NCBI RefSeq assembly: GCF_004343585.1
Contig: NZ_SLYW01000003.1
Coordinates: 434,001-498,000, forward strand
Length of the DNA: 64,000 nt
Source of the DNA: Neorhizobium sp. JUb45
GTDB taxonomy: Bacteria > Pseudomonadota > Alphaproteobacteria > Rhizobiales > Rhizobiaceae
Direction: 5' to 3'
How positions within the stretch are numbered: position 1 is the first letter of the stretch; the number at the start of each line of letters is the position of its first letter. A program made the position numbers and the translations under genes. The notes beneath the pieces were generated by a model. That model made no database searches. It was given only the letters and a program-made list of their open reading frames with translations, and was not told where the DNA came from. Positions 1 through 64,000 of this stretch are shown in pieces.

Positions 1-131
1 AGACGCTGGTGCGTCGCGGACGCATGGATTTTTCCGAACTTCTTGCCGAGCTTTTGCCCGAACAGCACGCGCGACATGCGGTGCTGACGGCGGCCGGCAT
101 TCAACCCTCCACGGAAAACAGGGGAGGCTGA
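1..131 (+). CDS. tssA: TssA (ImpA) C-terminal fragment, type VI secretion baseplate/cap protein
   Basis: Only the last 42 codons are in the window; the reading frame starts at base 3 and stops with TGA at 129-131. The tail reads DFSELLAELLPE followed by VLTAAGIQPSTE, which fits the C-terminus of ImpA-type TssA proteins. TssA seeds baseplate assembly and caps the growing sheath. The assignment leans on position: it is the gene immediately before tssB in an imp operon whose order matches Agrobacterium. Start, length and N-terminal domain cannot be judged. The 88-base gap to tssB holds only the tssB ribosome-binding site. Confidence 0.7.
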   Translation, partial: TLVRRGRMDFSELLAELLPEQHARHAVLTAAGIQPSTENRGG

Positions 132-219
132 AGAGATTTTATTGCAATCGGGCCTTGTCCGATCGCGTTCCGCAACAATCTGAATTCGTATTTTGCCGAT
201 GGCATGAAGGAGAATCTTG

Positions 220-744
220 ATGGCAAGTGTACATGAAAAGCTGGAGCGGGTTCGCAAGCCTCGCGTCCACATCAAGTACGAAGTGGAAACCGAAGGCGCG
301 ATGGTGGTGAAGGAACTTCCCTTCGTCGTCGGCGTTCTCGGTGACTTTTCCGGTAACCCCACCCAGCCGCTGAAGCCGTTCGGCGAACGCAAGTTCGTGC
401 AGATCGACCGCGACAATTTCGACGACGTGATGCGCCGCATGACGCCGGGTCTCACCATCTCGGTGGACAACACGCTGAAGGGTGACGGCACCCAGCTTCC
501 GGTCGCGCTGAAGTTCGAAAGCATGGAAGATTTCGAGCCGGGTTCGGTGGTCAATCAGGTGCCTGCACTGAAGGCTCTGCTCGATGCCCGCAACGAATTG
601 CGTGACCTGATGAGCAAGGCCGACCGTTCGGAAGAACTGGAACGCTTGCTCGAAGACATTTTGCAGAACAAGGCCGATCTCTCCCAGCTCGTCGCCCAGC
701 TTGGCGGCGACAAGAAGGAAGAGAACAAGAGCCCCGCCAACTGA
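220..744 (+). CDS. tssB: TssB, small subunit of the T6SS contractile sheath
   Basis: Encodes 174 residues, the usual TssB (VipA/ImpB) length. Family features are the N-terminal stretch [12 protein letters not shown], the segment [13 protein letters not shown] and a charged C-terminal helix. TssB pairs with TssC to build the cytoplasmic sheath whose contraction propels the Hcp tube. A TTG at 217 precedes the ATG in frame, but ATG 220 is preferred because AAGGAG at 207-212 sits seven bases upstream. In Agrobacterium TssB is reported to partner TssC41. A 128-base gap separates it from tssC41, the largest gap inside the operon, with no terminator seen. Confidence 0.96.
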
Positions 745-872
745 GTGCCGGCGGTGCGCGGCATCGGGCACAAGCCCGTCGCGCATCAGGAAATGCCCGT
801 CTGTTTGTTTTGAGTATCGCCTGCCCCGGAACAGCTTTTCCGACGCGCTGCTCATAAAAAAGGATTTGAGAC

Positions 873-2354
873 ATGAGCGCTGACACGCAAGTGCAAAGGA
901 AGGAAGAGGCCGGTTTCGCACAGGAACAGGATCTTCTCTCCCAGGTCGTCGCGGCGACCCGTCAGACCGAACCAAACCGTGCACAGGATCTTCTGCGCAC
1001 CCTGACCGACCAGGCCCTCAAGGGCACGGTCACCTATGACCGCAACCTGACGATCACGCTGAACAACGCGATCGCCGAACTCGACAAGACGATTTCCACC
1101 CAGCTTGCCGCCATCATGCAGGCACCGGAATTCGTCAAGCTCGAGGGTACCTGGCGCGGTCTGAACTATCTGGTCAAGAATTCCGAAACCAGCGTCAACC
1201 TGAAGATCCGTGTGCTGAACGCTTCCAAGCGTGACATCAGCCGCGACCTTTCCAAGGCGGTGGAATTCGACCAGTCGCGCCTGTTCAAGTCGATCTACGA
1301 AGACGAATTCGGCACGCCGGGCGGCGAACCGATGGGCGCGATCATCGGCGATTACGAATTCGACAATTCGTTCGACGACGTGCAGACGCTTCAGGGCGTA
1401 TCGATGATCGCGGCAGCAGCTTTCGCGCCGTTCATCTCGGCGGCCAGCCCGCGCATGTTCGGCTTCGACGATTACCGCGAGCTGTCCAAGCCGCGCGATC
1501 TCGAAAAGATTTTCGAAACCGTCGAATACGCCAAGTGGCGCGGCCTTCGCGACAGCGACGATTCCCGCTTCGTGACGCTGGCCATGCCGCGTGTTCTCTC
1601 GCGCATGCCCTACGGCCCGACGACCAACCCGGTCGACGAGTTCAACTATGACGAAACCGGCGGTTCGAAGACGGGTGAACTGCCGCACGAAAACTATTGC
1701 TGGATGAACGCGGCCTATGTGATGGGCACGCGCCTCACCGACGCATTCGCCAAGAGCGGCTGGTGCACGGCCATCCGTGGCGCGGAAAATGGCGGCAAGG
1801 TCGAAGGCCTGCCGATGCATGTCTTCGCCAGCGATGACGGCGATCTCGATCTGAAATGCCCGACCGAAGTCGGCATTACAGACCGTCGCGACGCCGAACT
1901 CGGCAAGCTCGGCTTTCTGCCGCTGTGCCACTACAAGAACACCGATTATGCCGTGTTCTTCGGTGCGCAGACGGCCCACAAGCCAAAGCTCTACGACCGT
2001 CCGGAAGCAACGGCCAACGCTGCCGTTTCGGCACGTCTGCCCTACATGATGGCCACTTCGCGTTTCGCCCACTACCTGAAGGTCATGGGTCGCGACAAGA
2101 TCGGCTCCTTCATGGAAGCGGAAGATTGCCAGAACTGGCTGAACCGCTGGATCTCCAACTACGTCAACGCCAATGACGATGCCGGCGAAGAATCGCGCGC
2201 AAAATATCCGCTGCGCGATGCCAAGGTGACCGTGCAGGAAATTCCGGGCAAGCCGGGTTCCTACAATGCCGTCGCCTGGATGCGTCCGTGGTTGCAGATG
2301 GAAGAACTGACGACCTCGCTGCGCATGGTCGCCCGCATTCCGTCCAAGTCCTAA
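873..2354 (+). CDS. tssC: TssC41, large subunit of the T6SS contractile sheath
   Basis: Encodes 493 residues of the TssC/VipB/ImpC family. Diagnostic segments are [12 protein letters not shown] (about residues 90-101), [20 protein letters not shown] (about 140-160), and near the C-terminus [14 protein letters not shown]. It co-assembles with TssB into the contractile sheath. The ATG at 873 has an AAAAGGA ribosome site just upstream. It is the longer of two adjacent TssC paralogues; the shorter one follows at 2428. By length and position it corresponds to Agrobacterium TssC41, which as I recall is the paralogue needed for secretion there. A strong stem-loop follows its stop codon. Confidence 0.96.
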
Positions 2355-2365
2355 AATCTGACGAT

Positions 2366-2404
2366 ACGCGCGGCGACATTTCGCCGCGCGTACTTTCCTT
2401 TTTC
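2366..2404 (+). terminator. Terminator-like hairpin between tssC41 and tssC40
   Basis: A perfect 11-bp GC-rich stem (arms ACGCGCGGCGA at 2366-2376 and its complement at 2381-2391) with a 4-base loop is followed by ACTTTCCTTTTTC. It begins 11 bases after the tssC41 stop and ends 23 bases before tssC40. It has the form of an intrinsic terminator, though the T tract is interrupted. Because at least eleven T6SS genes lie downstream without an obvious new promoter, partial termination or 3'-end protection of tssB-tssC41 mRNA is more likely than full termination. Confidence 0.65.
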
Positions 2405-2427
2405 AAGCGATATTTCGGCCAAATATA

Positions 2428-3825
2428 ATGACCATGGGTTCCAGCACAGAATGGCGGCGCCGGGCAGACCAGTTGATCTCACTGATCGACGAGGCGCTGA
2501 ACGGCCAAGTCAACGCTATCCTGCACCACCCTGATTTTCAGGCGATGGAGGCACGGTGGCGCGGCATTGCCATGCTCGTGCGTGAATCCACGCGTGGTGG
2601 CGACGTCAAGATCAAGCTGTTGAGCATGAGCTGGAAAGAACTGGCGCGCAGCATGGAGCGCGCCTCCGATTTCGACCAGAGCCACCTGTTCGAACTGATC
2701 TACAGCCGCGAATTCGGCATGCCCGGCGGCGAGCCTTACGGCTTGCTGGTCGGCGATTACCATTTTTCCCACGAGGAACCGGATGGCGGCGATCCCGTCA
2801 GCACGCTGACCCAGCTTGGCATGGTCGCTGCGGCGGCCTTTTGTCCCTTTGTGGCCGGCGCTTCCGCCGGTGCGGTCGGATTGGAAAGCTTTCAGGACCT
2901 CGGCCGCGTTCAGGATTTTTCCTGGCTGGCCAGCGATCCGGCCCGTATCCGCTGGAACAGCCTGCGTGCACGGGAAGATTCCCGCTTCCTCGGCCTTGTC
3001 GCGCCGCGCATTCTGATGCGCGCGCCGTTCGAGCCTTATGCCCGCCATCGCGACGATCGGTTTCCGTTTCGCGAGGAGATCGCCGAGGATGGCAGTTCGC
3101 TTCTGTGGGGCAATGCCGCCTTCGCCTTTGCCACCGTCGTCATCCGCAATTTCATCGACAGCGGCTGGTTTGCCGATATCCGTGGCGTCACGCAGGACGC
3201 CATCGATGGCGGCATGCTGAGCACGATGGAACTGGCGCCATACGATTTCGGCACCGAGAGCAACGGCCTGTCGGCGCAGGCACCGGTGGAGATCCGCCTG
3301 ACCACGGGGCAGGAACAGCAGTTCTGCGATCTCGGCATCGTGCCTGTTGCCACCACCTATCTGTCGGCTTCGGCCATCTTCAATTCCAACCAGTCGATGC
3401 ACGCGCCACAGCATTATTCCAACGAACATGCACGCCAGAACGCCCGCATCGCCGCCATGCTGCAATATGTGCTCTGCGCCTCGCGCTTCTCGCATTATCT
3501 CAAGGTGATCATGCGCGACGAGATCGGCCAGCTGTCCGACGCGCGCTCGATCGAACGCAAGCTGGAAGACTGGCTGACCGCCTATACGCTTGGCAATGAC
3601 GATGCCGATCTGGCGCTGCGCACGCGTTTTCCGCTTCGTTCCGCCGGCATTACCGTCGCCGAGATCCCCGGCAAGCCCGGCACCTTCTCCTGTACCGTTC
3701 GTCTGCAGCCGCATTTCCAGCTCGACGACGTTTCCACCAGCTTCCACCTCATCGCCGAAACGATGACGGGAAGCCGCACCGCTTCCGCGAATGAAGGTTC
3801 GCTACCCAAAAGGATGTCCGCATGA
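2428..3825 (+). CDS. TssC40, second TssC-family sheath paralogue
   Basis: Encodes 465 residues homologous to the preceding TssC: it shares MEARWRGIAMLVRES, SREFGMPGGEPYG, SRFSHYLKVIMRDEIGQ and EIPGKPGTF, but lacks about 30 N-terminal residues and has an extra hydrophilic tail. Members of this group accompany TssC41 in Agrobacterium imp operons. Whether it enters the sheath is uncertain; as I recall it is dispensable in Agrobacterium. ATG 2428 is used; ATG 2434 is an in-frame alternative. No clear Shine-Dalgarno precedes either, suggesting weak initiation. Its stop overlaps the tagJ start by four bases. Confidence 0.9.
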   Translation: MTMGSSTEWRRRADQLISLIDEALNGQVNAILHHPDFQAMEARWRGIAMLVRESTRGGDVKIKLLSMSWKELARSMERASDFDQSHLFELIYSREFGMPGGEPYGLLVGDYHFSHEEPDGGDPVSTLTQLGMVAAAAFCPFVAGASAGAVGLESFQDLGRVQDFSWLASDPARIRWNSLRAREDSRFLGLVAPRILMRAPFEPYARHRDDRFPFREEIAEDGSSLLWGNAAFAFATVVIRNFIDSGWFADIRGVTQDAIDGGMLSTMELAPYDFGTESNGLSAQAPVEIRLTTGQEQQFCDLGIVPVATTYLSASAIFNSNQSMHAPQHYSNEHARQNARIAAMLQYVLCASRFSHYLKVIMRDEIGQLSDARSIERKLEDWLTAYTLGNDDADLALRTRFPLRSAGITVAEIPGKPGTFSCTVRLQPHFQLDDVSTSFHLIAETMTGSRTASANEGSLPKRMSA

Positions 3826-4649
3826 CGCTTTCCGAAAGCATCGCCCGCCTGCTCAGCGAAAACGCACTCGATGAGGCACTCGATGCAGCCAAGGCGCACC
3901 TGAAAGCCAAGCCGTCCGATCAGGAGGCCCGCAATCTCTATATCGACCTGCTGGTTCTGGCCGGCGATTACGAGCGCGCCGACAATCAGTGTGGCCTTGC
4001 CGTTACCTTTGCGCCGGATGCGACGATGGGCTTTGCGCTGTTGCGCAACGAGTTGCGCGGCATGGCCGCCCGCAATGCATGGTATGAGACCGGCGCCGTG
4101 CCGGAATTTCCGCAAGGCCCGAGCGAACTCGACAAGCTGGCCGTCAAGGTCGGCATCGCCCACCGTGAAGGCAATGGCGATGAAGCCACCGCCGAACTGC
4201 AGCGCCTTGAAGAACTGCGCGGCGAACGCGCCATCCTGCTGAACGGCAAGCGTATCGACGATTTCCGCGATCTCGACGACCGCACGCCGCATGCGCTGGA
4301 AGTGATCATGACCGGCGGCGCCTATCTGTGGATTGATTTTGCCAAGATCGCCGAATTGACCATCGAGCCGATCGCCCGTCCGCGCGATCTCGCCTTCCGC
4401 CGCGCCGAACTGTCGCTGATAGACGGTGCCGTTGCCCCGGTTCTGCTGCCGGCCATCTATCACGGCACCGGTACGGATGATCGCCTGCGGCTTGGCCGCG
4501 AAACGGAATGGGTGGAAGAGCCGACCGGCATCACCACCGGCCGCGGCCAGCGCTCGTTCCTGGCCGGAGATGATCTCGCGTCCTTCCATGATACGGAAAG
4601 CCTGGAAGCGGCAACGGCTGCCGCTGCCCGCGAGGTTGCGCATGGTTGA
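3822..4649 (+). CDS. tagJ: TagJ/ImpE (HsiE1-like) T6SS accessory protein
   Basis: Encodes 275 residues. The N-terminal half carries short helical repeats (ALDAAKAHLKAKPSDQEARN and LYIDLLVLAGDYERADNQ) typical of the ImpE/TagJ family, followed by a beta-rich C-terminal domain (LLPAIYHGTGTDDRLRLGRE). In other bacteria TagJ binds the N-terminus of TssB and may modulate sheath recycling by ClpV. It begins in an ATGA overlap with tssC40, so translation is probably coupled, and it overlaps tssE by eight bases. No signal peptide or membrane segment; cytoplasmic. Confidence 0.9.
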   Translation: MTLSESIARLLSENALDEALDAAKAHLKAKPSDQEARNLYIDLLVLAGDYERADNQCGLAVTFAPDATMGFALLRNELRGMAARNAWYETGAVPEFPQGPSELDKLAVKVGIAHREGNGDEATAELQRLEELRGERAILLNGKRIDDFRDLDDRTPHALEVIMTGGAYLWIDFAKIAELTIEPIARPRDLAFRRAELSLIDGAVAPVLLPAIYHGTGTDDRLRLGRETEWVEEPTGITTGRGQRSFLAGDDLASFHDTESLEAATAAAAREVAHG

Positions 4650-5151
4650 CCCGCTGGAGCGTTATCGGCCGCGTGATCGCGTTCTCTCCCGGTCCATTCT
4701 GGACCGGTTGATCGACGACGCGCCCGATCGCGACTTCGACCCACCGGCAAGCGTGACCGATCAGACGCGCGAAATGCGCGAGTCGATCCGTCGTGACCTT
4801 GAGGCGCTGCTCAACACCCGTCGTTGCCCCTCGGCGCCGCCTTCGGAACTTTCCGAACTGAAGGATGCATTGGTGAGCTACGGCGTCGACGGCATGGTGT
4901 CGGCCAATCTGGTGACGGATGAGGCAAAACTTTCGCTCGCCCGCATGATCGAGCGCCGCATTACCATGTTCGAAACGCGGCTTTCGGAAGTGCGCGTGAC
5001 GATCCTGAAAAGCCGGACGATGACCGAGCGGGCCTTACGAATGCGTATTCAGGCGACCTTCCGTCTGCATGAGGGCATGCCGCCGATCAGTTTCGAATCC
5101 ACCATCGACCCGTCCACACAGCGTTTCCTCGTGGAGGCGGCGAATGGCTGA
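4642..5151 (+). CDS. tssE: TssE, gp25-like T6SS baseplate protein
   Basis: Encodes 169 residues. The central IRRDLEALLNTRR motif (about residues 50-62) and the C-terminal LRMRIQATFRLHEGMPPISF segment are typical of the phage T4 gp25/TssE family, a wedge component that nucleates sheath assembly. The frame stays open upstream, but ATG 4642 gives the family N-terminus MVDPLERYRPRDRVLSRS with an eight-base overlap of tagJ. It overlaps tssF by eight bases, implying coupled translation. Confidence 0.93.
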   Translation: MVDPLERYRPRDRVLSRSILDRLIDDAPDRDFDPPASVTDQTREMRESIRRDLEALLNTRRCPSAPPSELSELKDALVSYGVDGMVSANLVTDEAKLSLARMIERRITMFETRLSEVRVTILKSRTMTERALRMRIQATFRLHEGMPPISFESTIDPSTQRFLVEAANG

Positions 5152-6925
5152 CGGTTTTCTGCATCGTTACAACGAGGAACTGGGAGCGCTGCGCAAACGC
5201 GCCGCCCGGTTCGCCGACGCTTTTCCAAAGATCGCCGGCCGCCTGCGCATGACCGGCGATGTTGCCGATGATCCGCATGTCGAGCGCCTGATCCAGAGCT
5301 TTGCTTTCTCTGCCGCGCGCGTGCGCCAGAAACTGGATGATGAGTTTCCGGAACTGACCGACGGCCTGTTGGAGACGCTTTACCCGCATTATCTGGCACC
5401 CCTGCCATCGATGAGCATCGTGCGCTTCAACCCGAGCGACACGCTGGCATCGGTGCAGACCGTGCCGCGCCACACGGAAATCCTCGCTGAGCCGATCGGT
5501 GGCGAATCCTGCCGTTTCCGCACCACGCAGGACGTGGAAATGGCGCCGATCGAAATCACCGGCGCCACTCTTTCCGGCCAGCCGATCAACGCGCCGCTGT
5601 CGCCCTATCAAGGCGTCGCCGGTTGTCTGCGCCTGTCGGTTCGCACGCTGGATGCCCGCAAACCGTTCGGCGAACTCGGCATCGATCGTCTGCGCCTGCA
5701 CATTCCCTCCGCCTGGAGCCAGGCCGTTTCGATCTACGAACTCCTGGCCAACCACACGCTCGGCATCGCACTTGCCCGCCATGGCGATGACCGCCAGCCG
5801 GTGTTTCTGCCGGCCCGCAATCTGAAACAGGTGGGTTTCGAAGAAAACGAGGCGATGCTGCCTTATCCGGCACCGAGTTTCATCGGTTACCGGCTGCTGA
5901 CAGAGTTTTTCGCCCTGCCGCAAAAATACCTGTTCCTCGATATCGAGGGACTGAGCGCCTGGAAGGATCAGGCGCTGGAAATCTTCATCTATCTCAAGGA
6001 AACCGACGCCAAGCTTGAACGCACCGTGTCGGCCCGAGATTTTGCACTGAATGCGACCCCGGTCGTCAACCTGTTCCGGCAGACCTGCGAGCCGATTTCG
6101 GTCGATGGTACTCGTACCGAATATCGTCTTCTGCCGGACGCCCGTCGCCAGAAGACCCGCGAGATCTATGCGATCGAGCGGGTTCTTCTCACCGGCTCAC
6201 GCGGGCAGGAAGAATATTGCCAGCCGTTTTTCGGCCGCAGCCAGCGTGCCGGCAACAGCACAGCCTATTGGCAGGCCTATCGTCGGTTCGACGAGGAAGA
6301 CGGCACCAGCGACATGGAGATCGCCTTCGTCGATCGCGACCGCCGGTTTGCAGGGCCGATCGATGCGGTCGCCGGTGTGGATACCCTGTGCATCAACCGC
6401 GAACTGCCGGAGCAATTGCCCTTCGGCGGCGGCCACCCGTTCCTGCAGCTGGCGTCGGGCCATGAAGCGGTATCGGGCGTGGAAGCGTTGATGCCGCCGA
6501 CGCCGTCCGTGCGCATGAACGATCAGGACGGCCGCAACTGGCGCCTCGTCTCGCATCTTCTGCTCAACCATCTGTCGCTGTTCGACAATGAGGGGGCGGC
6601 GCTGAAGGATGTGTTGTCGCTTTATGCCTTCCGCGACAGCCCGGAAACCAAGCAGCTTGTCGATGCGCTGATCCGCATCCGCGCCGAAAGCTCCACCGCG
6701 CGGCTGGGCAGCGGTGGCATGGTGCCGGGCACGGAAATCGCACTGGAATTCGATCCGGCAGCGATCGACCGCGCCTCGGCCTTCCTGTTCGGATCGGTGC
6801 TCGACCGTTTCTTCAGCCTCTACACATCCGTCAACAGTTTCACGCGGCTGACCATTTCGATGAAGGGCCAGTCCAAACCCATTGCCCACTGGCCGGCCCG
6901 CGCGGCCGAGCGCCCGTTGCTGTGA
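5144..6925 (+). CDS. tssF: TssF (ImpG/VasA) T6SS baseplate wedge protein
   Basis: Encodes 593 residues, normal for TssF. The start MADGFLHRYNEELGALRKRA is the classic TssF N-terminus, followed by DPHVERLIQSFAFSAARVRQ and DGLLETLYPHYLAPLPSMSI. It ends with FSLYTSVNSFTRLTI, also a family signature. TssF forms the baseplate wedge with TssG, TssE and TssK. ATG 5144 overlaps tssE by eight bases. The open frame continues 25 codons upstream, but that extension lies inside tssE and is not conserved-looking. Confidence 0.96.
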   Translation: MADGFLHRYNEELGALRKRAARFADAFPKIAGRLRMTGDVADDPHVERLIQSFAFSAARVRQKLDDEFPELTDGLLETLYPHYLAPLPSMSIVRFNPSDTLASVQTVPRHTEILAEPIGGESCRFRTTQDVEMAPIEITGATLSGQPINAPLSPYQGVAGCLRLSVRTLDARKPFGELGIDRLRLHIPSAWSQAVSIYELLANHTLGIALARHGDDRQPVFLPARNLKQVGFEENEAMLPYPAPSFIGYRLLTEFFALPQKYLFLDIEGLSAWKDQALEIFIYLKETDAKLERTVSARDFALNATPVVNLFRQTCEPISVDGTRTEYRLLPDARRQKTREIYAIERVLLTGSRGQEEYCQPFFGRSQRAGNSTAYWQAYRRFDEEDGTSDMEIAFVDRDRRFAGPIDAVAGVDTLCINRELPEQLPFGGGHPFLQLASGHEAVSGVEALMPPTPSVRMNDQDGRNWRLVSHLLLNHLSLFDNEGAALKDVLSLYAFRDSPETKQLVDALIRIRAESSTARLGSGGMVPGTEIALEFDPAAIDRASAFLFGSVLDRFFSLYTSVNSFTRLTISMKGQSKPIAHWPARAAERPLL

Positions 6926-6951
6926 AGACAAGAAAGGACCGCGATCGCCCC

Positions 6952-7998
6952 ATGGATCTCTCGACGCTTCGCCAGCCAGATGTCAAACGCGACACGCTCG
7001 TCGACCTGCTTGAACGCGACCCCGGCCGCTTCGAGCCGGTGACGGCGTTCCGCGTCGCGCAGACGGCTGCCGGCACGGGTGATGCCATCGGCGAGCTGGA
7101 GGTCGCATCGCATATGGGTGTTTCGCCGGCACCACTCGCCGTCAGCGGTTTCCGCCAGAAGGGAGCGCGCGCTTCGATCCGCAGCGCGCTGGCGGGGCTG
7201 ACCGGCCCGCTCGGCTCGATGCCGGCCAACTATAATGAACTGATCATGCGCGAGGAGCGGAACAAGTCGAAGGGGCTGGCGGCCTTTTTCGACTTGTTCA
7301 GCGCGCGCGTTTCAGAGCTTTTTGCCGATGCCTCCGAAAAATACCGCATTGCGCGGCGCCTGCGCTGGGGTCAGCGCCGTGAGGATAACGGCTTTATCAC
7401 CACGCTGTTTGCGCTGACCGGTTTCGGCACCCGCAAGCTGAAGGAAAACAGCGGCATCGATGAAGATGTCATTCTGCGTTTCTCCGGCTTTTTCGCATCA
7501 CGCAACCGCAATGCCGCCAGCCTGCGCGCCATGCTGACCGAATTCAGCGGCCTGCCGGTGGAGATCGAGCTGTTTCGCCCCCGCTGGCTGACCATTCCCA
7601 TGCAGGAGCGCAGCAAGATGGGAGCACCGCAGGGCGTGCAACTTGGCATAAACGCCACCGCCGGCACCGCCATTCACGATTTCAGTGGCGGCTTTCGCGT
7701 GATCGTCGGGCCACTCGCCTATCGCGATTACCTGTCGCTGACACCGGGCGGCCGCAACATCACCGAATTGCTTGCGCTGACACGGCTTTATGTCGGCTCG
7801 GCACTCGATTTCGACATTCAGGTCATTCTGAAAAAAGAAGACGTTCCGTTTTGCCAGCTTGGACAGGAAAGCGCTGATCAACCGAGGCTGGGCTGGAACA
7901 GCTGGGCACGGGTGGCACCAGCCGCGAAGGACAGCGACGATGCCGTCATCGTCGAACCCCGCCCCGCAGTGGCTTTAGGAGGCGAACATGCGGCTTGA
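6952..7998 (+). CDS. tssG: TssG (ImpH/VasB) T6SS baseplate wedge protein
   Basis: Encodes 348 residues from ATG 6952. The family pattern FEPVTAFRVAQ near the N-terminus, LAAFFDLFSARVSELFADAS and the C-terminal RDYLSLTPGGRNITELLALT segment support TssG, the partner of TssF in the baseplate wedge. A GTG at 6922, overlapping the tssF stop as GTGA, would add ten residues (MKTRKDRDRP) and cannot be excluded. ATG 6952 has an AAAGGA about a dozen bases upstream. It overlaps the fha start by 11 bases. Confidence 0.93.
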   Translation: MDLSTLRQPDVKRDTLVDLLERDPGRFEPVTAFRVAQTAAGTGDAIGELEVASHMGVSPAPLAVSGFRQKGARASIRSALAGLTGPLGSMPANYNELIMREERNKSKGLAAFFDLFSARVSELFADASEKYRIARRLRWGQRREDNGFITTLFALTGFGTRKLKENSGIDEDVILRFSGFFASRNRNAASLRAMLTEFSGLPVEIELFRPRWLTIPMQERSKMGAPQGVQLGINATAGTAIHDFSGGFRVIVGPLAYRDYLSLTPGGRNITELLALTRLYVGSALDFDIQVILKKEDVPFCQLGQESADQPRLGWNSWARVAPAAKDSDDAVIVEPRPAVALGGEHAA

Positions 7999-9205
7999 AC
8001 TCAAGGCAATCGCGGGCGCCAGCACCTTGCCGGCCAGCCGGACAAAATGGTTTTTCGAACAGGGCAAACGCACGCTTGGCCGCTCGCCCGATTGCGACTG
8101 GCAGGTTCCCGAAGACCAGCGCTCGGTTTCCAAGCTGCATTGCACGATCGAGCGCGATACGCGCGGTTTTATGCTGCGCGACCAGAGCGCCAACGGCTCG
8201 CGCGTCGATGGCATCGTCGTACACGAGGGTGAGACAGCAAGGCTTTCCGACCAGTCGCGGCTGGATGTCGGCAGCATGTCATTTTCCGTGGTCATCACCG
8301 GCGAGGCGCATCAGGATGTCGAGGACCCCGATGGCAGCTACGCCATGAGCGATGAGCCGCTGACCATTTCCTCCATCCTTGCCGATATCGCACCCGGCGG
8401 CCGCACCGCTACCGGCCTTCTCGGCAACAGGATGTCCGAAGACTGGCTGGAACCGATCGTCAAGAAGGATGGCCCCTCGCCGTCGCGCAATGTCGACATC
8501 GGCTGGAACGGCCCGCCGGAAATCCGCGCCGGGGGCAACCTCTTGCCGGACGACTGGAATATTGAGGACAAAAAAGCGGATCATTCCGACTACAGCAACT
8601 ATCTCGAACATGGATCGGCGACGCATGTGACCATACCGGTTGCAAAGGCGCGCGTGGCAGAGGCACTGCCGACCGTCAACGACAATGCCCCGAAGCCGGA
8701 TATCGAACCGGTCAAGGCGCCATTGCAGGCGGCAGCACCCGCTCGTTCCGCCGAGATGGAAACAAAACTCAACCCGCTCCTGCAGCGGATCGAAGACGCG
8801 CTGGAAGCGAGCTTTGCCGCCTTCGGGCTGGAGCTTCCAGCGCCGGAACATGAAGACGACTTTTTCAGCCGCGACCGGCAGGACACGCTGGTGACCCGGA
8901 TCGAGGAACTGGCGACACGACAGGCCAAGCTGCAGGCCGCGCTGGAAAACCTCGTGCACCACGCCGGCCAGGAAATGGACCCGCGCATCATCGAATCCCG
9001 CATCGACGTGGCAGGATCGATGACATCCTTCGGTTTCCTGCGCGGCCGCGACTACTGGCAAGCTTACAAAAATCAATTCGAAAAGAACGACAGGACGCTG
9101 TCGGTTCAGGACGTTTTCCGCGACGCCATGATGCGAACGGAAGACGGGGACCGCATTGCGAACCTGGCGAAAGCAGAGAGAGAAGACCTCAACGATGAGA
9201 AATGA
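7988..9205 (+). CDS. fha: Fha (ImpI/TagH), forkhead-associated phosphothreonine reader of the T6SS
   Basis: Encodes 405 residues. Residues about 20-100 form an FHA domain with the pThr-binding landmarks LGRSPDCDW, SVSKLHCTIE and QSANGSRVDG. A variable, acidic/Pro-rich middle precedes a C-terminal helical domain (about residues 255-400) found in T6SS FHA proteins. In Agrobacterium Fha binds PpkA-phosphorylated TssL and activates secretion. A strong AGGAGG at 7977-7982 precedes ATG 7988. It overlaps tssG and tssK by 11 bases each, and the kinase, phosphatase and a TssL with Thr14 are encoded nearby. Confidence 0.95.
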   Translation: MRLELKAIAGASTLPASRTKWFFEQGKRTLGRSPDCDWQVPEDQRSVSKLHCTIERDTRGFMLRDQSANGSRVDGIVVHEGETARLSDQSRLDVGSMSFSVVITGEAHQDVEDPDGSYAMSDEPLTISSILADIAPGGRTATGLLGNRMSEDWLEPIVKKDGPSPSRNVDIGWNGPPEIRAGGNLLPDDWNIEDKKADHSDYSNYLEHGSATHVTIPVAKARVAEALPTVNDNAPKPDIEPVKAPLQAAAPARSAEMETKLNPLLQRIEDALEASFAAFGLELPAPEHEDDFFSRDRQDTLVTRIEELATRQAKLQAALENLVHHAGQEMDPRIIESRIDVAGSMTSFGFLRGRDYWQAYKNQFEKNDRTLSVQDVFRDAMMRTEDGDRIANLAKAEREDLNDEK

Positions 9206-10535
9206 AAACCGGGTGGCCTGGAGCGAGGGCATGTTCCTTCGCGTTCAGCATTTCCAGCAGGCGGACCGATGGACGGAACGGCTGGTGCGCACCACGACGC
9301 GCGGCCTGACACCTTATCCATGGGGCGTTGCGGAAATCGGCATCGACCGCAGCGCGCTCGCCATCGGCCAGTTCGCGCTGTCCAACCTGCGCGGTATCCT
9401 GCCGGATGGCACGCCGTTCGAAGCGCCGCTCGATACCGATCTGCCGCCGGCCGTCGATCTCGATGAAAACGTCAAGAACGCCATCATCTACCTCGCTCTG
9501 CCGGCCCGCCAGCCGGGCAAGCCGGATGTGGCGCTGAATGGCGGCGCGCGCTTCAACAGCGTGCGCATGACCGCTTCCAACTACGAAGCCCCGGACGCCA
9601 ATGTCGAAACCGATTTCATGGCGCCGATCGATGTCGGCCGGCTGAGCCTGCGTTACCTGAAGACCGGTGACGACCTTGCCGGTTACGAACTGATCGGCCT
9701 TGCCCGCGTCATCGAAGTTCGTTCCGACCGCGCCGTCATTCTCGATCCCGATTTCATCGCACCAAGCCTCAACTGCGCCGCCGAGCCAAGGCTTTCCGAA
9801 CTGATGACGGAACTGCTCGGCATCGTGCGCCACCGCGCCGAGGCGATCGCCGAGCGCATCGGCGACCCGACCATTCGCGGCACGGCCGAGGTCGGCGACT
9901 ATTTTCTCTTGCAGATCCTCAACCGCGCCGACCCGATGCTGAAGCATATTTCCGCAAACGCGACGCGCATCCATCCGATCGATTTCTACGAGACCTGCAT
10001 CCAGCTGGCCGGCGAACTCGCCACCTTCACCACTGAGCGCAAGCGGGCGACGGATTTTCCGCCCTATCGCCATGACGACCTGAAGGCGACCTTTGCCGCC
10101 GTCTATGACGATCTGCGCGCCTCCCTGTCTTCGGTTCTCGAACAGGCTGCCGTTTCGATCGAGCTTGCGGAGCGCCGCCATGGCGTGCGCGTCGGCACGA
10201 TCAACGACCGTTCGCTGCTCAAGGATGCCGGTTTCGTACTGGCCGTGCGCGCCGAAATGTCGGCGGAAGATGTTCGTCGCAAGCTGCCGGCACAGATCAA
10301 GGTCGGCCCGGTCGAGCGTATCGCCGAACTGGTCAACGTCGCGCTGCCGGGCATTCCGGTCAGACCGCTACCGGTTCTGCCGCGCCAGCTGCCGTACCGT
10401 TCCGGCACGATCTATTTCGAACTCGACACCAAAAATCCGCTCTGGAAGCAGCTTGAAACCTCGGGCGCCATCGCCCTGCATCTCGCAGGTGATTTCCCTG
10501 GTCTCGAAATGGAAATGTGGGCCCTGAGAGAATGA
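9195..10535 (+). CDS. tssK: TssK (ImpJ/VasE) T6SS baseplate adaptor
   Basis: Encodes 446 residues. The N-terminus RVAWSEGMFLRVQHFQQADR is the TssK hallmark (consensus WxEGxFLxPQHFQ), and the C-terminal half contains RLPYRSGTIYFELDTKNPLW-like sequence (here split by QLPYRSG and YFELDTKNPLW). TssK links the baseplate wedges to the TssJLM membrane complex. The start is ATG 9195, overlapping fha by 11 bases; an upstream in-frame start would lie deep inside fha. It overlaps tssL by four bases (ATGA). Confidence 0.96.
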   Translation: MRNENRVAWSEGMFLRVQHFQQADRWTERLVRTTTRGLTPYPWGVAEIGIDRSALAIGQFALSNLRGILPDGTPFEAPLDTDLPPAVDLDENVKNAIIYLALPARQPGKPDVALNGGARFNSVRMTASNYEAPDANVETDFMAPIDVGRLSLRYLKTGDDLAGYELIGLARVIEVRSDRAVILDPDFIAPSLNCAAEPRLSELMTELLGIVRHRAEAIAERIGDPTIRGTAEVGDYFLLQILNRADPMLKHISANATRIHPIDFYETCIQLAGELATFTTERKRATDFPPYRHDDLKATFAAVYDDLRASLSSVLEQAAVSIELAERRHGVRVGTINDRSLLKDAGFVLAVRAEMSAEDVRRKLPAQIKVGPVERIAELVNVALPGIPVRPLPVLPRQLPYRSGTIYFELDTKNPLWKQLETSGAIALHLAGDFPGLEMEMWALRE

Positions 10536-12061
10536 CCAACGAACCCGCATCGAAATGGCAGAACCTGCCGACCGTCGTCGAACTGACCGAGGACGGCATC
10601 AAGAAAAAGCAATCGGCCGCCCGCATGGCCGAGATGCTGGACGACGTGCTCGACACGCCCGGCATTGACGACCTTGCGCCGAAACCGTTGCCGAAAGGCG
10701 GCTGGTCGGTGGAAACGCTGGTGCGCGACTTCCGCTTCGGCGGCGAGGAAGTGCCGACACTGGTGCGTTCCGCAGCCCCGTTGCTGAACCTCGCGCATAC
10801 GCTTCGTTACACCGACGAGCAGCCGGATATCGAGCAGCTGCGCCGCGTGGCGGTGGAAGCCGTCGGCCGTTACGAGCGTGATCTCGCAGGCTCCCGTATC
10901 AGCCCGGAGCGCGCGCGTGCAGCCCATTACATCATCTGCGCCACCGTTGATGACGTGGTGCTGAGCAAGCCCTGGGGCGTACGCGCCGGCTGGGCGCGTT
11001 CGGGTCTGGTCTCGACCTTCCACATGGACGTCACCGGCGGCGACCGCGTTTTCGATCTGCTCGACCATTTCCATCAGAGCCCGGGTGCCAACAAGGACCT
11101 GCTGCTGCTGATCTACCTGTCGCTGTCGCTCGCCTTCGAGGGCCGCACGCGCGTCTCGCCACGCGGCAATCTCGAGCTCGGCCGTATCCGCGACAGTCTC
11201 TACAAGACGCTGCTCGGCCAATATGGCGTATTCGAACGCGAGCTTTCACCGCACTGGAAAGGTGTGGCCGCCAAGCACAAGCCGCTGCGCACAGCCGTGG
11301 CTTTGTGGACTCTGATGTCGCTGCTCGCGCTGGTTTTTGCGGTCGGTTACCTGTTCTTCACGCTGTCGCTCAACGGCGCATCGGACGGCACCTTCCAGCG
11401 GCTTGCACAATTGCCGCCGGGTGAAGCGCCAAGCCTTCTCGTCAATCCGCCACCGAAAGAGGCGCCGCCAGAAATCATCGCCAAGGCGCAGGAGCCTCCC
11501 GTCAAGCCGCAACTGATGCCGCGGCAGCCGACCAAGCTTGAGAACTTCATGAAGTTCCTCCAGCCGGAGGTCGAAAAGAAGCTGGTGTCGCTGTCGGAAA
11601 GCAACAACCGGGTTCTGGTGCGCATCAACAATGCCGGCCTGTTCGACGTCGGCAGCGCCGAGGTCAGCGAAGAATTCAAGCTGCTGATCGCCCGTATCGG
11701 TGGCGCACTGGCGCAGGAACAGTTCCGCGCCGTCGTTGTCGGTTACACCGACAATACGCCGATCAAGACGCTGCAGTTCCCCTCGAACTGGCATCTGTCG
11801 GAAGCACGCGCCAAGGCGGTTGGCGAGATCCTGATCTCCTTCACCGGGCCTGATGCCATTCTCACCGAAGGTCGCGCAGAAGCCGATCCGATCGCCGACA
11901 ACGCGACACCGCAGGGGCGTGAAAAGAACCGGCGGACGGAAATTCTCGTGCTGGCCGATCCGGACGAAGCGTTGAGCGGCGCCGGGGTCAAATCTCCGCC
12001 TCTTGAAATGGATATTCGCAATATGCCGGCCAATCCGGCAGCAGGGGGCCTTTCGCCATGA
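10532..12061 (+). CDS. tssL: TssL (ImpK/IcmH-DotU) with C-terminal OmpA-like domain
   Basis: Encodes 509 residues. The N-terminal cytoplasmic DotU/IcmH domain is followed by one membrane span (ALWTLMSLLALVFAVGYLFF, about residues 255-275), a Pro-rich linker and a periplasmic OmpA-like peptidoglycan-binding domain (VVVGYTDNTPI, LSEARAKAVGE, NRRTEI). This is the evolved TssL type. The N-terminus MTNEPASKWQNLPTVVE places Thr at residue 14, the residue reported to be phosphorylated by PpkA in Agrobacterium. It overlaps both tssK and tssM by four bases. Confidence 0.96.
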   Translation: MTNEPASKWQNLPTVVELTEDGIKKKQSAARMAEMLDDVLDTPGIDDLAPKPLPKGGWSVETLVRDFRFGGEEVPTLVRSAAPLLNLAHTLRYTDEQPDIEQLRRVAVEAVGRYERDLAGSRISPERARAAHYIICATVDDVVLSKPWGVRAGWARSGLVSTFHMDVTGGDRVFDLLDHFHQSPGANKDLLLLIYLSLSLAFEGRTRVSPRGNLELGRIRDSLYKTLLGQYGVFERELSPHWKGVAAKHKPLRTAVALWTLMSLLALVFAVGYLFFTLSLNGASDGTFQRLAQLPPGEAPSLLVNPPPKEAPPEIIAKAQEPPVKPQLMPRQPTKLENFMKFLQPEVEKKLVSLSESNNRVLVRINNAGLFDVGSAEVSEEFKLLIARIGGALAQEQFRAVVVGYTDNTPIKTLQFPSNWHLSEARAKAVGEILISFTGPDAILTEGRAEADPIADNATPQGREKNRRTEILVLADPDEALSGAGVKSPPLEMDIRNMPANPAAGGLSP

Positions 12062-15000
12062 ACCCCATCGGCATGTTTTACACGCTCCGCTCCTATGTCG
12101 AGGCCTATGCGGGCCTGATCGGGAGGCGGTTCATCTCGGTCGTCTGGGTGGCGGCCATCTGCGTCGTCATCTGGTTCTACGGCTATCTTGCCGCCTATGG
12201 CGATTTCAAGCCACTGGCGAGCCCCACCAATCGTATCATCCTGATCGGCGTGATCATCGCCGCATGGCTTGGTTACCTGATCTATACGGTGGTTCGCGAC
12301 CGCCGCCGCGACAAGCAGCTGGTTGAAGGCATCGAGCGCGATGCCGAGTCCGAAGCCGCTGCCAGCCAGCAGGCGGAAGTGACCGACATCCACAATCGCC
12401 TGAAGGAAGCGCTGCAGCTTCTGCGCCGCGTCAGCAAGAAGCGGTTCGGTTATATCTACGAGCTTCCCTGGTATGTGATTTTCGGCGCCCCCGGTTCCGG
12501 CAAGACGACGGCGCTCACCAATTCCGGCCTGAAATTTCCGCTCGGCGATGCCCTGGGTAGCAATTCCGTGCAGGGTATCGGCGGCACGCGTAACTGCAAC
12601 TGGTGGTTCACCGATGAGGCGATCCTCATCGATACCGCCGGTCGTTACACCACGCAGGACGATCTCAACGGTTCGGCCAAGGCCGGCTGGGAAGGTTTTC
12701 TCGGTCTGCTGCGAAAGTATCGCCGCTCACAGCCGATCAACGGCGCGCTTGTCACGCTTTCGATCGGCGACCTTCTGACCCGAGATCCGGAAGCACAGCG
12801 CGAGGAAATCCGCGTCATCCGCCAGCGCCTGTCAGAACTGGACGAAAAGCTGCAGGCCCGCGTGCCGGTCTATCTGGTGCTGACCAAGGCCGATCTTCTG
12901 ACCGGTTTCGTCGAGTTCTTCGATGGCTTCAACAAGTCCGACCGTGAGCAGGTCTGGGGCACGACATTCGGCCTCGATGAAAGCTACAAGACCATCGACC
13001 TTCCCGACCGGTTTACGGAAGAGTTCACGCTTTTGCAGGAACGCGTCGGCTCGATGCTGATCGAGCGTCTTCAGCAGGAGCCGAATGCCGAACTGCGCGG
13101 CCGCATCTTCCGCTTCCCCGCCGAACTGGCAGCGCTCAAGGAACGTCTGCACGACGTCATGACCGAGCTTTGCACCGGCTCGAGGCTTGTGGAGCCGCCG
13201 CTGCTGCGCGGCATCTATTTCGCCTCCGGCACGCAGGTAAACGAGACGGCGGTTTCGACATCCAGCCGCGCCCGCCGCAGCTATTTCCTGTCGCGGCTGT
13301 TCAAGGATGTCATCTTCGACGAGGCCTCGCTGGTTTCGCGGGATCGACGCCTGTCGGGCAGGCAGCTATTGCTGCGCCGTGCCGCCTATGGCGTCGCGTT
13401 TCTGGTTCTGGCCGTCGTGCTGACCAGTTGGACGGCCACCTACTTCCAGAACAAATCCGCTCTCGCCGCAGCCGAACAGCATATCGATGCCTATGAGAAA
13501 CTGTCTCAAGGCATCAACGTGCGCGATGTCAGCGACGCCGACTTTTTGCGTGTCATGCCGGCACTCGACAATCTGGCCGCCGTCACCAACGATTTTTCCA
13601 AGGGTCGTGTCTGGCCGATCAGCTTTGGCCTCGATCAGGAAAACAAGGTTGCCGGCCGTCAGCGCGATGCCTATCAGCGCGCGCTGAATGCACTGCTTCT
13701 GCCGCGCATTCTCGTGCAGCTGCAAAAGGACATGGCCGACACATCCGACGTGGCGCGCACTTTCAATGCTTTGAAGCTGTACGGCATGCTGGGGGGGCTC
13801 GGTTCGATGGATCGGGAATTCGTCGAGCTTGAGACGCAGGACATGTTCAACGCGCTCTATCCCGGCGATGGCCGCGCCAACGCGCGCCTGTCGCTGACGG
13901 CGCATGCCGCAGCAATGGCAAAGGGCGTGCTTCCACCGATCGAACTCGATCCCTACCTGATCGCCAAGGCACGCGAAACCATCCGCTCGCAGAGCATTGC
14001 CAACCGTGCCTATGATATCCTTGCCGACTATCGCGCATCGCGCGCGCTGCCGGCATGGAATCCCGGCACGGCGCTTGGCCCGCTCGGCGACAAGGCATTC
14101 GAGCGCAGCTCCGGCGCGCCGCTTCGCGAAGGCATTCCCGGCCTGTTTTCCAGCAATGGTTACCGCAGCGTCGTGCTGCCGAAGGTTTCGGATGCCGCCC
14201 GCACGGCGATCGAAGAGACCTGGGTGCGTAACGAGGAAAACCCGGCCGGCAGCACGATCGATGCGATCACGCAGGCGACCATGCAGCTTTATTTCGACAA
14301 TTTCGAAAAACGCTGGGCCACTGTTCTGACAGACATGCGGGTAAAACCCTCGCAGACCATCAATGATGCAGCCGAGACAACGAAGACGCTGGCTGCAAAA
14401 CCGGTAACGCCGGTGGAAATGATCACCCGCTCGATTGTTGAAAACACCGATCTGCGCAATGCGGGCACCGAAATTGCGTCTGCTGCCGGTGACACCTCGG
14501 TTTCCTCCACGGCGCTGGCAGGTGTGGCCAATGCACCGGACCTCTATTCAGGTCTCCGTGAGGCGCTTGCCGCTCCAACGGATTCGGCGGTGACTGCGGT
14601 CACCGGCCAGTCCGCCGATGCGCCCAAGTCGCAGATCGGGCAGCTTCAGCCGGCCTTGCACAAGGTTGCAGAACAGCTGTTTCGCGCCACCACCTCGTCG
14701 GCGGAAATCGCCAAGGTGTTCGACGTGGACAGCCAGTTGACCGATGCCAACCAGGAACTGTTGCAGCAGGCGCGCCGCCTGCCCAATCCGGTCGATAGCT
14801 GGATGGCCGGCGTCGCTGCAGATGTCGGTTCGCTCGCGGTGAAATCGGCGCGTGGCCGTATCAACGATGCCTGGGCGGCTGAGGGGGCAAGCTATTGCTC
14901 CAGCGTCGTCACCGGCCGTTACCCGTTCGACCGGGAATCCTCGCGCGATGTGGCCATGAGCGATTTCGTGCGTCTGTTCGGTCCGAAGGGCCTGTTCAAA

Positions 15001-15546
15001 AGCTTCTTCGACGATCGGCTTTCCGCCTTCGTCGATACCAGCGCCTCGCCATGGGGCTGGAAAGGCACATTCGGTTCGGCCAGCATCCCGAGCGAGGCGA
15101 TCGCCCAGTTCGAAAATGCCGACAAGATAAACCGCGCCTTCTTCCCAGCAGGCAGCGAAGGTCCGTCTATCGCCATCAACGTCAAGCCGGTGTCGCTGTC
15201 GGATGATGCCAACGCCGTCATGCTGGAAATCGAGGCGGAACGCCTCGTTTATTTCCATGGTCCGGTCCAGGCAAAATCGATTGCCTGGCCTTCGACGGAT
15301 GCCAGCAATGTGTCACGCATCGCATTCCAGCCCGGCGGCTGGCAGCAGGCCATTACCGAAAATGGTGACTGGTCGCCGTTCCGCCTGTTCGATGGCGCCG
15401 ACATCACCACCGAAGGCAACGACCTGTTCCGCGCCCGCTTCACCCAGGCCGGCAAAACGGCCGAGTTCGAGGTGCAGTTCGGCTCCGTGCTCAACCCGTT
15501 CCGGCTGGAAGCGCTCAATGCGTTCGCCTGCCCGACACAGTTTTGA
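12058..15546 (+). CDS. tssM: TssM (ImpL/IcmF) inner-membrane T6SS ATPase-like anchor
   Basis: Encodes 1162 residues. Two membrane helices near residues 25-47 and 60-80 flank the N-terminus, a cytoplasmic NTPase-like domain follows with Walker A GAPGSGKT (143-150) and ILIDTAGRY around D192, and a third helix lies at about 440-462 before a large periplasmic domain. TssM spans the envelope and contacts TssL and the outer-membrane side. The intact Walker A matters because many IcmF proteins lack it; Agrobacterium TssM is reported to bind and hydrolyse ATP. ATGA overlap with tssL. Confidence 0.97.
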   Translation: MNPIGMFYTLRSYVEAYAGLIGRRFISVVWVAAICVVIWFYGYLAAYGDFKPLASPTNRIILIGVIIAAWLGYLIYTVVRDRRRDKQLVEGIERDAESEAAASQQAEVTDIHNRLKEALQLLRRVSKKRFGYIYELPWYVIFGAPGSGKTTALTNSGLKFPLGDALGSNSVQGIGGTRNCNWWFTDEAILIDTAGRYTTQDDLNGSAKAGWEGFLGLLRKYRRSQPINGALVTLSIGDLLTRDPEAQREEIRVIRQRLSELDEKLQARVPVYLVLTKADLLTGFVEFFDGFNKSDREQVWGTTFGLDESYKTIDLPDRFTEEFTLLQERVGSMLIERLQQEPNAELRGRIFRFPAELAALKERLHDVMTELCTGSRLVEPPLLRGIYFASGTQVNETAVSTSSRARRSYFLSRLFKDVIFDEASLVSRDRRLSGRQLLLRRAAYGVAFLVLAVVLTSWTATYFQNKSALAAAEQHIDAYEKLSQGINVRDVSDADFLRVMPALDNLAAVTNDFSKGRVWPISFGLDQENKVAGRQRDAYQRALNALLLPRILVQLQKDMADTSDVARTFNALKLYGMLGGLGSMDREFVELETQDMFNALYPGDGRANARLSLTAHAAAMAKGVLPPIELDPYLIAKARETIRSQSIANRAYDILADYRASRALPAWNPGTALGPLGDKAFERSSGAPLREGIPGLFSSNGYRSVVLPKVSDAARTAIEETWVRNEENPAGSTIDAITQATMQLYFDNFEKRWATVLTDMRVKPSQTINDAAETTKTLAAKPVTPVEMITRSIVENTDLRNAGTEIASAAGDTSVSSTALAGVANAPDLYSGLREALAAPTDSAVTAVTGQSADAPKSQIGQLQPALHKVAEQLFRATTSSAEIAKVFDVDSQLTDANQELLQQARRLPNPVDSWMAGVAADVGSLAVKSARGRINDAWAAEGASYCSSVVTGRYPFDRESSRDVAMSDFVRLFGPKGLFKSFFDDRLSAFVDTSASPWGWKGTFGSASIPSEAIAQFENADKINRAFFPAGSEGPSIAINVKPVSLSDDANAVMLEIEAERLVYFHGPVQAKSIAWPSTDASNVSRIAFQPGGWQQAITENGDWSPFRLFDGADITTEGNDLFRARFTQAGKTAEFEVQFGSVLNPFRLEALNAFACPTQF

Positions 15547-15557
15547 GGACGCCGCTC

Positions 15558-17015
15558 ATGCCCCCTCGCTCCGCTCTCGATCCGGTCTCCATGGAGGCCG
15601 ACCGGATCGGCTTTTTCGGCAAGCTTCCAAGCCATGGTGATTTTGTCTCGACCGGCCTCAGCCGGACGGTACAGGACGCGCTCGATGCGTGGCTGCAATC
15701 CGGCATTGCAAAGGCCCATCATCATGCCGGCGAAAACTGGGAACAGATTTTTGCCAACATGCCGGCATGGCGTTTTGTTGCCGAACGCGGCATCTGGGGG
15801 CCGTTGACGGTGGCCGGCGTGATCGTGCCGAGCCGCGACCGTGTGGGCCGCAGCTTCCCTCTGGTGATCACCGCGCAACTGCACGAGTTTACCGGCGACA
15901 CCAGAAAACTCTGCCTCGACGAAACCTGGTTCATCGCGCTGGAAGGCCTTGCCGAGACTGTGTCGCGCCGGGATTTCGATCTGGACACGTTTACCGCCAG
16001 CCTGAAACGGCTGCGGCACCTGCGGCCGTCCGACGAACATTTCGAACCGCGCGCAGGCAAAAGCCAGCGAGCTGATACATTGTGGTGGCGCTTCGACCCG
16101 ATGGACCGCCAGAACAAGGGATTTCGCAGCGGCGGCGCACCGCAGCCGACGGATTTTCTGGAATTGCTGATGGCGGGCATGGAGGCTTCTGCACCGTCAC
16201 CATCAGAACCCAAGCCGGCGCCTGAACCGGTGCCCGTGCCCGCGCCGGTGCAGCCACCACTTGCGGCAGCGAACCTCAATCAGTTCGAAGCCGAACCGGC
16301 CCCCTACCTCGCGCCTGCGCCGCTTGCAGAGGCCCGGAATTTTCGGCTACGGCATGACAAGGCCAGCCATGCCGGCACCCGCCTGAGCGTCAATGCCGAC
16401 GCCTTTCTGGCGCAGCACACACCCTTCCTGTTTGCGGTTGCCGATGGTGTGGGCGATAGCGCCGATGCGGTCGAGGCGAGCCGTCAGACGATTGCCATGC
16501 TGGCGGATACGGCACCGCAGGACACGATCGAAAGTCTTGTTCAGGAGATGAAGGGAAAGCTTGGCCGCGCACATGGCCTGCTGCAATCGACACCCGGTTC
16601 CTGGGGGCGCAAGCCGCCTTTGGCGAGCCTCGTTTCGCTCGGCGTGGTGGAAGACCGGTTTGCGTTGGTCTGGGCAGGAGACGCGCGCGCCTATCTGCTG
16701 CGCGACGGCATGATGCGCTGCCTGACGAAAGACCATGTGTCGGTCGGCCTGCGCCGGTCGCTGTCACGGGCCATCGGCCTTGCGGGGCAGCTTTCACCCG
16801 AAGTGCTTTCGGACGAGTTGCAGGCGGGCGACCGTTTTCTGCTCTGCAGCCACCCGCTGTCCCGCGTGATACCGGAACGCAGCATCGCCGAAATATTGCT
16901 GTCCGGCGATATCGACGACATTGCCAATACGCTCATTCAGGAAGGCCTGATCGCCGATTGCCGCGAAAATCTCAGTGCCGTCGTGATCGACGTGAAGGAT
17001 GGCAATGGCCGGTGA
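15558..17015 (+). CDS. TagF-PppA fusion: T6SS post-translational repressor fused to PP2C phosphatase
   Basis: Encodes 485 residues. An N-terminal TagF/ImpM domain (IGFFGKLPSHGDFV near residue 15, then WGPLTVAGVIVPSRDRVGR) is joined by a Pro-rich linker (about residues 215-245) to a PP2C-type phosphatase domain with VADGVGD and VWAGDARAYLLRDG, carrying metal-binding Asp residues. TagF and PppA are separate genes in Pseudomonas; the fusion is typical of Agrobacterium, where it represses T6SS. GAGG at 15545-15548 supports ATG 15558; ATG 15591 is a weaker alternative. It overlaps ppkA by 11 bases. Confidence 0.95.
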   Translation: MPPRSALDPVSMEADRIGFFGKLPSHGDFVSTGLSRTVQDALDAWLQSGIAKAHHHAGENWEQIFANMPAWRFVAERGIWGPLTVAGVIVPSRDRVGRSFPLVITAQLHEFTGDTRKLCLDETWFIALEGLAETVSRRDFDLDTFTASLKRLRHLRPSDEHFEPRAGKSQRADTLWWRFDPMDRQNKGFRSGGAPQPTDFLELLMAGMEASAPSPSEPKPAPEPVPVPAPVQPPLAAANLNQFEAEPAPYLAPAPLAEARNFRLRHDKASHAGTRLSVNADAFLAQHTPFLFAVADGVGDSADAVEASRQTIAMLADTAPQDTIESLVQEMKGKLGRAHGLLQSTPGSWGRKPPLASLVSLGVVEDRFALVWAGDARAYLLRDGMMRCLTKDHVSVGLRRSLSRAIGLAGQLSPEVLSDELQAGDRFLLCSHPLSRVIPERSIAEILLSGDIDDIANTLIQEGLIADCRENLSAVVIDVKDGNGR

Positions 17016-17901
17016 GCCGGGTTTCGCCGAGATAAAGAAGCGCTTTGCCGACCTCTGGCAAAGCCTTGTGCAGGATGGCAATGTCAGACGACCCGATGCT
17101 GAACGCCTGCTCCTGACCGACCGTGTACGCGCTGCGCTGGATCGCGGTGAGAGCCGGCTGCGCGATGCGCCTGTCGAGATCATCGCAAATTCGTTTGCCA
17201 TCGAAGACAGGCTGCATGAAGCCGCGTTGACCGAGATTTTTCGCGTCCGTCATCGCGATCTCGGCACGCTTCACGCAATAAAGACGCTCCGTCCCGATCA
17301 TGCCGACGATCCGGTGGCGCGGCGGATGATCCTGCAGGAGGCGGAAATCGGACTGCGTCTGCGCCATGGCAACATCATCGCGACACAGGCGCTGTTGCGG
17401 CTGGATGACGGCCGCCCGACCATCGTTCTCGAATGGTGCGACAGCAATCTTGGCGATCGGCTTGCCGAAACCCCCGCCTCGCCGGACGAGATCCGCACCA
17501 TCATGACCCGCATGCTGGACGGTCTGTCGGCCATCCACGAACAGGGCATCGTGCATTGCGACCTTTCCCCCGCCAACATTCTGTTCGGCACCCAATCACT
17601 GGAAAGTCTGCGGATCGCCGATTTCGGGATTGCCTTGCAAGGCGCCGGCACGCACCGGCAACTAGACCTGCAGTTTGCAGGCCAGCCGGATTTTGCCGCG
17701 CCCGAGCAAAAGGCGGGCGGCATGATCGACCACCGCGCCGACCTGTTTTCCGCTGGCCGCATTCTGTCGTGGATGTTGCGCACCTGCGGTGATGCCGAAG
17801 CGATCGAGCTACACGCGCTTGCAGGCTACCTGTCGCAACCGCTGCCGCAGGATCGCCCGGAAACGGCAAAGGCCGCCTTGCTGATGCTTGGCGGCCTCTG
17901 A
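17005..17901 (+). CDS. ppkA: PpkA, T6SS serine/threonine protein kinase
   Basis: Encodes 298 residues, a bare kinase domain far shorter than Pseudomonas PpkA and without membrane span or vWA domain. Visible motifs: ATP lysine in AIKTL (K93), catalytic loop HCDLSPAN (D186, N191), DFG at 206-208 and APEQKAG. The glycine-rich loop is replaced by a glycine-free LHEAALTEIFRV. It should phosphorylate TssL to recruit Fha. ATG 17005 is preferred to ATG 16999 because AAGGA (16995-16999) overlaps the earlier codon. It closes the operon, converging on the next gene 23 bases away. Confidence 0.92.
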   Translation: MAGEPGFAEIKKRFADLWQSLVQDGNVRRPDAERLLLTDRVRAALDRGESRLRDAPVEIIANSFAIEDRLHEAALTEIFRVRHRDLGTLHAIKTLRPDHADDPVARRMILQEAEIGLRLRHGNIIATQALLRLDDGRPTIVLEWCDSNLGDRLAETPASPDEIRTIMTRMLDGLSAIHEQGIVHCDLSPANILFGTQSLESLRIADFGIALQGAGTHRQLDLQFAGQPDFAAPEQKAGGMIDHRADLFSAGRILSWMLRTCGDAEAIELHALAGYLSQPLPQDRPETAKAALLMLGGL

Positions 17902-17924
17902 AAATCAATCGAAACTGACGTTGA

Positions 17925-19061
17925 TCAGTTCGCGCCCGGCAGCGGTGCCGCGGCCGTTGCCACGCTCTTCTGGTAGATGGTGAAGAGTTTTGCGAAATCG
18001 ACCATGCCGGCATTGGTGGCATAGAGCATGTCGCCATCAGCCATCTGGAAACGCTGCATCAGCGCCAGGTTGGAAATGTCCTTCATGTCGATGCGGTAAA
18101 CGGCAGGCTTGTTCGAAACGCTGTAGGTGGTGGCCACCTTCTGGGCGACGGCGCCCGCCACCGGCTTGTAGACCGTTTCGTTGCGCAGCAGATAGACATT
18201 GCGGGCATTGGCACGGTCATCCAGCAGACCACCGGCGCGGCCAAAGGCCTGTGCCAGCGTCAGCTTGCCCGGTTCGAATTCGAACTCGCCGACGCTCTTG
18301 AAGGCCCCGAAGGCGGTGAAGGTCGGAGCGTCCTTGCCGACATAGATCTGGTCTTCCGGCAGAAGATAGACGTTCTGGGCAGTGTCGTTCATCAGGCGCT
18401 CGATCGGCGCTGTGGCACGCTGGCTGCCGCGGATGAGCGTGACCGAAGCGGCACCCGGCGCAGAGGCCGAGCCACCGGCAAGCGCGATGGCATCCAGCAC
18501 ACGTTCCTTGCGCGCCGTCAGCGGGAAACGGCCGGCTGTGCGGACATCGCCATTAACGGTGAAGCCGGTCGAGGGCTTGTCGACGACAGTGACGACGGCC
18601 TGCGGATTGACGGCAGACCCCTTCAAGCCGTTGACGATGCGCGACTGCAATGCTTCCGGCGAGGATTCCAGCACGCGCTGACGGCCGACGAAGGGCAACG
18701 TCACCGTACCGGCGGAATCGACCGTGAACTTGCCGAGATTGAGCGTCTTGCTCTGGGTGGAAGAGAACATGCCCTCCTCACCGGTATCAAGGATGGTCAC
18801 CTCGATGACATCACCACGGCGCAGGCGCGTGTCGGCATAACCACCCGAGCGCATGCCGGCCAGACCGAGATCGGTCGGCGCGTAAGACATCGGCTGCGTG
18901 ATCGGCGGCGCCATGGGTGCATCCGCCAGACGGGTCACAGGAACGCGCTCTTTCGTGTTCGGGTCGACGGTGTTGTAAAAAGCACCAGCGTCCGGGCCAT
19001 CAGAAGGGCTGGCACATGCAGTCAAAAGGGCTAGAAGAACGAAGGGCGCAAGCTTCCGCAT
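17925..19061 (-). CDS. Outer-membrane polysaccharide export (OPX, Wza/GumB-like) lipoprotein
   Basis: Encodes 378 residues. The N-terminus MRKLAPFVLLALLTAC is a lipoprotein signal peptide with an LTAC lipobox. Next come a poly-export domain (LRRGDVIEVTILDTGEEGMF) and two SLBB-type repeats (FTVNGDVRTAGRFPLTARKE and FTAFGAFKSVGEFEFEPGK). Such proteins form the outer-membrane channel for capsule or exopolysaccharide. The start is ATG 19061 with AAGGA six bases upstream; GTG 19064 is in frame. No glycosyltransferases, Wzc-like kinase or flippase are adjacent, so the polymer served is unknown. Confidence 0.9.
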   Translation of the reverse strand: MRKLAPFVLLALLTACASPSDGPDAGAFYNTVDPNTKERVPVTRLADAPMAPPITQPMSYAPTDLGLAGMRSGGYADTRLRRGDVIEVTILDTGEEGMFSSTQSKTLNLGKFTVDSAGTVTLPFVGRQRVLESSPEALQSRIVNGLKGSAVNPQAVVTVVDKPSTGFTVNGDVRTAGRFPLTARKERVLDAIALAGGSASAPGAASVTLIRGSQRATAPIERLMNDTAQNVYLLPEDQIYVGKDAPTFTAFGAFKSVGEFEFEPGKLTLAQAFGRAGGLLDDRANARNVYLLRNETVYKPVAGAVAQKVATTYSVSNKPAVYRIDMKDISNLALMQRFQMADGDMLYATNAGMVDFAKLFTIYQKSVATAAAPLPGAN

Positions 19062-19203
19062 CACGTATCCTTGAATAAAAGAATCGGTTCAACGATAAGT
19101 ATCAGCGAGACTTGACGCGGCAACACTTCAAGCGGGAAAAAACCAATTGTGACCGTTTCGCGGCTAGCGTTGTGACTTATCCGCAACGCGCGGCAGGATA
19201 AGC

Positions 19204-19231
19204 AGGGTAAAAGCCACAATAGTTTTACCCT
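19204..19231. repeat. Perfect 9-bp inverted repeat between two minus-strand genes
   Basis: Arms AGGGTAAAA (19204-19212) and TTTTACCCT (19223-19231) are separated by ten bases. It lies between the end of the Ldh-family gene and the start of the export lipoprotein, both on the minus strand. No U tract follows in the direction of transcription, so it is either an operator for the export gene or a weak terminator for the upstream gene. The rest of the 19062-19265 gap is AT-richer and probably contains the export gene's promoter. Confidence 0.45.
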
Positions 19232-19265
19232 GTTCCCGACGGACCATCCGTTTTCCGGAATGTTT

Positions 19266-20321
19266 TCAAGCAAGTACTGATGGAATGTCGATGCCTAGAC
19301 GCGCGGCATCGCGACCCAGTTTTTCCCAGGCAACGTCACCCACCGGCACGCCTTTTTCCAGCGCGGCACGACGCTTGCGGGCAGCACTATCGCCCGGCAT
19401 GCGCACCGGGCCATTGTTCCACGCTGCCGGCGGATTGCTGCGGCATGCCTCAGCCAGATGATCGGACTGCGTGGTGAAGGCATCGAGGCCCGCGAAAAAG
19501 GCGGGATCGATGACCTGAAGAAAGGCGCTTTGTGAAAACACACCGGCCGGCGCATTGGCGCGTCCCTTGCCGGACAGTCCCTGCCCCAGCAATTCGACGA
19601 TCAGCGCAAGTCCAAACCCTTTGTGGCCCTTCAACTGTCCGCCAAGCGGCATCATCGTGCCGCCACGTTCCGTCACCTCGCGCGGATCATCGGTCGGTTC
19701 GCCTGAGGCGGTAAAGGCCCAGGCCTCGGGAAATTTCTGCCCGGCCTTGGCCAGTGTCTGCGTCATCGTGGTGGTGGTTATCGAGGCGGAAACGTCAATC
19801 AGGATCGGATCGGCGGATGTCGGGAAACCGGCCGCCATCGGGTTGGGCGTCAGAAGCGGTTTCGTGCCGCCATAGGGCGCGACACGACTGGCTGCCGGAT
19901 GCGATACCGAGATCTGTACGATCAGCCCGCGTTCCGTCACCTGCCGCATGAAGGCCGAGAGCGCGCAGGTGTGATGACAGTTGCGGATCACGGCGGTGAC
20001 GACGCCGTATTGACCGACACGCTCGCATGCCTGATCGAGCGCCTCCGACAGAAGCCACGCGCCCGGCAGCGATTTTCCGTCCCAGACGAAGGCGGCACCG
20101 CGATCGTTGACGACCTCATAACTGCCGGTTTTGGCGAGCGAGCCGTCTTCCAGCGCTTCGACATACCAGTGCAGAAGGCTGACACCATGCGTTTCATGGC
20201 CGATCATGTCGCCTTCGACAAGGATGGCGGCGGTGGCCTTTGCCTTATCCGTTTCCATCCCGGCGCGGGTCAGCATGTTTTGAGCAAAATCGGTCAGGGT
20301 TGCGCGTTCGATCAGCGGCAT
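19266..20321 (-). CDS. Ldh/malate dehydrogenase-2 family NAD(P)H-dependent oxidoreductase
   Basis: Encodes 351 residues of the Ldh_2 family (YlbC/YjmC/DpkA-like), distinct from classical lactate dehydrogenases. Landmarks are GHETHGVSLLHWYVEALEDG (about residues 41-60), the His-containing RNCHHT (113-118) and KGHKGFGLALIVELL. Relatives reduce 2-oxoacids or cyclic imines, so the substrate here is unknown; location beside aldarate catabolic genes suggests a sugar-acid derivative. ATG 20321 gives the family N-terminus MPLIERATLTDFAQ; longer in-frame starts run into a repeat element. The upstream repeat separates it from the binding-protein gene. Confidence 0.85.
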   Translation of the reverse strand: MPLIERATLTDFAQNMLTRAGMETDKAKATAAILVEGDMIGHETHGVSLLHWYVEALEDGSLAKTGSYEVVNDRGAAFVWDGKSLPGAWLLSEALDQACERVGQYGVVTAVIRNCHHTCALSAFMRQVTERGLIVQISVSHPAASRVAPYGGTKPLLTPNPMAAGFPTSADPILIDVSASITTTTMTQTLAKAGQKFPEAWAFTASGEPTDDPREVTERGGTMMPLGGQLKGHKGFGLALIVELLGQGLSGKGRANAPAGVFSQSAFLQVIDPAFFAGLDAFTTQSDHLAEACRSNPPAAWNNGPVRMPGDSAARKRRAALEKGVPVGDVAWEKLGRDAARLGIDIPSVLA

Positions 20322-20359
20322 CGGTTTTTCCGTTCGTATTGATGGCTTTGACACAAGAA

Positions 20360-20523
20360 AGTCCCCCTCTGGCCTGCCGGCGTCCTTCGGACCCCACCAC
20401 AAGGGGGGAGAAAATTCGCGGCAAACTTCTGCCTCGATTGGGCTTCGGCGGACCGGCTGGGTTAAGCCCCTCCCCCTTGTGGGGAGGGGTTGGGGCGGGG
20501 TCTTTTCCATATGCGACACCCCT
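20360..20523. repeat. Dispersed intergenic palindromic repeat, copy A
   Basis: About 160 bases shared with copy B at 26978-27134: both start AGTCCCCCTCTGGCCTGCCGG, contain CACAAGGGGGGAGAAAAT, then GGCTTCGGCGGA.CGGC.GGGTTAAGCC, CTCCCCCTTGTGGGGAGG and end in a GCGA.ACCCC block. The CACAAGGGGGGAG and CTCCCCCTTGTG arms are inverted, so the transcript could fold. It fills the gap between the Ldh-family gene and the binding-protein gene. It resembles the mosaic intergenic elements (RIME-like) of rhizobia, an inference from form alone. Confidence 0.75.
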
Positions 20524-20547
20524 CCCCTCGTGGGGAGGATATGCGGA

Positions 20548-22068
20548 TTACTTGAAGCGGATCTGCGACAGCTGCAGTTCCGAGTTCGTGGCGATCGTCG
20601 GCTTGAAGTCGAGGCGCTTGGAAACGCGGGTAAAGCCGACCATGTGGAACATCGGGATATCGGCGATGATCTCGGTGTTGACCTTGGCGAACAGTTCCTT
20701 CCAGAGCTTTGCACGCTCATCGCCGGTGGCAGCCGTTGCCTTGGAGATCAGATCGTCGACGGCCGGATCGCGAACCATCGAATGCGAACCGCCGGAAGCG
20801 TATTTGACGAAGGCGGTGAAGACCGGGTCGCCGGTGGCATTGTCATGCTGCGACTGGGTGAGCGTCGGGCCGGAATCCTTGACGAACGGGGCGACGAAAT
20901 AGCCGTTCCAGACGGACACGTCATACATGTCGAGCTTGACGTTGAGGCCGACCTCCTGAAGCATCGCCATGATGGCTTCCATCGTCTCGGTGGCATTCGG
21001 ATATTGTCCGTTGCGGCCGATGATGCGGATTTCGCGATCGACCGGCACGCCGTCAGCTTTCGCCGCCTCGACCAGTTCCTTGGCCTTTTCCGGATCATAA
21101 GGCCAGGCGGGGATATCGGCGTTATAACCGATGGTGGTCGGCACCACGAGATGGGTGGCGATCTTGGCTTCTGCCGGGAACAGCGTCCCGAGCATGGCGG
21201 CACGGTCGATGGCAAGGTTCATCGCCTCGCGGATACGCCGGTCATTGGTCGGTGCCTCGCGTGTGTCGATACGCAGCGACGTCGTTTCCGAGTTCGGATA
21301 GGCGAAATCGGTTTCCTTGTTGGTGGCATCCTGCACGGCAACCGCCGGCACGATATCGGCCTCGCCCGCATCGACCATGGCGGCGGCAACGGCGCTGTCG
21401 GAGCGGAACAGATAGGTCGCCTGCTCCACCTGCGGCTGCTCGCCCCAATAATCTGGATTGCGCTTCAGCACGATATTCTGGCCGACCGTCCACTGGTCGA
21501 ACGTGTAAGGCCCGGTGCCGACCGGCTTGCGGGTATATTCGTCCGCAGGGGTTGCTTCAGCGGATTCCATCGGGATGACGGTCATCAGCAGCGGCAGGAT
21601 CGGCTGCGCCGGCTTGGTGGTGATGCGAATGGTGTTGGCATCCGGAGATTCAAACGAGAATTCGGTGCCGCCGAGATATTTGCCGCCGACTTCGCAAGTG
21701 ATCTTCTTGTTCTTGTTGCGCTCCAGCGTGAACTGAACATCCTTGGCGGTGAACGGCTTGCCGTCATGCCATTTCACATTGGGCCGCAGCTTGAATTCCC
21801 AGGTATCGTCATCGACCTGTTTCCATTCGGTTGCCAGACGCGGTTTCAACGCGCTGTTGGCGTAATCGAACTCCACCAGCATCTCGTTGACGTTTTGCGA
21901 AATGACGCGGCCGACATCCTGACGGGCGGCCATGCAGGGCTCGACCACATCGACGGTCTCGGCCAGCACGACGGTGACATTCTTCTTGGCATCCTGTGCC
22001 ATGGCCGGACTACAGGCCAGGGCGATGATTGCCGTGGACAGGCAGGCAGTTGCGATAGGCAGTTTCAT
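20548..22068 (-). CDS. ABC transporter periplasmic binding protein, peptide/opine class (SBP_bac_5)
   Basis: Encodes 506 residues with a signal peptide (MKLPIATACLSTAIIALA to AMA|QD, about 24 residues). Family 5 features are LATEWKQVDDDTWEFKLRPN and VKWHDGKPFTAKDVQFTLER. It delivers ligand to a DppBC-type permease; the only candidate permease here is at 29724-31574, separated by catabolic genes. GGAGGAG sits just upstream of ATG 22068. The gene has its own upstream region with a copy of the motif also found before the permease operon. The ligand is probably a sugar acid or conjugate rather than a peptide, inferred from context. Confidence 0.9.
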   Translation of the reverse strand: MKLPIATACLSTAIIALACSPAMAQDAKKNVTVVLAETVDVVEPCMAARQDVGRVISQNVNEMLVEFDYANSALKPRLATEWKQVDDDTWEFKLRPNVKWHDGKPFTAKDVQFTLERNKNKKITCEVGGKYLGGTEFSFESPDANTIRITTKPAQPILPLLMTVIPMESAEATPADEYTRKPVGTGPYTFDQWTVGQNIVLKRNPDYWGEQPQVEQATYLFRSDSAVAAAMVDAGEADIVPAVAVQDATNKETDFAYPNSETTSLRIDTREAPTNDRRIREAMNLAIDRAAMLGTLFPAEAKIATHLVVPTTIGYNADIPAWPYDPEKAKELVEAAKADGVPVDREIRIIGRNGQYPNATETMEAIMAMLQEVGLNVKLDMYDVSVWNGYFVAPFVKDSGPTLTQSQHDNATGDPVFTAFVKYASGGSHSMVRDPAVDDLISKATAATGDERAKLWKELFAKVNTEIIADIPMFHMVGFTRVSKRLDFKPTIATNSELQLSQIRFK

Positions 22069-22180
22069 GTCGGTCTCCTCCCATGCGCGTTAAGCGCGGT
22101 TTGCAGTGAATGCCATTTCCCTCTGTCAGCGGCCCGCCAGCGACTCCTCTTCGCCAGCGAACCCGATTGCCTCACATAAA

Positions 22181-22196
22181 CACTAATGCATGAGTG
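22181..22196 (-). promoter_or_regulatory. Putative GntR-family operator upstream of the binding-protein gene
   Basis: Read on the minus strand, CACTCATGCATTAGTG is dyad-symmetric and matches the sites at 26111 and 31694 in the pattern ACTnAnnnATTAGT. It lies about 115 bases upstream of ATG 22068. It is the most divergent of the three copies (11 of 16 positions shared with the 31694 site). Confidence 0.5.
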
Positions 22197-22226
22197 ACTG
22201 GTGAAAGGTGCCACTCAGGCAGTTTA

Positions 22227-22253
22227 CTGGGCGGATAGATGAACCCGCCCGGC
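22227..22253 (-). terminator. Weak hairpin downstream of kdgD
   Basis: GGGCGG and CCGCCC arms separated by about ten bases lie 13-40 bases past the kdgD stop on the minus strand. There is no good U tract, so termination would be inefficient or Rho-dependent. Confidence 0.35.
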
Positions 22254-22265
22254 AACTCGAAAAAC

Positions 22266-23171
22266 TCAGCTTGCGGAAGCAATCAGCTCGCGCATCATCT
22301 CGACCTCTTCCTCGGTCAGATCGACCAGCGGCGCACGCACCGGGCCGGCATCAAAACCGCGCAGACGCACGCCGGCCTTGATGGCGGAAACGGCATAACC
22401 GGCCTTGCGGTCACGAATGCGGGCAAATGGGTAATAGAAATCCCGCAGCAACTGCTCGCAGGTGGCATCGTCGCCGGCGGTGAAGGCGGCATGGAACTTC
22501 AGCGCGGTTTCCGGCACGAAATTGAAGACGGCAGACGAATAGGTGGGCATGCCGGCGCCACGATAGGCCTGTGCGAAAAGCTCATGCGTCGGCATGCCGC
22601 CGATGTAGGACAGGCGATCACCCAAAGCGACGGTGACGCGGCGCACGGTGTCGATATCGCCGGTGCCATCCTTGAAACCGATCAGGTTGGGACATTCGTC
22701 GGCCAATTGCGCCAGCTGTTCGGCGGAAACGCGCGCCTGGCCACGGTTATAAACGATGACGCCCATATTGGTGGATTTGCACACGGCGCGCACGCGAGCC
22801 GCAATGCCCTCTGCCGGCGCTTCGGTGAGATAATGCGGTAGAAGCAGAATGCCGTCGCCGCCGGCTTTTTCGATTTCCTTGGCCATATCGCAGGCGATGC
22901 GGGTGCCATAACCGCAGCCGGCGATGACAGGCGCATCACCGGAGACGGCGCGGGCGGTTTTCACCACATCCACGACTTCACCGGGGGTCAGCGAAAACAG
23001 TTCCCCGGTGCCGCCGGCCACGATCAGGCCGGCGACGGGGTAGGAGGAGAGCCATTCCAGATGCGCCGAGAACGGTTTTGCGGCAAACCTGTCTTCCGCG
23101 TCGAAAGGGGTGACGGGGAAGGACAACAGGCCGTTGCGGATAATTTCTCGCAGGTCGTTCGGTGCAATCAT
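22266..23171 (-). CDS. kdgD: 5-dehydro-4-deoxyglucarate dehydratase (decarboxylating), DHDPS superfamily
   Basis: Encodes 301 residues of the DapA/NAL fold. Visible residues are the PVTPF N-terminal motif, GGTGE (53-57), catalytic-type Tyr in VIVYNRGQ (Y141) and Schiff-base Lys in GFKDGTG (K167). KdgD converts 5-dehydro-4-deoxy-D-glucarate to 2-oxoglutarate semialdehyde, water and CO2. The specific assignment rests on the neighbours: the next gene upstream encodes the semialdehyde dehydrogenase and beyond it an aldarate dehydratase, exactly the preceding and following steps. All three run on the minus strand with gaps of 24 and 125 bases, forming a likely operon. Confidence 0.92.
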   Translation of the reverse strand: MIAPNDLREIIRNGLLSFPVTPFDAEDRFAAKPFSAHLEWLSSYPVAGLIVAGGTGELFSLTPGEVVDVVKTARAVSGDAPVIAGCGYGTRIACDMAKEIEKAGGDGILLLPHYLTEAPAEGIAARVRAVCKSTNMGVIVYNRGQARVSAEQLAQLADECPNLIGFKDGTGDIDTVRRVTVALGDRLSYIGGMPTHELFAQAYRGAGMPTYSSAVFNFVPETALKFHAAFTAGDDATCEQLLRDFYYPFARIRDRKAGYAVSAIKAGVRLRGFDAGPVRAPLVDLTEEEVEMMRELIASAS

Positions 23172-23195
23172 GAAGGGCTCCTCCTAAGCTTTATT

Positions 23196-24713
23196 TCAGT
23201 TGCGCAGATCTGCCGGCAGCAGGGCCTCCGGGAAGTTCTGGTAGGACACCGGACGCAGGAAACGGCGGATCGACATCGTACCGACGCTGGTGGCGCCAAA
23301 GTTGGTGGAGGCCGGATAAGGGCCGCCATGCACCATGGAATCCACCACTTCGACACCGGTCGGGAAACCGTTGACCAGCACGCGGCCAGCCTTGCGTTCC
23401 AGCACCGGCAGAAGTTCCTGCGCGAGACCGAGATCGCTGTCGTCCATATGCATGGTGGCCGTCAGCTGGCCGGCAAATTTTTCTGCCAGATCGACCATTT
23501 CGTCCGTGGAGCCGACGCGCACGACGAGGCCGAGCGGACCAAACACTTCCTCACCGAGCGAATGATCGGCAAGCCATGTCGCGCCCGTCGTTTCGAACAG
23601 ATTCGGGCTTGCCTGACGGCCAGCGCTTTCGGAGTTCAGGACCGGCGACACGGCATTGCTGGAACGCATGCGCTCGACACCTTCGTGATAGGCGGAGGCT
23701 ATGCCATCGGTGAGCATGGTCTGGGCTGCCACCTTTTCGAGACCGGCCTTGGCGGCGGCAACGAACTGGTCGGCTTCCGGGCCTGCAACGACAACGGCGA
23801 TGCCGGGATTGGTGCAGAACTGGCCGGCACCCATGGTGAGCGAACCTGCCCAGCCGCTGCCGATGCTTTCTGCACGGGCAGCGGTTGCGGCCGGCAGAAG
23901 GAACATCGGGTTGACGCTACCGAGTTCGCCGAAGAACGGGATCGGTTCCGGGCGCTCGGCGCAAAGGTCAAACAGGGCGCGACCACCGGCAAGCGAGCCG
24001 GTGAACCCGACAGCCTTGATGGCCGGGTGCGTGACCAGCGCGGTGCCGACATCACGACGTCCGCCCTGAATGAGGCTGAACACGCCGGCCGGCATGCCGG
24101 TGCGCTCAACGGCGGCGGCAACGGCTTCGGCAATGATTTCGCCGGTGCCGGGATGGGCGGAATGGCCCTTGACGACGACCGGGCAACCGGCTGCGAGTGC
24201 GGCAGCCGTATCACCACCGGCTGTGGAGAAAGCGAGCGGGAAATTCGAGGCGCCGAACACGGCAACCGGGCCGATCGGACGCTGCACAAGACGGATTTCC
24301 GGACGGGCCGCCGGCTGGCGATCCGGCTGGGCGGCATCGAAACGGGCATCGAGATGGGCGCCCTTGCGGATATGGTCGGCGAACAGTTTCAGCTGGCCGG
24401 TGGTGCGGCCGCGCTCACCATTGAGGCGACCTTCCGGCAGACCGGTTTCCTGCGTGCCGATCAGCGTCACGGCTTCGCCGCGCTTGTCGATTTCTTCGGC
24501 AATGGTTTCGAGGAAGACGGCGCGTTCCTCACGCGATTTTGCCGAATAGGCGGCAAAAGCACTTTCTGCGGCGCGGCAGGCCTGATCGACGAGATCGACG
24601 GTGCCGACGGCAAAGTCGTGTGCCGGGCCGTGCGCCGGCTCCGATGTGAATGTCGAGGTGCCGGGCGTCCACTGGCCGGCGATCAAGTGTTTGCCCGAAG
24701 GGGTCCAGGTCAT
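23196..24713 (-). CDS. 2,5-dioxovalerate (alpha-ketoglutaric semialdehyde) dehydrogenase
   Basis: Encodes 505 residues of the aldehyde dehydrogenase superfamily. Catalytic Cys300 sits in GAGQFCTNPG, the general base Glu263 in FFGELGSVNP, with Asn157 in GASNFPLAFS and Lys182 in VVVKGHSAHPG. The GHSAHP and FCTNPG signatures are characteristic of KGSADH enzymes. It oxidises 2-oxoglutarate semialdehyde to 2-oxoglutarate, feeding the TCA cycle. ATG 24713 is preferred over TTG 24716, with GGAG about seven bases upstream. It follows the dehydratase by about 125 bases and precedes kdgD by 24. Confidence 0.93.
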   Translation of the reverse strand: MTWTPSGKHLIAGQWTPGTSTFTSEPAHGPAHDFAVGTVDLVDQACRAAESAFAAYSAKSREERAVFLETIAEEIDKRGEAVTLIGTQETGLPEGRLNGERGRTTGQLKLFADHIRKGAHLDARFDAAQPDRQPAARPEIRLVQRPIGPVAVFGASNFPLAFSTAGGDTAAALAAGCPVVVKGHSAHPGTGEIIAEAVAAAVERTGMPAGVFSLIQGGRRDVGTALVTHPAIKAVGFTGSLAGGRALFDLCAERPEPIPFFGELGSVNPMFLLPAATAARAESIGSGWAGSLTMGAGQFCTNPGIAVVVAGPEADQFVAAAKAGLEKVAAQTMLTDGIASAYHEGVERMRSSNAVSPVLNSESAGRQASPNLFETTGATWLADHSLGEEVFGPLGLVVRVGSTDEMVDLAEKFAGQLTATMHMDDSDLGLAQELLPVLERKAGRVLVNGFPTGVEVVDSMVHGGPYPASTNFGATSVGTMSIRRFLRPVSYQNFPEALLPADLRN

Positions 24714-24838
24714 CAATGCTCTCCTTCCGGAGACTGCGCTCCGGTTTGCTGTGATATCTCTGCAGGAGAAGGCCTAACACGTGGACGTGTCCTCCTCCAT
24801 GCCAGGAAACGCTGACAGCGTTCCCGTTTGTCTAAAAA

Positions 24839-26029
24839 TCAGCCGCCAAAACTGCGGGTCTCGACCGTCCAGTCACGTGCCTGACCGGTGAGGCTGCAGC
24901 CGAGGCCGGGGCGACCCGGCACGATCATGCGGCCATCCTTGATTTCCAGCTCTTCATTGAAGAGCGGTGCCAGCCAGTCAAAGTGCTCGACCCATGGCTC
25001 GTGGGCGTAAGCCGCGGCCAGATGGACATGGATTTCCATGGCGAAATGCGGAGCAAGCCGCATACGCTTGGCTTCGGCCTGCGTGCAGATGCGCATGAAC
25101 GGCGTGATGCCGCCGACACGCGGTGCATCCGGCTGGATGAAATCAACCGCATCGGCGCGGATCAACGCCATATGCTCTTCTGCGCTCGCCAGCATTTCGC
25201 CGGTGGCAATCGGTGTCGCCAGCTCACGCGCAAGTGCTGCGTGACCCTCGGCATCGTAAGCGTCGAGCGGTTCCTCGATCCATTCGAGATTAAGCGGCTC
25301 GACCAGACGACCGAAACGCAGCGCGGTGGTGCGATCCCATTGCTGGTTGGCATCGACCATCAGCGGCACGCGGCCATCGAGATGGGTGGTGATGGCATCG
25401 AGGCGGCGGATATCCACCATCGGATCAGGCTGGCCAACCTTGATCTTGATGCCGCCGATACCCGATGCCAGCGAATGATCGATGGCATCGCGGATTTCCT
25501 CGACGCTCGATGACAGAAAACCGCCCGACGTGTTGTAACAGGCAACGCTATCGCGATGCGCGCCAAGAAGTTTCGACAGCGGCAGACCGGCGCGCTTGGC
25601 CTTGAGATCCCACAGGCAGATATCAATGGCAGCGATCGCCTGCGTGGCAATGCCGGAGCGACCGACCGAAGCGCCGGCCCAGCAGAGCTTGTCCCAGATG
25701 CGCGCCGTGTCGTTCGGGTCCTCGCCGATCACATTGTCGGCGATCTCGCAGGCATGCGCATAAAGACCCGGGCCGCCGGCGCGCTTGGAATAGCTGAAAC
25801 CGAGGCCGCTATGGCCGGCTTCCGTGGTGATCTCGCAGAACAGGAAAGCCACCTGTGTGAGCGGCTTCTGCCGGCCCGTCAGAACCTTTGCATCGCTGAT
25901 AGGCCGCGCCAAGGGCAAATAGGCAAGCGAGAGTGTGACCGAGCGGATCGCATCCAGTTTGGACGGGCCGGCAGCAAAGCCAGCCTTGGGAGGCTGGGCA
26001 GGGATCAGACGTTTATCGGGATTGAACAT
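24839..26029 (-). CDS. Galactarate/L-talarate dehydratase, enolase superfamily (mandelate racemase subgroup)
   Basis: Encodes 396 residues. Active-site features are K195 and K197 (IKIKVGQPD), metal ligands D226 (VDANQQWDR), E252 (WIEEPLDAYD) and E278 (ATGEML), and catalytic H328 (LAPHFAMEIH). Length, spacing and long identical stretches (SDAKVLTGRQKPLT, GFSYSKRAGG, LLGAHRDSV) match my memory of Salmonella TalrD/GalrD, so galactarate and L-talarate dehydration to 5-dehydro-4-deoxyglucarate is the best call. GGAGGAGGAAGCC precedes ATG 26029. It heads the catabolic operon and is divergent from the GntR gene across a shared operator-bearing gap. Confidence 0.9.
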   Translation of the reverse strand: MFNPDKRLIPAQPPKAGFAAGPSKLDAIRSVTLSLAYLPLARPISDAKVLTGRQKPLTQVAFLFCEITTEAGHSGLGFSYSKRAGGPGLYAHACEIADNVIGEDPNDTARIWDKLCWAGASVGRSGIATQAIAAIDICLWDLKAKRAGLPLSKLLGAHRDSVACYNTSGGFLSSSVEEIRDAIDHSLASGIGGIKIKVGQPDPMVDIRRLDAITTHLDGRVPLMVDANQQWDRTTALRFGRLVEPLNLEWIEEPLDAYDAEGHAALARELATPIATGEMLASAEEHMALIRADAVDFIQPDAPRVGGITPFMRICTQAEAKRMRLAPHFAMEIHVHLAAAYAHEPWVEHFDWLAPLFNEELEIKDGRMIVPGRPGLGCSLTGQARDWTVETRSFGG

Positions 26030-26110
26030 GGCTTCCTCCTCCGCTGTTCGCCGGTTCGGACATCTGCCGCAAAGTTGCAACGACAGAAGACCGCCAGCAC
26101 CCTTTTTTCA

Positions 26111-26127
26111 AACTAATATTTCAGTTA
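26111..26127. promoter_or_regulatory. Putative GntR-family operator in the divergent dehydratase/regulator promoter
   Basis: AACTAATATTTCAGTTA is an imperfect dyad. Its reverse complement differs from the site at 31694 at only two of 17 positions. It is nearly centred between ATG 26029 (minus) and ATG 26208 (plus), about 85-90 bases from each, a sensible place for autoregulation plus control of the catabolic operon. Confidence 0.6.
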
Positions 26128-26207
26128 GACTCATATATCAATCGCAATTTTGCATTCTTGTGTATCAGCATCGCCGCCGGTAAGAATGCCGGAAAAGGAT
26201 TTGCTCC

Positions 26208-26927
26208 ATGAACTCGCAGCTTGCCGCGACCTTTGGCCTTCCAGCACCCGGTTTTCCCGTTGCCGTGGGCGGCACGGTGCAGCGCGTCTATGACGACCTG
26301 CGCAAGCGTATCATCACCATCCAGCTGCCGCCGGACACGACATTGTCACGCGGCGAACTGACCGAAACCTACGAAGTCAGCCAGACACCGATCCGTGAGG
26401 CGCTGCAACTCCTCAAGCAGGAGGGGCTGGTGCGCATCTATCCGCAATCGCGCACGGTCGTTACCCGCATCGACGTGCTGCAGATCTACGAAGCCCATTT
26501 TTTGCGCGTGGCGCTGGAAACCGAGGTCTGCCGCCGGCTTGCCGCCGATCCCGAGCTTGATCCCGCCATCATCACCCGCGCCCGCTCCATCATAAAAATG
26601 CAACGCGCTGTCGCCGACGATCCCGAACAGATCACCATCTTTCAGGAGCTGGACGAGCTTTTCCACCAGACCCTGTTTGCCGGCGTCAAGCGCAGCAACC
26701 TGCACCAGCTGGTGCGCGAACGTTCCGGCCATCTGGAGCGTATCCGCCGCCTGCATCTGCCGGAAACGGGCAAAATCGTCAGTATTCTGGATGGGCACCA
26801 CGCGATCGTCGAGGCGATCGCCTCCCGCGATGAACGGGCGGCAGTCGATGCGATCCGCGAGCATCTGAGCCGTACGGTGGCCAAGGTGGAAGACATGCGG
26901 AAGGAATTTCCGCATTATTTTATCTGA
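26208..26927 (+). CDS. GntR-family transcriptional regulator, FadR/FCD subfamily
   Basis: Encodes 239 residues. Residues about 22-90 form the winged helix (VYDDLRKRIITIQLPPDTTL, then SRGELTETYEVSQTPIREAL), followed by an all-helical FCD ligand domain with metal-binding His/Asp candidates (DELFHQTLF, LDGHHAIVEAI, REHLSRTV). Such regulators usually repress sugar-acid catabolism and are released by a pathway intermediate. AAAAGGA precedes ATG 26208. It is divergent from the aldarate dehydratase gene, and three matching dyads in this region mark a probable local regulon. Confidence 0.92.
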   Translation: MNSQLAATFGLPAPGFPVAVGGTVQRVYDDLRKRIITIQLPPDTTLSRGELTETYEVSQTPIREALQLLKQEGLVRIYPQSRTVVTRIDVLQIYEAHFLRVALETEVCRRLAADPELDPAIITRARSIIKMQRAVADDPEQITIFQELDELFHQTLFAGVKRSNLHQLVRERSGHLERIRRLHLPETGKIVSILDGHHAIVEAIASRDERAAVDAIREHLSRTVAKVEDMRKEFPHYFI

Positions 26928-26977
26928 GGTGAATTGGTCCTGCTTATGCCGCAGGCATTGGCATCTCATGTGAAGCA

Positions 26978-27134
26978 AGTCCCCCTCTGGCCTGCCGGCC
27001 ATCTCCCCCACAAGGGGGGAGAAAATTTGTGGCCACCACTTGCCCCAATTCAGGCTTCGGCGGATCGGCCGGGTTAAGCCCTCCCCCTTGTGGGGAGGGT
27101 GGGGAGGGGTCTTTCTTTCCTACGCGATACCCCC
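26978..27134. repeat. Dispersed intergenic palindromic repeat, copy B
   Basis: Second copy of the element at 20360-20523, with the same AGTCCCCCTCTGGCC opening, CACAAGGGGGGAGAAAAT, GGCTTCGGCGGA and CTCCCCCTTGTGGGGAGGG blocks; the two differ by small indels and substitutions. It lies between the convergent ends of the GntR gene and the D-2-hydroxyacid dehydrogenase gene, where its inverted arms might act as a bidirectional transcript end. Confidence 0.75.
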
Positions 27135-27137
27135 CGA

Positions 27138-28085
27138 TCAATTCACCGGCGTCAGCAGCGGCTTGCCTGCAAAAAACGCATCGAGATTGTCCACCGCAAG
27201 CTGCGCCATCCGTTCGCGTGTTTCTTCCGTACCGCTGGCATGGTGCGGATAAAGCACGACATTGTCGAGGCCAGCAAAACGTGGGTCGGGGTTCGGTTCG
27301 TTGAGATAGACATCAAGACCGGCAGAGGCGATGCGGCCCTCCTGTAGCGCCTTGATCAAGGCCGGCTCATCCACCACCGTACCACGCGCGATGTTGACGA
27401 AACTGCCGGAAGGTCCGAGCGCATCAAGAACCTCGGCCGAAATCAGACCCTCCGTCGAAGCACCGCCCGGCGTTGCCGCGATCAGAACATCCGCCCATTC
27501 GGCCAGTTTTACCGGATCGTCGAAATAGGCGTAGTCATTGCCGGTTTTTGGGCTGCGGGTGTGGTACCCAATTGTCAGCCCCACCGCCTCGCAACGTTTG
27601 GCGATGGCGAGACCGATCTGCCCCAGCCCGACAATGCCGGCCTTCTTGCCATATGTGGAGCTTGTGAGCGGCATCATGCCCTTTTTGCCCCACTCGCCCG
27701 AACGGACATAGGCATCCCCTTGCGGCAGACGCCGGCGGGCAGACAGCATCAAAAGCAGCGCCATGTCGGCGACATCGTCGAGCAGCACTTCCGATGTGTT
27801 GGTGAGCGTGATGCCGCGACGCGTCATCGCGTCGAGATCCATCTGGTCGTAACCGGCCGACGAGCAGGAGGCGAGCTTCAACGCCGGCAATTTCGCCAGA
27901 AAAGCTTCATCGACCGTGACATGGCCATTCACCACCATCGCCGTGCAGACAGGTCCGGCCTTTGCAAAAACCGCCTCACGCTCTTCTCCCTTGGCGAGGT
28001 CCAGACGGTGCAGCGTGTAACGCTCCGCCAGCATGTCCATCTGTTGGCTGCGGAGGGGGTAGGCGACAAGAACATCGGGTTTCAT
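27138..28085 (-). CDS. D-isomer-specific 2-hydroxyacid dehydrogenase (glyoxylate/hydroxypyruvate reductase type)
   Basis: Encodes 315 residues. The Rossmann motif GLGQIG starts at 153, and the catalytic triad is Arg234 (NIARGTVVDE), Glu263 (LDVYLNEPNPD) and His281 (YPHHASGT). It should interconvert a 2-oxoacid and a D-2-hydroxyacid with NAD(P)H in the cytoplasm; the exact substrate cannot be read from sequence. Its ATG overlaps the stop of the ABC ATPase gene by four bases (ATGA), so it is translated with the importer and probably acts on the imported compound or a product of it. Confidence 0.9.
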   Translation of the reverse strand: MKPDVLVAYPLRSQQMDMLAERYTLHRLDLAKGEEREAVFAKAGPVCTAMVVNGHVTVDEAFLAKLPALKLASCSSAGYDQMDLDAMTRRGITLTNTSEVLLDDVADMALLLMLSARRRLPQGDAYVRSGEWGKKGMMPLTSSTYGKKAGIVGLGQIGLAIAKRCEAVGLTIGYHTRSPKTGNDYAYFDDPVKLAEWADVLIAATPGGASTEGLISAEVLDALGPSGSFVNIARGTVVDEPALIKALQEGRIASAGLDVYLNEPNPDPRFAGLDNVVLYPHHASGTEETRERMAQLAVDNLDAFFAGKPLLTPVN

Positions 28086-29731
28086 GCGGGAACTAATCCT
28101 TCATTGCGAATACGAGCACTGCGACGGGCGGCCTGAACCTCGGGGTCGGGATCGAGGCTCGCAGCCAGCAGCGCCTGTGTATAGGGATGGCGCGGCGCGT
28201 CGAAAATCTGCCGGACGGTGCCTTCCTCGACGATCTCGCCCGCCTTCATGACGATGACGCGATCGGCGAAGTCACGAACCACCGGCAGGTCGTGCGCGAT
28301 GAAAAGATAGGACAGGCCGAACTCCCGGCGCAAGCCATCCAGCAGTGCAATCACCTGCGTCTGAATGGAAACATCGAGCGCCGAGACAGCTTCGTCGCAG
28401 ACGATCAGTTTCGGTTCCATGGCAAGCGCGCGGGCAATGGCGATACGCTGGCGCTGGCCGCCGGAAAACTGATGCGGATAACGCTCCGCCATATCCGGTT
28501 TCAGCCCCACCTTGACCAGCAGGTCGGCCACCCGCTCCTTCCACTTTGCCTTGGGCAAAATGTCGGGGTGAATAACCCAGGCCTCGGAAATCAGCCGGAA
28601 CACGCTCATGCGCGGATTGAGCGATTGCGTCGGGTCCTGAAACACCATCTGCAGATCACGGCGCAGCCCAAAGATCTCCCTGGGCGACATCGCCAGAAGA
28701 TCGTTGCCGCGATAAAAAACCTGCCCCTCCTGCGGATCGTCAAGCCGTACGATGGCGCGTGCCAGCGTCGATTTTCCCGAGCCGCTTTCGCCGACCACGG
28801 CGACAGTTTCGCCGGGCATGATGGAAAAGTTGACGCCCTTCAGCGCGTGAAAAGCCCCATAAGTCTTTTTCAGCCCTACCGCCTTCAGAAGCGGTTCGCC
28901 CTGCCGTTCGCGCTCGGCCGGAATATCGCCCTTGCCGGGGGCGGCATCGATCAGCTTCTTCGTGTAGGGGTGCTGCGGATTGCGATAAACCTCGGCGGCA
29001 TTGCCGGTCTCAACGATATGGCCGGAATTCATCACCACCACCCGGTCGGCGATTTCGGCAACGACGCCGAGATCGTGGGTGATGAGCAGAAGACCCATGC
29101 CTGTCTCGCGCTGCAGCTCTTCCAGCAGCGCCAGAACCTGTGCCTGCACGGTCACATCGAGTGCCGTCGTCGGTTCGTCGGCAATCAGAATGTCCGGCTT
29201 GCAGGCAATCGCCATGGCGATCATCAGGCGCTGCCGCTGGCCGCCGGAAAACTGAAACGGATATTTTTTCATCGCAGCTTCCGGCTCGGGAATGCCGACG
29301 CGTTTCAGAAGCTCCAGCGCCCGCGCGGCAGCATCGGCACCGGGTTTGCCATGCGCCGTCATCATCTCGGCAATCTGCCAGCCGACCGGATAGACCGGGT
29401 TGAGATGGGCGAGCGGATCCTGAAAGATCATGGCGATTTTTGCGCCATTGATCGCCCGCCTCTCCTCCGCTGTCATCTTCAGCATGTCGCGACCGTTGAA
29501 GAGAATGGTGCCGCTGGTGATCTTGCCGGGCGGCATGTCGATCAGGTTCATGATCGCCGAAGCCGACACGGATTTGCCGGATCCGCTTTCACCGAGAATG
29601 GCCAGTGTTTCGCCGCGATCCAGATACCAGCTGACATCCTGCACGGCCTTCACCGTGCCGGCCAGCGTGTGGAATTCGACCGAAAGGTCACGGACTTCCA
29701 ACAGATGTTCAGTCGTGTGGTGTTCATGCAT
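28082..29731 (-). CDS. Fused dual-domain ABC ATPase (DppD-DppF type)
   Basis: Encodes 549 residues containing two complete ATPase modules. The first has Walker A GESGSGKS, signature FSGGQRQR and Walker [13 protein letters not shown]; the second repeats [16 protein letters not shown] and [12 protein letters not shown]. Each is followed by the oligopeptide-type tail [10 protein letters not shown] or [10 protein letters not shown]. It energises the adjacent DppBC-type permease. The start [17 protein letters not shown] at ATG 29731 has GGGAGG upstream and overlaps dppC by eight bases; the frame is open further upstream but that part is not ABC-like. Confidence 0.95.
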
Positions 29732-30656
29732 TTTTGCGACCTCCCATTTCAAGGCGCCAGCGTTGCGTCGGGTCGAGCGCGATGCGCAGCCAGTTGGACA
29801 GAAGATTGAGCGAGAGCGTGGTGAGAATGATCGCCAGACCCGGCCAGAAGGACAGCCACCAGGCATTGGCGAGATAAGGCCTGCCCTGCGCCACCATCAG
29901 ACCCCAGGTGATTTCCGGCGCCTGAATGCCGATACCGAGGAAGGATAGCGAGGATTCCGCCAGCATGACGAAGGCGAAATCCAACGTGGCGATGGTGACC
30001 AAAGTCGGAAAGATCACCGGCAGGATATGACAGAAAACGATGCGCCAGTGTGACGCCCCCATCACCTTGGCGGCCTGCACGAACATGCGCTCGCGCACTT
30101 CCAGCACTTCCGCCCGCGCGGTGCGCAGATAGATCGGGATGCGGGTGATGGCCAGAACCAGCACGATATTGGCGACCGACGGTTCCAGCATGTAGAGCAC
30201 GATCACCGCCAGAAGCAGCGACGGGAACGACATGATGACGTCGCCGAGACGCATGATCCACTGCGCGGCCGATGCCCGGCTGTAACCGGCGACAAGGCCA
30301 AGCGCCGTGCCGACCACCGAGGATGCCAGCACGGCTGCGGCCGCCACCAGCATGGTGTTTTGGGCGGCAACGACCACGCGGGCCAACAATGGCCGCCCGA
30401 GCGCGTCGGCACCGAGAACGTAAAGCCAGCCGCGGGTGATATCGAACGGTGGCGCGTTGCGACCGCGCAGGTTCTGTTTGGTCGCGATCGCATCCATCAG
30501 AAGCGGGCCGAACAGCGCACAGAGCAGGACGATCAGCAGGAACAGAGCGGCGAAAAAGGCGAACTTGTCGGCCCACAGCATGGCAAACCAGCGAGCAAAC
30601 GGCCCGTTCGATTTTTTCGGCGCGGCGAGGATTTGGGTGTCTGTCATCGTCGTCAT
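29724..30656 (-). CDS. ABC transporter permease, DppC family
   Basis: Encodes 310 residues with about six membrane helices, the DppC-type N-terminal segment (LGADALGRPLLARVV) and the EAA loop RAEVLEVRERMFVQAAKVMG. It forms the translocation channel with the DppB partner encoded three bases upstream. The start region has two possible ATGs (30656 and 30647, MTTMTD); no strong ribosome site is visible, consistent with coupling to dppB translation. Confidence 0.94.
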   Translation of the reverse strand: MTTMTDTQILAAPKKSNGPFARWFAMLWADKFAFFAALFLLIVLLCALFGPLLMDAIATKQNLRGRNAPPFDITRGWLYVLGADALGRPLLARVVVAAQNTMLVAAAAVLASSVVGTALGLVAGYSRASAAQWIMRLGDVIMSFPSLLLAVIVLYMLEPSVANIVLVLAITRIPIYLRTARAEVLEVRERMFVQAAKVMGASHWRIVFCHILPVIFPTLVTIATLDFAFVMLAESSLSFLGIGIQAPEITWGLMVAQGRPYLANAWWLSFWPGLAIILTTLSLNLLSNWLRIALDPTQRWRLEMGGRKNA

Positions 30657-30659
30657 CGC

Positions 30660-31574
30660 TCAATACCGGATACGCGGATCGAGCAGTGCGTAAGCAAGGT
30701 CGATCAACAGGTTCATGATAAAAATCGCCAGTGCCGAGACCATGATGACCGCCAGCACGACGGCGAAATCGCGAAGAAGAATGGAATCGATCATCAGCTT
30801 GCCGATGCCGGGAAAACCGAAGACGGTTTCGACGACAACGGCACCGTTGAGGATGGCGGCGGCCTGATCACCGATGACGGTGATCACCGGCAGCATGGCA
30901 TTGCGCAGGCCATGAACAAAAATGATCGAGCGGGACTGCACGCCCTTGGCGCGTGCAGTCTTCACATAGGCTGAGGAGAGCACGCTGATCATCGAACCGC
31001 GCACCACCTGCAAAATCAGGCCGAACGGGCGGATGAACAGCACGCCGACCGGTAGCACCCAGTGCCAGACACTGCCGGTGCCGGACGTCGGCAGCACATG
31101 CAGATTGACCGCAAAAATGACGATGGCGACGATCGCCACCCAGAAATCGGGGGCAGCCGCGCCGATCAGCGAAAAGAAGGTGGCGATGCGATCGAACACG
31201 CCGCCGACGCGGAATGCGGCGAGCGACCCGATGACTATGGCGGCGATGGTGACCAGCACCATGGTGATGACCGCCAGCCATAACGTCCACGTAAAGGCTT
31301 CCAGCACCACATCCATGGCGGGGCGGGCCTGCCGCAGCGAATTGCCGAACTTGCCCTGCACCAGATCCATCACGTAACGGCCGAACTGCACGATCAGGGG
31401 ATCGTTGAACCCGTGCATCTGCCGGAACTGGTCACGCATCTCCTGCGTGGCGTCGATGGGCAGGTAAAGGTTGGTCGGGTCCCCCGTCAGTCGCGACAGG
31501 AAAAAAACGATAACGACGAGCACGACGAGGGATACACCACTGGCGATCGCTCGTTTGCCGATGAAACTCTTCAT
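30660..31574 (-). CDS. ABC transporter permease, DppB family
   Basis: Encodes 304 residues. The N-terminal helix (SLVVLVVIVFFLSRLTGDP) and the C-terminal block (VVVETVFGFPGIGKLMIDSI, then RDFAVVLAVI) are standard for DppB/OppB permeases. GGGAGGAG upstream of ATG 31574 is a strong ribosome site. It is the first gene of a four-gene minus-strand operon (permease, permease, dual ATPase, hydroxyacid dehydrogenase). A copy of the shared operator lies about 120 bases upstream. Confidence 0.94.
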   Translation of the reverse strand: MKSFIGKRAIASGVSLVVLVVIVFFLSRLTGDPTNLYLPIDATQEMRDQFRQMHGFNDPLIVQFGRYVMDLVQGKFGNSLRQARPAMDVVLEAFTWTLWLAVITMVLVTIAAIVIGSLAAFRVGGVFDRIATFFSLIGAAAPDFWVAIVAIVIFAVNLHVLPTSGTGSVWHWVLPVGVLFIRPFGLILQVVRGSMISVLSSAYVKTARAKGVQSRSIIFVHGLRNAMLPVITVIGDQAAAILNGAVVVETVFGFPGIGKLMIDSILLRDFAVVLAVIMVSALAIFIMNLLIDLAYALLDPRIRY

Positions 31575-31693
31575 GCCACTCCTCCCGGGTGATTGCATGC
31601 GGGTTTTGACACCCCGTTTCTGTTTTCGCCGGCCAGCGGATCGGCCCGCCACCCTCCAGTGACAAACAGAACCGCGACAAGCCGGCGAAGGCT

Positions 31694-31710
31694 TAACTAA
31701 AATATTAGTG
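31694..31710 (-). promoter_or_regulatory. Putative GntR-family operator upstream of the ABC importer operon
   Basis: TAACTAAAATATTAGTG, matching the reverse complement of the site at 26111-26127 at 15 of 17 positions. It lies 120 bases upstream of the DppB start. The surrounding 31575-31748 gap is AT-rich and otherwise contains only the promoter region and the end of the EamA gene. Confidence 0.6.
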
Positions 31711-31748
31711 CATCTAGAATTTTTGTGAACTGTTTTTTCTGAAAATCG

Positions 31749-32627
31749 TCAGATGTCGTCGACAGGCGGCTTTTTGCGCCGCGCCGCACCGCCTGTGGCA
31801 ATGACGGTTGCCCCGATGATCACGGCAGCACCGATCCATGTCTGGATCGCCGGAATTTCGGCAAAGACCAGAAATGCCATCAGCGCCACGATCGGCAGGC
31901 GCAGAAAATCGAGCGGTGCCAGAATGCTGGCATTTGCCATGGAGAATGCGCGGGTGATGATCGCCATATTGAAGGCGCCGAGCACGCCCTGCAAAGCCAG
32001 CAGGCCCAGTTGCGTCCATGTCGGCATGGACCAGACCGGCAACATGATGATCAGGCCGAGCGGCACCATGGTGATCAGGTTCCAGGCGACCAGACGGTCG
32101 GTCGTGTCACGTACCGCCATGCGGCGCAGCAGCAACTGGCTGGACGCCGTCAGCACTGCACCGGCGAGCGCAAACAGTAGCCACGGATCAAACCCCTGAT
32201 CACCACTTGGACGGATGATGATCATGACGCCGATGAAGCCGGCGACAACGCCGGCAATGCTGCCGCCGCCAACCTTCTCGCCAAGGATGAGCCATGCGCC
32301 AAGCACCAGAAAGATGGGCATGGTAAAATTGATGGCTGTGGCATCCGCCAGCGGAGCATGCGCAAAGGCCACGAACAGACAGACCAGTGCCAGCAATTTC
32401 AGCCCGGCGCGTACGGCATGCAGGCTGCGGAAGGGAGAAGCCGACAGATTGACGCCCTTGATGATCCACGGCGTGACGGCAATCAGGCCGAAAAACGAAC
32501 GGAAAAAACCGATCATCAACGGATGCACTTCGCCCGCGAGAAAACGGACGATGACGGCGTCCAGACTGTTCAGAAAAGCCGCTACAACCATGATGGCGAC
32601 GGCAAGACCCGTGCGGTTGGCAATCAT
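31749..32627 (-). CDS. EamA/DMT-superfamily membrane transporter
   Basis: Encodes 292 residues with about ten hydrophobic helices arranged as two EamA repeats (first around ALVCLFVAFAHAPLADATAI and GEKVGGGSIAGVVAGFIGV, second around AFSMANASILAPLDFLRLPI and AEIPAIQTWIGAAVIIGATV). These exporters move amino acids, nucleosides or other metabolites; the substrate is unknown. The lysine-rich C-terminus (ARRKKPP) is cytoplasmic. The gene stands alone on the minus strand, and I see no clear ribosome site at ATG 32627. Confidence 0.88.
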   Translation of the reverse strand: MIANRTGLAVAIMVVAAFLNSLDAVIVRFLAGEVHPLMIGFFRSFFGLIAVTPWIIKGVNLSASPFRSLHAVRAGLKLLALVCLFVAFAHAPLADATAINFTMPIFLVLGAWLILGEKVGGGSIAGVVAGFIGVMIIIRPSGDQGFDPWLLFALAGAVLTASSQLLLRRMAVRDTTDRLVAWNLITMVPLGLIIMLPVWSMPTWTQLGLLALQGVLGAFNMAIITRAFSMANASILAPLDFLRLPIVALMAFLVFAEIPAIQTWIGAAVIIGATVIATGGAARRKKPPVDDI

Positions 32628-32877
32628 GCGCCAAAAACCCGGCAGGCATCATTCGCATCGACAAGGCATCGGGACCGGATGGTAAATGCAGACTGGGCAG
32701 GCATGTTCGTCTCCGAATCGCTTTGCAGAGGGCACGCGAGGAAGAAACGAAAAAGAAGACGCACACAAGCGCCGGCTCGGACTCCCCGTAGCGCGACTGC
32801 CGCCTGACTATGGCAAATGCCAAAACCAGCGTCCAGACTGAAATACAAGAATATCAGCTGAGAGGTCAGCGTGAGTT

Positions 32878-32905
32878 GCCCGGACGCCAGGGTGCGCGTC
32901 CGGGC
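32878..32905 (-). terminator. Strong hairpin downstream of katG
   Basis: A perfect 10-bp stem (GCCCGGACGC/GCGTCCGGGC) with an 8-base loop lies 12 bases after the katG stop on the minus strand. It lacks a U tract, so it is terminator-like or a 3'-stabilising hairpin. Confidence 0.5.
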
Positions 32906-32916
32906 CACAGTCTCGA

Positions 32917-35895
<2,979 letters not shown>

Positions 35896-36741
35896 ATGAA
35901 CGCCCCAATTCTCGGGCATAACAGGCCGCTGATAAAGAAGGCCTACGAAATCCGGCGTACAGCCCTTCAGATGGGCAAGGTTCAGGGCCAGGGCTACATT
36001 GCTCAGGCGCTTGATATCGCGGACGTTCTTTCCGTCGCCTATTTCCATGCCATGCAATACCGTCCGGCCGAGCCGGAATGGGAGGAGCGCGATCGCTTCT
36101 ACCTGTCGATCGGTCATTACGCGATCGGCCTCTATGCCGCGCTGATCGAGGCAGGCATTATTCCCCGCGAGGAACTTGAAAGCTACGGCACCGACGACAG
36201 CCGACTGCCGATGTCCGGCATGGCCGCCTATACGCCCGGCATGGAAATCACCGGCGGCTCCCTTGGGCATGGCCTTCCGATCGCAATCGGCGGCTGCCTT
36301 GGCCTGAAAGTCAAAAAATCGAAGTCCTTCATCTATAATCTGCTGTCGGACGGCGAACTCGGTGAAGGTTCCACCTGGGAAGCGGCGATGTCTGCGGCTC
36401 ACTGGAAACTCGACAACCTGATCGCCATCGTCGACATCAACAATCAGCAGGCCGACGGCCCGTCTTCACAGGTCCTGGCAAGCGAACCGGTGGACAAGAA
36501 GTTCGAAGCGTTCGGCTGGTTTGCGCAGCGCGTGGACGGCAACGATATCGATGCCCTTGTGAAGGCCTTCGATGCGGCACGCAATCACGAGCATGCCGTT
36601 CCTCGCGTCATCATCTGCGACACGCTGATGGGCAAGGGCGTTCCCTTCCTCGAAGCCCGCGACAAGAACCATTTCATCCGGGTTGATGCCAATGAATGGG
36701 ACCAGGCAATTGCGGTCCTCGATGCGGAGTTTGCATCATGA
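35896..36741 (+). CDS. Transketolase, N-terminal (TPP-binding) subunit
   Basis: Encodes 281 residues, half a transketolase, as in the split transketolase family. TPP-binding features are GGSLGHGLPIAIGGCLG and LLSDGELGEGSTWEAAMSAA with VDINNQQADG about 30 residues on. The GDG motif appears as SDG, usual in split forms as far as I recall. It pairs with the C-terminal subunit starting four bases before its stop. AGGAGGT at 35882-35888 fixes ATG 35896; ATG 35842 is in frame but lacks a good site. The physiological substrate is unclear, since a specialised pathway rather than the pentose cycle is likely with a transporter downstream. Confidence 0.92.
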   Translation: MNAPILGHNRPLIKKAYEIRRTALQMGKVQGQGYIAQALDIADVLSVAYFHAMQYRPAEPEWEERDRFYLSIGHYAIGLYAALIEAGIIPREELESYGTDDSRLPMSGMAAYTPGMEITGGSLGHGLPIAIGGCLGLKVKKSKSFIYNLLSDGELGEGSTWEAAMSAAHWKLDNLIAIVDINNQQADGPSSQVLASEPVDKKFEAFGWFAQRVDGNDIDALVKAFDAARNHEHAVPRVIICDTLMGKGVPFLEARDKNHFIRVDANEWDQAIAVLDAEFAS

Positions 36742-37760
36742 CACACAAGAAAAAATTCGCAGCTTTCGATCCTTCCAAACCGCGCCTGACCACATCCGCG
36801 ATGATCGCCTCGATCGCCGGCGAGAACCAGCCGACGAAGCCGGCACCGTTCGGTAACGCATTGGTCGAACTTGCAAAGGATCGTCCTGAAATCGTCGGCA
36901 TGACGGCCGATCTCGCCAAGTACACGGATCTTCACATCTTCGCCAAGGCTTATCCCGAGCGGTTTTACCAGATGGGCATGGCTGAACAGCTGCTGATGGC
37001 TTCGGCTGCCGGCATGGCGCGCGAAGGCTTCATTCCGATCGCAACCACCTATGCCGTCTTTGCGGCACGACGCGCCTATGATTTCATCTGCATGGCAATC
37101 GCCGAGGAAAACCTGCCGGTCAAGATCGTCTGCGCCCTTCCCGGCCTGACCACCGGTTATGGTCCAAGCCATCAGGCGACCGAAGACCTTGCAATCTTCC
37201 GCGGCATGCCGAACCTGACGATCATCGATCCGTGCGATGCTTTGGAAATAGAGCAGGCGGTACCCGCGATGATCGATCATCCGGGTCCGGTCTATATGCG
37301 CCTGCTGCGCGGAAACGTGCCGCTGGTACTGGACGAGTATGGATACAAGTTCGAGCTGGGCAAGGCGAAGATGCTGCGCGACGGAAACGACGTGCTGTTC
37401 ATCTCCACAGGCCTGATGACCATGCGCACGCTTGAAGCGGCAAAGGAACTGGCGAAGGACAAGGTCGATGTCGCCGTGCTGCACGTTCCGACGATCAAAC
37501 CGCTCGACGTCGATGCGATCGTCAAGGCATCATCAAAGAGCGGCCGCCTGGTGGTCGTGGCGGAGAACCACTCCGTCAATGGCGGCCTTGGTGAAGCCGT
37601 CGCCGCATCGCTGATGCGCTCGGGTGTTTTCCCCACCTTCCGCCATATCGGCCTGCCCGACGAATTCCTCGACGCCGGCGCCCTGCCGACACTTCACGAT
37701 CGTTACGGAATTTCAACCAGTGCGATCTGCGAAAGCGTTAAAGGCTGGCTGCAGAAGTAA
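36738..37760 (+). CDS. Transketolase, C-terminal (pyrimidine-binding) subunit
   Basis: Encodes 340 residues of the transketolase Pyr/C-terminal region (like DXS/transketolase C). Recognisable segments are YPERFYQMGMAEQLLMASAA with the conserved Glu, TTGYGPSHQATEDLAIFRGM and AENHSVNGGLGEAVA. It overlaps the N-terminal subunit gene by four bases (ATGA), ensuring equal expression of the two halves. A 150-base gap with two dyads separates it from the MFS gene on the same strand. Confidence 0.92.
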   Translation: MTHKKKFAAFDPSKPRLTTSAMIASIAGENQPTKPAPFGNALVELAKDRPEIVGMTADLAKYTDLHIFAKAYPERFYQMGMAEQLLMASAAGMAREGFIPIATTYAVFAARRAYDFICMAIAEENLPVKIVCALPGLTTGYGPSHQATEDLAIFRGMPNLTIIDPCDALEIEQAVPAMIDHPGPVYMRLLRGNVPLVLDEYGYKFELGKAKMLRDGNDVLFISTGLMTMRTLEAAKELAKDKVDVAVLHVPTIKPLDVDAIVKASSKSGRLVVVAENHSVNGGLGEAVAASLMRSGVFPTFRHIGLPDEFLDAGALPTLHDRYGISTSAICESVKGWLQK

Positions 37761-37799
37761 ATCATTCTCCGGCCTTTTTGCATTCCTGTGGCCGGCTGA

Positions 37800-37827
37800 C
37801 ACTCGCGCGACGTTGAGCGCGCGAGTG
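37800..37827. repeat. Perfect 10-bp inverted repeat between transketolase and MFS genes
   Basis: CACTCGCGCG (37800-37809) and CGCGCGAGTG (37818-37827) enclose an 8-base loop. A smaller dyad, CCGGCC/GGCCGG, lies just before it at 37769-37796. The longer stem is followed by an A run, not a T run, so it is not a plus-strand intrinsic terminator. It may stabilise the transketolase mRNA end or control the transporter leader. Confidence 0.45.
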
Positions 37828-37909
37828 CCGAATAAAAAAGACCAGGCGGTGCGGCCTCCGGGAGGAATGGCCGATCAAAATCGCGCGTGAAAAACTGAAT
37901 CTTTCACAT

Positions 37910-39262
37910 ATGAGAGTACTTGGGATGGAAACACAAAGACAACGCCCGACCCACTATCGGTGGTTCGTGATGGCGCTTATTTTTCTCCTTTTTATGGTCG
38001 CTCAGGCGGACAGGGCAAACATCGGTTTTGCCATTCCGTTCATGCAAAAGGAGTTTGAACTCAGCAACACCGAGACAGGGGTCATTATCAGCCTGTTTTT
38101 TGCCGGTTACGGCCTTTTCCAGATTCCAGCGGGCTTCATCGTCAAGAAGACCGGCATCCGCACCGCATACATGCTGGGCATGATCTTCACCTCCGCATTT
38201 ACCTTTCTGATGGGACGTGTGGATAGCGCGCTTCACCTCAAGATGCTGCGTGTCCTTGTCGGCGTCAGCGAAGCTCCGGTCGTCATCAGCTCGACAGCGA
38301 CCATCAACAACTGGTTCCCCAGCAAGGAAAAGGGCACTGCCACCGGGATTTTCCTGGCAGGCTCGAAATTCGGCCCCTTCCTGGTTCCGCCGATCTGCGC
38401 CTGGATCCTGCTCAACTACGACTGGCGCCATATCTTCCTGTTCTTCTCGATTCCCGGCGTCATTCTCGGTATTCTGTGGTTCATCCTCGTCCGCAATACA
38501 CCGGCGGAAAGCCGTTTCGTAAACGAAGCCGAGCTTCGCCACATCAATGAAGAAAAGACGGATGCGGCCCAGACCGATGCCGGCTCGCCTGACGAAAAGG
38601 AAGCGAAAGCCTTCAAATTCGGCCTTATCGACAAGATCATCCGTACGTCGCATCTTGCTCCGCTGAAGACGTCGCGAGACATTTTTACCAGTTGGGACAT
38701 TTACGGCGCGGCAATCGGCTACATGTGCATGGTTGGTATCGTCGATGGCGTATTGATGTCGTGGCTGCCGAAATATCTGCTTGAAGCGCACCAGTTCAAT
38801 ATCGTCAATTCGGCCATTCTCGCGTCTGCCCCGTTTGCCGGAAACGTGCTGGGCAATCTCGTCGGCGGCTGGATCTCCGACAATATCTTCGCTAGGCGGC
38901 GCAAACCGTTGATGCTGGTCAGCGCGTTCTGCACCATCTTCATGATGGCGATCATGATGAATGCCCCCCATGACAAGGTCATGCTCACCCTTGTTCTGTT
39001 CATGGTCGGTTTCCTGCTGTCGCTGGGTTATTCCGCCTACTCGGTTTATGCCATGGGGCGTGTGGAAAAAGCCTCCTATCCGGTTGCCTACTCGGTCATC
39101 AACATGGGTGGCCAGATCGGAGCCGTGATCATGCCTCTGGTGGTCGGCATCCTTCTGGACAGCTACGATTGGTCAGCCGTTTTCATGGCACTGAGCATAG
39201 CCGCCGTGGTTTGCCTACTCGTCGTGCTGACGATCCGCGAGCCCGTGCCGCAAACCACATGA
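37910..39262 (+). CDS. MFS transporter, anion:cation symporter (ACS) family
   Basis: Encodes 450 residues with 12 predicted helices. The N-terminus HYRWFVMALIFLLFMVAQAD followed by RANIGFAIPFMQKEFELS, the GYGLFQIPAGFIVKKTGIRT loop and WFPSKEKGTATGIFLAGS are ACS-family signatures (glucarate, hexuronate and tartrate importers). The substrate is probably a sugar acid or other organic anion, and the position after split transketolase genes suggests it feeds that enzyme. Neither ATG 37910 nor the in-frame ATG 37925 has a strong ribosome site. A clear terminator follows at 39348. Confidence 0.9.
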   Translation: MRVLGMETQRQRPTHYRWFVMALIFLLFMVAQADRANIGFAIPFMQKEFELSNTETGVIISLFFAGYGLFQIPAGFIVKKTGIRTAYMLGMIFTSAFTFLMGRVDSALHLKMLRVLVGVSEAPVVISSTATINNWFPSKEKGTATGIFLAGSKFGPFLVPPICAWILLNYDWRHIFLFFSIPGVILGILWFILVRNTPAESRFVNEAELRHINEEKTDAAQTDAGSPDEKEAKAFKFGLIDKIIRTSHLAPLKTSRDIFTSWDIYGAAIGYMCMVGIVDGVLMSWLPKYLLEAHQFNIVNSAILASAPFAGNVLGNLVGGWISDNIFARRRKPLMLVSAFCTIFMMAIMMNAPHDKVMLTLVLFMVGFLLSLGYSAYSVYAMGRVEKASYPVAYSVINMGGQIGAVIMPLVVGILLDSYDWSAVFMALSIAAVVCLLVVLTIREPVPQTT

Positions 39263-39347
39263 CGCAGCGAAAGCGAATGGGTTCACTGGCGGCCGGACAG
39301 CGACTCTCAGCGATACCGCCGGGCTAAGGAAGCCTATACAATGAGTG

Positions 39348-39379
39348 CCAGGGGTCGCGCCAACGGCCCCTGGTTATTT
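39348..39379 (+). terminator. Rho-independent terminator after the MFS gene
   Basis: A 10-bp stem (CCAGGGGTCG with CGGCCCCTGG, one G-T pair) with a 6-base loop is followed by TTATTT. It lies 86 bases after the transporter stop. The rest of the 39263-39517 gap is AT-rich and shows nothing else I can name. Confidence 0.7.
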
Positions 39380-39517
39380 GACGGGTGCGACAACATACGT
39401 TTTCACACGTACCGTAATTTCACGACATTACTCCATAACATCAATTACTTAGATTACCTCTCCACACTGTCGATACGTGAATTGTCAGGTGGCAACTTTG
39501 GCCGACCTGATCGGCGG

Positions 39518-40000
39518 TCATCGCAAACGCATGAGGTCGACAGGACGGCCGTTGATGATTGCTTCCATGGAAAAAAAGCCGGTGACAGTCGCAAGATCGA
39601 AATCGGTGATGAGTTTCTGATAGAAGGCATCATAACCGGACATGCCCTTGGTCACGACCTTGATGAGATAGTCCCAGTCACCGCCGATACGATAGAAATC
39701 GATCACTTCCGGCAGACGCTCCACATGGGCGCGAAAACCTTCGCTCCAGTCCTTGGAATGGTGGCGCGTGCGGATCATCACAAAGACGGTCAGGTCGAAA
39801 CCCAGCGCCTTGAGATCGATCGTGTTATGCGCTTCGCGGATCAGCCCGAGCGACTGCAGGCGCTGAAGCCGCCGCCAGCAGGCATTCTGGGAAAGTCCGA
39901 TCTTGTCGGCCAGTTCGCGCTGGGAGAGACTCGCGTCCTTCTGAATGAAGTTGAGGATCTTCATATCAAAGTCATCGATCTTGACGTTACTATCGTTCAT
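39518..40000 (-). CDS. Lrp/AsnC family transcriptional regulator
   Basis: Encodes 160 residues. The N-terminal HTH (DMKILNFIQKDASLSQRELA, then DKIGLSQNACWRRLQRLQ) and a C-terminal RAM/AsnC ligand domain (FYRIGGDWDYLIKVVTKGMS) are clear. ATG 40000 is chosen over TTG 40009. It is divergent from the class V PLP enzyme across 100 bases, so it probably senses an amino acid handled by that enzyme and controls it. Confidence 0.92.
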   Translation of the reverse strand: MNDSNVKIDDFDMKILNFIQKDASLSQRELADKIGLSQNACWRRLQRLQSLGLIREAHNTIDLKALGFDLTVFVMIRTRHHSKDWSEGFRAHVERLPEVIDFYRIGGDWDYLIKVVTKGMSGYDAFYQKLITDFDLATVTGFFSMEAIINGRPVDLMRLR

Positions 40001-40100
40001 TTGACACAAGATTCCAAAAAAATAACTAGAAATAAGCGCGTTTTCTCACCCTGAACCGAGATAGGATTGCTGTCAAATACCGCAAGCGGGGAAAACGACC

Positions 40101-41600
40101 TTGGACGCCACCGGCAAAGTGACAGCATCGATCGAAACGCCACTGGCAAAGTTCCGGAAAAGCCTCGGCCATGGCGATGTCATCGCGTCCCTGAATGACG
40201 GACTTGTCGGCTCCACCGCCACAATAAACGGTCCTTATGGTGAGAAGGCGCTTGTCTATGCGGACTATGTCGCCTCCGGCCGCGCCCTGCATCAGGTTGA
40301 GCGTTTCGTTCTGGAAGAGGTCCTTCCCTACTACGCCAACAGCCACACGGAAGCGTCCTATTGCGGTGGGTTCATGACCCGGCTGCGCCGCGAAGCCCGT
40401 GCGACAATCGCAAAATCTTGCGGAGCAACCGAGCAGCATGCCGTGATTTTCACCGGCTCCGGCGCGACCTCCGGCATCAACCGTCTCGTGGCGCTGTTCG
40501 GTGTTACTGAAGCGGTTGCGGCAGGCCAGTCGGTGCGCATCATCCTCGGGCCTTACGAACATCACTCCAACATTCTGCCCTGGCGGGAAAGCGGCGCCGA
40601 AATCATCGAAATTCCCGAGCAGTCCGATGGCGGCCCTGATCTTGCCCTGCTCGAAGCGGCACTTCACGATGGAGCGCCGAAGCTGACCATCTGCGCCATG
40701 TCGGCGGCCTCCAATATCACCGGCATCATCAGCGATGTCGCTGCAATCACCACCATGGTGAAGGCGGCCGGCGCGAGGATGATCTGGGATTATGCGGGCG
40801 GCGGCCCCTACCTGCCGATTGCCATGTGTCCGGCAGCCGGCGCGCAGATCGACGCTATCGTCGTCTCGCCACACAAGTTCATCGGCGGCCCCGGTGCGTC
40901 CGGCGTGCTGATCCTGCGCCGAGACGCGCTGGCAACCCGGAAACCGTCCTGGCCTGGTGGAGGCACCGTCAAGTTCGTGTCTCCGACGGCGCATGATTAC
41001 AGCGACAATGTCGAATCCCGCGAAGAGGCCGGCACCCCCAATGTTGTCGGCGATATCCGGGCAGCACTCGCCTTCATCGTCAAGGATGCCATCGGCGCGG
41101 AAAAGATGGAGGCCCGCAATCGCGAACTGACCGAACGCGCATTCAGCCGCTGGAAGCAAATTCCGCAACTGGAGCTTCTCGGGCTTCAGGACGCCGACCG
41201 CCTGCCGATCTTTTCGTTCCGTGTCCGTGATGGCAAAGGCGGATATGTCCATCAGCAATTGATCACACGCATGCTGAGCGACCGTTTTGGCATACAGGCA
41301 CGCGGCGGCTGCGCCTGTGCCGGCCCTTATGTGCACCGCCTGCTGTCAATCACCCCTGAGCAATCGGAGGCGATAAGACAGGCGATCCTTTCCGGCGACG
41401 AGATCAGCAAACCGGGTTTTGTCCGCCTGAATTTCAGCGTGTTGCTGCCCGACGAAAAAGTTCGGTTCATTCTCGATTGCGTGGCGCAGATCGCAAGCGA
41501 CGCGACGACATTCGAGGCCGATTATGATGTCGACGCAAGCCGGGCAATCTTCGCGCCCCGCCCGAAGGCGCCGGCAACCAGAATTCTCGCAGACGCGTGA
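40101..41600 (+). CDS. Class V aminotransferase-fold PLP enzyme, cysteine-desulfurase-like
   Basis: Encodes 499 residues. The PLP lysine is K259 in SPHKFIGGPGASGVL, and phosphate-binding GSGATSGINRLV and YEHHSNILPWRE resemble SufS/NifS and CsdA. A CAC motif (C404, C406 in RGGCACAGPYVH) falls where desulfurases carry their catalytic Cys loop. It is longer than SufS by about 90 residues. The start is TTG 40101 after GGGGA; GTG 40119 is an alternative. No Fe-S cluster genes are near, so a role in amino-acid breakdown under the divergent Lrp regulator fits better than Fe-S assembly. Confidence 0.8.
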   Translation: MDATGKVTASIETPLAKFRKSLGHGDVIASLNDGLVGSTATINGPYGEKALVYADYVASGRALHQVERFVLEEVLPYYANSHTEASYCGGFMTRLRREARATIAKSCGATEQHAVIFTGSGATSGINRLVALFGVTEAVAAGQSVRIILGPYEHHSNILPWRESGAEIIEIPEQSDGGPDLALLEAALHDGAPKLTICAMSAASNITGIISDVAAITTMVKAAGARMIWDYAGGGPYLPIAMCPAAGAQIDAIVVSPHKFIGGPGASGVLILRRDALATRKPSWPGGGTVKFVSPTAHDYSDNVESREEAGTPNVVGDIRAALAFIVKDAIGAEKMEARNRELTERAFSRWKQIPQLELLGLQDADRLPIFSFRVRDGKGGYVHQQLITRMLSDRFGIQARGGCACAGPYVHRLLSITPEQSEAIRQAILSGDEISKPGFVRLNFSVLLPDEKVRFILDCVAQIASDATTFEADYDVDASRAIFAPRPKAPATRILADA

Positions 41601-41608
41601 GCCTACGG

Positions 41609-41638
41609 AGGCTGGATGCCTATGCCTCCAGCCTTTTT
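41609..41638. terminator. Hairpin terminator shared by convergent genes
   Basis: AGGCTGGA and TCCAGCCT arms with a 10-base loop are followed by TTTT, eight bases after the PLP-enzyme stop. The stem overlaps the last codons of the convergent LysR gene. Confidence 0.65.
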
Positions 41639-42519
41639 GCCAGAAAATCGATAAACGCCCTTATGCGCACCGCGAGGTGCTCGTGGCCGGCATAAACGGC
41701 GTGGATCTCCTCGATATCCTCGGGATTGTAGTCTTCCAGAAGAACGGTCAACCGGCCGGCTTCGATATCCGGCTCGACATGAAATCGGCCGACACGGCCG
41801 ATGCCAAGCCCATCCAGACAAAGTTGCCGGATGATGGAACCGCTGGAGCCTTTGAGGTTGCCGGAGACGGGAAGGACATCAACCTTGCCGCTGTGCGGAT
41901 CACGAAAAGGCCAGCCCTCGACTGCGCGGCGAAAATTGAAGTTGATGCAGTTGTGACGCGCAAGATCGGCAGGCGTGTCCGGCTGCCCGTGGTCGCGGAC
42001 ATATTGCGGCGAAGCGATCACCACTTGCCGGCTCTGGCCGAGTTTTCGCGCCATCAGCGACGAATCCCGCAATGCCCCATGCCGGATGGCGATGTCGACG
42101 CGTTCGCGGATGAGATCGACCGTGTCGTCGGTGAGCGTGAGATCGAGCTGCACCTCCGGAAACAGCCTCTGGAAGTCGCGTATCATCGGCAGAATGTAAC
42201 TTTCACCAAAGCCGACCGATGCATTGACCGATAGTGGCCCGCGCGGCCGCATGCGGCCACCGCCCGCCACCACTGCTTCCGTATCAGCAATCTCGGCAAG
42301 GATACGCGACGCGCGGGCAAGATAGGTCTCGCCCTCCGGCGTCAGTTGCAGCATGCGGGTGGAGCGCACCACGAGCCGTGTGCCGAGCCTGTCCTCCAGC
42401 CGCGTCACAAGCTTGCTGACCGCAGACGGCGACAGTTTCAGTCTTCGCCCGGCCGCCGAAAAGCTTTTCAGCTCGGCCGCCAGCACAAAAACTTCCATTT
42501 CTCCGGCGCGGTTATCCAA
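41620..42519 (-). CDS. LysR-family transcriptional regulator
   Basis: Encodes 299 residues. The N-terminal winged helix (SFSAAGRRLKLSPSAVSKLV, then TRLEDRLGTRLVVRSTR) and the periplasmic-binding-like effector domain (GPLSVNASVGFGESYILPM) place it in the CrgA-like LysR group. The start is TTG 42519 with AGGTGA just upstream, giving MDNRAGEMEVFVLAAE; ATG 42498 would cut into the helix-turn-helix lead-in. It is divergent from an MFS gene followed by two aldo/keto reductases, its likely targets, across 115 AT-rich bases. Confidence 0.92.
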   Translation of the reverse strand: MDNRAGEMEVFVLAAELKSFSAAGRRLKLSPSAVSKLVTRLEDRLGTRLVVRSTRMLQLTPEGETYLARASRILAEIADTEAVVAGGGRMRPRGPLSVNASVGFGESYILPMIRDFQRLFPEVQLDLTLTDDTVDLIRERVDIAIRHGALRDSSLMARKLGQSRQVVIASPQYVRDHGQPDTPADLARHNCINFNFRRAVEGWPFRDPHSGKVDVLPVSGNLKGSSGSIIRQLCLDGLGIGRVGRFHVEPDIEAGRLTVLLEDYNPEDIEEIHAVYAGHEHLAVRIRAFIDFLAKRLEA

Positions 42520-42634
42520 ATGATCACCTGTGATTTCAATTCACAAATGATTATCCGCCTATCCAGCTACACAGGCAAGTGTTCGGCAACGATATTGCGA
42601 TGCATCAAAAGCACTCCTCCCAAGGAACTGAACA

Positions 42635-43822
42635 ATGCCTCTCGCTCTCTATGCCCTGACCGCCGGTGCCTTCGGCATCGGCGTCACGGAATTCGTCATC
42701 ATGGGATTGCTGATCGATGTCAGCAAGGATCTCGGCGTCACCATCTCTGCCGCCGGCCTGCTGATCTCCGGTTATGCGCTCGGCGTCGTCATCGGTGCGC
42801 CGATCCTTGGCGCCATTTCCGGAAAATGGTCACGCAAGACCCTGCTGATGGCCCTGATGGTGGTCTTCACCATCGGCAATCTCGCCTGTGCGCTTGCCCC
42901 CGATTACTGGACGCTGATGGCTGCCCGCGTGCTGACAGCCTTTGCCCACGCCTCCTTCTTCGGTGTCGGCTCGGTTGTCGCAACCGGTCTCGTCGCGCCG
43001 AACAAGAAGGCATCGGCCATCGCCATCATGTTTACCGGCCTCACCGTCGCCAACATTCTCGGCGTGCCGTTCGGCACATGGCTGGGTCAGGCCTATGGCT
43101 GGCGCTCGACCTTCTGGGCCGTCACTCTGATCGGAATTCTCGCCCTTGCCGTCATCGCCCTGCTGGTGCCAAAGGACAAGACATCCGATGGACAGGAAGA
43201 AACCTCGCAAGGTCTGCTGGCCGTGCTCGGTCGTCGTGGCGTCATCCTTGGCCTGCTGACCACCGTTCTCTCCTGGGTGGGCGTTTTCGCCGGCTTCACC
43301 TATATCGCGCCGATCCTAACGCAGATCACCGGGTTTTCCGAAAGTGCCGTTTCTCCGATCCTGCTGGTCTTCGGTGGCGGTCTGGTTGTCGGCAATCTGT
43401 TCGGCGGCTGGCTGGCAGACAGGCACCTCGTCCCGACCATCGTCGGCAGCCTCGTCGCCTTGGCAGCAATTCTGCTAGCGATGACCGCCGCCATCCATCA
43501 GCCCATTCTCGCGGTGATCGGCATCGGCCTGTTCGGCGCCGCAGCCTTTGCCACCGTCGCACCGCTGCAGATGTGGGTTCTGAAACAGGCTGAAGGTGCG
43601 GGTCAGGGTCTGGCATCGTCCTTTAACATCGCGGCCTTTAACCTCGGCAACGCCATCGGTGCATGGCTCGGCGGTGCCGTCATCGACCATGGGCCGGGCC
43701 TTGGAGCCGTGACCTTCGTGGCCGGCCTCGTGCCAATCGGCGCACTGGCCGTCGCTTTCATCGCCATCCGTTTGGACCGGCAGCAGGCTCCCCAAACCGC
43801 ACTTGCCCACCCGGCCGAATAA
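42635..43822 (+). CDS. MFS transporter, DHA1 drug/sugar efflux type (AraJ/YdhP-like)
   Basis: Encodes 395 residues with 12 predicted helices. The opening ALYALTAGAFGIGVTEFVIM and the loop APILGAISGKWSRKTLL are typical of the AraJ/Cmr-type DHA1 exporters. It probably exports a toxic small molecule or sugar. AAGGAA precedes ATG 42635. It is divergent from the LysR gene and followed after 31 bases by an aldo/keto reductase, so the operon pairs efflux with carbonyl detoxification. Confidence 0.9.
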   Translation: MPLALYALTAGAFGIGVTEFVIMGLLIDVSKDLGVTISAAGLLISGYALGVVIGAPILGAISGKWSRKTLLMALMVVFTIGNLACALAPDYWTLMAARVLTAFAHASFFGVGSVVATGLVAPNKKASAIAIMFTGLTVANILGVPFGTWLGQAYGWRSTFWAVTLIGILALAVIALLVPKDKTSDGQEETSQGLLAVLGRRGVILGLLTTVLSWVGVFAGFTYIAPILTQITGFSESAVSPILLVFGGGLVVGNLFGGWLADRHLVPTIVGSLVALAAILLAMTAAIHQPILAVIGIGLFGAAAFATVAPLQMWVLKQAEGAGQGLASSFNIAAFNLGNAIGAWLGGAVIDHGPGLGAVTFVAGLVPIGALAVAFIAIRLDRQQAPQTALAHPAE

Positions 43823-43853
43823 ACCGCTTTCGTCACGCAGAAGGATCATCATC

Positions 43854-44891
43854 ATGGAATATCGCAGCCTTGGAAAATCCGGCCTGAAAGTGCCGGTCCT
43901 CTCCTTCGGTGCCGGCACGTTCGGCGGCTCCGGCCCGCTGTTCAGCGCCTGGGGTACGACCGATGTCGCGGAGGCGCGCCGCCTTGTCGACATCTGCCTG
44001 GAGGCCGGTGTCAATCTGTTCGACACCGCCGACGTATATTCCAACGGCGCTTCGGAAGAGGTGCTGGGACAGGCGATCAAGGGCCGCCGCGACGAAGTGC
44101 TGATCTCCACCAAGGCCAGCCTGCCCTCAGGTGATGGTCCGAACGACTGGGGTTCGTCACGCACCCGGCTGATCACCGCCGTCGACAAGGCGCTGAAACG
44201 TCTGGGCACCGACCATATCGATATCTTCCAACTGCACGCCTTCGATGCCTCGACACCGGTGGAGGAAGTGGTGTCCACGCTCGACAGGCTCGTGGACGCA
44301 GGCAAGCTGCGCTATATCGGCGTTTCCAATTTCTCCGGCTGGCAGATCATGAAATCGCTGGCGGCGGCGGAAAAACATGGATGGACGCGGTATGTCGCCA
44401 ATCAGGTCTATTATTCGCTGATCGGTCGCGATTACGAATGGGACCTGATGCCGCTTGCACAGGATCAGGGGCTTGGTGCACTGGTATGGAGCCCGCTGGG
44501 CTGGGGCCGACTGACCGGCAAGATCAGCCGTTCGAAACCGATCCCGGCCGGCAGCCGCCTGCACGAGACGGCAAGTTTTGGCCCGCCGGTGGATGACGAA
44601 CATCTTTACCGGGTTGTCGATGCGCTCGAAGACATCGCGGCCGAGACGGAAAAATCCGTTCCGCAGGTGGCACTCAACTGGCTGATTTCCCGACCTACGG
44701 TCTCCTCCGTCATCATCGGCGCCCGTAACGAGGAACAGTTGAGGCAAAACCTTGGCGCAGTCGGCTGGGCACTGACGGCGGAACAGATCGCAAAACTCGA
44801 CGCGGCCAGCGCCGTCACACCGCCCTACCCGCATTTCCCCTATCACCGGCAGGAAGGTTTTGCCCGGCTCGATCCGCCGATTGCCGGCTGA
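43854..44891 (+). CDS. Aldo/keto reductase (voltage-gated K+ channel beta-like, AKR family)
   Basis: Encodes 345 residues. The catalytic tetrad is visible as Asp and Tyr in FDTADVYSNGASEEVLG, Lys in LISTKAS and His in FQLHAFD; the NADPH-binding end is SSVIIGARNEEQLRQNL. AAGGA at 43841-43845 supports ATG 43854. It reduces aldehydes or ketones with NADPH; the substrate is unknown. It probably shares a transcript with the MFS gene. Confidence 0.92.
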   Translation: MEYRSLGKSGLKVPVLSFGAGTFGGSGPLFSAWGTTDVAEARRLVDICLEAGVNLFDTADVYSNGASEEVLGQAIKGRRDEVLISTKASLPSGDGPNDWGSSRTRLITAVDKALKRLGTDHIDIFQLHAFDASTPVEEVVSTLDRLVDAGKLRYIGVSNFSGWQIMKSLAAAEKHGWTRYVANQVYYSLIGRDYEWDLMPLAQDQGLGALVWSPLGWGRLTGKISRSKPIPAGSRLHETASFGPPVDDEHLYRVVDALEDIAAETEKSVPQVALNWLISRPTVSSVIIGARNEEQLRQNLGAVGWALTAEQIAKLDAASAVTPPYPHFPYHRQEGFARLDPPIAG

Positions 44892-44959
44892 GCCAGGTTC
44901 CCCCGTTCCGACGGTTGATCCGACTTTCAGAAACCCCATGTAACGGGGGTCACATTCCC

Positions 44960-44980
44960 GCCCGGCTTTCCGCCGGGCTT
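44960..44980 (+). terminator. Hairpin between the two aldo/keto reductase genes
   Basis: A 7-bp stem GCCCGGC/GCCGGGC with loop TTTCC is followed by TTCCTTTCC. It may partly terminate the MFS-reductase transcript before the second reductase, whose ribosome site AAAGGAG follows directly. Confidence 0.5.
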
Positions 44981-45000
44981 CCTTTCCAAAGGAGTTATCC

Positions 45001-45828
45001 ATGCACAGTGTCAGCGCAAATGGCGCCAACATCCCCGCTCTCGGTTTCGGCACGTTCCGCATGCCCGACGCCGATGTCCACCGCATCCTGCCGCAGGCGT
45101 TGAAACTCGGCTTCCGCCATGTCGATACCGCGCAGATCTACAAGAATGAGCAGGCTGTCGGCGACGTTCTGGCAAAGTCCGGCATTCCGCGCGCCGATAT
45201 CTTTCTCACCACAAAAGTCTGGGTCGACCGCGTCGGCCACGATGCTTTCATCACCTCGGTGGATGAAAGCCTGCAGAAACTGAAGACCGATCACGTCGAC
45301 CTTCTCTTGCTGCACTGGCCGCAGAGCGAAATGCCGCTCGCCGACCGCATCGGCGCGTTGAACGAGCTTCGCAAGGCCGGCAAGGTCAAGAATATCGGCG
45401 TATCGAATTTTTCGACCACGCTGATGGCCGAGGCCGTCAAACTGTCGGATGCGCCGATCGTCAACAACCAGGTCGAATATCACCCCTATCTCGACCAGAC
45501 AAAAGTTCTCGCAGAAGCGGCCAGGACGGGCATGTCAGTCACCGCCTATTACCTGATGGCCGATGGCGCCGTGCCGAAGGATGAGGTGCTGAAGGATATC
45601 GGCGCCAAACACGGCAAGAGCGCCGCACAGGTGGTTCTGCGCTGGGCCGTGCAGCAGAAGGATGTGATCGCGCTTTCCAAGACCGCCACCGAAAGCCGTC
45701 TGCCGGAAAATTTCGAGATTTTCGATTTCGTCCTGTCGGAAGAGGAGATGGCGGCGGTGCACAAGCTGGCGCGTGCCGATGGCCGTATCGTCAGCCCCGG
45801 CCATCTGGCGCCCGACTGGGACAAGTGA
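45001..45828 (+). CDS. Aldo/keto reductase, 2,5-diketo-D-gluconate reductase type
   Basis: Encodes 275 residues. The tetrad is seen in FRHVDTAQIYKNE (Asp, Tyr), TTKVWVD (Lys) and LLHWPQ (His), with GVSNFSTTLM and NQVEYHPYL family motifs. It belongs to the AKR5-like group, NADPH-dependent and cytoplasmic. AAAGGAG sits just before ATG 45001. It is a different subfamily from the preceding reductase, so the pair is not a tandem duplication. A strong terminator follows. Confidence 0.92.
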   Translation: MHSVSANGANIPALGFGTFRMPDADVHRILPQALKLGFRHVDTAQIYKNEQAVGDVLAKSGIPRADIFLTTKVWVDRVGHDAFITSVDESLQKLKTDHVDLLLLHWPQSEMPLADRIGALNELRKAGKVKNIGVSNFSTTLMAEAVKLSDAPIVNNQVEYHPYLDQTKVLAEAARTGMSVTAYYLMADGAVPKDEVLKDIGAKHGKSAAQVVLRWAVQQKDVIALSKTATESRLPENFEIFDFVLSEEEMAAVHKLARADGRIVSPGHLAPDWDK

Positions 45829-45854
45829 CGCTTCGATCTTGATGTCTGATACGA

Positions 45855-45887
45855 ACGGGATGGGTGAAGAATCACCCGTCCCGTTTT
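45855..45887 (+). terminator. Rho-independent terminator after the second aldo/keto reductase
   Basis: A 13-bp stem (ACGGGATGGGTGA with TCACCCGTCCCGT, one G-T pair) and AGAA loop are followed by TTTT, 27 bases after the stop codon. The remaining bases to 46017 contain the promoter region of the hydrolase gene. Confidence 0.8.
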
Positions 45888-46017
45888 GCATTTGGGAAGG
45901 GAATGACCCATTTTCCGGCCAAACTTGCCCGCTCGCTTTCTTTCATCTCTCAGCCCTCCGTTGCCTCGTCCAACCATCGCCATAGTTTTATCCTCGGCTG
46001 GGACAGGAGGAGTTTTC

Positions 46018-47331
46018 ATGCGTTTGACCAAATTGCTTTTACCCGCGCTTACAGTAGCCGTTGCATCTGCTCTGCCGGCCCATGCGCAGCAGCGGCAACG
46101 TGCCGAGCCGCAGCTTAAGGATTGCCCGAAAGCGATGCCCGCAGGTACCGAGTGTTTTGCCGGACAGGACATGCGCGGCGCCTATTACTGGATTGCAAAA
46201 CCCAAAAACTGGAACGGCACGCTGGTTGTGCACGCGCATGGCGGCCCACGCACCGCCAAGCCGAAACCCGACGATCCGGTGGAGGATCTCGAGCGTTTTG
46301 CCGTCACCGTTCAGGAAGGGTATGCCTGGGCCGGCTCCAATTACCGGCGCCAGGGCTATGGCGTGCGCATGGCGGCAGCCGATACGGACAATGTCAGGCG
46401 TATCGCCATAAAGCTTCTCGGCAAGCCAAAAAATGTCCTGCTGCACGGGCAGTCATGGGGTGGCAACGTGGCGGCGAAGACCGCCGAGCTTTACGCCCTC
46501 GACTGGCGCGGCCGCAAAAACTACGACGGTATCGTGCTGACCAGCGGACTTTTGGCCGGCGGCAGTCGCGGATATGATTTCCGCGCCGACCTGCGTGCCG
46601 TCTACCAGTATTATTGCAAGAACCATCCGCGCGCCGATGAAACACAATATCCGGTCTGGCAGGGTCTGCCGAAGGGTGTTTCGATGAAGCGCGACGAGCT
46701 GGAAAAACGGGTCGACGAATGCACCGGCGTTTCGCTGGCTGCGGACAAGCGCACGCCGGAACAGGCGAAAAACCTGAAGAACATCCTCGCCGTCACGCAT
46801 GTGCCGGAAAAATCGCTGGTGGCGCATCTTGCCTGGGCGACCGGTCTGTTTTCGGACATCGTCTGGCGGCGGCTGGACGGCAGGAACCCGTTCGACAATT
46901 CCAGGGTCGAATACAAGGGATCGGATGACGACGCGGCGCTGAACAAGGGCGTCGAGCGTTTTACCGCCGACCCTGAAGCCCGCCGGGCGATGGCCTATGA
47001 CGCCGACCTCACCGGCCAGATCGTTGCGCCAACCATCACACTGCATGCCAAGGACGACCCGACCGTGTTCGTGAACCACGAGGCGATCTACCGCCAGACG
47101 GTGGAACGGGCCGGCAATGGCGACCTTCTGCAGCAGAATTTCTCCGACGAGGCGGAGCATTCAAAACTGTCGACACCGCAATATGCGGCGCTGTTTTCCG
47201 CCATGCTGACATGGATCGATGACGGCAAGAAACCGACAAAACAGTCGATTGCAGCGCTCTGCGAGGGAAAGCGCAAGACCTATGACGAGCCCTGCCGGCT
47301 GTTGCCGGATTTCGAGCCGACGGTGGAATGA
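46018..47331 (+). CDS. Secreted alpha/beta hydrolase
   Basis: Encodes 437 residues with a signal peptide (MRLTKLLLPALTVAVASALP to AHA|QQ). The nucleophile is Ser146 in LLHGQSWGGN, the acid is probably in LHAKDDPTVF and the base His in DEAEHSKLS near residue 380, a complete esterase-type triad. The oxyanion region is HAHGGP. It is thus a periplasmic or exported esterase/peptidase-like enzyme of unknown substrate. AGGAGGAG lies at 46004-46011 before ATG 46018. It is transcribed alone, with a bidirectional terminator behind it. Confidence 0.82.
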   Translation: MRLTKLLLPALTVAVASALPAHAQQRQRAEPQLKDCPKAMPAGTECFAGQDMRGAYYWIAKPKNWNGTLVVHAHGGPRTAKPKPDDPVEDLERFAVTVQEGYAWAGSNYRRQGYGVRMAAADTDNVRRIAIKLLGKPKNVLLHGQSWGGNVAAKTAELYALDWRGRKNYDGIVLTSGLLAGGSRGYDFRADLRAVYQYYCKNHPRADETQYPVWQGLPKGVSMKRDELEKRVDECTGVSLAADKRTPEQAKNLKNILAVTHVPEKSLVAHLAWATGLFSDIVWRRLDGRNPFDNSRVEYKGSDDDAALNKGVERFTADPEARRAMAYDADLTGQIVAPTITLHAKDDPTVFVNHEAIYRQTVERAGNGDLLQQNFSDEAEHSKLSTPQYAALFSAMLTWIDDGKKPTKQSIAALCEGKRKTYDEPCRLLPDFEPTVE

Positions 47332-47345
47332 CAGGAAAGAACACT

Positions 47346-47384
47346 CTTCCGCTCTCCGGTTAGCCGGCAGAGCGGAAGGGTTTT
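47346..47384. terminator. Bidirectional terminator between hydrolase and corA
   Basis: A perfect 10-bp outer stem (CTTCCGCTCT/AGAGCGGAAG) continues into CCGG/CCGG and is followed by TTTT on the plus strand. It lies between the convergent ends of the hydrolase and corA genes. Confidence 0.75.
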
Positions 47385-47395
47385 GATCGGGATCC

Positions 47396-48400
47396 TTACA
47401 GCCAGCCCTTGCGCTTGAAGTAGAGGAACGGCAGCGCCATCGACACGATCATCAGCACCAGTGCCATGTGATATCCATAGTGCCACTGCAGCTCGGGCTG
47501 AAACGCGAAGTTCATGCCATAGACGGATGCCACCAGCGTCGGCGGCAGAAAGACCACGGAGGCGACCGAGAAGATCTTGATGATCTGGTTCTGCTCGAGA
47601 TTGATCAGCCCCAGCGTTGCATCGAGCAGGAAATTGATCTTTCCCGACAGGAAGGCGGAGTGGTCACCCAGCGACGTGGCATCCCGCTGCAAGAGCTTGA
47701 GGCGCTGGCGCAGTTCCTTTGACAGCTTTCTGTCCACACCATCGAGCGCCGCATAATAGGCGACGGCACGCGAGACGCTGACAAGGCTTTCCCGCACGAC
47801 GGTGATGAACTCGCCCTTCAGGCCGATCTCGCGCATCAGTTCCTGCAGGTCGCGGGTCTTCTTGTCGGCCTTGCCGGTCTTGGTCTCGAACACGTCGCGG
47901 GAAATCTGGTCGATATCGTTGCCGAGCCGTTCCAGCGTATCGGCCATACGGTCGATGATGGCCTCCACCAGACCGGTCATCACCAGTTCGCCATAACCAC
48001 AATGAACACCACCACCGCCACCGCGGCGGGCACGCGCCATGAAGGCATCGAACGGACGCGGCTCGGCATGGCGCACGGTGACGAGAGCCTGCCCCTTGAT
48101 GATGAAGGTGGCCGGAACCTTTCGCGGTGCGCCGGCATCGGGCCGCGTCAGCACGGTCATGGTCATGAACTCGGCGCCGTTCTCCTGATAAAGGCGGGCG
48201 GAAAGCTCGATATCTTCCATCTCGTCGGCAGTCGGCACGGCGATGCCGAGCAGATCGCCGACGAGGCGCTCTTCCTCGGCAGTCGGCGAGACCAGATCGT
48301 ACCAGACGGCATTGGCAAGGAGGTCGGCAGCCGGCAGTTCCACCGGATCGGTGGCAACGGTGACGAGACGATCAAGGTCGTGGGCATGGATGCGCAGCAT
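47396..48400 (-). CDS. corA: CorA-family magnesium (divalent metal) channel
   Basis: Encodes 334 residues. The large cytoplasmic funnel ends in a long helix and two C-terminal membrane helices, with the pore signature YGMNF (GMN at 295-297) after helix 1 and the basic tail KRKGWL. It carries Mg2+ (possibly Co2+ or Ni2+) into the cell; a ZntB-type role is less likely given the intact GMN but not excluded. ATG 48400 is preceded by AGGAG buried in a strong hairpin and by a 19-codon leader ORF, indicating translational control. Confidence 0.93.
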   Translation of the reverse strand: MLRIHAHDLDRLVTVATDPVELPAADLLANAVWYDLVSPTAEEERLVGDLLGIAVPTADEMEDIELSARLYQENGAEFMTMTVLTRPDAGAPRKVPATFIIKGQALVTVRHAEPRPFDAFMARARRGGGGGVHCGYGELVMTGLVEAIIDRMADTLERLGNDIDQISRDVFETKTGKADKKTRDLQELMREIGLKGEFITVVRESLVSVSRAVAYYAALDGVDRKLSKELRQRLKLLQRDATSLGDHSAFLSGKINFLLDATLGLINLEQNQIIKIFSVASVVFLPPTLVASVYGMNFAFQPELQWHYGYHMALVLMIVSMALPFLYFKRKGWL

Positions 48401-48404
48401 GGCA

Positions 48405-48437
48405 GCTCCTATCGGGGACCATCGGTTCCCCGGGAGC
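48405..48437 (-). promoter_or_regulatory. Hairpin sequestering the corA ribosome-binding site
   Basis: On the mRNA, GCUCCCGGGGA (48437 to 48427) pairs with UCCCCG (48418-48413) and GGAGC (48409-48405), giving 11 base pairs with a 3-base bulge and an 8-base loop. The paired GGAGC is the corA Shine-Dalgarno, five bases before the ATG. The left arm also contains GGGAACC (48430-48424), fully complementary to GGUUCCC (48463-48457) at the end of the leader ORF, so the two structures are mutually exclusive. A small GAUCC/GGAUC hairpin (48441-48455) lies between. Confidence 0.7.
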
Positions 48438-48453
48438 CATGATCCGGACAGGA

Positions 48454-48513
48454 TCAGGGAACCAGAGAAACGGGTCGGTATGGTGACGTCGAACTTCGAC
48501 TGTCGGGGTTCAT
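48454..48513 (-). CDS. 19-residue leader peptide of corA (MgtL-like in design)
   Basis: Encodes MNPDSRSSTSPYRPVSLVP, starting at ATG 48513 with AAAGGA eight bases upstream and stopping 53 bases before corA. Proline occupies positions 3, 11, 14 and 19, the last directly before the stop codon, a context known to slow termination. The N-terminal NPD recalls the EPDP start of enterobacterial MgtL, whose acidic/proline nascent chain makes ribosomes abort in low Mg2+. The similarity is in layout and composition; homology cannot be claimed. Confidence 0.6.
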   Translation of the reverse strand: MNPDSRSSTSPYRPVSLVP

Positions 48514-48681
48514 CTCGGTTGTCCTTTGAAAGAACGGCGTCCGGTCGGGCGCCGTCATGCCGCTGCCATGCGCCCGATTGGCCGCGAAGTCAACGGCTTT
48601 TGTGCGTTTGCGCTAATGTTGCGAGGCGATTGAAACCGGCATGGATTTGCGCCATTCAAGGCCTGGGCAGGGAGACGCAGT

Positions 48682-49083
48682 TTGAACGTTCGCAAGGGCA
48701 CGCCGCCCGTCATTTCCGAAGCGCAGATCATGACCAAAGCCGCCGTCATTGCAGCGGATCGGCTCGGTCTGGACACTGCCACATTCGCAACCACGATCGG
48801 CGTCAGCGAAACACGCATCGTTGAAATGACGCGGCTGGAGGACCTGTTGCGCAAGGGCACACCGCCCTTCGAGCGTGCACTTCTGCTGATCCGGCTTTTC
48901 CGTACACTGAAACATGCCGGAGACGAGATCACGGCACGCAAATGGCTTCATGAGCAGAACGACGCGATGGGATGTCGACCGATCGAGATGGTCACCGAGC
49001 CTGACAATCTCGGGAAGCTGATCCGGCATCTCGAGGATGAAGCGATGGCAAGGGAACCCGGTTGCATGGACGGCGTTCAATAA
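48682..49083 (+). CDS. MbcA/ParS/Xre antitoxin-family protein without adjacent toxin
   Basis: Encodes 133 residues from TTG 48682, with AGGGAG seven bases upstream. The N-terminal half looks like an Xre-type helical domain (LGLDTATFATTIGVSETRIV). The C-terminal half matches the toxin-binding domain of this family: LLLIRLFRTLKHAGDEITAR, then KWLHEQNDAMGCRPIEMV. Such antitoxins normally neutralise a RES-domain toxin encoded immediately downstream. None is present: the next genes are two unrelated small ORFs. It may be a solitary regulator or the remnant of a toxin-antitoxin pair. It is divergent from the corA leader. Confidence 0.75.
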   Translation: MNVRKGTPPVISEAQIMTKAAVIAADRLGLDTATFATTIGVSETRIVEMTRLEDLLRKGTPPFERALLLIRLFRTLKHAGDEITARKWLHEQNDAMGCRPIEMVTEPDNLGKLIRHLEDEAMAREPGCMDGVQ

Positions 49084-49154
49084 CAAGTGAAGCCTTTTGC
49101 CGCCTGCCGATGACAACCGTGTCGTCAGCAAGCCGCATATGGAGGAGAAACGCC

Positions 49155-49343
49155 ATGAGCAAGGACGACCGCGCCCGCGAGGCCATCGAAGAGACCGAAC
49201 GTAAGCCGGCCAAGGCACCGGAAAGCGACACTCCGCCGGCAGGTCCGCATGCCAAGGCCCACCTGACCGACAAGAGCAAGACACCCGGCACCGGCTCTCT
49301 GCCCGACAACGATGACGACAGCACCACTCCGGGTTCCGGCTGA
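49155..49343 (+). CDS. Small hydrophilic protein of unknown function
   Basis: Encodes 62 residues from ATG 49155, with GGAGGAG seven bases upstream. The sequence is charged and low in hydrophobics (MSKDDRAREAIEETERKPAK, ending in NDDDSTTPGSG), so it is probably disordered. I do not recognise the family. The excellent ribosome site and the break in composition at both ends argue that it is translated. Confidence 0.65.
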   Translation: MSKDDRAREAIEETERKPAKAPESDTPPAGPHAKAHLTDKSKTPGTGSLPDNDDDSTTPGSG

Positions 49344-49390
49344 GCGCCGCAAATAGAAGCCTTCCGGCAAACAGTTTTGAAGAGGACAGG

Positions 49391-49744
49391 ATGAAGAAAC
49401 CACAGGAAACCAGAGAGGCTACCCAGCCGCTCAAAGCCAAAACCGCAGCGCCCCGCAAACGAAGCCCAGTTCTGAAAAAGGCGCCTGCATCCAACCCTCT
49501 GGATGAAATCCGCGCTCTGCGTCAGGAGGTTGCCGAACTCAAGCGGCGGCTGGAGGCGCAGCATGCGCCGACAACCACGCCGGCAGTGTCTTCACGAGAC
49601 AATCTTCAACCATGGCTGCAGATCGCCGCAACCGTTGGTGTGACATTCGCACTCGGCAAGATCATGCAGGCCCTGAGACTTCCGGCCGCAGCAGCCGTCG
49701 CTGTGCCGATGATCACTGCCGAACTGAACCGAAAATTCTTCTGA
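49391..49744 (+). CDS. Small hypothetical protein with coiled coil and hydrophobic C-terminus
   Basis: Encodes 117 residues. A basic, Ala/Pro-rich N-terminus leads into a short coiled coil (LDEIRALRQEVAELKRRLEA, about residues 37-56) and a moderately hydrophobic C-terminal region (WLQIAATVGVTFALGKIMQA, then RLPAAAAVAVPMI). It may be membrane-associated. AGGACAGG precedes ATG 49391. The family is not recognised. It follows the 62-residue gene by 47 bases and probably shares its transcript. Confidence 0.65.
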   Translation: MKKPQETREATQPLKAKTAAPRKRSPVLKKAPASNPLDEIRALRQEVAELKRRLEAQHAPTTTPAVSSRDNLQPWLQIAATVGVTFALGKIMQALRLPAAAAVAVPMITAELNRKFF

Positions 49745-49775
49745 CGATCGGGATAGCCGTTCGACAAAGTCCTGA

Positions 49776-50894
49776 TCAGGCGAGCGCCGTCGCCTGCCTT
49801 GTACCTGCCGGAAATGTTATGGCCTGCCCCGTAAGCGAAGATTGCTGGGCGGCCAGCCCCATCATCACCGCCCACCGACCATCATCCAGAGACACGTCCA
49901 CCGGCCCCGCCCCCTGCGCCGCCCGCATGAAACGCTGGTGCTGGTAAAAGGTGGAGCCGTTATGATCGCCGGCATCGAGAAGCGCCGGATCGACCACAAT
50001 GTCGATCGCGCGTGGCCCCTGCGGCTCGCGCGGTGACACGATCACCTTGGCGACCGGCGGGTTACCGAGATGCTCCGGCCAGAAACGGCCCGGCCCCGGC
50101 ACCTTGCATTCGATCTTGCCGAGCGGGCCGACGGCGGAAATCTCCTCCTGATAGCGCGATCCTTCGGCGAACATGCACAGTTCCAGCATGGCGCGGGCAC
50201 CTGAGGCAAAATCGACGATCGCGTAGCCATGGTCCCAGATATCCGGCTGCAAACCGTCATATCGCTCATCGGCATGGTTCACCGCCTGCCCGCCGGACGC
50301 CATGATGCGCACCGGATCGGATTTCAGGATCAGCCGCATCAGATCGAAAAAATGGCAGCATTTTTCGACCATCGTGCCGCCGGTCCGGTCATTGAAACGG
50401 TTCCAGTCGCCCACCTTCTTCAGGAAGGGAAAACGGTGCTCGCGGATGGTCAGCATGCGGATGCCGCCGGTCGCGGCTTCAGCCTCGGCAATCAGTCTCG
50501 CCACCGGCGGCATGTAGCGATATTCCATCGCCACCCAGATCGGCGCCGGATATTTTTCACGCAAGGTCTCGATACGGGCAATGTCGCTGGCGCCTGTAAA
50601 CAGCGGTTTTTCGACAAGAACCGGCAGCGGCCGGATCGCCGCGATTTCCTCCAGTTGACCGAGATGAAAATGGTTGGGGCTGGCGATCAGCAGGCAATCC
50701 ATCGCCTCGACAGCCAGAAGCTCCGCCACCGACCCGACCAAACGCGCATTCGGAGAAAGCTCGGCCGCGCGCGCCCTCATCGCCGCATCCGGCTCGAAAA
50801 TCGCCACCACTTCGGCATCCGGCAGCAGCGCCAGATTGCGCAAATGTTCCTGCCCCATCATGCCGCAGCCGATCACGCCGTAATGCACTGCCAT
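49776..50894 (-). CDS. Gfo/Idh/MocA family NAD(P)-dependent oxidoreductase
   Basis: Encodes 372 residues. The N-terminal Rossmann motif is GVIGCGMMGQEHLRNL and the family's catalytic Lys lies in VLVEKPLFTG; the C-terminal domain has GGTMVEKCCHFFDLMRLIL with the characteristic His. Relatives oxidise inositols, glucose or sugar derivatives; the exact substrate is unknown. It follows the GntR gene by 13 bases on the minus strand with GGAGGAG before ATG 50894, so regulator and enzyme are one operon. Confidence 0.9.
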   Translation of the reverse strand: MAVHYGVIGCGMMGQEHLRNLALLPDAEVVAIFEPDAAMRARAAELSPNARLVGSVAELLAVEAMDCLLIASPNHFHLGQLEEIAAIRPLPVLVEKPLFTGASDIARIETLREKYPAPIWVAMEYRYMPPVARLIAEAEAATGGIRMLTIREHRFPFLKKVGDWNRFNDRTGGTMVEKCCHFFDLMRLILKSDPVRIMASGGQAVNHADERYDGLQPDIWDHGYAIVDFASGARAMLELCMFAEGSRYQEEISAVGPLGKIECKVPGPGRFWPEHLGNPPVAKVIVSPREPQGPRAIDIVVDPALLDAGDHNGSTFYQHQRFMRAAQGAGPVDVSLDDGRWAVMMGLAAQQSSLTGQAITFPAGTRQATALA

Positions 50895-50907
50895 ATCTCC
50901 TCCGTCC

Positions 50908-51612
50908 CTATTTCAGCCGCGACACGTACCGGGCGACCGAATGGTCGATCCATGTGCGCGAAACCTCCGCCCGTTTTCCATCCTGCGCTTCGCTGATGCG
51001 AAACACCTGCACCGCCGGCTCTCCCGTCCGGCGGCCAAAATTTTCCGGTGCCCAATCCGGCACCGTATCAAGACCGATCCTATCCTCTGCCCGCGCGATC
51101 CACAGACCGAGCCGCGTGCGGTAATAGAGGTAAAGCGATTCAGACAGGTCCGCCGGCGCGATCACGTCGACATAACTGCCATCGAGCCAGATTTCCTCCA
51201 GCGCCGCCACCTTGCCGGACAGTTTGCGGATGCGACGGATGCGGTGCGCCTCTTTCGACGCACCGAAATCCGGAAGGTCGGCCGGTTTGGGCAGACGTTG
51301 CACATCCAAAATGTCCGCCGTCGGCAGACCTCCGCCTTCCAGCAGTTCCAGCCGGAACATCGCGTAGACACTTTGCGGATCACTAATGGCGCGCACGTAA
51401 TTGCCCGACCCCTGCATCCGCTCCAGCATGCCGCGCGACTGCAGTTCCGAAAGCGCCTTGCGCAAGGTGCCGGTGGCAATGCCGAGCTTTTCCGACATTT
51501 CCCGTTCCGGCGGCAGCTTTTCGCCGTCGATAAGCCGGCCGCTGGCGATGTCGCGGATCAGAAGCTCGGTAATCTGCAGATAGATCGGCAGGCTGCCGGA
51601 TGTCTGCTGCAT
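50908..51612 (-). CDS. GntR-family regulator, HutC/UTRA subfamily
   Basis: Encodes 234 residues. The winged helix is at residues about 8-75 (PIYLQITELLIRDIASGRL, then LPPEREMSEKLGIATGTLRK), followed by a UTRA effector domain that ends in EVSRTWIDHSVARYV. ATG 51612 follows GGAGGGGGC; a longer in-frame start exists upstream but lacks a site. It is divergent from the flavin monooxygenase gene, with a perfect dyad in between, and probably controls both directions. Confidence 0.9.
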   Translation of the reverse strand: MQQTSGSLPIYLQITELLIRDIASGRLIDGEKLPPEREMSEKLGIATGTLRKALSELQSRGMLERMQGSGNYVRAISDPQSVYAMFRLELLEGGGLPTADILDVQRLPKPADLPDFGASKEAHRIRRIRKLSGKVAALEEIWLDGSYVDVIAPADLSESLYLYYRTRLGLWIARAEDRIGLDTVPDWAPENFGRRTGEPAVQVFRISEAQDGKRAEVSRTWIDHSVARYVSRLK

Positions 51613-51649
51613 GCCCCCTCCGATGCGTGCACAGTCAAATTGATACACT

Positions 51650-51665
51650 ATTGATTTACATCAAT
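51650..51665. promoter_or_regulatory. Candidate operator between GntR/UTRA and monooxygenase genes
   Basis: ATTGATTTACATCAAT is a perfect 6-bp inverted repeat with a 4-base spacer, in a 98-base AT-rich divergent promoter region. It lies 38 bases upstream of the regulator start and 45 bases upstream of the monooxygenase start. Confidence 0.45.
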
Positions 51666-51710
51666 CGCAATGTTACGCAACAGGCAATCGTCTCGGGGAG
51701 GAGAATTCCG

Positions 51711-52868
51711 ATGACCGTAGTGCCCGTTCGATCCGCCGATCTCGATGCTTCGGAAATCTCGTGGTTTTCCGCGCTGTGTTCGGACGATTACGCCTTTCTC
51801 GGCGTGCCGGACGGCGCTTTGCGCTCCAGCTTCGAACATTGCTCGCAAATCGTGAAAAAGGCCGAGACGCTGGGTTTTCGCAACATCCTCTGCCCCTCCT
51901 CCTATCAGGTCGGGCAGGACACGCTGAGTTTCGTGGCCGCCTGCGCGCCGATCACCGAGCGCATCAATATGTTGGCCGCCATCCGTTGCGGCGAGATGCA
52001 GCCGATCATGCTGGCCCGCACCGTGGCGACACTCGACCACATGCTGAAGGGCCGCCTGACGCTCAACGTCATCAGTTCGGATTTTCCGGGCGAAGTGGCT
52101 GACAGCGCCTATCGTTATCGCCGCAGCCATGAAGTTGTTGAGATCCTGCGACAGGCCTGGACGCGCGAGACGATCGACCACGATGGTGAAATCTACCAGT
52201 TCAAGGGCATTTCCACCGAACCCGCCCGCCCCTACCAGCAGAATGGCGGGCCGCTTCTCTATTTCGGCGGATACTCGCCGGATGCACAGGAGCTCTGCGG
52301 AGCGCAATGCGACGTCTACCTGATGTGGCCGGAGCCGAAGGAACAACTGGCAGAACGCATGCGCGCCGTGCATGCCCGCGCGCAGGCGCATGGCCGCGTG
52401 CTGGATTACGGCCTGCGAGTGCACATGATCGTGCGCGATACCGAACAGGAAGCACGCGAATATGCCGAACACCTCGTTTCCAAACTCGATGACGAATACG
52501 GCAAACTGATCCGCGAACGGGCGCATGACAGCATCTCGCTCGGCGTATCGCATCAGGCGCGCGCCCGCGAACTGGCCGACCAGTTCGGTTATGTCGAACG
52601 CCACCTTTGGACGGGCATCGGCCGTGCCCGTTCAGGCTGCGGCGCCGCCATCGTCGGCTCCACGGATCAGGTGCTTTCCGAAATCGAGACCTACCGAAAG
52701 ATGGGCATCCGCGCCTTCATCTTTTCCGGTTACCCGCATCTGGACGAGGCCGAGCATTTTGGCAGAAAAGTTCTGCCGCAGCTGAAAACCTGCTCGCTTC
52801 CACACGAATATGGTCGTGTGCCGAAAGAGACGCCCGCCACACCGCTAGGCACGGGCGAACGCCGATAG
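51711..52868 (+). CDS. LLM-class flavin-dependent monooxygenase, SsuD-like
   Basis: Encodes 385 residues of the bacterial luciferase fold. Typical segments are KKAETLGFRNILCPSSYQVG, LARTVATLDHMLKGRLTLNV, YRRSHEVVEILRQAW and the phosphate-binding VGSTDQVLSEIETYRKMGI. It resembles alkanesulfonate monooxygenase SsuD, which uses FMNH2 and oxygen to release sulfite from sulfonates. No flavin reductase or sulfonate transporter is adjacent, so the substrate is open. GGGGAGGAG precedes ATG 51711. It converges on the ABC ATPase gene with only three bases between stops. Confidence 0.88.
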   Translation: MTVVPVRSADLDASEISWFSALCSDDYAFLGVPDGALRSSFEHCSQIVKKAETLGFRNILCPSSYQVGQDTLSFVAACAPITERINMLAAIRCGEMQPIMLARTVATLDHMLKGRLTLNVISSDFPGEVADSAYRYRRSHEVVEILRQAWTRETIDHDGEIYQFKGISTEPARPYQQNGGPLLYFGGYSPDAQELCGAQCDVYLMWPEPKEQLAERMRAVHARAQAHGRVLDYGLRVHMIVRDTEQEAREYAEHLVSKLDDEYGKLIRERAHDSISLGVSHQARARELADQFGYVERHLWTGIGRARSGCGAAIVGSTDQVLSEIETYRKMGIRAFIFSGYPHLDEAEHFGRKVLPQLKTCSLPHEYGRVPKETPATPLGTGERR

Positions 52869-52871
52869 GAT

Positions 52872-53969
52872 TTACGCACCGCTTCCCGGATGGGTGAACA
52901 GGCGCAGGCCGTTGTCATCGAAAACGTGCAGGACCGGTTTCGACAGATCGAAATGTACCGTATCGCCCGCATTCAACTTCTGCTGGCCCGGCAGCACCGC
53001 CAGCACTTTTTCGCCACCGAGATCGCCATGCACGACGGTTTCCGAGCCGAGCGCCTCCACCAGATAGATTTTCACGGCCGGATGCTGCGGGTCATCGCTG
53101 ACCACCAGATGCTGCGGCCGCACGCCCACCGTCACCTTTTCGCCGACATGAAGTTTTGCCTTCCCGATCTGCAAGTCGGCGCGATACCCGCGGGAAAATG
53201 AGAGCGTGGCTGCACCGGCAGAGACCGCAAGCACATCGGCTCCAAGGAAATTCATATGCGGCGCGCCGATGAAACCGGCGACAAACCGGTTGGCCGGCTC
53301 GTTATAAAGCTCCAGCGGCGTACCGACCTGCTCGATCTTGCCGGCTCGCATGACGACGATACGATGCGCAAGCGTCATCGCCTCGACCTGATCGTGGGTC
53401 ACATAGATCATGGTCGAGCCCAGCCGCGCATGCAGTGCCGCCAGTTCCGCACGGGTCGAAACACGCAATTCGGCATCGAGGTTGGACAACGGCTCGTCCA
53501 GCAAAAATGCCGTCGGACGCCGAACGATGGCGCGGCCGATGGCGACACGTTGCCTCTGGCCGCCGGAAAGCTGGCCGGGACGTCGGTCCATATAGGCCTC
53601 GATCTCCAGCATGCGCGCCGCTTCGTTGATGCGCTCAGTAATCTCGGCCTTCGGCATGTTGGAGTTTTCCAGCCCGAAAGCGAGGTTTTGACGCACGCTC
53701 ATATGCGGGTAGAGCGCATAGGACTGGAACACCATGGCAAGCCCGCGATCGGCAGCCGTTACCTCGTTGACGCGCTTGCCGTCGATGGCGATTTCGCCAC
53801 CGGAGACCTTTTCCAGCCCGGCAATGGTGCGCAGAAGCGTCGACTTTCCGCAGCCGGACGGGCCAACGAAAACGACGAACTCGCCATCCTTGATATGCAG
53901 GTCGATATCTTTCAGGACCGCGAGTGCGCCAAAGGATTTCTTGACGTCGGTGAGTTTGATTTCGCCCAT
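52872..53969 (-). CDS. Sugar ABC transporter ATPase, MalK/UgpC family
   Basis: Encodes 365 residues: a nucleotide-binding domain with Walker [10 protein letters not shown], signature LSGGQRQR, Walker [12 protein letters not shown] and the H-loop [10 protein letters not shown], followed by a C-terminal MalK-type regulatory TOBE/OB domain (GVRPQHLVV). It powers the two MalFG-like permeases just upstream. It is the last gene of the uronate-oligosaccharide operon. Confidence 0.95.
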
Positions 53970-53979
53970 CGGATAAGTC

Positions 53980-55032
53980 CTATTTCAAGCCGGTGCCGGC
54001 AATGCCGGTGGTGATGAAACGCTGCAGGAAGATGAAGACCAGCACGACCGGGATCATGGTGACGACGGTCATCGCCAGAATGAAGTGCCACTGCACATTG
54101 AGTTCGCCGGAATAGATGCTCAGCCCCACCTGCAACGTGTAAAGCTCACGCCGCGACAGCACGATCAGCGGCCACAGAAAATCGTTCCAGCGCCAGACGA
54201 CCGAAAAGATCGCCAGCACCGCCAGCGCCGGGGCCGTCAAAGGCAGCACGATACGCCAGTAGATCTGCCATTCCGACGCCTTGTCCATGCGCGCCGCGTC
54301 GATAAGCTCGTCGGGAATGGTCAGCATGTATTGCCGCAGGATGAAGACACCGGTCGGCGTCGCCACCGTCGGCAGGATCACACCCCAGAGACTGTTGAAC
54401 AGGCCGAGCGTCGAGATGATCGAATAAAGCGGTACCATGATCACCGAGAGCGGCACCATCAGTGTTGCGAGGATGACGAGCATGGCAAGCGAACGCCCCT
54501 TGAACTCGTATTTCGACAGCGCGAATGCCGCCATGGAATTGACCACCAACGTGATCACCGTTGCCACCACCGTCACGAAAACCGAGTTCCAGAGATAGCG
54601 CAGGAAATCGAAATGCACGAAGGGTTCGGTATAGTTCTCCGTGGCAAACGACATGGTGCGCACTGGGGTGCGGTCGTTGATATTGACCTTGACGATCTCG
54701 GCCGGCGCCTTGGGATCGACCATCTGCGCCACCAGCCCGATACGGCGGACTTCGGCGAGAACCCGCGTCGAACCGTCCGGCATTTTGGCGTCGTACAGCA
54801 TCAGCGGCTTGTCATAGCCTTCGACGGTCGCCTGACTGGTGACATAGGGCAGGATCGATGGCGGGAATTCCGCCAGCGCCGCCGGGGTCTTCAGCGAGGA
54901 AAACACCAGCCAGACGGCCGGGCCGAACATGATGATCAACCCGCCGACCAGCCAGACCCAGGTAAAGATATCGGTCCAGTGCCAGCCCTTGCCGCCTTTT
55001 CGGCGCAGGATGAAACGCGCAACCTTACCCAT
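53980..55032 (-). CDS. Sugar ABC transporter permease, MalG-like
   Basis: Encodes 350 residues. After helix 1 (LVGGLIIMFGPAVWLVFSSL) there is a periplasmic insert of about 90 residues before the permease core, which carries the EAA motif DELIDAARMDKASEWQIYWR. The insert is longer than in minimal permeases and like that of MalG. Its ATG overlaps the stop of the preceding permease by one base. With the MalF-like partner it should pass an oligosaccharide delivered by the binding protein at 56367. Confidence 0.94.
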   Translation of the reverse strand: MGKVARFILRRKGGKGWHWTDIFTWVWLVGGLIIMFGPAVWLVFSSLKTPAALAEFPPSILPYVTSQATVEGYDKPLMLYDAKMPDGSTRVLAEVRRIGLVAQMVDPKAPAEIVKVNINDRTPVRTMSFATENYTEPFVHFDFLRYLWNSVFVTVVATVITLVVNSMAAFALSKYEFKGRSLAMLVILATLMVPLSVIMVPLYSIISTLGLFNSLWGVILPTVATPTGVFILRQYMLTIPDELIDAARMDKASEWQIYWRIVLPLTAPALAVLAIFSVVWRWNDFLWPLIVLSRRELYTLQVGLSIYSGELNVQWHFILAMTVVTMIPVVLVFIFLQRFITTGIAGTGLK

Positions 55033-56036
55033 CAGCGTTTCCCCTTGTTTTCACCGCGTTTGCCGATGCCGAGCTGGATCAGCGTCAGCACGACCAGTAC
55101 GCCACCCATCAGGATCGAGGCGGCAGCCGCCAGACCCGGATTGCGCAATGCGGAAGCAAAGCCGGTTTCATAGATATATTGCGTCAGGAACAGCGTGCTG
55201 GTGCCCGGCCCGCCGCCGGTCAGCACGTAGATCTCGTCGAACACCTGCACGGACTTGATCAGCGCCAGCACCACGACGACCAGAAGGTTCGGTGCCAGAA
55301 GCGGCAGGGTGATGCGCCAGAAGACGCGCGCCGGCTTGGTGCCATCCATCTCGGCCGCCTCGTAAAGATCTTTCGGGATCGCCTGAAGCCCGGCCAGAAT
55401 GATCAGCGCGTAAAAGCCCATATGCGCCCAGAGCGACACCCCGATCGTGGCGGCAAAGGTCCAGTTGCGGTCGGTCAGCCACGTATAGGGGTCCATGCCG
55501 AACTGGTAGAGGCCGAAATTCAAGAGGCCCTGCCGTTGCAGGATCCATTTCCAGATCAGGCCGACAACGACCGGTGACAGCAGCACAGGAAAGAAGAACA
55601 CGGCACGCCAGAAGGAACGCGCAGCCAGTTCACGATTGAGGATCAGCGCCGTGATCAGCGCCGTCAGGATCATCAGCGAGACCTGCAGCACCACGAACCA
55701 GAACGTGTTGCCGACGGCGGTCCAGAAGGCATCTTCCTGGCAGGACATCGGATCGAGATAGTTCTGGCATTGAAACAGCCGGGAATATTGTTCGCCGCCG
55801 ATGAAATCGCGCTCGGACAGGAAAAAGGCGGTGCCGCCGGTCATCGAGTAGACGAAGTTGATGACGAGCGGCAGCAGCACGAAGATGCCGAAGATCAGCA
55901 TGTTCGGCGCGAGGAAGAAGGTCGCCATGCCGCCGATGCCGGTGGCCTTTTGCAGGCGGCGCAGCGGCACGTCGATGATGCGCATGACAGCGTTGACGGG
56001 CGCCATCAGGAGGCTGGAGAGAGATGGTGTGGTCAT
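55032..56036 (-). CDS. Sugar ABC transporter permease, MalF-like
   Basis: Encodes 334 residues with about six helices and the EAA loop KDLYEAAEMDGTKPARVFWR; the VQVFDEIYVLTGGGPGTST motif is standard for MalF/UgpA permeases. ATG 56036 gives MTTPSLSSLLMAPVNAVMR with AGGAG about a dozen bases upstream; the upstream open frame crosses a repeat element and is not real. It lies behind a 330-base gap holding a palindromic repeat, so some termination before the permeases is possible. Confidence 0.94.
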   Translation of the reverse strand: MTTPSLSSLLMAPVNAVMRIIDVPLRRLQKATGIGGMATFFLAPNMLIFGIFVLLPLVINFVYSMTGGTAFFLSERDFIGGEQYSRLFQCQNYLDPMSCQEDAFWTAVGNTFWFVVLQVSLMILTALITALILNRELAARSFWRAVFFFPVLLSPVVVGLIWKWILQRQGLLNFGLYQFGMDPYTWLTDRNWTFAATIGVSLWAHMGFYALIILAGLQAIPKDLYEAAEMDGTKPARVFWRITLPLLAPNLLVVVVLALIKSVQVFDEIYVLTGGGPGTSTLFLTQYIYETGFASALRNPGLAAAASILMGGVLVVLTLIQLGIGKRGENKGKR

Positions 56037-56130
56037 GGTCTCGTGTCTTCTCCTCCATTGCCGTCGAATTTTATCGTTTCGCCATCTCCAAGACGGGAGG
56101 GCATATGAAGCCGGAACAGTGCGCCCAGCC

Positions 56131-56271
56131 GATCTCCCCCCTTGAGGGGGAGATGTCCGGCAGGACAGAGGGGGGTGTTTCCGGCACAAATGCCGCTTTC
56201 AATCCATCTGCCGCACCGTTGTTTACCCCCCTCTGTCACTCTCGTGACATCTCCCCCTCAAGGGGGGAGAT
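56131..56271. repeat. Long palindromic intergenic repeat
   Basis: About 50-base arms (GATCTCCCCCCTTGAGGGGG at 56131 onward and its complement ending at 56271) enclose roughly 40 bases. The arms match nearly perfectly through GAGATGTC and GACAGAGGGGGGT. The unit fills most of the 56037-56366 gap between the binding-protein and permease genes on the minus strand. It is a different family from the copies at 20360 and 26978 and has the appearance of common rhizobial palindromic elements. Confidence 0.75.
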
Positions 56272-56366
56272 CGAAGGGAGCAAGAGGCACCGCCTCACCT
56301 CCATCTGCAAAGGCCCTCAGCCCGCGGAAAGATCGGCTGGGCGCAGCGCCTCAACTTCAACACAAA

Positions 56367-57635
56367 TTACTTGCCCGCGTCCTTCACCTTCTGGGCAATA
56401 TCCGCATCGATCCGCGCAAACGCATCATCGATCTTCAATTCACCGGCCAGCGTCTGGCCGATACGCGTCACGATCGCCGCATAAACGGTGTCCGACCAGC
56501 GCCAGCCCGGCAGTTTCAGCGCGGCTTCGGATGTCGTCTTGGTGGCATCCACGAACACATTGAGCGCAGTCTTGGCCTGTGCATTGTCCGACTTGAAATC
56601 GAGGCCGCCCTTGTCGACCACGCCCTTGTGGCCGGGCAGGAACAGCGTGCGTTCGGAAAATTCCTTGACGATCTTTTCCTGCGCGAACCAGTCCATGACG
56701 GTGGCAACGTCCTTCGGGTTCTTGGTGTATTTCACCGCGACAAGCGCCGCGCCACCCGGCATGCCGGTGCAGGCGGCCGGGCCGCAGGGGCTGCCAACCG
56801 CGACCCAGTCAAAATTGTTGCCAATCTTGGTGGCAAGGTTCGCCACCTGCCAGGAACCGGAATAATAGAAGGCGAGCTGGCCGTTGATGAAATCATCGGC
56901 CGCGGCACGATAGGTGCTGCCGGCCGCCGACACCCAGACATCCTTGCTGACGGTGCCGTCTTCGGCCCAGCCGACAAATTTGGTGAGATAATCCTTGGCA
57001 CCCTTGTCGAGCGGCGCCGGCTTGCCGTCGGCGCCGATATAATTGGCGCCATAAGAGAGAAGCGGCGCGGTGATGCGGTGGCCGGAACGGTCGATCGCCA
57101 TGGCGAACGGCACCAGCTGGCTTTCCTGCACCTTCTTCGAGGCGGCTGCCCAGTCTTCCCATGTCGCCTTCGGACCGGGGATCGGCACGCCGGCCTGATC
57201 GAACAGGGTCTTGTTGGCATAACCGCCGGTCAGGGTGATCTGCGTCATGAAGCCGGAAATCTGCTTGGAACCGTCAGGCCGCATCCAGTCTGCCTGCAGA
57301 CCAAAATTGTCGTCCCAGTATTTGGCGTCCTTCACCAGCGGGCGCAGGTCCAGCCAGTGCTTCGACAGTTCCTTGATGGCGGTGACGCGGGCGATATCGG
57401 GGCCGTTGCCGGCTTCCAGCTGCACCGGCAGCTGTTCCTTGATGACGCTATAGGCGACATTGTCGAGAATGACGTTGATGCCGGGGGTTTCCTTCATGAA
57501 ACGCCCGACAAGGTCTTTCATCACCTCGCCTTCGACGCCATCGGAATACCACATGATCCGCACATCGCCGGCATGGGCCGCCGTCGAGGTGAGAAGCGCG
57601 AGCGCAAGGCCCGCCACAAGCGATTTGGTCTTCAT
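56367..57635 (-). CDS. Sugar ABC transporter periplasmic binding protein (family 1)
   Basis: Encodes 422 residues with a signal peptide (MKTKSLVAGLALALLTSTAA, cleaved after HA). Family 1 features are FMKETPGINVILDNVAY, GNGPDIARVTAIKELSK and FSERTLFLPGHKGVV. It captures the imported oligosaccharide, by context an unsaturated uronate-containing product of pectin or a similar polymer. ATG 57635 with GGGAGG nine bases upstream is preferred over ATG 57641. It follows the 826-residue protein by about 50 bases. Confidence 0.93.
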   Translation of the reverse strand: MKTKSLVAGLALALLTSTAAHAGDVRIMWYSDGVEGEVMKDLVGRFMKETPGINVILDNVAYSVIKEQLPVQLEAGNGPDIARVTAIKELSKHWLDLRPLVKDAKYWDDNFGLQADWMRPDGSKQISGFMTQITLTGGYANKTLFDQAGVPIPGPKATWEDWAAASKKVQESQLVPFAMAIDRSGHRITAPLLSYGANYIGADGKPAPLDKGAKDYLTKFVGWAEDGTVSKDVWVSAAGSTYRAAADDFINGQLAFYYSGSWQVANLATKIGNNFDWVAVGSPCGPAACTGMPGGAALVAVKYTKNPKDVATVMDWFAQEKIVKEFSERTLFLPGHKGVVDKGGLDFKSDNAQAKTALNVFVDATKTTSEAALKLPGWRWSDTVYAAIVTRIGQTLAGELKIDDAFARIDADIAQKVKDAGK

Positions 57636-57686
57636 GCGCATTTTCCTCCCTTTGTGGACAAGGCCTCCCAACCCGTCCGGTGACGA

Positions 57687-60167
57687 CTAGACGCCAAGCA
57701 AGATTGCTTCGCCCCTCACGCTGTAATCCGTCCGCGTTATCACGCGGCCTTCAGCCTCCACGGACCCATCGGCCCGGAAGCGAACGCTACCATATTCCGG
57801 GTCCTCGACAATGATGATGCCATCCGGCCCGTGTTCGGCGGCCAGATCACCAAAGCGGCTTTCCAACGAAGTCAGATCACCGGCCTCGCAGACACGCACG
57901 ATCCAGCGGGTCTTCTGGCCGTATTGCCGCAATTCGGCCCCGGCCGAAGGGCCATCTTCTGTTGCGTGAAGATCGGAACCTGCGCGCAAAAGCACAGCCC
58001 CCTCACCCGAACGGGCAAGTGCCAGACTTCCCGAAACCCGGCTTTCATCGAACTCGGCCTTCGGGAACCAGGCATGGGTAAAGTCCGGCTGTTCCTCATA
58101 GGTGGTGAACTCAAGGACCGCGAGGCCGCGATATTGCTGCACGCGCGGAATGGTGCCGCAACCGCCCCAATAGGATGGACGCCCGTAACCGAACTGGATC
58201 GTCTCGCCCGGATGGTTGATCCAGATCGCCGCCTCCGGCTTTTGCCCGATGCGCAGGTGAAGAACGGTTTCCTGATAACCCCATTCGTCCCAGCGGTAAT
58301 GCACCGTCGAGCCCATGGCGAAGTTTTTGCCCTTGTAGTGATAGAGCGCAGCGAACGCGTTTTCGCCCTGCGCAAACCGCCATTCCTGATGCTGATCGCC
58401 CTGATGATCGGCGATTGCAGCAAACTCTTGCGGGATGACCAGGCCATGGTCGCGCAGGCAGACAGCCATCTGCGGCAGGCAATGCACGCGACGACCGTAA
58501 AAGCCCTTGCCCCACAGCAGGCGGGAAACCGCCGAAAGCTCCAGCGAACGACCGGCGCACAGCGTATGTTCGTAAGAACGCCCCTGCGCCGCCGTCACCA
58601 TGCCGTGATGCGCCGAACGGGCGATGATTTCCGCAAGCCGCACGATCCCGGTTTTGGCGCGCTCGGCGATATCCTTGTCCGGAGACAGTGCCGCCAGCGC
58701 CGTCAGGCCCTTCAGATCGATCGGGAAATAGGGTGCCGAATTGAACTCCGCCATTTCCCAGTGTTCGAAATGGTCGAGCCATGCCCGCACCCGGTCCGCA
58801 CCGACCTTCGCCTGTTCCGAACCCTTGCGGCCGGAACGCACGAACGTGGCTTCGGGGAGAAGATGGCCGGCGAGATAAGCCGAGGTGTGGAACAGCAGCG
58901 CGTGGTTTTCCGAAAAATACCACTGCACATCATTGCCCGGCTCATCCATCCAGTACCGATAGTTGAGGATGGCGGCATCGATGCGAGCCCGCGTCTTCTC
59001 GTTGATGTCCCCGCCCCAAGTCGTGCGTGACCAGATCAGCGGAACGAGCGAGAAATCGGCGCAGTCGTGGCAATCCTCGATCGACGGCAGGATTTCCTCG
59101 ATCATCGCATCGGTGTCAGCGCCACCACGGCCGCTGGCCAGCCGGGCAAAGGCGCGCACCGTATCGCGTTCGGAATAATCGGACACTTCGGTCAGCGTGT
59201 CGGTGATGCGCTCAGCCAGCGAAGAAGAGGCGTCACCCTGACGCGCCGCATGGCAGATTTCCACGCCGACCGACCGCGAGGCGACAAAACCACCGGCATT
59301 CAGCGTCACGCGCAGATGGCGGAAATCCGCGGGCGCCTTTTCCGATGGCCCGACATTAAGGCTGGCCACACCGGCCGGAAGCTCGAAATCATAATCGAAG
59401 CGTTCGCGCGACATGAAATCGCCTTCGATGGCGACATTAACCTTCGCCTCAACCGGCAAGGCCTTGGCAAACAGCACGGTGATATCGCCGCCGAAATAAT
59501 GCTGGCGGTCGAGGTGCATGCCGTCCAGCGCCTCTTCCAGACTGTCCGCCACGGCACCCGCCACCGGAACCGGCAGCGCGACATTGGCGGCGGGGCCGGA
59601 GAGATAATCGAACTGGTAGAAATAACGGGCATCACGCTCGGCAAGATCATCGAAGAACAGCACGATCTCGTTCAGGCCGGCGGTCAGCTCCAGTTCGAAC
59701 TCCTGTTTGGCTTCGAGATTGCGGCTATAGGGCGCCATCCAGCCCACTTCCGCACCGTTCAGCCACAGAACCGCGCCGCCGCAGGTGCCGAGCCGGATCT
59801 TTGCCGTACCCGCCGTCTCCGCCTCGACATAGGTGCGCGTCCATGTGGCCAGCCGCGTCGGGCGGAACCAGAAACCGGAAAGATCGAGCCGGGGCGAACC
59901 GAAAGGCAGCCACCAGCGCGAGGCTTCGAATTCGCCGCGCACATCCGGCCTTTTGCCGCGACAGGTCTCGGCAAAAATGGTGCGGCAGGGATATTCGTGC
60001 GGAATGAAGTTCTTGACCTTGGTAAGGAAGAAGAACGGATCCATCTCGCCCTTCATCGGCGCGTCGGGCACATCGAAACGTTCCTCGGCGATGCGGCCAA
60101 GCTGCCAGTAGCGCACGGCATCGCCCGGCTTCAATGTCTTGCGCATCCAGTTCTGCTCCGGGTTCAT
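57687..60167 (-). CDS. 826-residue protein of unrecognised family in a uronate-oligosaccharide operon
   Basis: No signal peptide, so cytoplasmic. Residues about 70-180 look like a beta-sandwich ligand-binding domain (FGSPRLDLSGFWFRPTRLA, then RLGTCGGAVLWLNGAEVGW). The central part (about 330-640) is helical and rich in aromatic and acidic residues, with VQWYFSENHALLFHTSAYLA near residue 415-435, suggesting an alpha/alpha toroid as in many glycosidases and polysaccharide lyases. The C-terminal part is beta-rich. Placed between the kduI and binding-protein genes, it probably cleaves or modifies an imported oligosaccharide, but no catalytic motif can be named. Confidence 0.85.
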   Translation of the reverse strand: MNPEQNWMRKTLKPGDAVRYWQLGRIAEERFDVPDAPMKGEMDPFFFLTKVKNFIPHEYPCRTIFAETCRGKRPDVRGEFEASRWWLPFGSPRLDLSGFWFRPTRLATWTRTYVEAETAGTAKIRLGTCGGAVLWLNGAEVGWMAPYSRNLEAKQEFELELTAGLNEIVLFFDDLAERDARYFYQFDYLSGPAANVALPVPVAGAVADSLEEALDGMHLDRQHYFGGDITVLFAKALPVEAKVNVAIEGDFMSRERFDYDFELPAGVASLNVGPSEKAPADFRHLRVTLNAGGFVASRSVGVEICHAARQGDASSSLAERITDTLTEVSDYSERDTVRAFARLASGRGGADTDAMIEEILPSIEDCHDCADFSLVPLIWSRTTWGGDINEKTRARIDAAILNYRYWMDEPGNDVQWYFSENHALLFHTSAYLAGHLLPEATFVRSGRKGSEQAKVGADRVRAWLDHFEHWEMAEFNSAPYFPIDLKGLTALAALSPDKDIAERAKTGIVRLAEIIARSAHHGMVTAAQGRSYEHTLCAGRSLELSAVSRLLWGKGFYGRRVHCLPQMAVCLRDHGLVIPQEFAAIADHQGDQHQEWRFAQGENAFAALYHYKGKNFAMGSTVHYRWDEWGYQETVLHLRIGQKPEAAIWINHPGETIQFGYGRPSYWGGCGTIPRVQQYRGLAVLEFTTYEEQPDFTHAWFPKAEFDESRVSGSLALARSGEGAVLLRAGSDLHATEDGPSAGAELRQYGQKTRWIVRVCEAGDLTSLESRFGDLAAEHGPDGIIIVEDPEYGSVRFRADGSVEAEGRVITRTDYSVRGEAILLGV

Positions 60168-60181
60168 CTTCGCCTGCCGCC

Positions 60182-61018
60182 TTATCTGAGTTCGCTTAAG
60201 GCCACCGGGGCCACGTCGTTATATTCCTGGTTTTCGCCGGTCATGCCCCAGACAAAGGCGTAGCCATCCGTGCCCGCGCCCATGTGGATGGACCAGGCCG
60301 GCGACAGAACCGCATCGAGATCCTTGACCAGCAGATGCCGGGTTTCTTCCGGCCGCCCCATCAGGTGGATGACACGCTCTTCCGGCGCGAGATCGAAATA
60401 GCAGTAGGCCTCCATGCGCCGCTCATGCAGATGCGGCGGCATGGTGTTCCAGACGCTGCCTTCGGCCAGATCGGTAATGCCCATCAGAAGCAGGCAGGAG
60501 GGTGCCACCTGCGGGTGGATGTACATCCGCAAATTCCGCTTGTTGGAGCGTTTTGCTTCGCCAAGATCGAGCGGTTTCGATTCCGCTTTGCTGATCAGCC
60601 GATGCGGGATATCGGCCCCGGCCGGAACCGAATTCATGTAGAAACGCGCCGGCTTTTCCGCCGAATGGCTGGCGAGCGAAATCTCCTGCGCACCCCGGCC
60701 GATATACAGAATGTCGCGGTTTTCCAGCTCGAATTTTTGGCGATCCACGGTGATCGTGCCGCTGCCGCCCAGATTGGCGACACCCATTTCGCGCGCGGAC
60801 AGAAGATAGGGCGTGCCGATATCCTTGCCCGAGCCGAATGTCAGCGTCGCATCGAGCGGCACCGCGCCGCCGAGGATCAGACGGTCGACATGGGTATAGG
60901 TAAAACCCACCGCACCCGGCTGAAAAAGGTCCTCGACCAGAAATTCCTTGCGCAGCCGCGCCGTATCGAACGTTCTGATGTCATCCGGGCCGGCGCCATA
61001 CAGAACCTTCATCGTCAT
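60182..61018 (-). CDS. kduI: 5-keto-4-deoxyuronate isomerase (4-deoxy-L-threo-5-hexosulose-uronate ketol-isomerase)
   Basis: Encodes 278 residues, the same length as E. coli KduI. The zinc ligands His196, His198, Glu203 (MPPHLHERRMEAY) and His245 (WSIHMGAGTDGYAFVWGM) are all present, in the numbering I recall for the E. coli enzyme. It isomerises 5-keto-4-deoxyuronate, formed from unsaturated uronates, to 2,5-diketo-3-deoxygluconate. ATG 61018 overlaps the GH105 stop by four bases with AGGAG seven bases upstream; ATG 61012 is an alternative. The next enzyme, KduD, is not in the window. Confidence 0.96.
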   Translation of the reverse strand: MTMKVLYGAGPDDIRTFDTARLRKEFLVEDLFQPGAVGFTYTHVDRLILGGAVPLDATLTFGSGKDIGTPYLLSAREMGVANLGGSGTITVDRQKFELENRDILYIGRGAQEISLASHSAEKPARFYMNSVPAGADIPHRLISKAESKPLDLGEAKRSNKRNLRMYIHPQVAPSCLLLMGITDLAEGSVWNTMPPHLHERRMEAYCYFDLAPEERVIHLMGRPEETRHLLVKDLDAVLSPAWSIHMGAGTDGYAFVWGMTGENQEYNDVAPVALSELR

Positions 61019-62109
61019 GAAACCTCTCCTTCGACATGGCGTAGCGCCTCGGACAGGCACAGGATCGCCAGCGCCTGACCGTAACCGGTCGGCTGGATCG
61101 GAATGTCGCGGTAGAACTGCAGATCGTGGCCCATGCGGGTGCCGTAGGACACGTTCAGCACGGTGCCGGTATCATCGATATTGGCAAGCAGCGCCTCGAC
61201 GGCCCTCAGACCGGATGCCCGCCATTCCGGCGTACCAAGCCCCAGTCGATGGCCTTTGAGCAGGCCATACCCGAAACCAGCCGTGGCGGAAATTTCCTCG
61301 TAGGCGGTTGGATCGTCCAGCAGCGTGCGCCATGCGCCGGATGCGGTTTGCGATGTCAGAAGCGTATCCACCTGCGCCACCAGAACACCGGTCAAAAACT
61401 CCTTCACCGCTGCCGGGATGTCGGCCAGATCGAAAAGGTCGAGCAGGCCGGCAGTGATCCAGGCATTGCCGCGCGCCCAGCGCGCCTCTGCAAAATTGTG
61501 GTGCCCCTGAAAGGTCCAGCCGTGAAACCAAAGGCCGGTCTTCCTGTCGGCTAGATAACGGGTATGGACGAGAAACTGTTTGACCGCTTCATCGACCAGT
61601 TCGGTGCGGCCGCTGGCCTGACCGTAAGACGCCAGGAACAGGGCCACCATATAAAGCGTGTCGTCCCAGAGCTCGTCGTCATTGACCTTGTCGGAGACGT
61701 GATGCGCAAAGGCCCCTTCCCGCGTGCGGCCCATTTCGGTGATGGCCCGGTTCGCCCATTCATCCAGCACCGGCTGCCAGCGCGGATCGCGGGTTTCGCG
61801 CCACAGAACCGAAAGGCCCAGCATCGGAGCGGTGGTATTGACGTTGAGCTTTGGAAGGCCCGCCTCGATGCGCGCGGAATACCAGTTCTCGATCAACGTC
61901 TTCAGATCATCGCGACCGGTAAACAGCCACAGGCGGATCAGGCCATAAAGGCCGACACCCTGCGGCCATTCCCAGCTGTCGAAGGAAATGTAATCGCCGG
62001 CCGAGCCGTCGAGATTGGGTTCGTGAAACCGACCGTCATCACGCAGACCGGTCATGCCGACTACGAGAAGATCGAGTTTTTCACGGATATGCCGGCCCGA
62101 AAGGCCCAT
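61015..62109 (-). CDS. Unsaturated glucuronyl/galacturonyl hydrolase, GH105 (YteR-like)
   Basis: Encodes 364 residues of the (alpha/alpha)6-barrel GH88/GH105 group. Landmarks are WPQGVGLYGLIRLW, the catalytic-acid motif ELWDDTLYM (probably Asp150) and NFAEARWARGNAWITAGLLD. These enzymes hydrate the 4,5-double bond at the non-reducing end of lyase products, releasing 5-keto-4-deoxyuronate, the substrate of the next gene's KduI. There is no signal peptide, consistent with cytoplasmic action after import. AGGAGG precedes ATG 62109. It heads the operon. Confidence 0.93.
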   Translation of the reverse strand: MGLSGRHIREKLDLLVVGMTGLRDDGRFHEPNLDGSAGDYISFDSWEWPQGVGLYGLIRLWLFTGRDDLKTLIENWYSARIEAGLPKLNVNTTAPMLGLSVLWRETRDPRWQPVLDEWANRAITEMGRTREGAFAHHVSDKVNDDELWDDTLYMVALFLASYGQASGRTELVDEAVKQFLVHTRYLADRKTGLWFHGWTFQGHHNFAEARWARGNAWITAGLLDLFDLADIPAAVKEFLTGVLVAQVDTLLTSQTASGAWRTLLDDPTAYEEISATAGFGYGLLKGHRLGLGTPEWRASGLRAVEALLANIDDTGTVLNVSYGTRMGHDLQFYRDIPIQPTGYGQALAILCLSEALRHVEGEVS

Positions 62110-62130
62110 GCTCCATCCTCCTTCCACATT

Positions 62131-62140
62131 CTTTCGAAAG
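62131..62140. promoter_or_regulatory. CG-centred palindrome upstream of the GH105 gene, candidate LacI-family operator
   Basis: CTTTCGAAAG is a perfect palindrome with the CG centre typical of LacI-family operators, just upstream of the GH105 ribosome site. Together with the palindrome at 62197 it lies in the divergent GH105/LacI promoter. Confidence 0.45.
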
Positions 62141-62196
62141 TGGTCCTCCAATCCGCTTCTCCCAAGCGGCGGATGGATGTAAACACCGGATTTATA

Positions 62197-62206
62197 ATTG
62201 CGCAAT
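62197..62206. promoter_or_regulatory. CG-centred palindrome near the LacI-family gene, candidate operator
   Basis: ATTGCGCAAT is a perfect CG-centred palindrome within an AT-rich stretch, 45 bases before the regulator start and 66 bases from the first site, a spacing of about six helical turns that would suit looping. Confidence 0.45.
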
Positions 62207-62250
62207 CTGAAAATTTTTTGCAGTCTGGTGACGATTACCGGAGATGGTCG

Positions 62251-63306
62251 ATGGCGGACGCAGCAATTCCCAATAAGCGCGGCAGGAAAAGCCGGCGTGT
62301 CCGGCTCGAGGATATTGCCGAAAAAGTCGGGGTGTCCCTGAGCACGGTATCGCGCGCATTGACCGGCGAAAAGGGCGTACGCGACGATATCCGCCAGCGC
62401 ATTCTGGAGGCGGCAAAAGACGCCAGTTACCCGATGCCGGCGCCCGTTCCCGGAAAGAAGATTGTCATCGCCGCCTCGAGTGCCGCAATGATCGATTACG
62501 TGCGCAACCAGTTCACCCTGCATGTCCTGGAAGGCGCGCGAGACCGGGCGCAGATCCTTGGCCTCGACATCATCACCCGGCCGATTGCCGATGCCAGCGA
62601 CGAACGTTCGGTTCTGGACGAGGCGGGCAGCGATCCCGACGTGACGGGCCTGCTGTTCCTGACGGTGGATGACGAACGCATGCTGGCCGCCACCCGCGCC
62701 TTCGACAAGCCGGTTGTGCTGATCAATGGCGACGATCCGCATATGCGGCTCTCGAGCGTCACCCCCTGCAACCGCTCGGCGGCGCAACTGGCAACCGACC
62801 GCCTGCTCGATCTCGGCCACCGCCGCATCCTTTTCCTCATGCGCCCCGGCCGCCGCACGATCGAACGCCGTCAGGAAGGTTTTTGGGATGCACTGCGCCA
62901 TCGCGGCATTGCCGTCACACAGGATATGACCGTCACCGTCGACGACTGGCTGCCGGAACTGGCGACACAGGCAATTGCGGAGCGCATCGCCAAAAAAGGC
63001 CTCGATTTCACCGCCATCCTGGCCGCGGGCGACAGCCTTGCGGCCGGCGCGATGCTGGCCGTGCAACAGGCCGGTTACAGCGTGCCGGAGGATGTTTCGG
63101 TCATGGGCATGGACGACCTGCCGCAGGCCGCCTTCCTCAATCCGCCGCTGACGACGGTGCATATCCCGATGCGCGAAATCGGCATGACGGCGGTCGACCT
63201 GCTGCGCGATCTCTGTTCCGGTGTGCCGGCTCTGTCACGCCGCATCGAGCTTGCCTGCCATGTGGTGCACCGGCGCTCGGTCTCGGCACCGGCAGTGATG
63301 GAATAG
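62251..63306 (+). CDS. LacI-family transcriptional regulator
   Basis: Encodes 351 residues. The N-terminal HTH reads RLEDIAEKVGVSLSTVSRAL, followed by hinge and periplasmic-binding-like effector domain (GHRRILFLMRPGRRTIERRQ, then VMGMDDLPQAAFLNPPLTTV). ATG 62251 is used, with GGAG seven to eight bases upstream. It is divergent from the GH105-kduI operon and should repress it until a uronate intermediate binds. It converges with the iron permease across about 120 bases in which I see no clear terminator. Confidence 0.93.
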   Translation: MADAAIPNKRGRKSRRVRLEDIAEKVGVSLSTVSRALTGEKGVRDDIRQRILEAAKDASYPMPAPVPGKKIVIAASSAAMIDYVRNQFTLHVLEGARDRAQILGLDIITRPIADASDERSVLDEAGSDPDVTGLLFLTVDDERMLAATRAFDKPVVLINGDDPHMRLSSVTPCNRSAAQLATDRLLDLGHRRILFLMRPGRRTIERRQEGFWDALRHRGIAVTQDMTVTVDDWLPELATQAIAERIAKKGLDFTAILAAGDSLAAGAMLAVQQAGYSVPEDVSVMGMDDLPQAAFLNPPLTTVHIPMREIGMTAVDLLRDLCSGVPALSRRIELACHVVHRRSVSAPAVME

Positions 63307-63425
63307 GTGCTCAGCCTGCAAATCTCCCGCAATTGGTATAGCAACGCGGAGGTTTGAAACCCTCGGATCGCCAAGGGCGGAGACTCTGCCGATCATTCCC
63401 GAGCGGCTGCCAGCGGCAAAAATCG

Positions 63426-64000
63426 CTATCGCTCGCCCCGCGCCACCAGCCAGATGAGATAGGGCGCTCCGACCATGGCCGCGAAAAGGCCAAGCGGAAG
63501 TTCGTAAGGGAAAGTGGCGGTGCGCGCGCCGAAATCGGCAAAGGCCATCACCACCGCACCGAGCAGGAACGAGGCGGCCATATGATCGCCTGACCGCACG
63601 AAACCGGCGCGCAGCGCGATATGCGGCGCGATCAGGCCGACGAAGCTCAACGGGCCGACGAGAAGCGAAGCAGCTCCGGTGGCAATGCCGCAGATCAGCA
63701 GCAGCACAACGCGGCTGACCGGCACCGACATGCCCAGCGAACGGGCAACCGGCGCGCCAAGCGGCAGCACCGAAAGCCAACGCGTGAAGAACAGCGAGAC
63801 GGCAAGCCCGACCGCCGCGATGGCGGCCAGAAGAATGGCGGTCGTGCTGGTGGCGGTCGAGGCCGAGCCGCCGAGCCAGGCAAGGATTTGCCAGGAGCGC
63901 TGGTCACCGATCGCCATCAGGGCGGCAAGCACGGACGAGGACAGCGAACCAATGGCGATGCCGGCGAGCAGCAGCTTGTCGGCCGGAAGATGACGACGGC
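63426..64000 (-). CDS. FecCD/FhuB-type iron-siderophore ABC permease, C-terminal part
   Basis: The gene runs off the right edge; 191 codons are visible, ending at a stop at 63426-63428. The segment LLLAGIAIGSLSSSVLAALM, the LGMSVPVSR and GPLSFVGLIAPHIALRAGFV motifs and the terminal GAPYLIWLVARGE are standard for FecCD permeases. The GLIAPHIAL form and SGDHMAASFLLGAV resemble the second half of FhuB, so this may be a fused hydroxamate permease. Start and partner genes are outside the window. Confidence 0.9.
   Translation of the reverse strand, partial: RRHLPADKLLLAGIAIGSLSSSVLAALMAIGDQRSWQILAWLGGSASTATSTTAILLAAIAAVGLAVSLFFTRWLSVLPLGAPVARSLGMSVPVSRVVLLLICGIATGAASLLVGPLSFVGLIAPHIALRAGFVRSGDHMAASFLLGAVVMAFADFGARTATFPYELPLGLFAAMVGAPYLIWLVARGER

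Follow-up and report, generated by a model that had tools for sequence, protein, structure and literature searches.

The window analysed here is a 64,000-nt stretch of Neorhizobium sp. JUb45. Its reverse strand carries corA preceded by a leader that contains a short upstream ORF (uORF) and several predicted hairpins (Table 1). The corA product scores 194.8 bits against TIGR00383, slightly below the cut-off of 200.75; its translation contains YGMN, and CorA chains are its nearest solved structures. The same genome has a second corA, with 43% identity to the one in the window, and a motif scan of its leader (L002) found no uORF. Further upstream of the window uORF is a promoter-like motif, TTGAC-N(16-20)-[CG]CA[TC] in its general form, which occurs in 86 of 140 leaders as against 0 of 140 mononucleotide-shuffled upstreams and in those 86 precedes the uORF by 60-89 nt. 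It would fit a leader beginning about 45-50 nt before the uORF; a generic sigma-70 promoter scan gave no match. A search of the window against Rfam gave no match at gathering score. Adjoining the corA promoter region is a divergent ORF of 133 aa (window 48682-49083, forward strand) without a Pfam match.

Table 1. Features of corA and its leader (positions are those of the window).
Feature	Position	Strand	Basis or description
corA, 334 aa, Mg2+ channel	47396..48400	-	Pfam PF01544, E 5.5e-49
SEQ hairpin	48405..48437	-	GCUCC (48437-48433) with corA Shine-Dalgarno (SD) GGAGC (48409-48405), plus inner stem
AS (anti-sequester) hairpin	48423..48472	-	uORF tail with left arm of SEQ; encloses uORF stop and P1
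GGGAACC, inner left arm of SEQ, common to AS and SEQ	48424..48430	-	
P1 hairpin, GAUCC/GGAUC over uORF stop	48441..48455	-	leader folds
uORF, MNPDSRSSTSPYRPVSLVP*	48454..48513	-	sequence; ATG 48513-48511, stop 48456-48454
GGUUCCC, last uORF codons, 5' strand of AS in the register first described	48457..48463	-	
P0 hairpin, GAC(A)GUCGA-AGU-UCGAC-GUC	48485..48504	-	within uORF codons 4-10
uORF SD, AAAGGA	48522..48527	-	sequence
Promoter-like TTGAC-N17-GCAT	48568..48593	-	motif only, candidate

An earlier note on this DNA had described the uORF with its own AAAGGA site, ending 53 nt before the corA ATG (48400), a hairpin that pairs the corA SD with GCUCC, and a GGUUCCC in the last uORF codons complementary to GGGAACC in the left arm of that hairpin. 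The observation itself is real: every one of these positions and the 53-nt spacing proved correct on re-reading. Folding of the whole 151-nt leader is no better than that of shuffles (z -0.69), and its MFE structure includes the GCUCC:GGAGC hairpin. SEQ also appears in the centroid of 48401-48453 and, in a shifted form, in a fragment with the corA ATG, where the MFE hides both the SD (GGA with UCC) and the start codon (CAUGGC:GCCAUG). Sub-fragments fold modestly better than shuffles (48422-48480, which covers AS, z -1.98; 48401-48453, z -1.61). The tail-arm helix of AS has, besides GGUUCCC:GGGAACC, a second register, UUCUCUGG:CCGGGGAA, which is the MFE. In the window the AS and SEQ folds have 10 arm nucleotides in common, and their energies are -23.0 and -23.4 kcal/mol, respectively. 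In the MFE of 48401-48453 itself SEQ is replaced by another helix, in which GAUAGGA at the SD pairs with UCCUGUC downstream of the uORF stop. Its UCCU at 48453-48450 can pair with the SD AGGA at 48410-48407, and in view of the cognate preference for after-stop:SD across clusters (see below) there may be a third pairing of the corA SD.

Close-relative loci were taken as the best 80 of 264 relatives from one scan of genome contigs. In the window and in all 80 of them the uORF starts with ATG followed by [N/D]-x-[D/S]-[S/G]-R, at a distance of 98-125 nt from corA. In one leader (L104) an additional C just ahead of the stop shifts the uORF frame, which then continues into corA; this may be a real overlap or an assembly error. 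For a sample of the family, 80 further leaders were taken from the places listed for family genomes. The uORF is present at 25 of 27 further CorA orthologs (59-66% identity), the exceptions being L136, whose start codon is lost, and L137, which reads MQADGRR. The other 53 leaders fetched belong to more distant (<=55%) or paralogous CorA; one of them (L184) had no CorA match, and a motif scan found an M[N/D]PDSR uORF in none of the 52 analysed.

The 18-base pattern ATGRAYCCNGACAGTCGA occurs in 29 of 247 family genomes, in 28 of these at corA. Its exact form was found in 4 of 249 genomes of an order sample (3 at corA, including the window) and in 2 of 289 genomes of a class sample, namely the window and L269, the only other class-level match, which reads ATGGATGCAGACAGTCGA. 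In L203, of the same order, the pattern opens, at about position 1501, an ORF MDPDSRMTAPADPDPAQNDPEK... that is rich in early Asp and Pro. The ORF looks like one for a CorC-type protein, and the pattern there may be a chance match or another Mg2+-linked use of this N-terminus. The uORF is also present in two further families of the order, where the pattern occurs in 34 of 136 genomes of the one and in 1 of 4 of the other (L202). A CorA search independent of the pattern found CorA in 64 of the 136 genomes at E<=1e-80. Of the 31 orthologs without the exact pattern, 14 have kept the uORF; motif matching found none at the other 17, which is an upper estimate because a few starts are poorly assigned (e.g., L239).

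What is conserved in the uORF was examined in 108 leaders, from which L133 (mis-windowed, although it has the uORF), L136 and L137 were dropped and identical leaders collapsed. The resulting 93 distinct leaders form 24 clusters at 80% identity (set 1). Their N-termini read MNPDSR (63), MDPDSR (23), MNPDGR (2), MDPSSR (2), and MNLDSR, MDSDSR and MDTDSR (1 each). The earlier note had singled out NPD and a terminal Pro as residues to check. The first stood up well, with an M[N/D]PD start in which Pro3 is kept in 90 and Asp4 in 91 of the 93 leaders; position 2 is Asn in 66 and Asp in 27. The second did not: the last residue is Leu in 32, Arg in 23, Pro in 12, Ser in 11 and another in 15, and with Pro last in just 12 of 93 leaders we reject a terminal Pro-stop as the stall signal. 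The uORF is 14-22 codons long in 92 leaders (50 in L104), and its end varies in residue and length while the start is invariant, the conserved part being the N-terminal M[N/D]P[D/E]SR.

Codons 4, 5 and 6 are GAC, AGT and CGA, each in 91 of the 93 leaders. Across 60 loci, AGT makes up only 1.7% of Ser codons and CGA 2.6% of Arg codons within the first 300 codons of corA, and the near-fixation of these rare codons points to a constraint on the RNA or the codons. The start of the uORF could accordingly be an RNA or codon element (P0 and the rare codons) that senses a cue other than Mg2+, such as arginyl- or seryl-tRNA supply or initiation rate; such a reading would fit the near absence of synonymous change in codons 4-6 and the recurrence of P0 in 19 of 24 and 13 of 14 clusters (sets 1 and 2). 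We consider it unlikely, since among the 14 uORFs without the exact pattern Ser5 is recoded in nine (TCT in seven, TCC in two) with the peptide kept, seven TCT/TCC representatives show no P0 signal, and there is no run of a single amino acid as in tRNA attenuators. The switch of Ser5 between codon families with the peptide unchanged indicates that the peptide also matters, and it makes a pure RNA element with a chance ORF improbable. The other five of the 14 read MQPDSR (twice), MNRDSR, MNSESR, with Asp4 replaced by Glu, and MGSDSR; several of the 14 begin with GTG.

The hairpins were compared across three sets of leaders, each clustered at 80% identity within the set. Set 2 groups 30 of 32 loci from other families into 14 clusters (L215, at a contig end, and L218, whose uORF runs on, were dropped), and set 3 comprises 17 leaders in 13 clusters, 14 of them chosen by CorA orthology and 3 bearing the pattern. 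Sets 2 and 3 are almost wholly of one family, and the 51 clusters correspond to 49 across sets, as two leaders of set 3 resemble members of set 2 at 83% (L252) and 89% (L268). In alignment A1 MAFFT had placed the SD arm one column off, and alignment-free tests were therefore used; L104, counted among the 93 leaders, was left out of the fold tests. SEQ folds better than shuffles (z<0) in 22/24, 13/14 and 13/13 clusters of sets 1, 2 and 3, and AS in 20/24, 14/14 and 13/13. Against dinucleotide shuffles the mean z in set 1 is -1.92 for SEQ and -1.52 for AS; summed z-scores overstate significance, since the clusters are not phylogenetically independent.

In a cognate test of 28 leader-segment pairs over the 24 clusters of set 1, only three pairs prefer the partner from the same genome at p<0.05. 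For arm:SD the z is -7.95, with 0 of 3000 permutations; tail:arm reaches p 0.0003 (z -3.35), and after-stop:SD, which in short leaders belongs to that left arm, p 0.0007 (z -3.75). Start:after-stop ranks fourth (p 0.053). With other segment boundaries arm:SD remained at 0 of 5000, tail:arm at 0.0036 and start:tail at 0.85. Set 2 gave p 0.0016 for arm:SD and p 0.001 for tail:arm, with start:tail at 0.084, start:arm at 0.79 and tail:SD at 0.07. When segments were swapped between nearest relatives (44 clusters at 90%), tail:arm showed no cognate preference (19 better, 25 worse, p=0.70) and arm:SD a weak one (27/17, p=0.03); segments differ little at that distance, and coevolution is visible only between clusters. 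Beside the SD core, position +3 is occupied by C-G, G-C or U-A pairs and positions +4 to +6 by any of the four Watson-Crick types, as read from MFE folds and hence biased towards structure.

The corA SD is paired in 44 of the 51 clusters, a sequestration of the type known for mgtQ, while 7 lack a clear SD pairing. In 39 of 51 the AS and SEQ folds have three or more arm nucleotides in common, and the tail pairing of AS is absent in 5. The leaders are thus predicted to adopt two mutually exclusive structures, one of which uses the uORF, although AS is not distinguished against nearest relatives. The earlier note had made its proposal depend on close relatives keeping the uORF and showing compensatory changes in both helices, and the outcome was favourable, with the uORF in 80 of 80 loci and cognate preference in both helices. 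Of the two-structure switch that it proposed, the conserved uORF, the SD-sequestering hairpin and the competing tail:arm pairing are supported, and the terminal Pro falls away.

Other elements are less general. P0 gave z<0 against shuffles in 9/13 clusters of set 3, and it is not general because z is -0.8 to +0.9 in the seven TCT/TCC representatives of that set. Start:tail (1:2) pairing exceeded shuffles in 22/24, 10/14 and 8/13 clusters of sets 1, 2 and 3, and in the cognate tests of sets 1 and 2 it showed no preference (p=0.85, 0.53, 0.084). A general four-region attenuator of the mgtQ kind, with 1:2 and 3:4 against 2:3, was therefore rejected. In many Rhizobiaceae leaders P0, or codons 4-6 pairing with the tail, may tune the switch.

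Comparison among relatives shows a conserved uORF together with a predicted SD-hiding SEQ (the putative off state) and a predicted competing AS (on), and a regulatory uORF with a two-state SD switch is very probable. Our overall reading, to which we give a probability of about 0.6, is that the leader acts in cis to attenuate translation of corA in a uORF-dependent manner. AS, the earlier of the two to be transcribed, would form as long as no ribosome reads the uORF tail. Once a ribosome completed the uORF, the tail would be stripped from the arm, SEQ would close and CorA would not be made; that completion of the uORF represses corA seems likely. If the ribosome instead paused or dropped off at the first codons (MNPDSR), or did not initiate, AS would persist, the SD would stay open and CorA would be made.

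Folding of the window leader with a simulated ribosome gave 3.0 tail:arm pairs when free, 9.3 with the ribosome on the early codons and 0.0 with it at the stop, and 11.6, 6.2 and 11.9 arm:SD pairs in the same order, shifts that go in the direction of the model. Mean SD accessibility over 24 clusters was unchanged in masked equilibrium folding (0.30 free, 0.29 early, 0.32 stop), and in the window it was 0.18, 0.24 and 0.29, highest at the stop. The model therefore needs co-transcriptional kinetics. Mean energies of AS and SEQ are -21.3 and -21.7 in set 1, -27.3 and -24.3 in set 2 (where one long leader weighs on the mean) and -26.2 and -22.1 in set 3; the greater stability of AS in sets 2 and 3 would favour the on state after the ribosome leaves.

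The switch could also have the opposite sign. A ribosome pausing at the uORF end or stop would then cover the anti-SD and open corA by translational coupling, with the N-terminus setting initiation only. The anti-SD starts within 12 nt of the uORF stop in 25 of the 44 clusters with clear SD pairing, including 10/12 in set 2 and 10/11 in set 3, close enough in these two sets for a stop-bound ribosome to mask it directly. With the stop masked in cluster L082, arm:SD pairs fall from 12.0 to 4.1 and SD accessibility rises from 0.01 to 0.40. In the window, however, the distance is 18 nt and arm:SD stays intact under the same mask (11.9). The distance exceeds 12 nt in 16 of the 21 set-1 clusters with clear SD pairing, and it is the uORF end that varies in residue and length, not the start. 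Coupling of this sign is rather unlikely in our judgement.

Under the attenuator reading, the likeliest cue would be low intracellular Mg2+. Attenuators of Mg2+-transporter genes carry a short uORF in their leaders, as is predicted for corA here, and Mg2+ is favoured because M-[N/D]-P-D matches the M-E-P-D of MgtL in position. By this analogy Mg2+ is the signal with somewhat better than even odds, and destabilisation by the nascent peptide is the sensor with odds a little short of even. In MgtL, EPDP leads to early ribosome drop-off at low Mg2+, which is countered by EttA; toeprints with EttA place Pro3 in the P site, and Glu2 and Asp4 matter (PMC11282234, in the part of the paper available). 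The likeness lies in the acidic and Pro residues at positions 2-4 (MEPD vs M[D/N]PD). MgtL, however, has two acidic residues and two Pro, whereas most leaders here have one of each followed by Ser-Arg, and Asn2 in 66 of 93 leaves a single acidic residue, which is weaker than MgtL. In the published model, mgtA is moreover under Rho-dependent termination (PMC11282234, same part).

Closer in design is Salmonella mgtQ of mgtCBR, with Asp2 and Glu5, which frees the mgtB RBS through alternative hairpins. According to the accessible text of PMC8092293, it shares with the leaders here the short uORF, early acidic residues, alternative hairpins, an RBS that is hidden or released and, as predicted for the leaders here, a translational effect. 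It differs in having 8 aa, being intergenic and preceding a P-type ATPase gene, and its 2:3 pairing can form when region 1 is occupied by a ribosome (PMC8092293, same text). In the rhizobial leader, by comparison, one strand of the predicted releasing hairpin is supplied by the uORF tail, and a start:tail (1:2) helix is no general feature.

The nearest counterpart by gene is corL. In E. coli, corA was regarded as constitutive before the study of its uORF-bearing leader, in which corA expression varies inversely with translation of corL; this leader, too, has a uORF before corA and two mutually exclusive structures, but corL acts with Rho on transcription and sits in a three-way junction (PMC11552253, available part). 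In the rhizobial leader, instead, the predicted competing hairpins are built with the uORF tail and with the SD of corA. corL is reportedly the subject of work by Kriner and Groisman. Rho-dependent attenuation as proposed for corL and mgtL, in which uORF translation exposes a rut site and the SD hairpin is secondary, has a precedent in corL of E. coli and Salmonella, which works with Rho (PMC11552253, available part). Here the covarying helix includes the corA SD itself, which points to translation, and a mere 43-66 nt separate the uORF stop from corA in set 1; we regard Rho as the main agent as quite unlikely.

The earlier note knew of no such design for alphaproteobacterial corA. We likewise found none in the literature searched. 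The note had missed the two closest precedents, corL before enterobacterial corA (PMC11552253) and mgtQ before mgtB (PMC8092293). Among the matches listed, titles and abstract openings held no description of a uORF before corA in this group. The literature searched contained no such corA regulation outside enterobacteria and no instance of the string MNPDSR. A term search of the main text of an S. meliloti Ribo-seq paper (PMC10117765) found neither corA nor MNPD. Conserved sequences immediately upstream of genes were excluded in an S. meliloti RNA screen of 2007, the available part of which does not name corA (PMC2780559).

The rhizobial corA switch looks like a separate invention that resembles the enterobacterial Mg2+ switches, and if the uORFs before corA are a family of their own with an MgtL-like N-terminus, this would suggest that ribosomal Mg2+ sensing evolved more than once. 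Tentatively, M[N/D]P[D/E]SR might be a new, convergent Mg2+-sensing nascent peptide that sets CorA synthesis in several families within a single alphaproteobacterial order, without Rho or an aptamer. If so, about six residues in the ribosome would report cytoplasmic Mg2+, with the uORF tail as a strand of the releasing hairpin. The system is compact, with separable peptide, codon and RNA contributions, and as rhizobia live in soil and nodules, the switch may matter there.

Two natural variants of the uORF start may be added. L136, a CorA ortholog whose leader is like the others, has no uORF start codon and amounts to a natural test without the uORF. In L241 and L244 the start seems duplicated, with GGACCCCGACA immediately 5' of GTGAACCCCGAC, perhaps an old start (now ACG) followed by a new GTG start.
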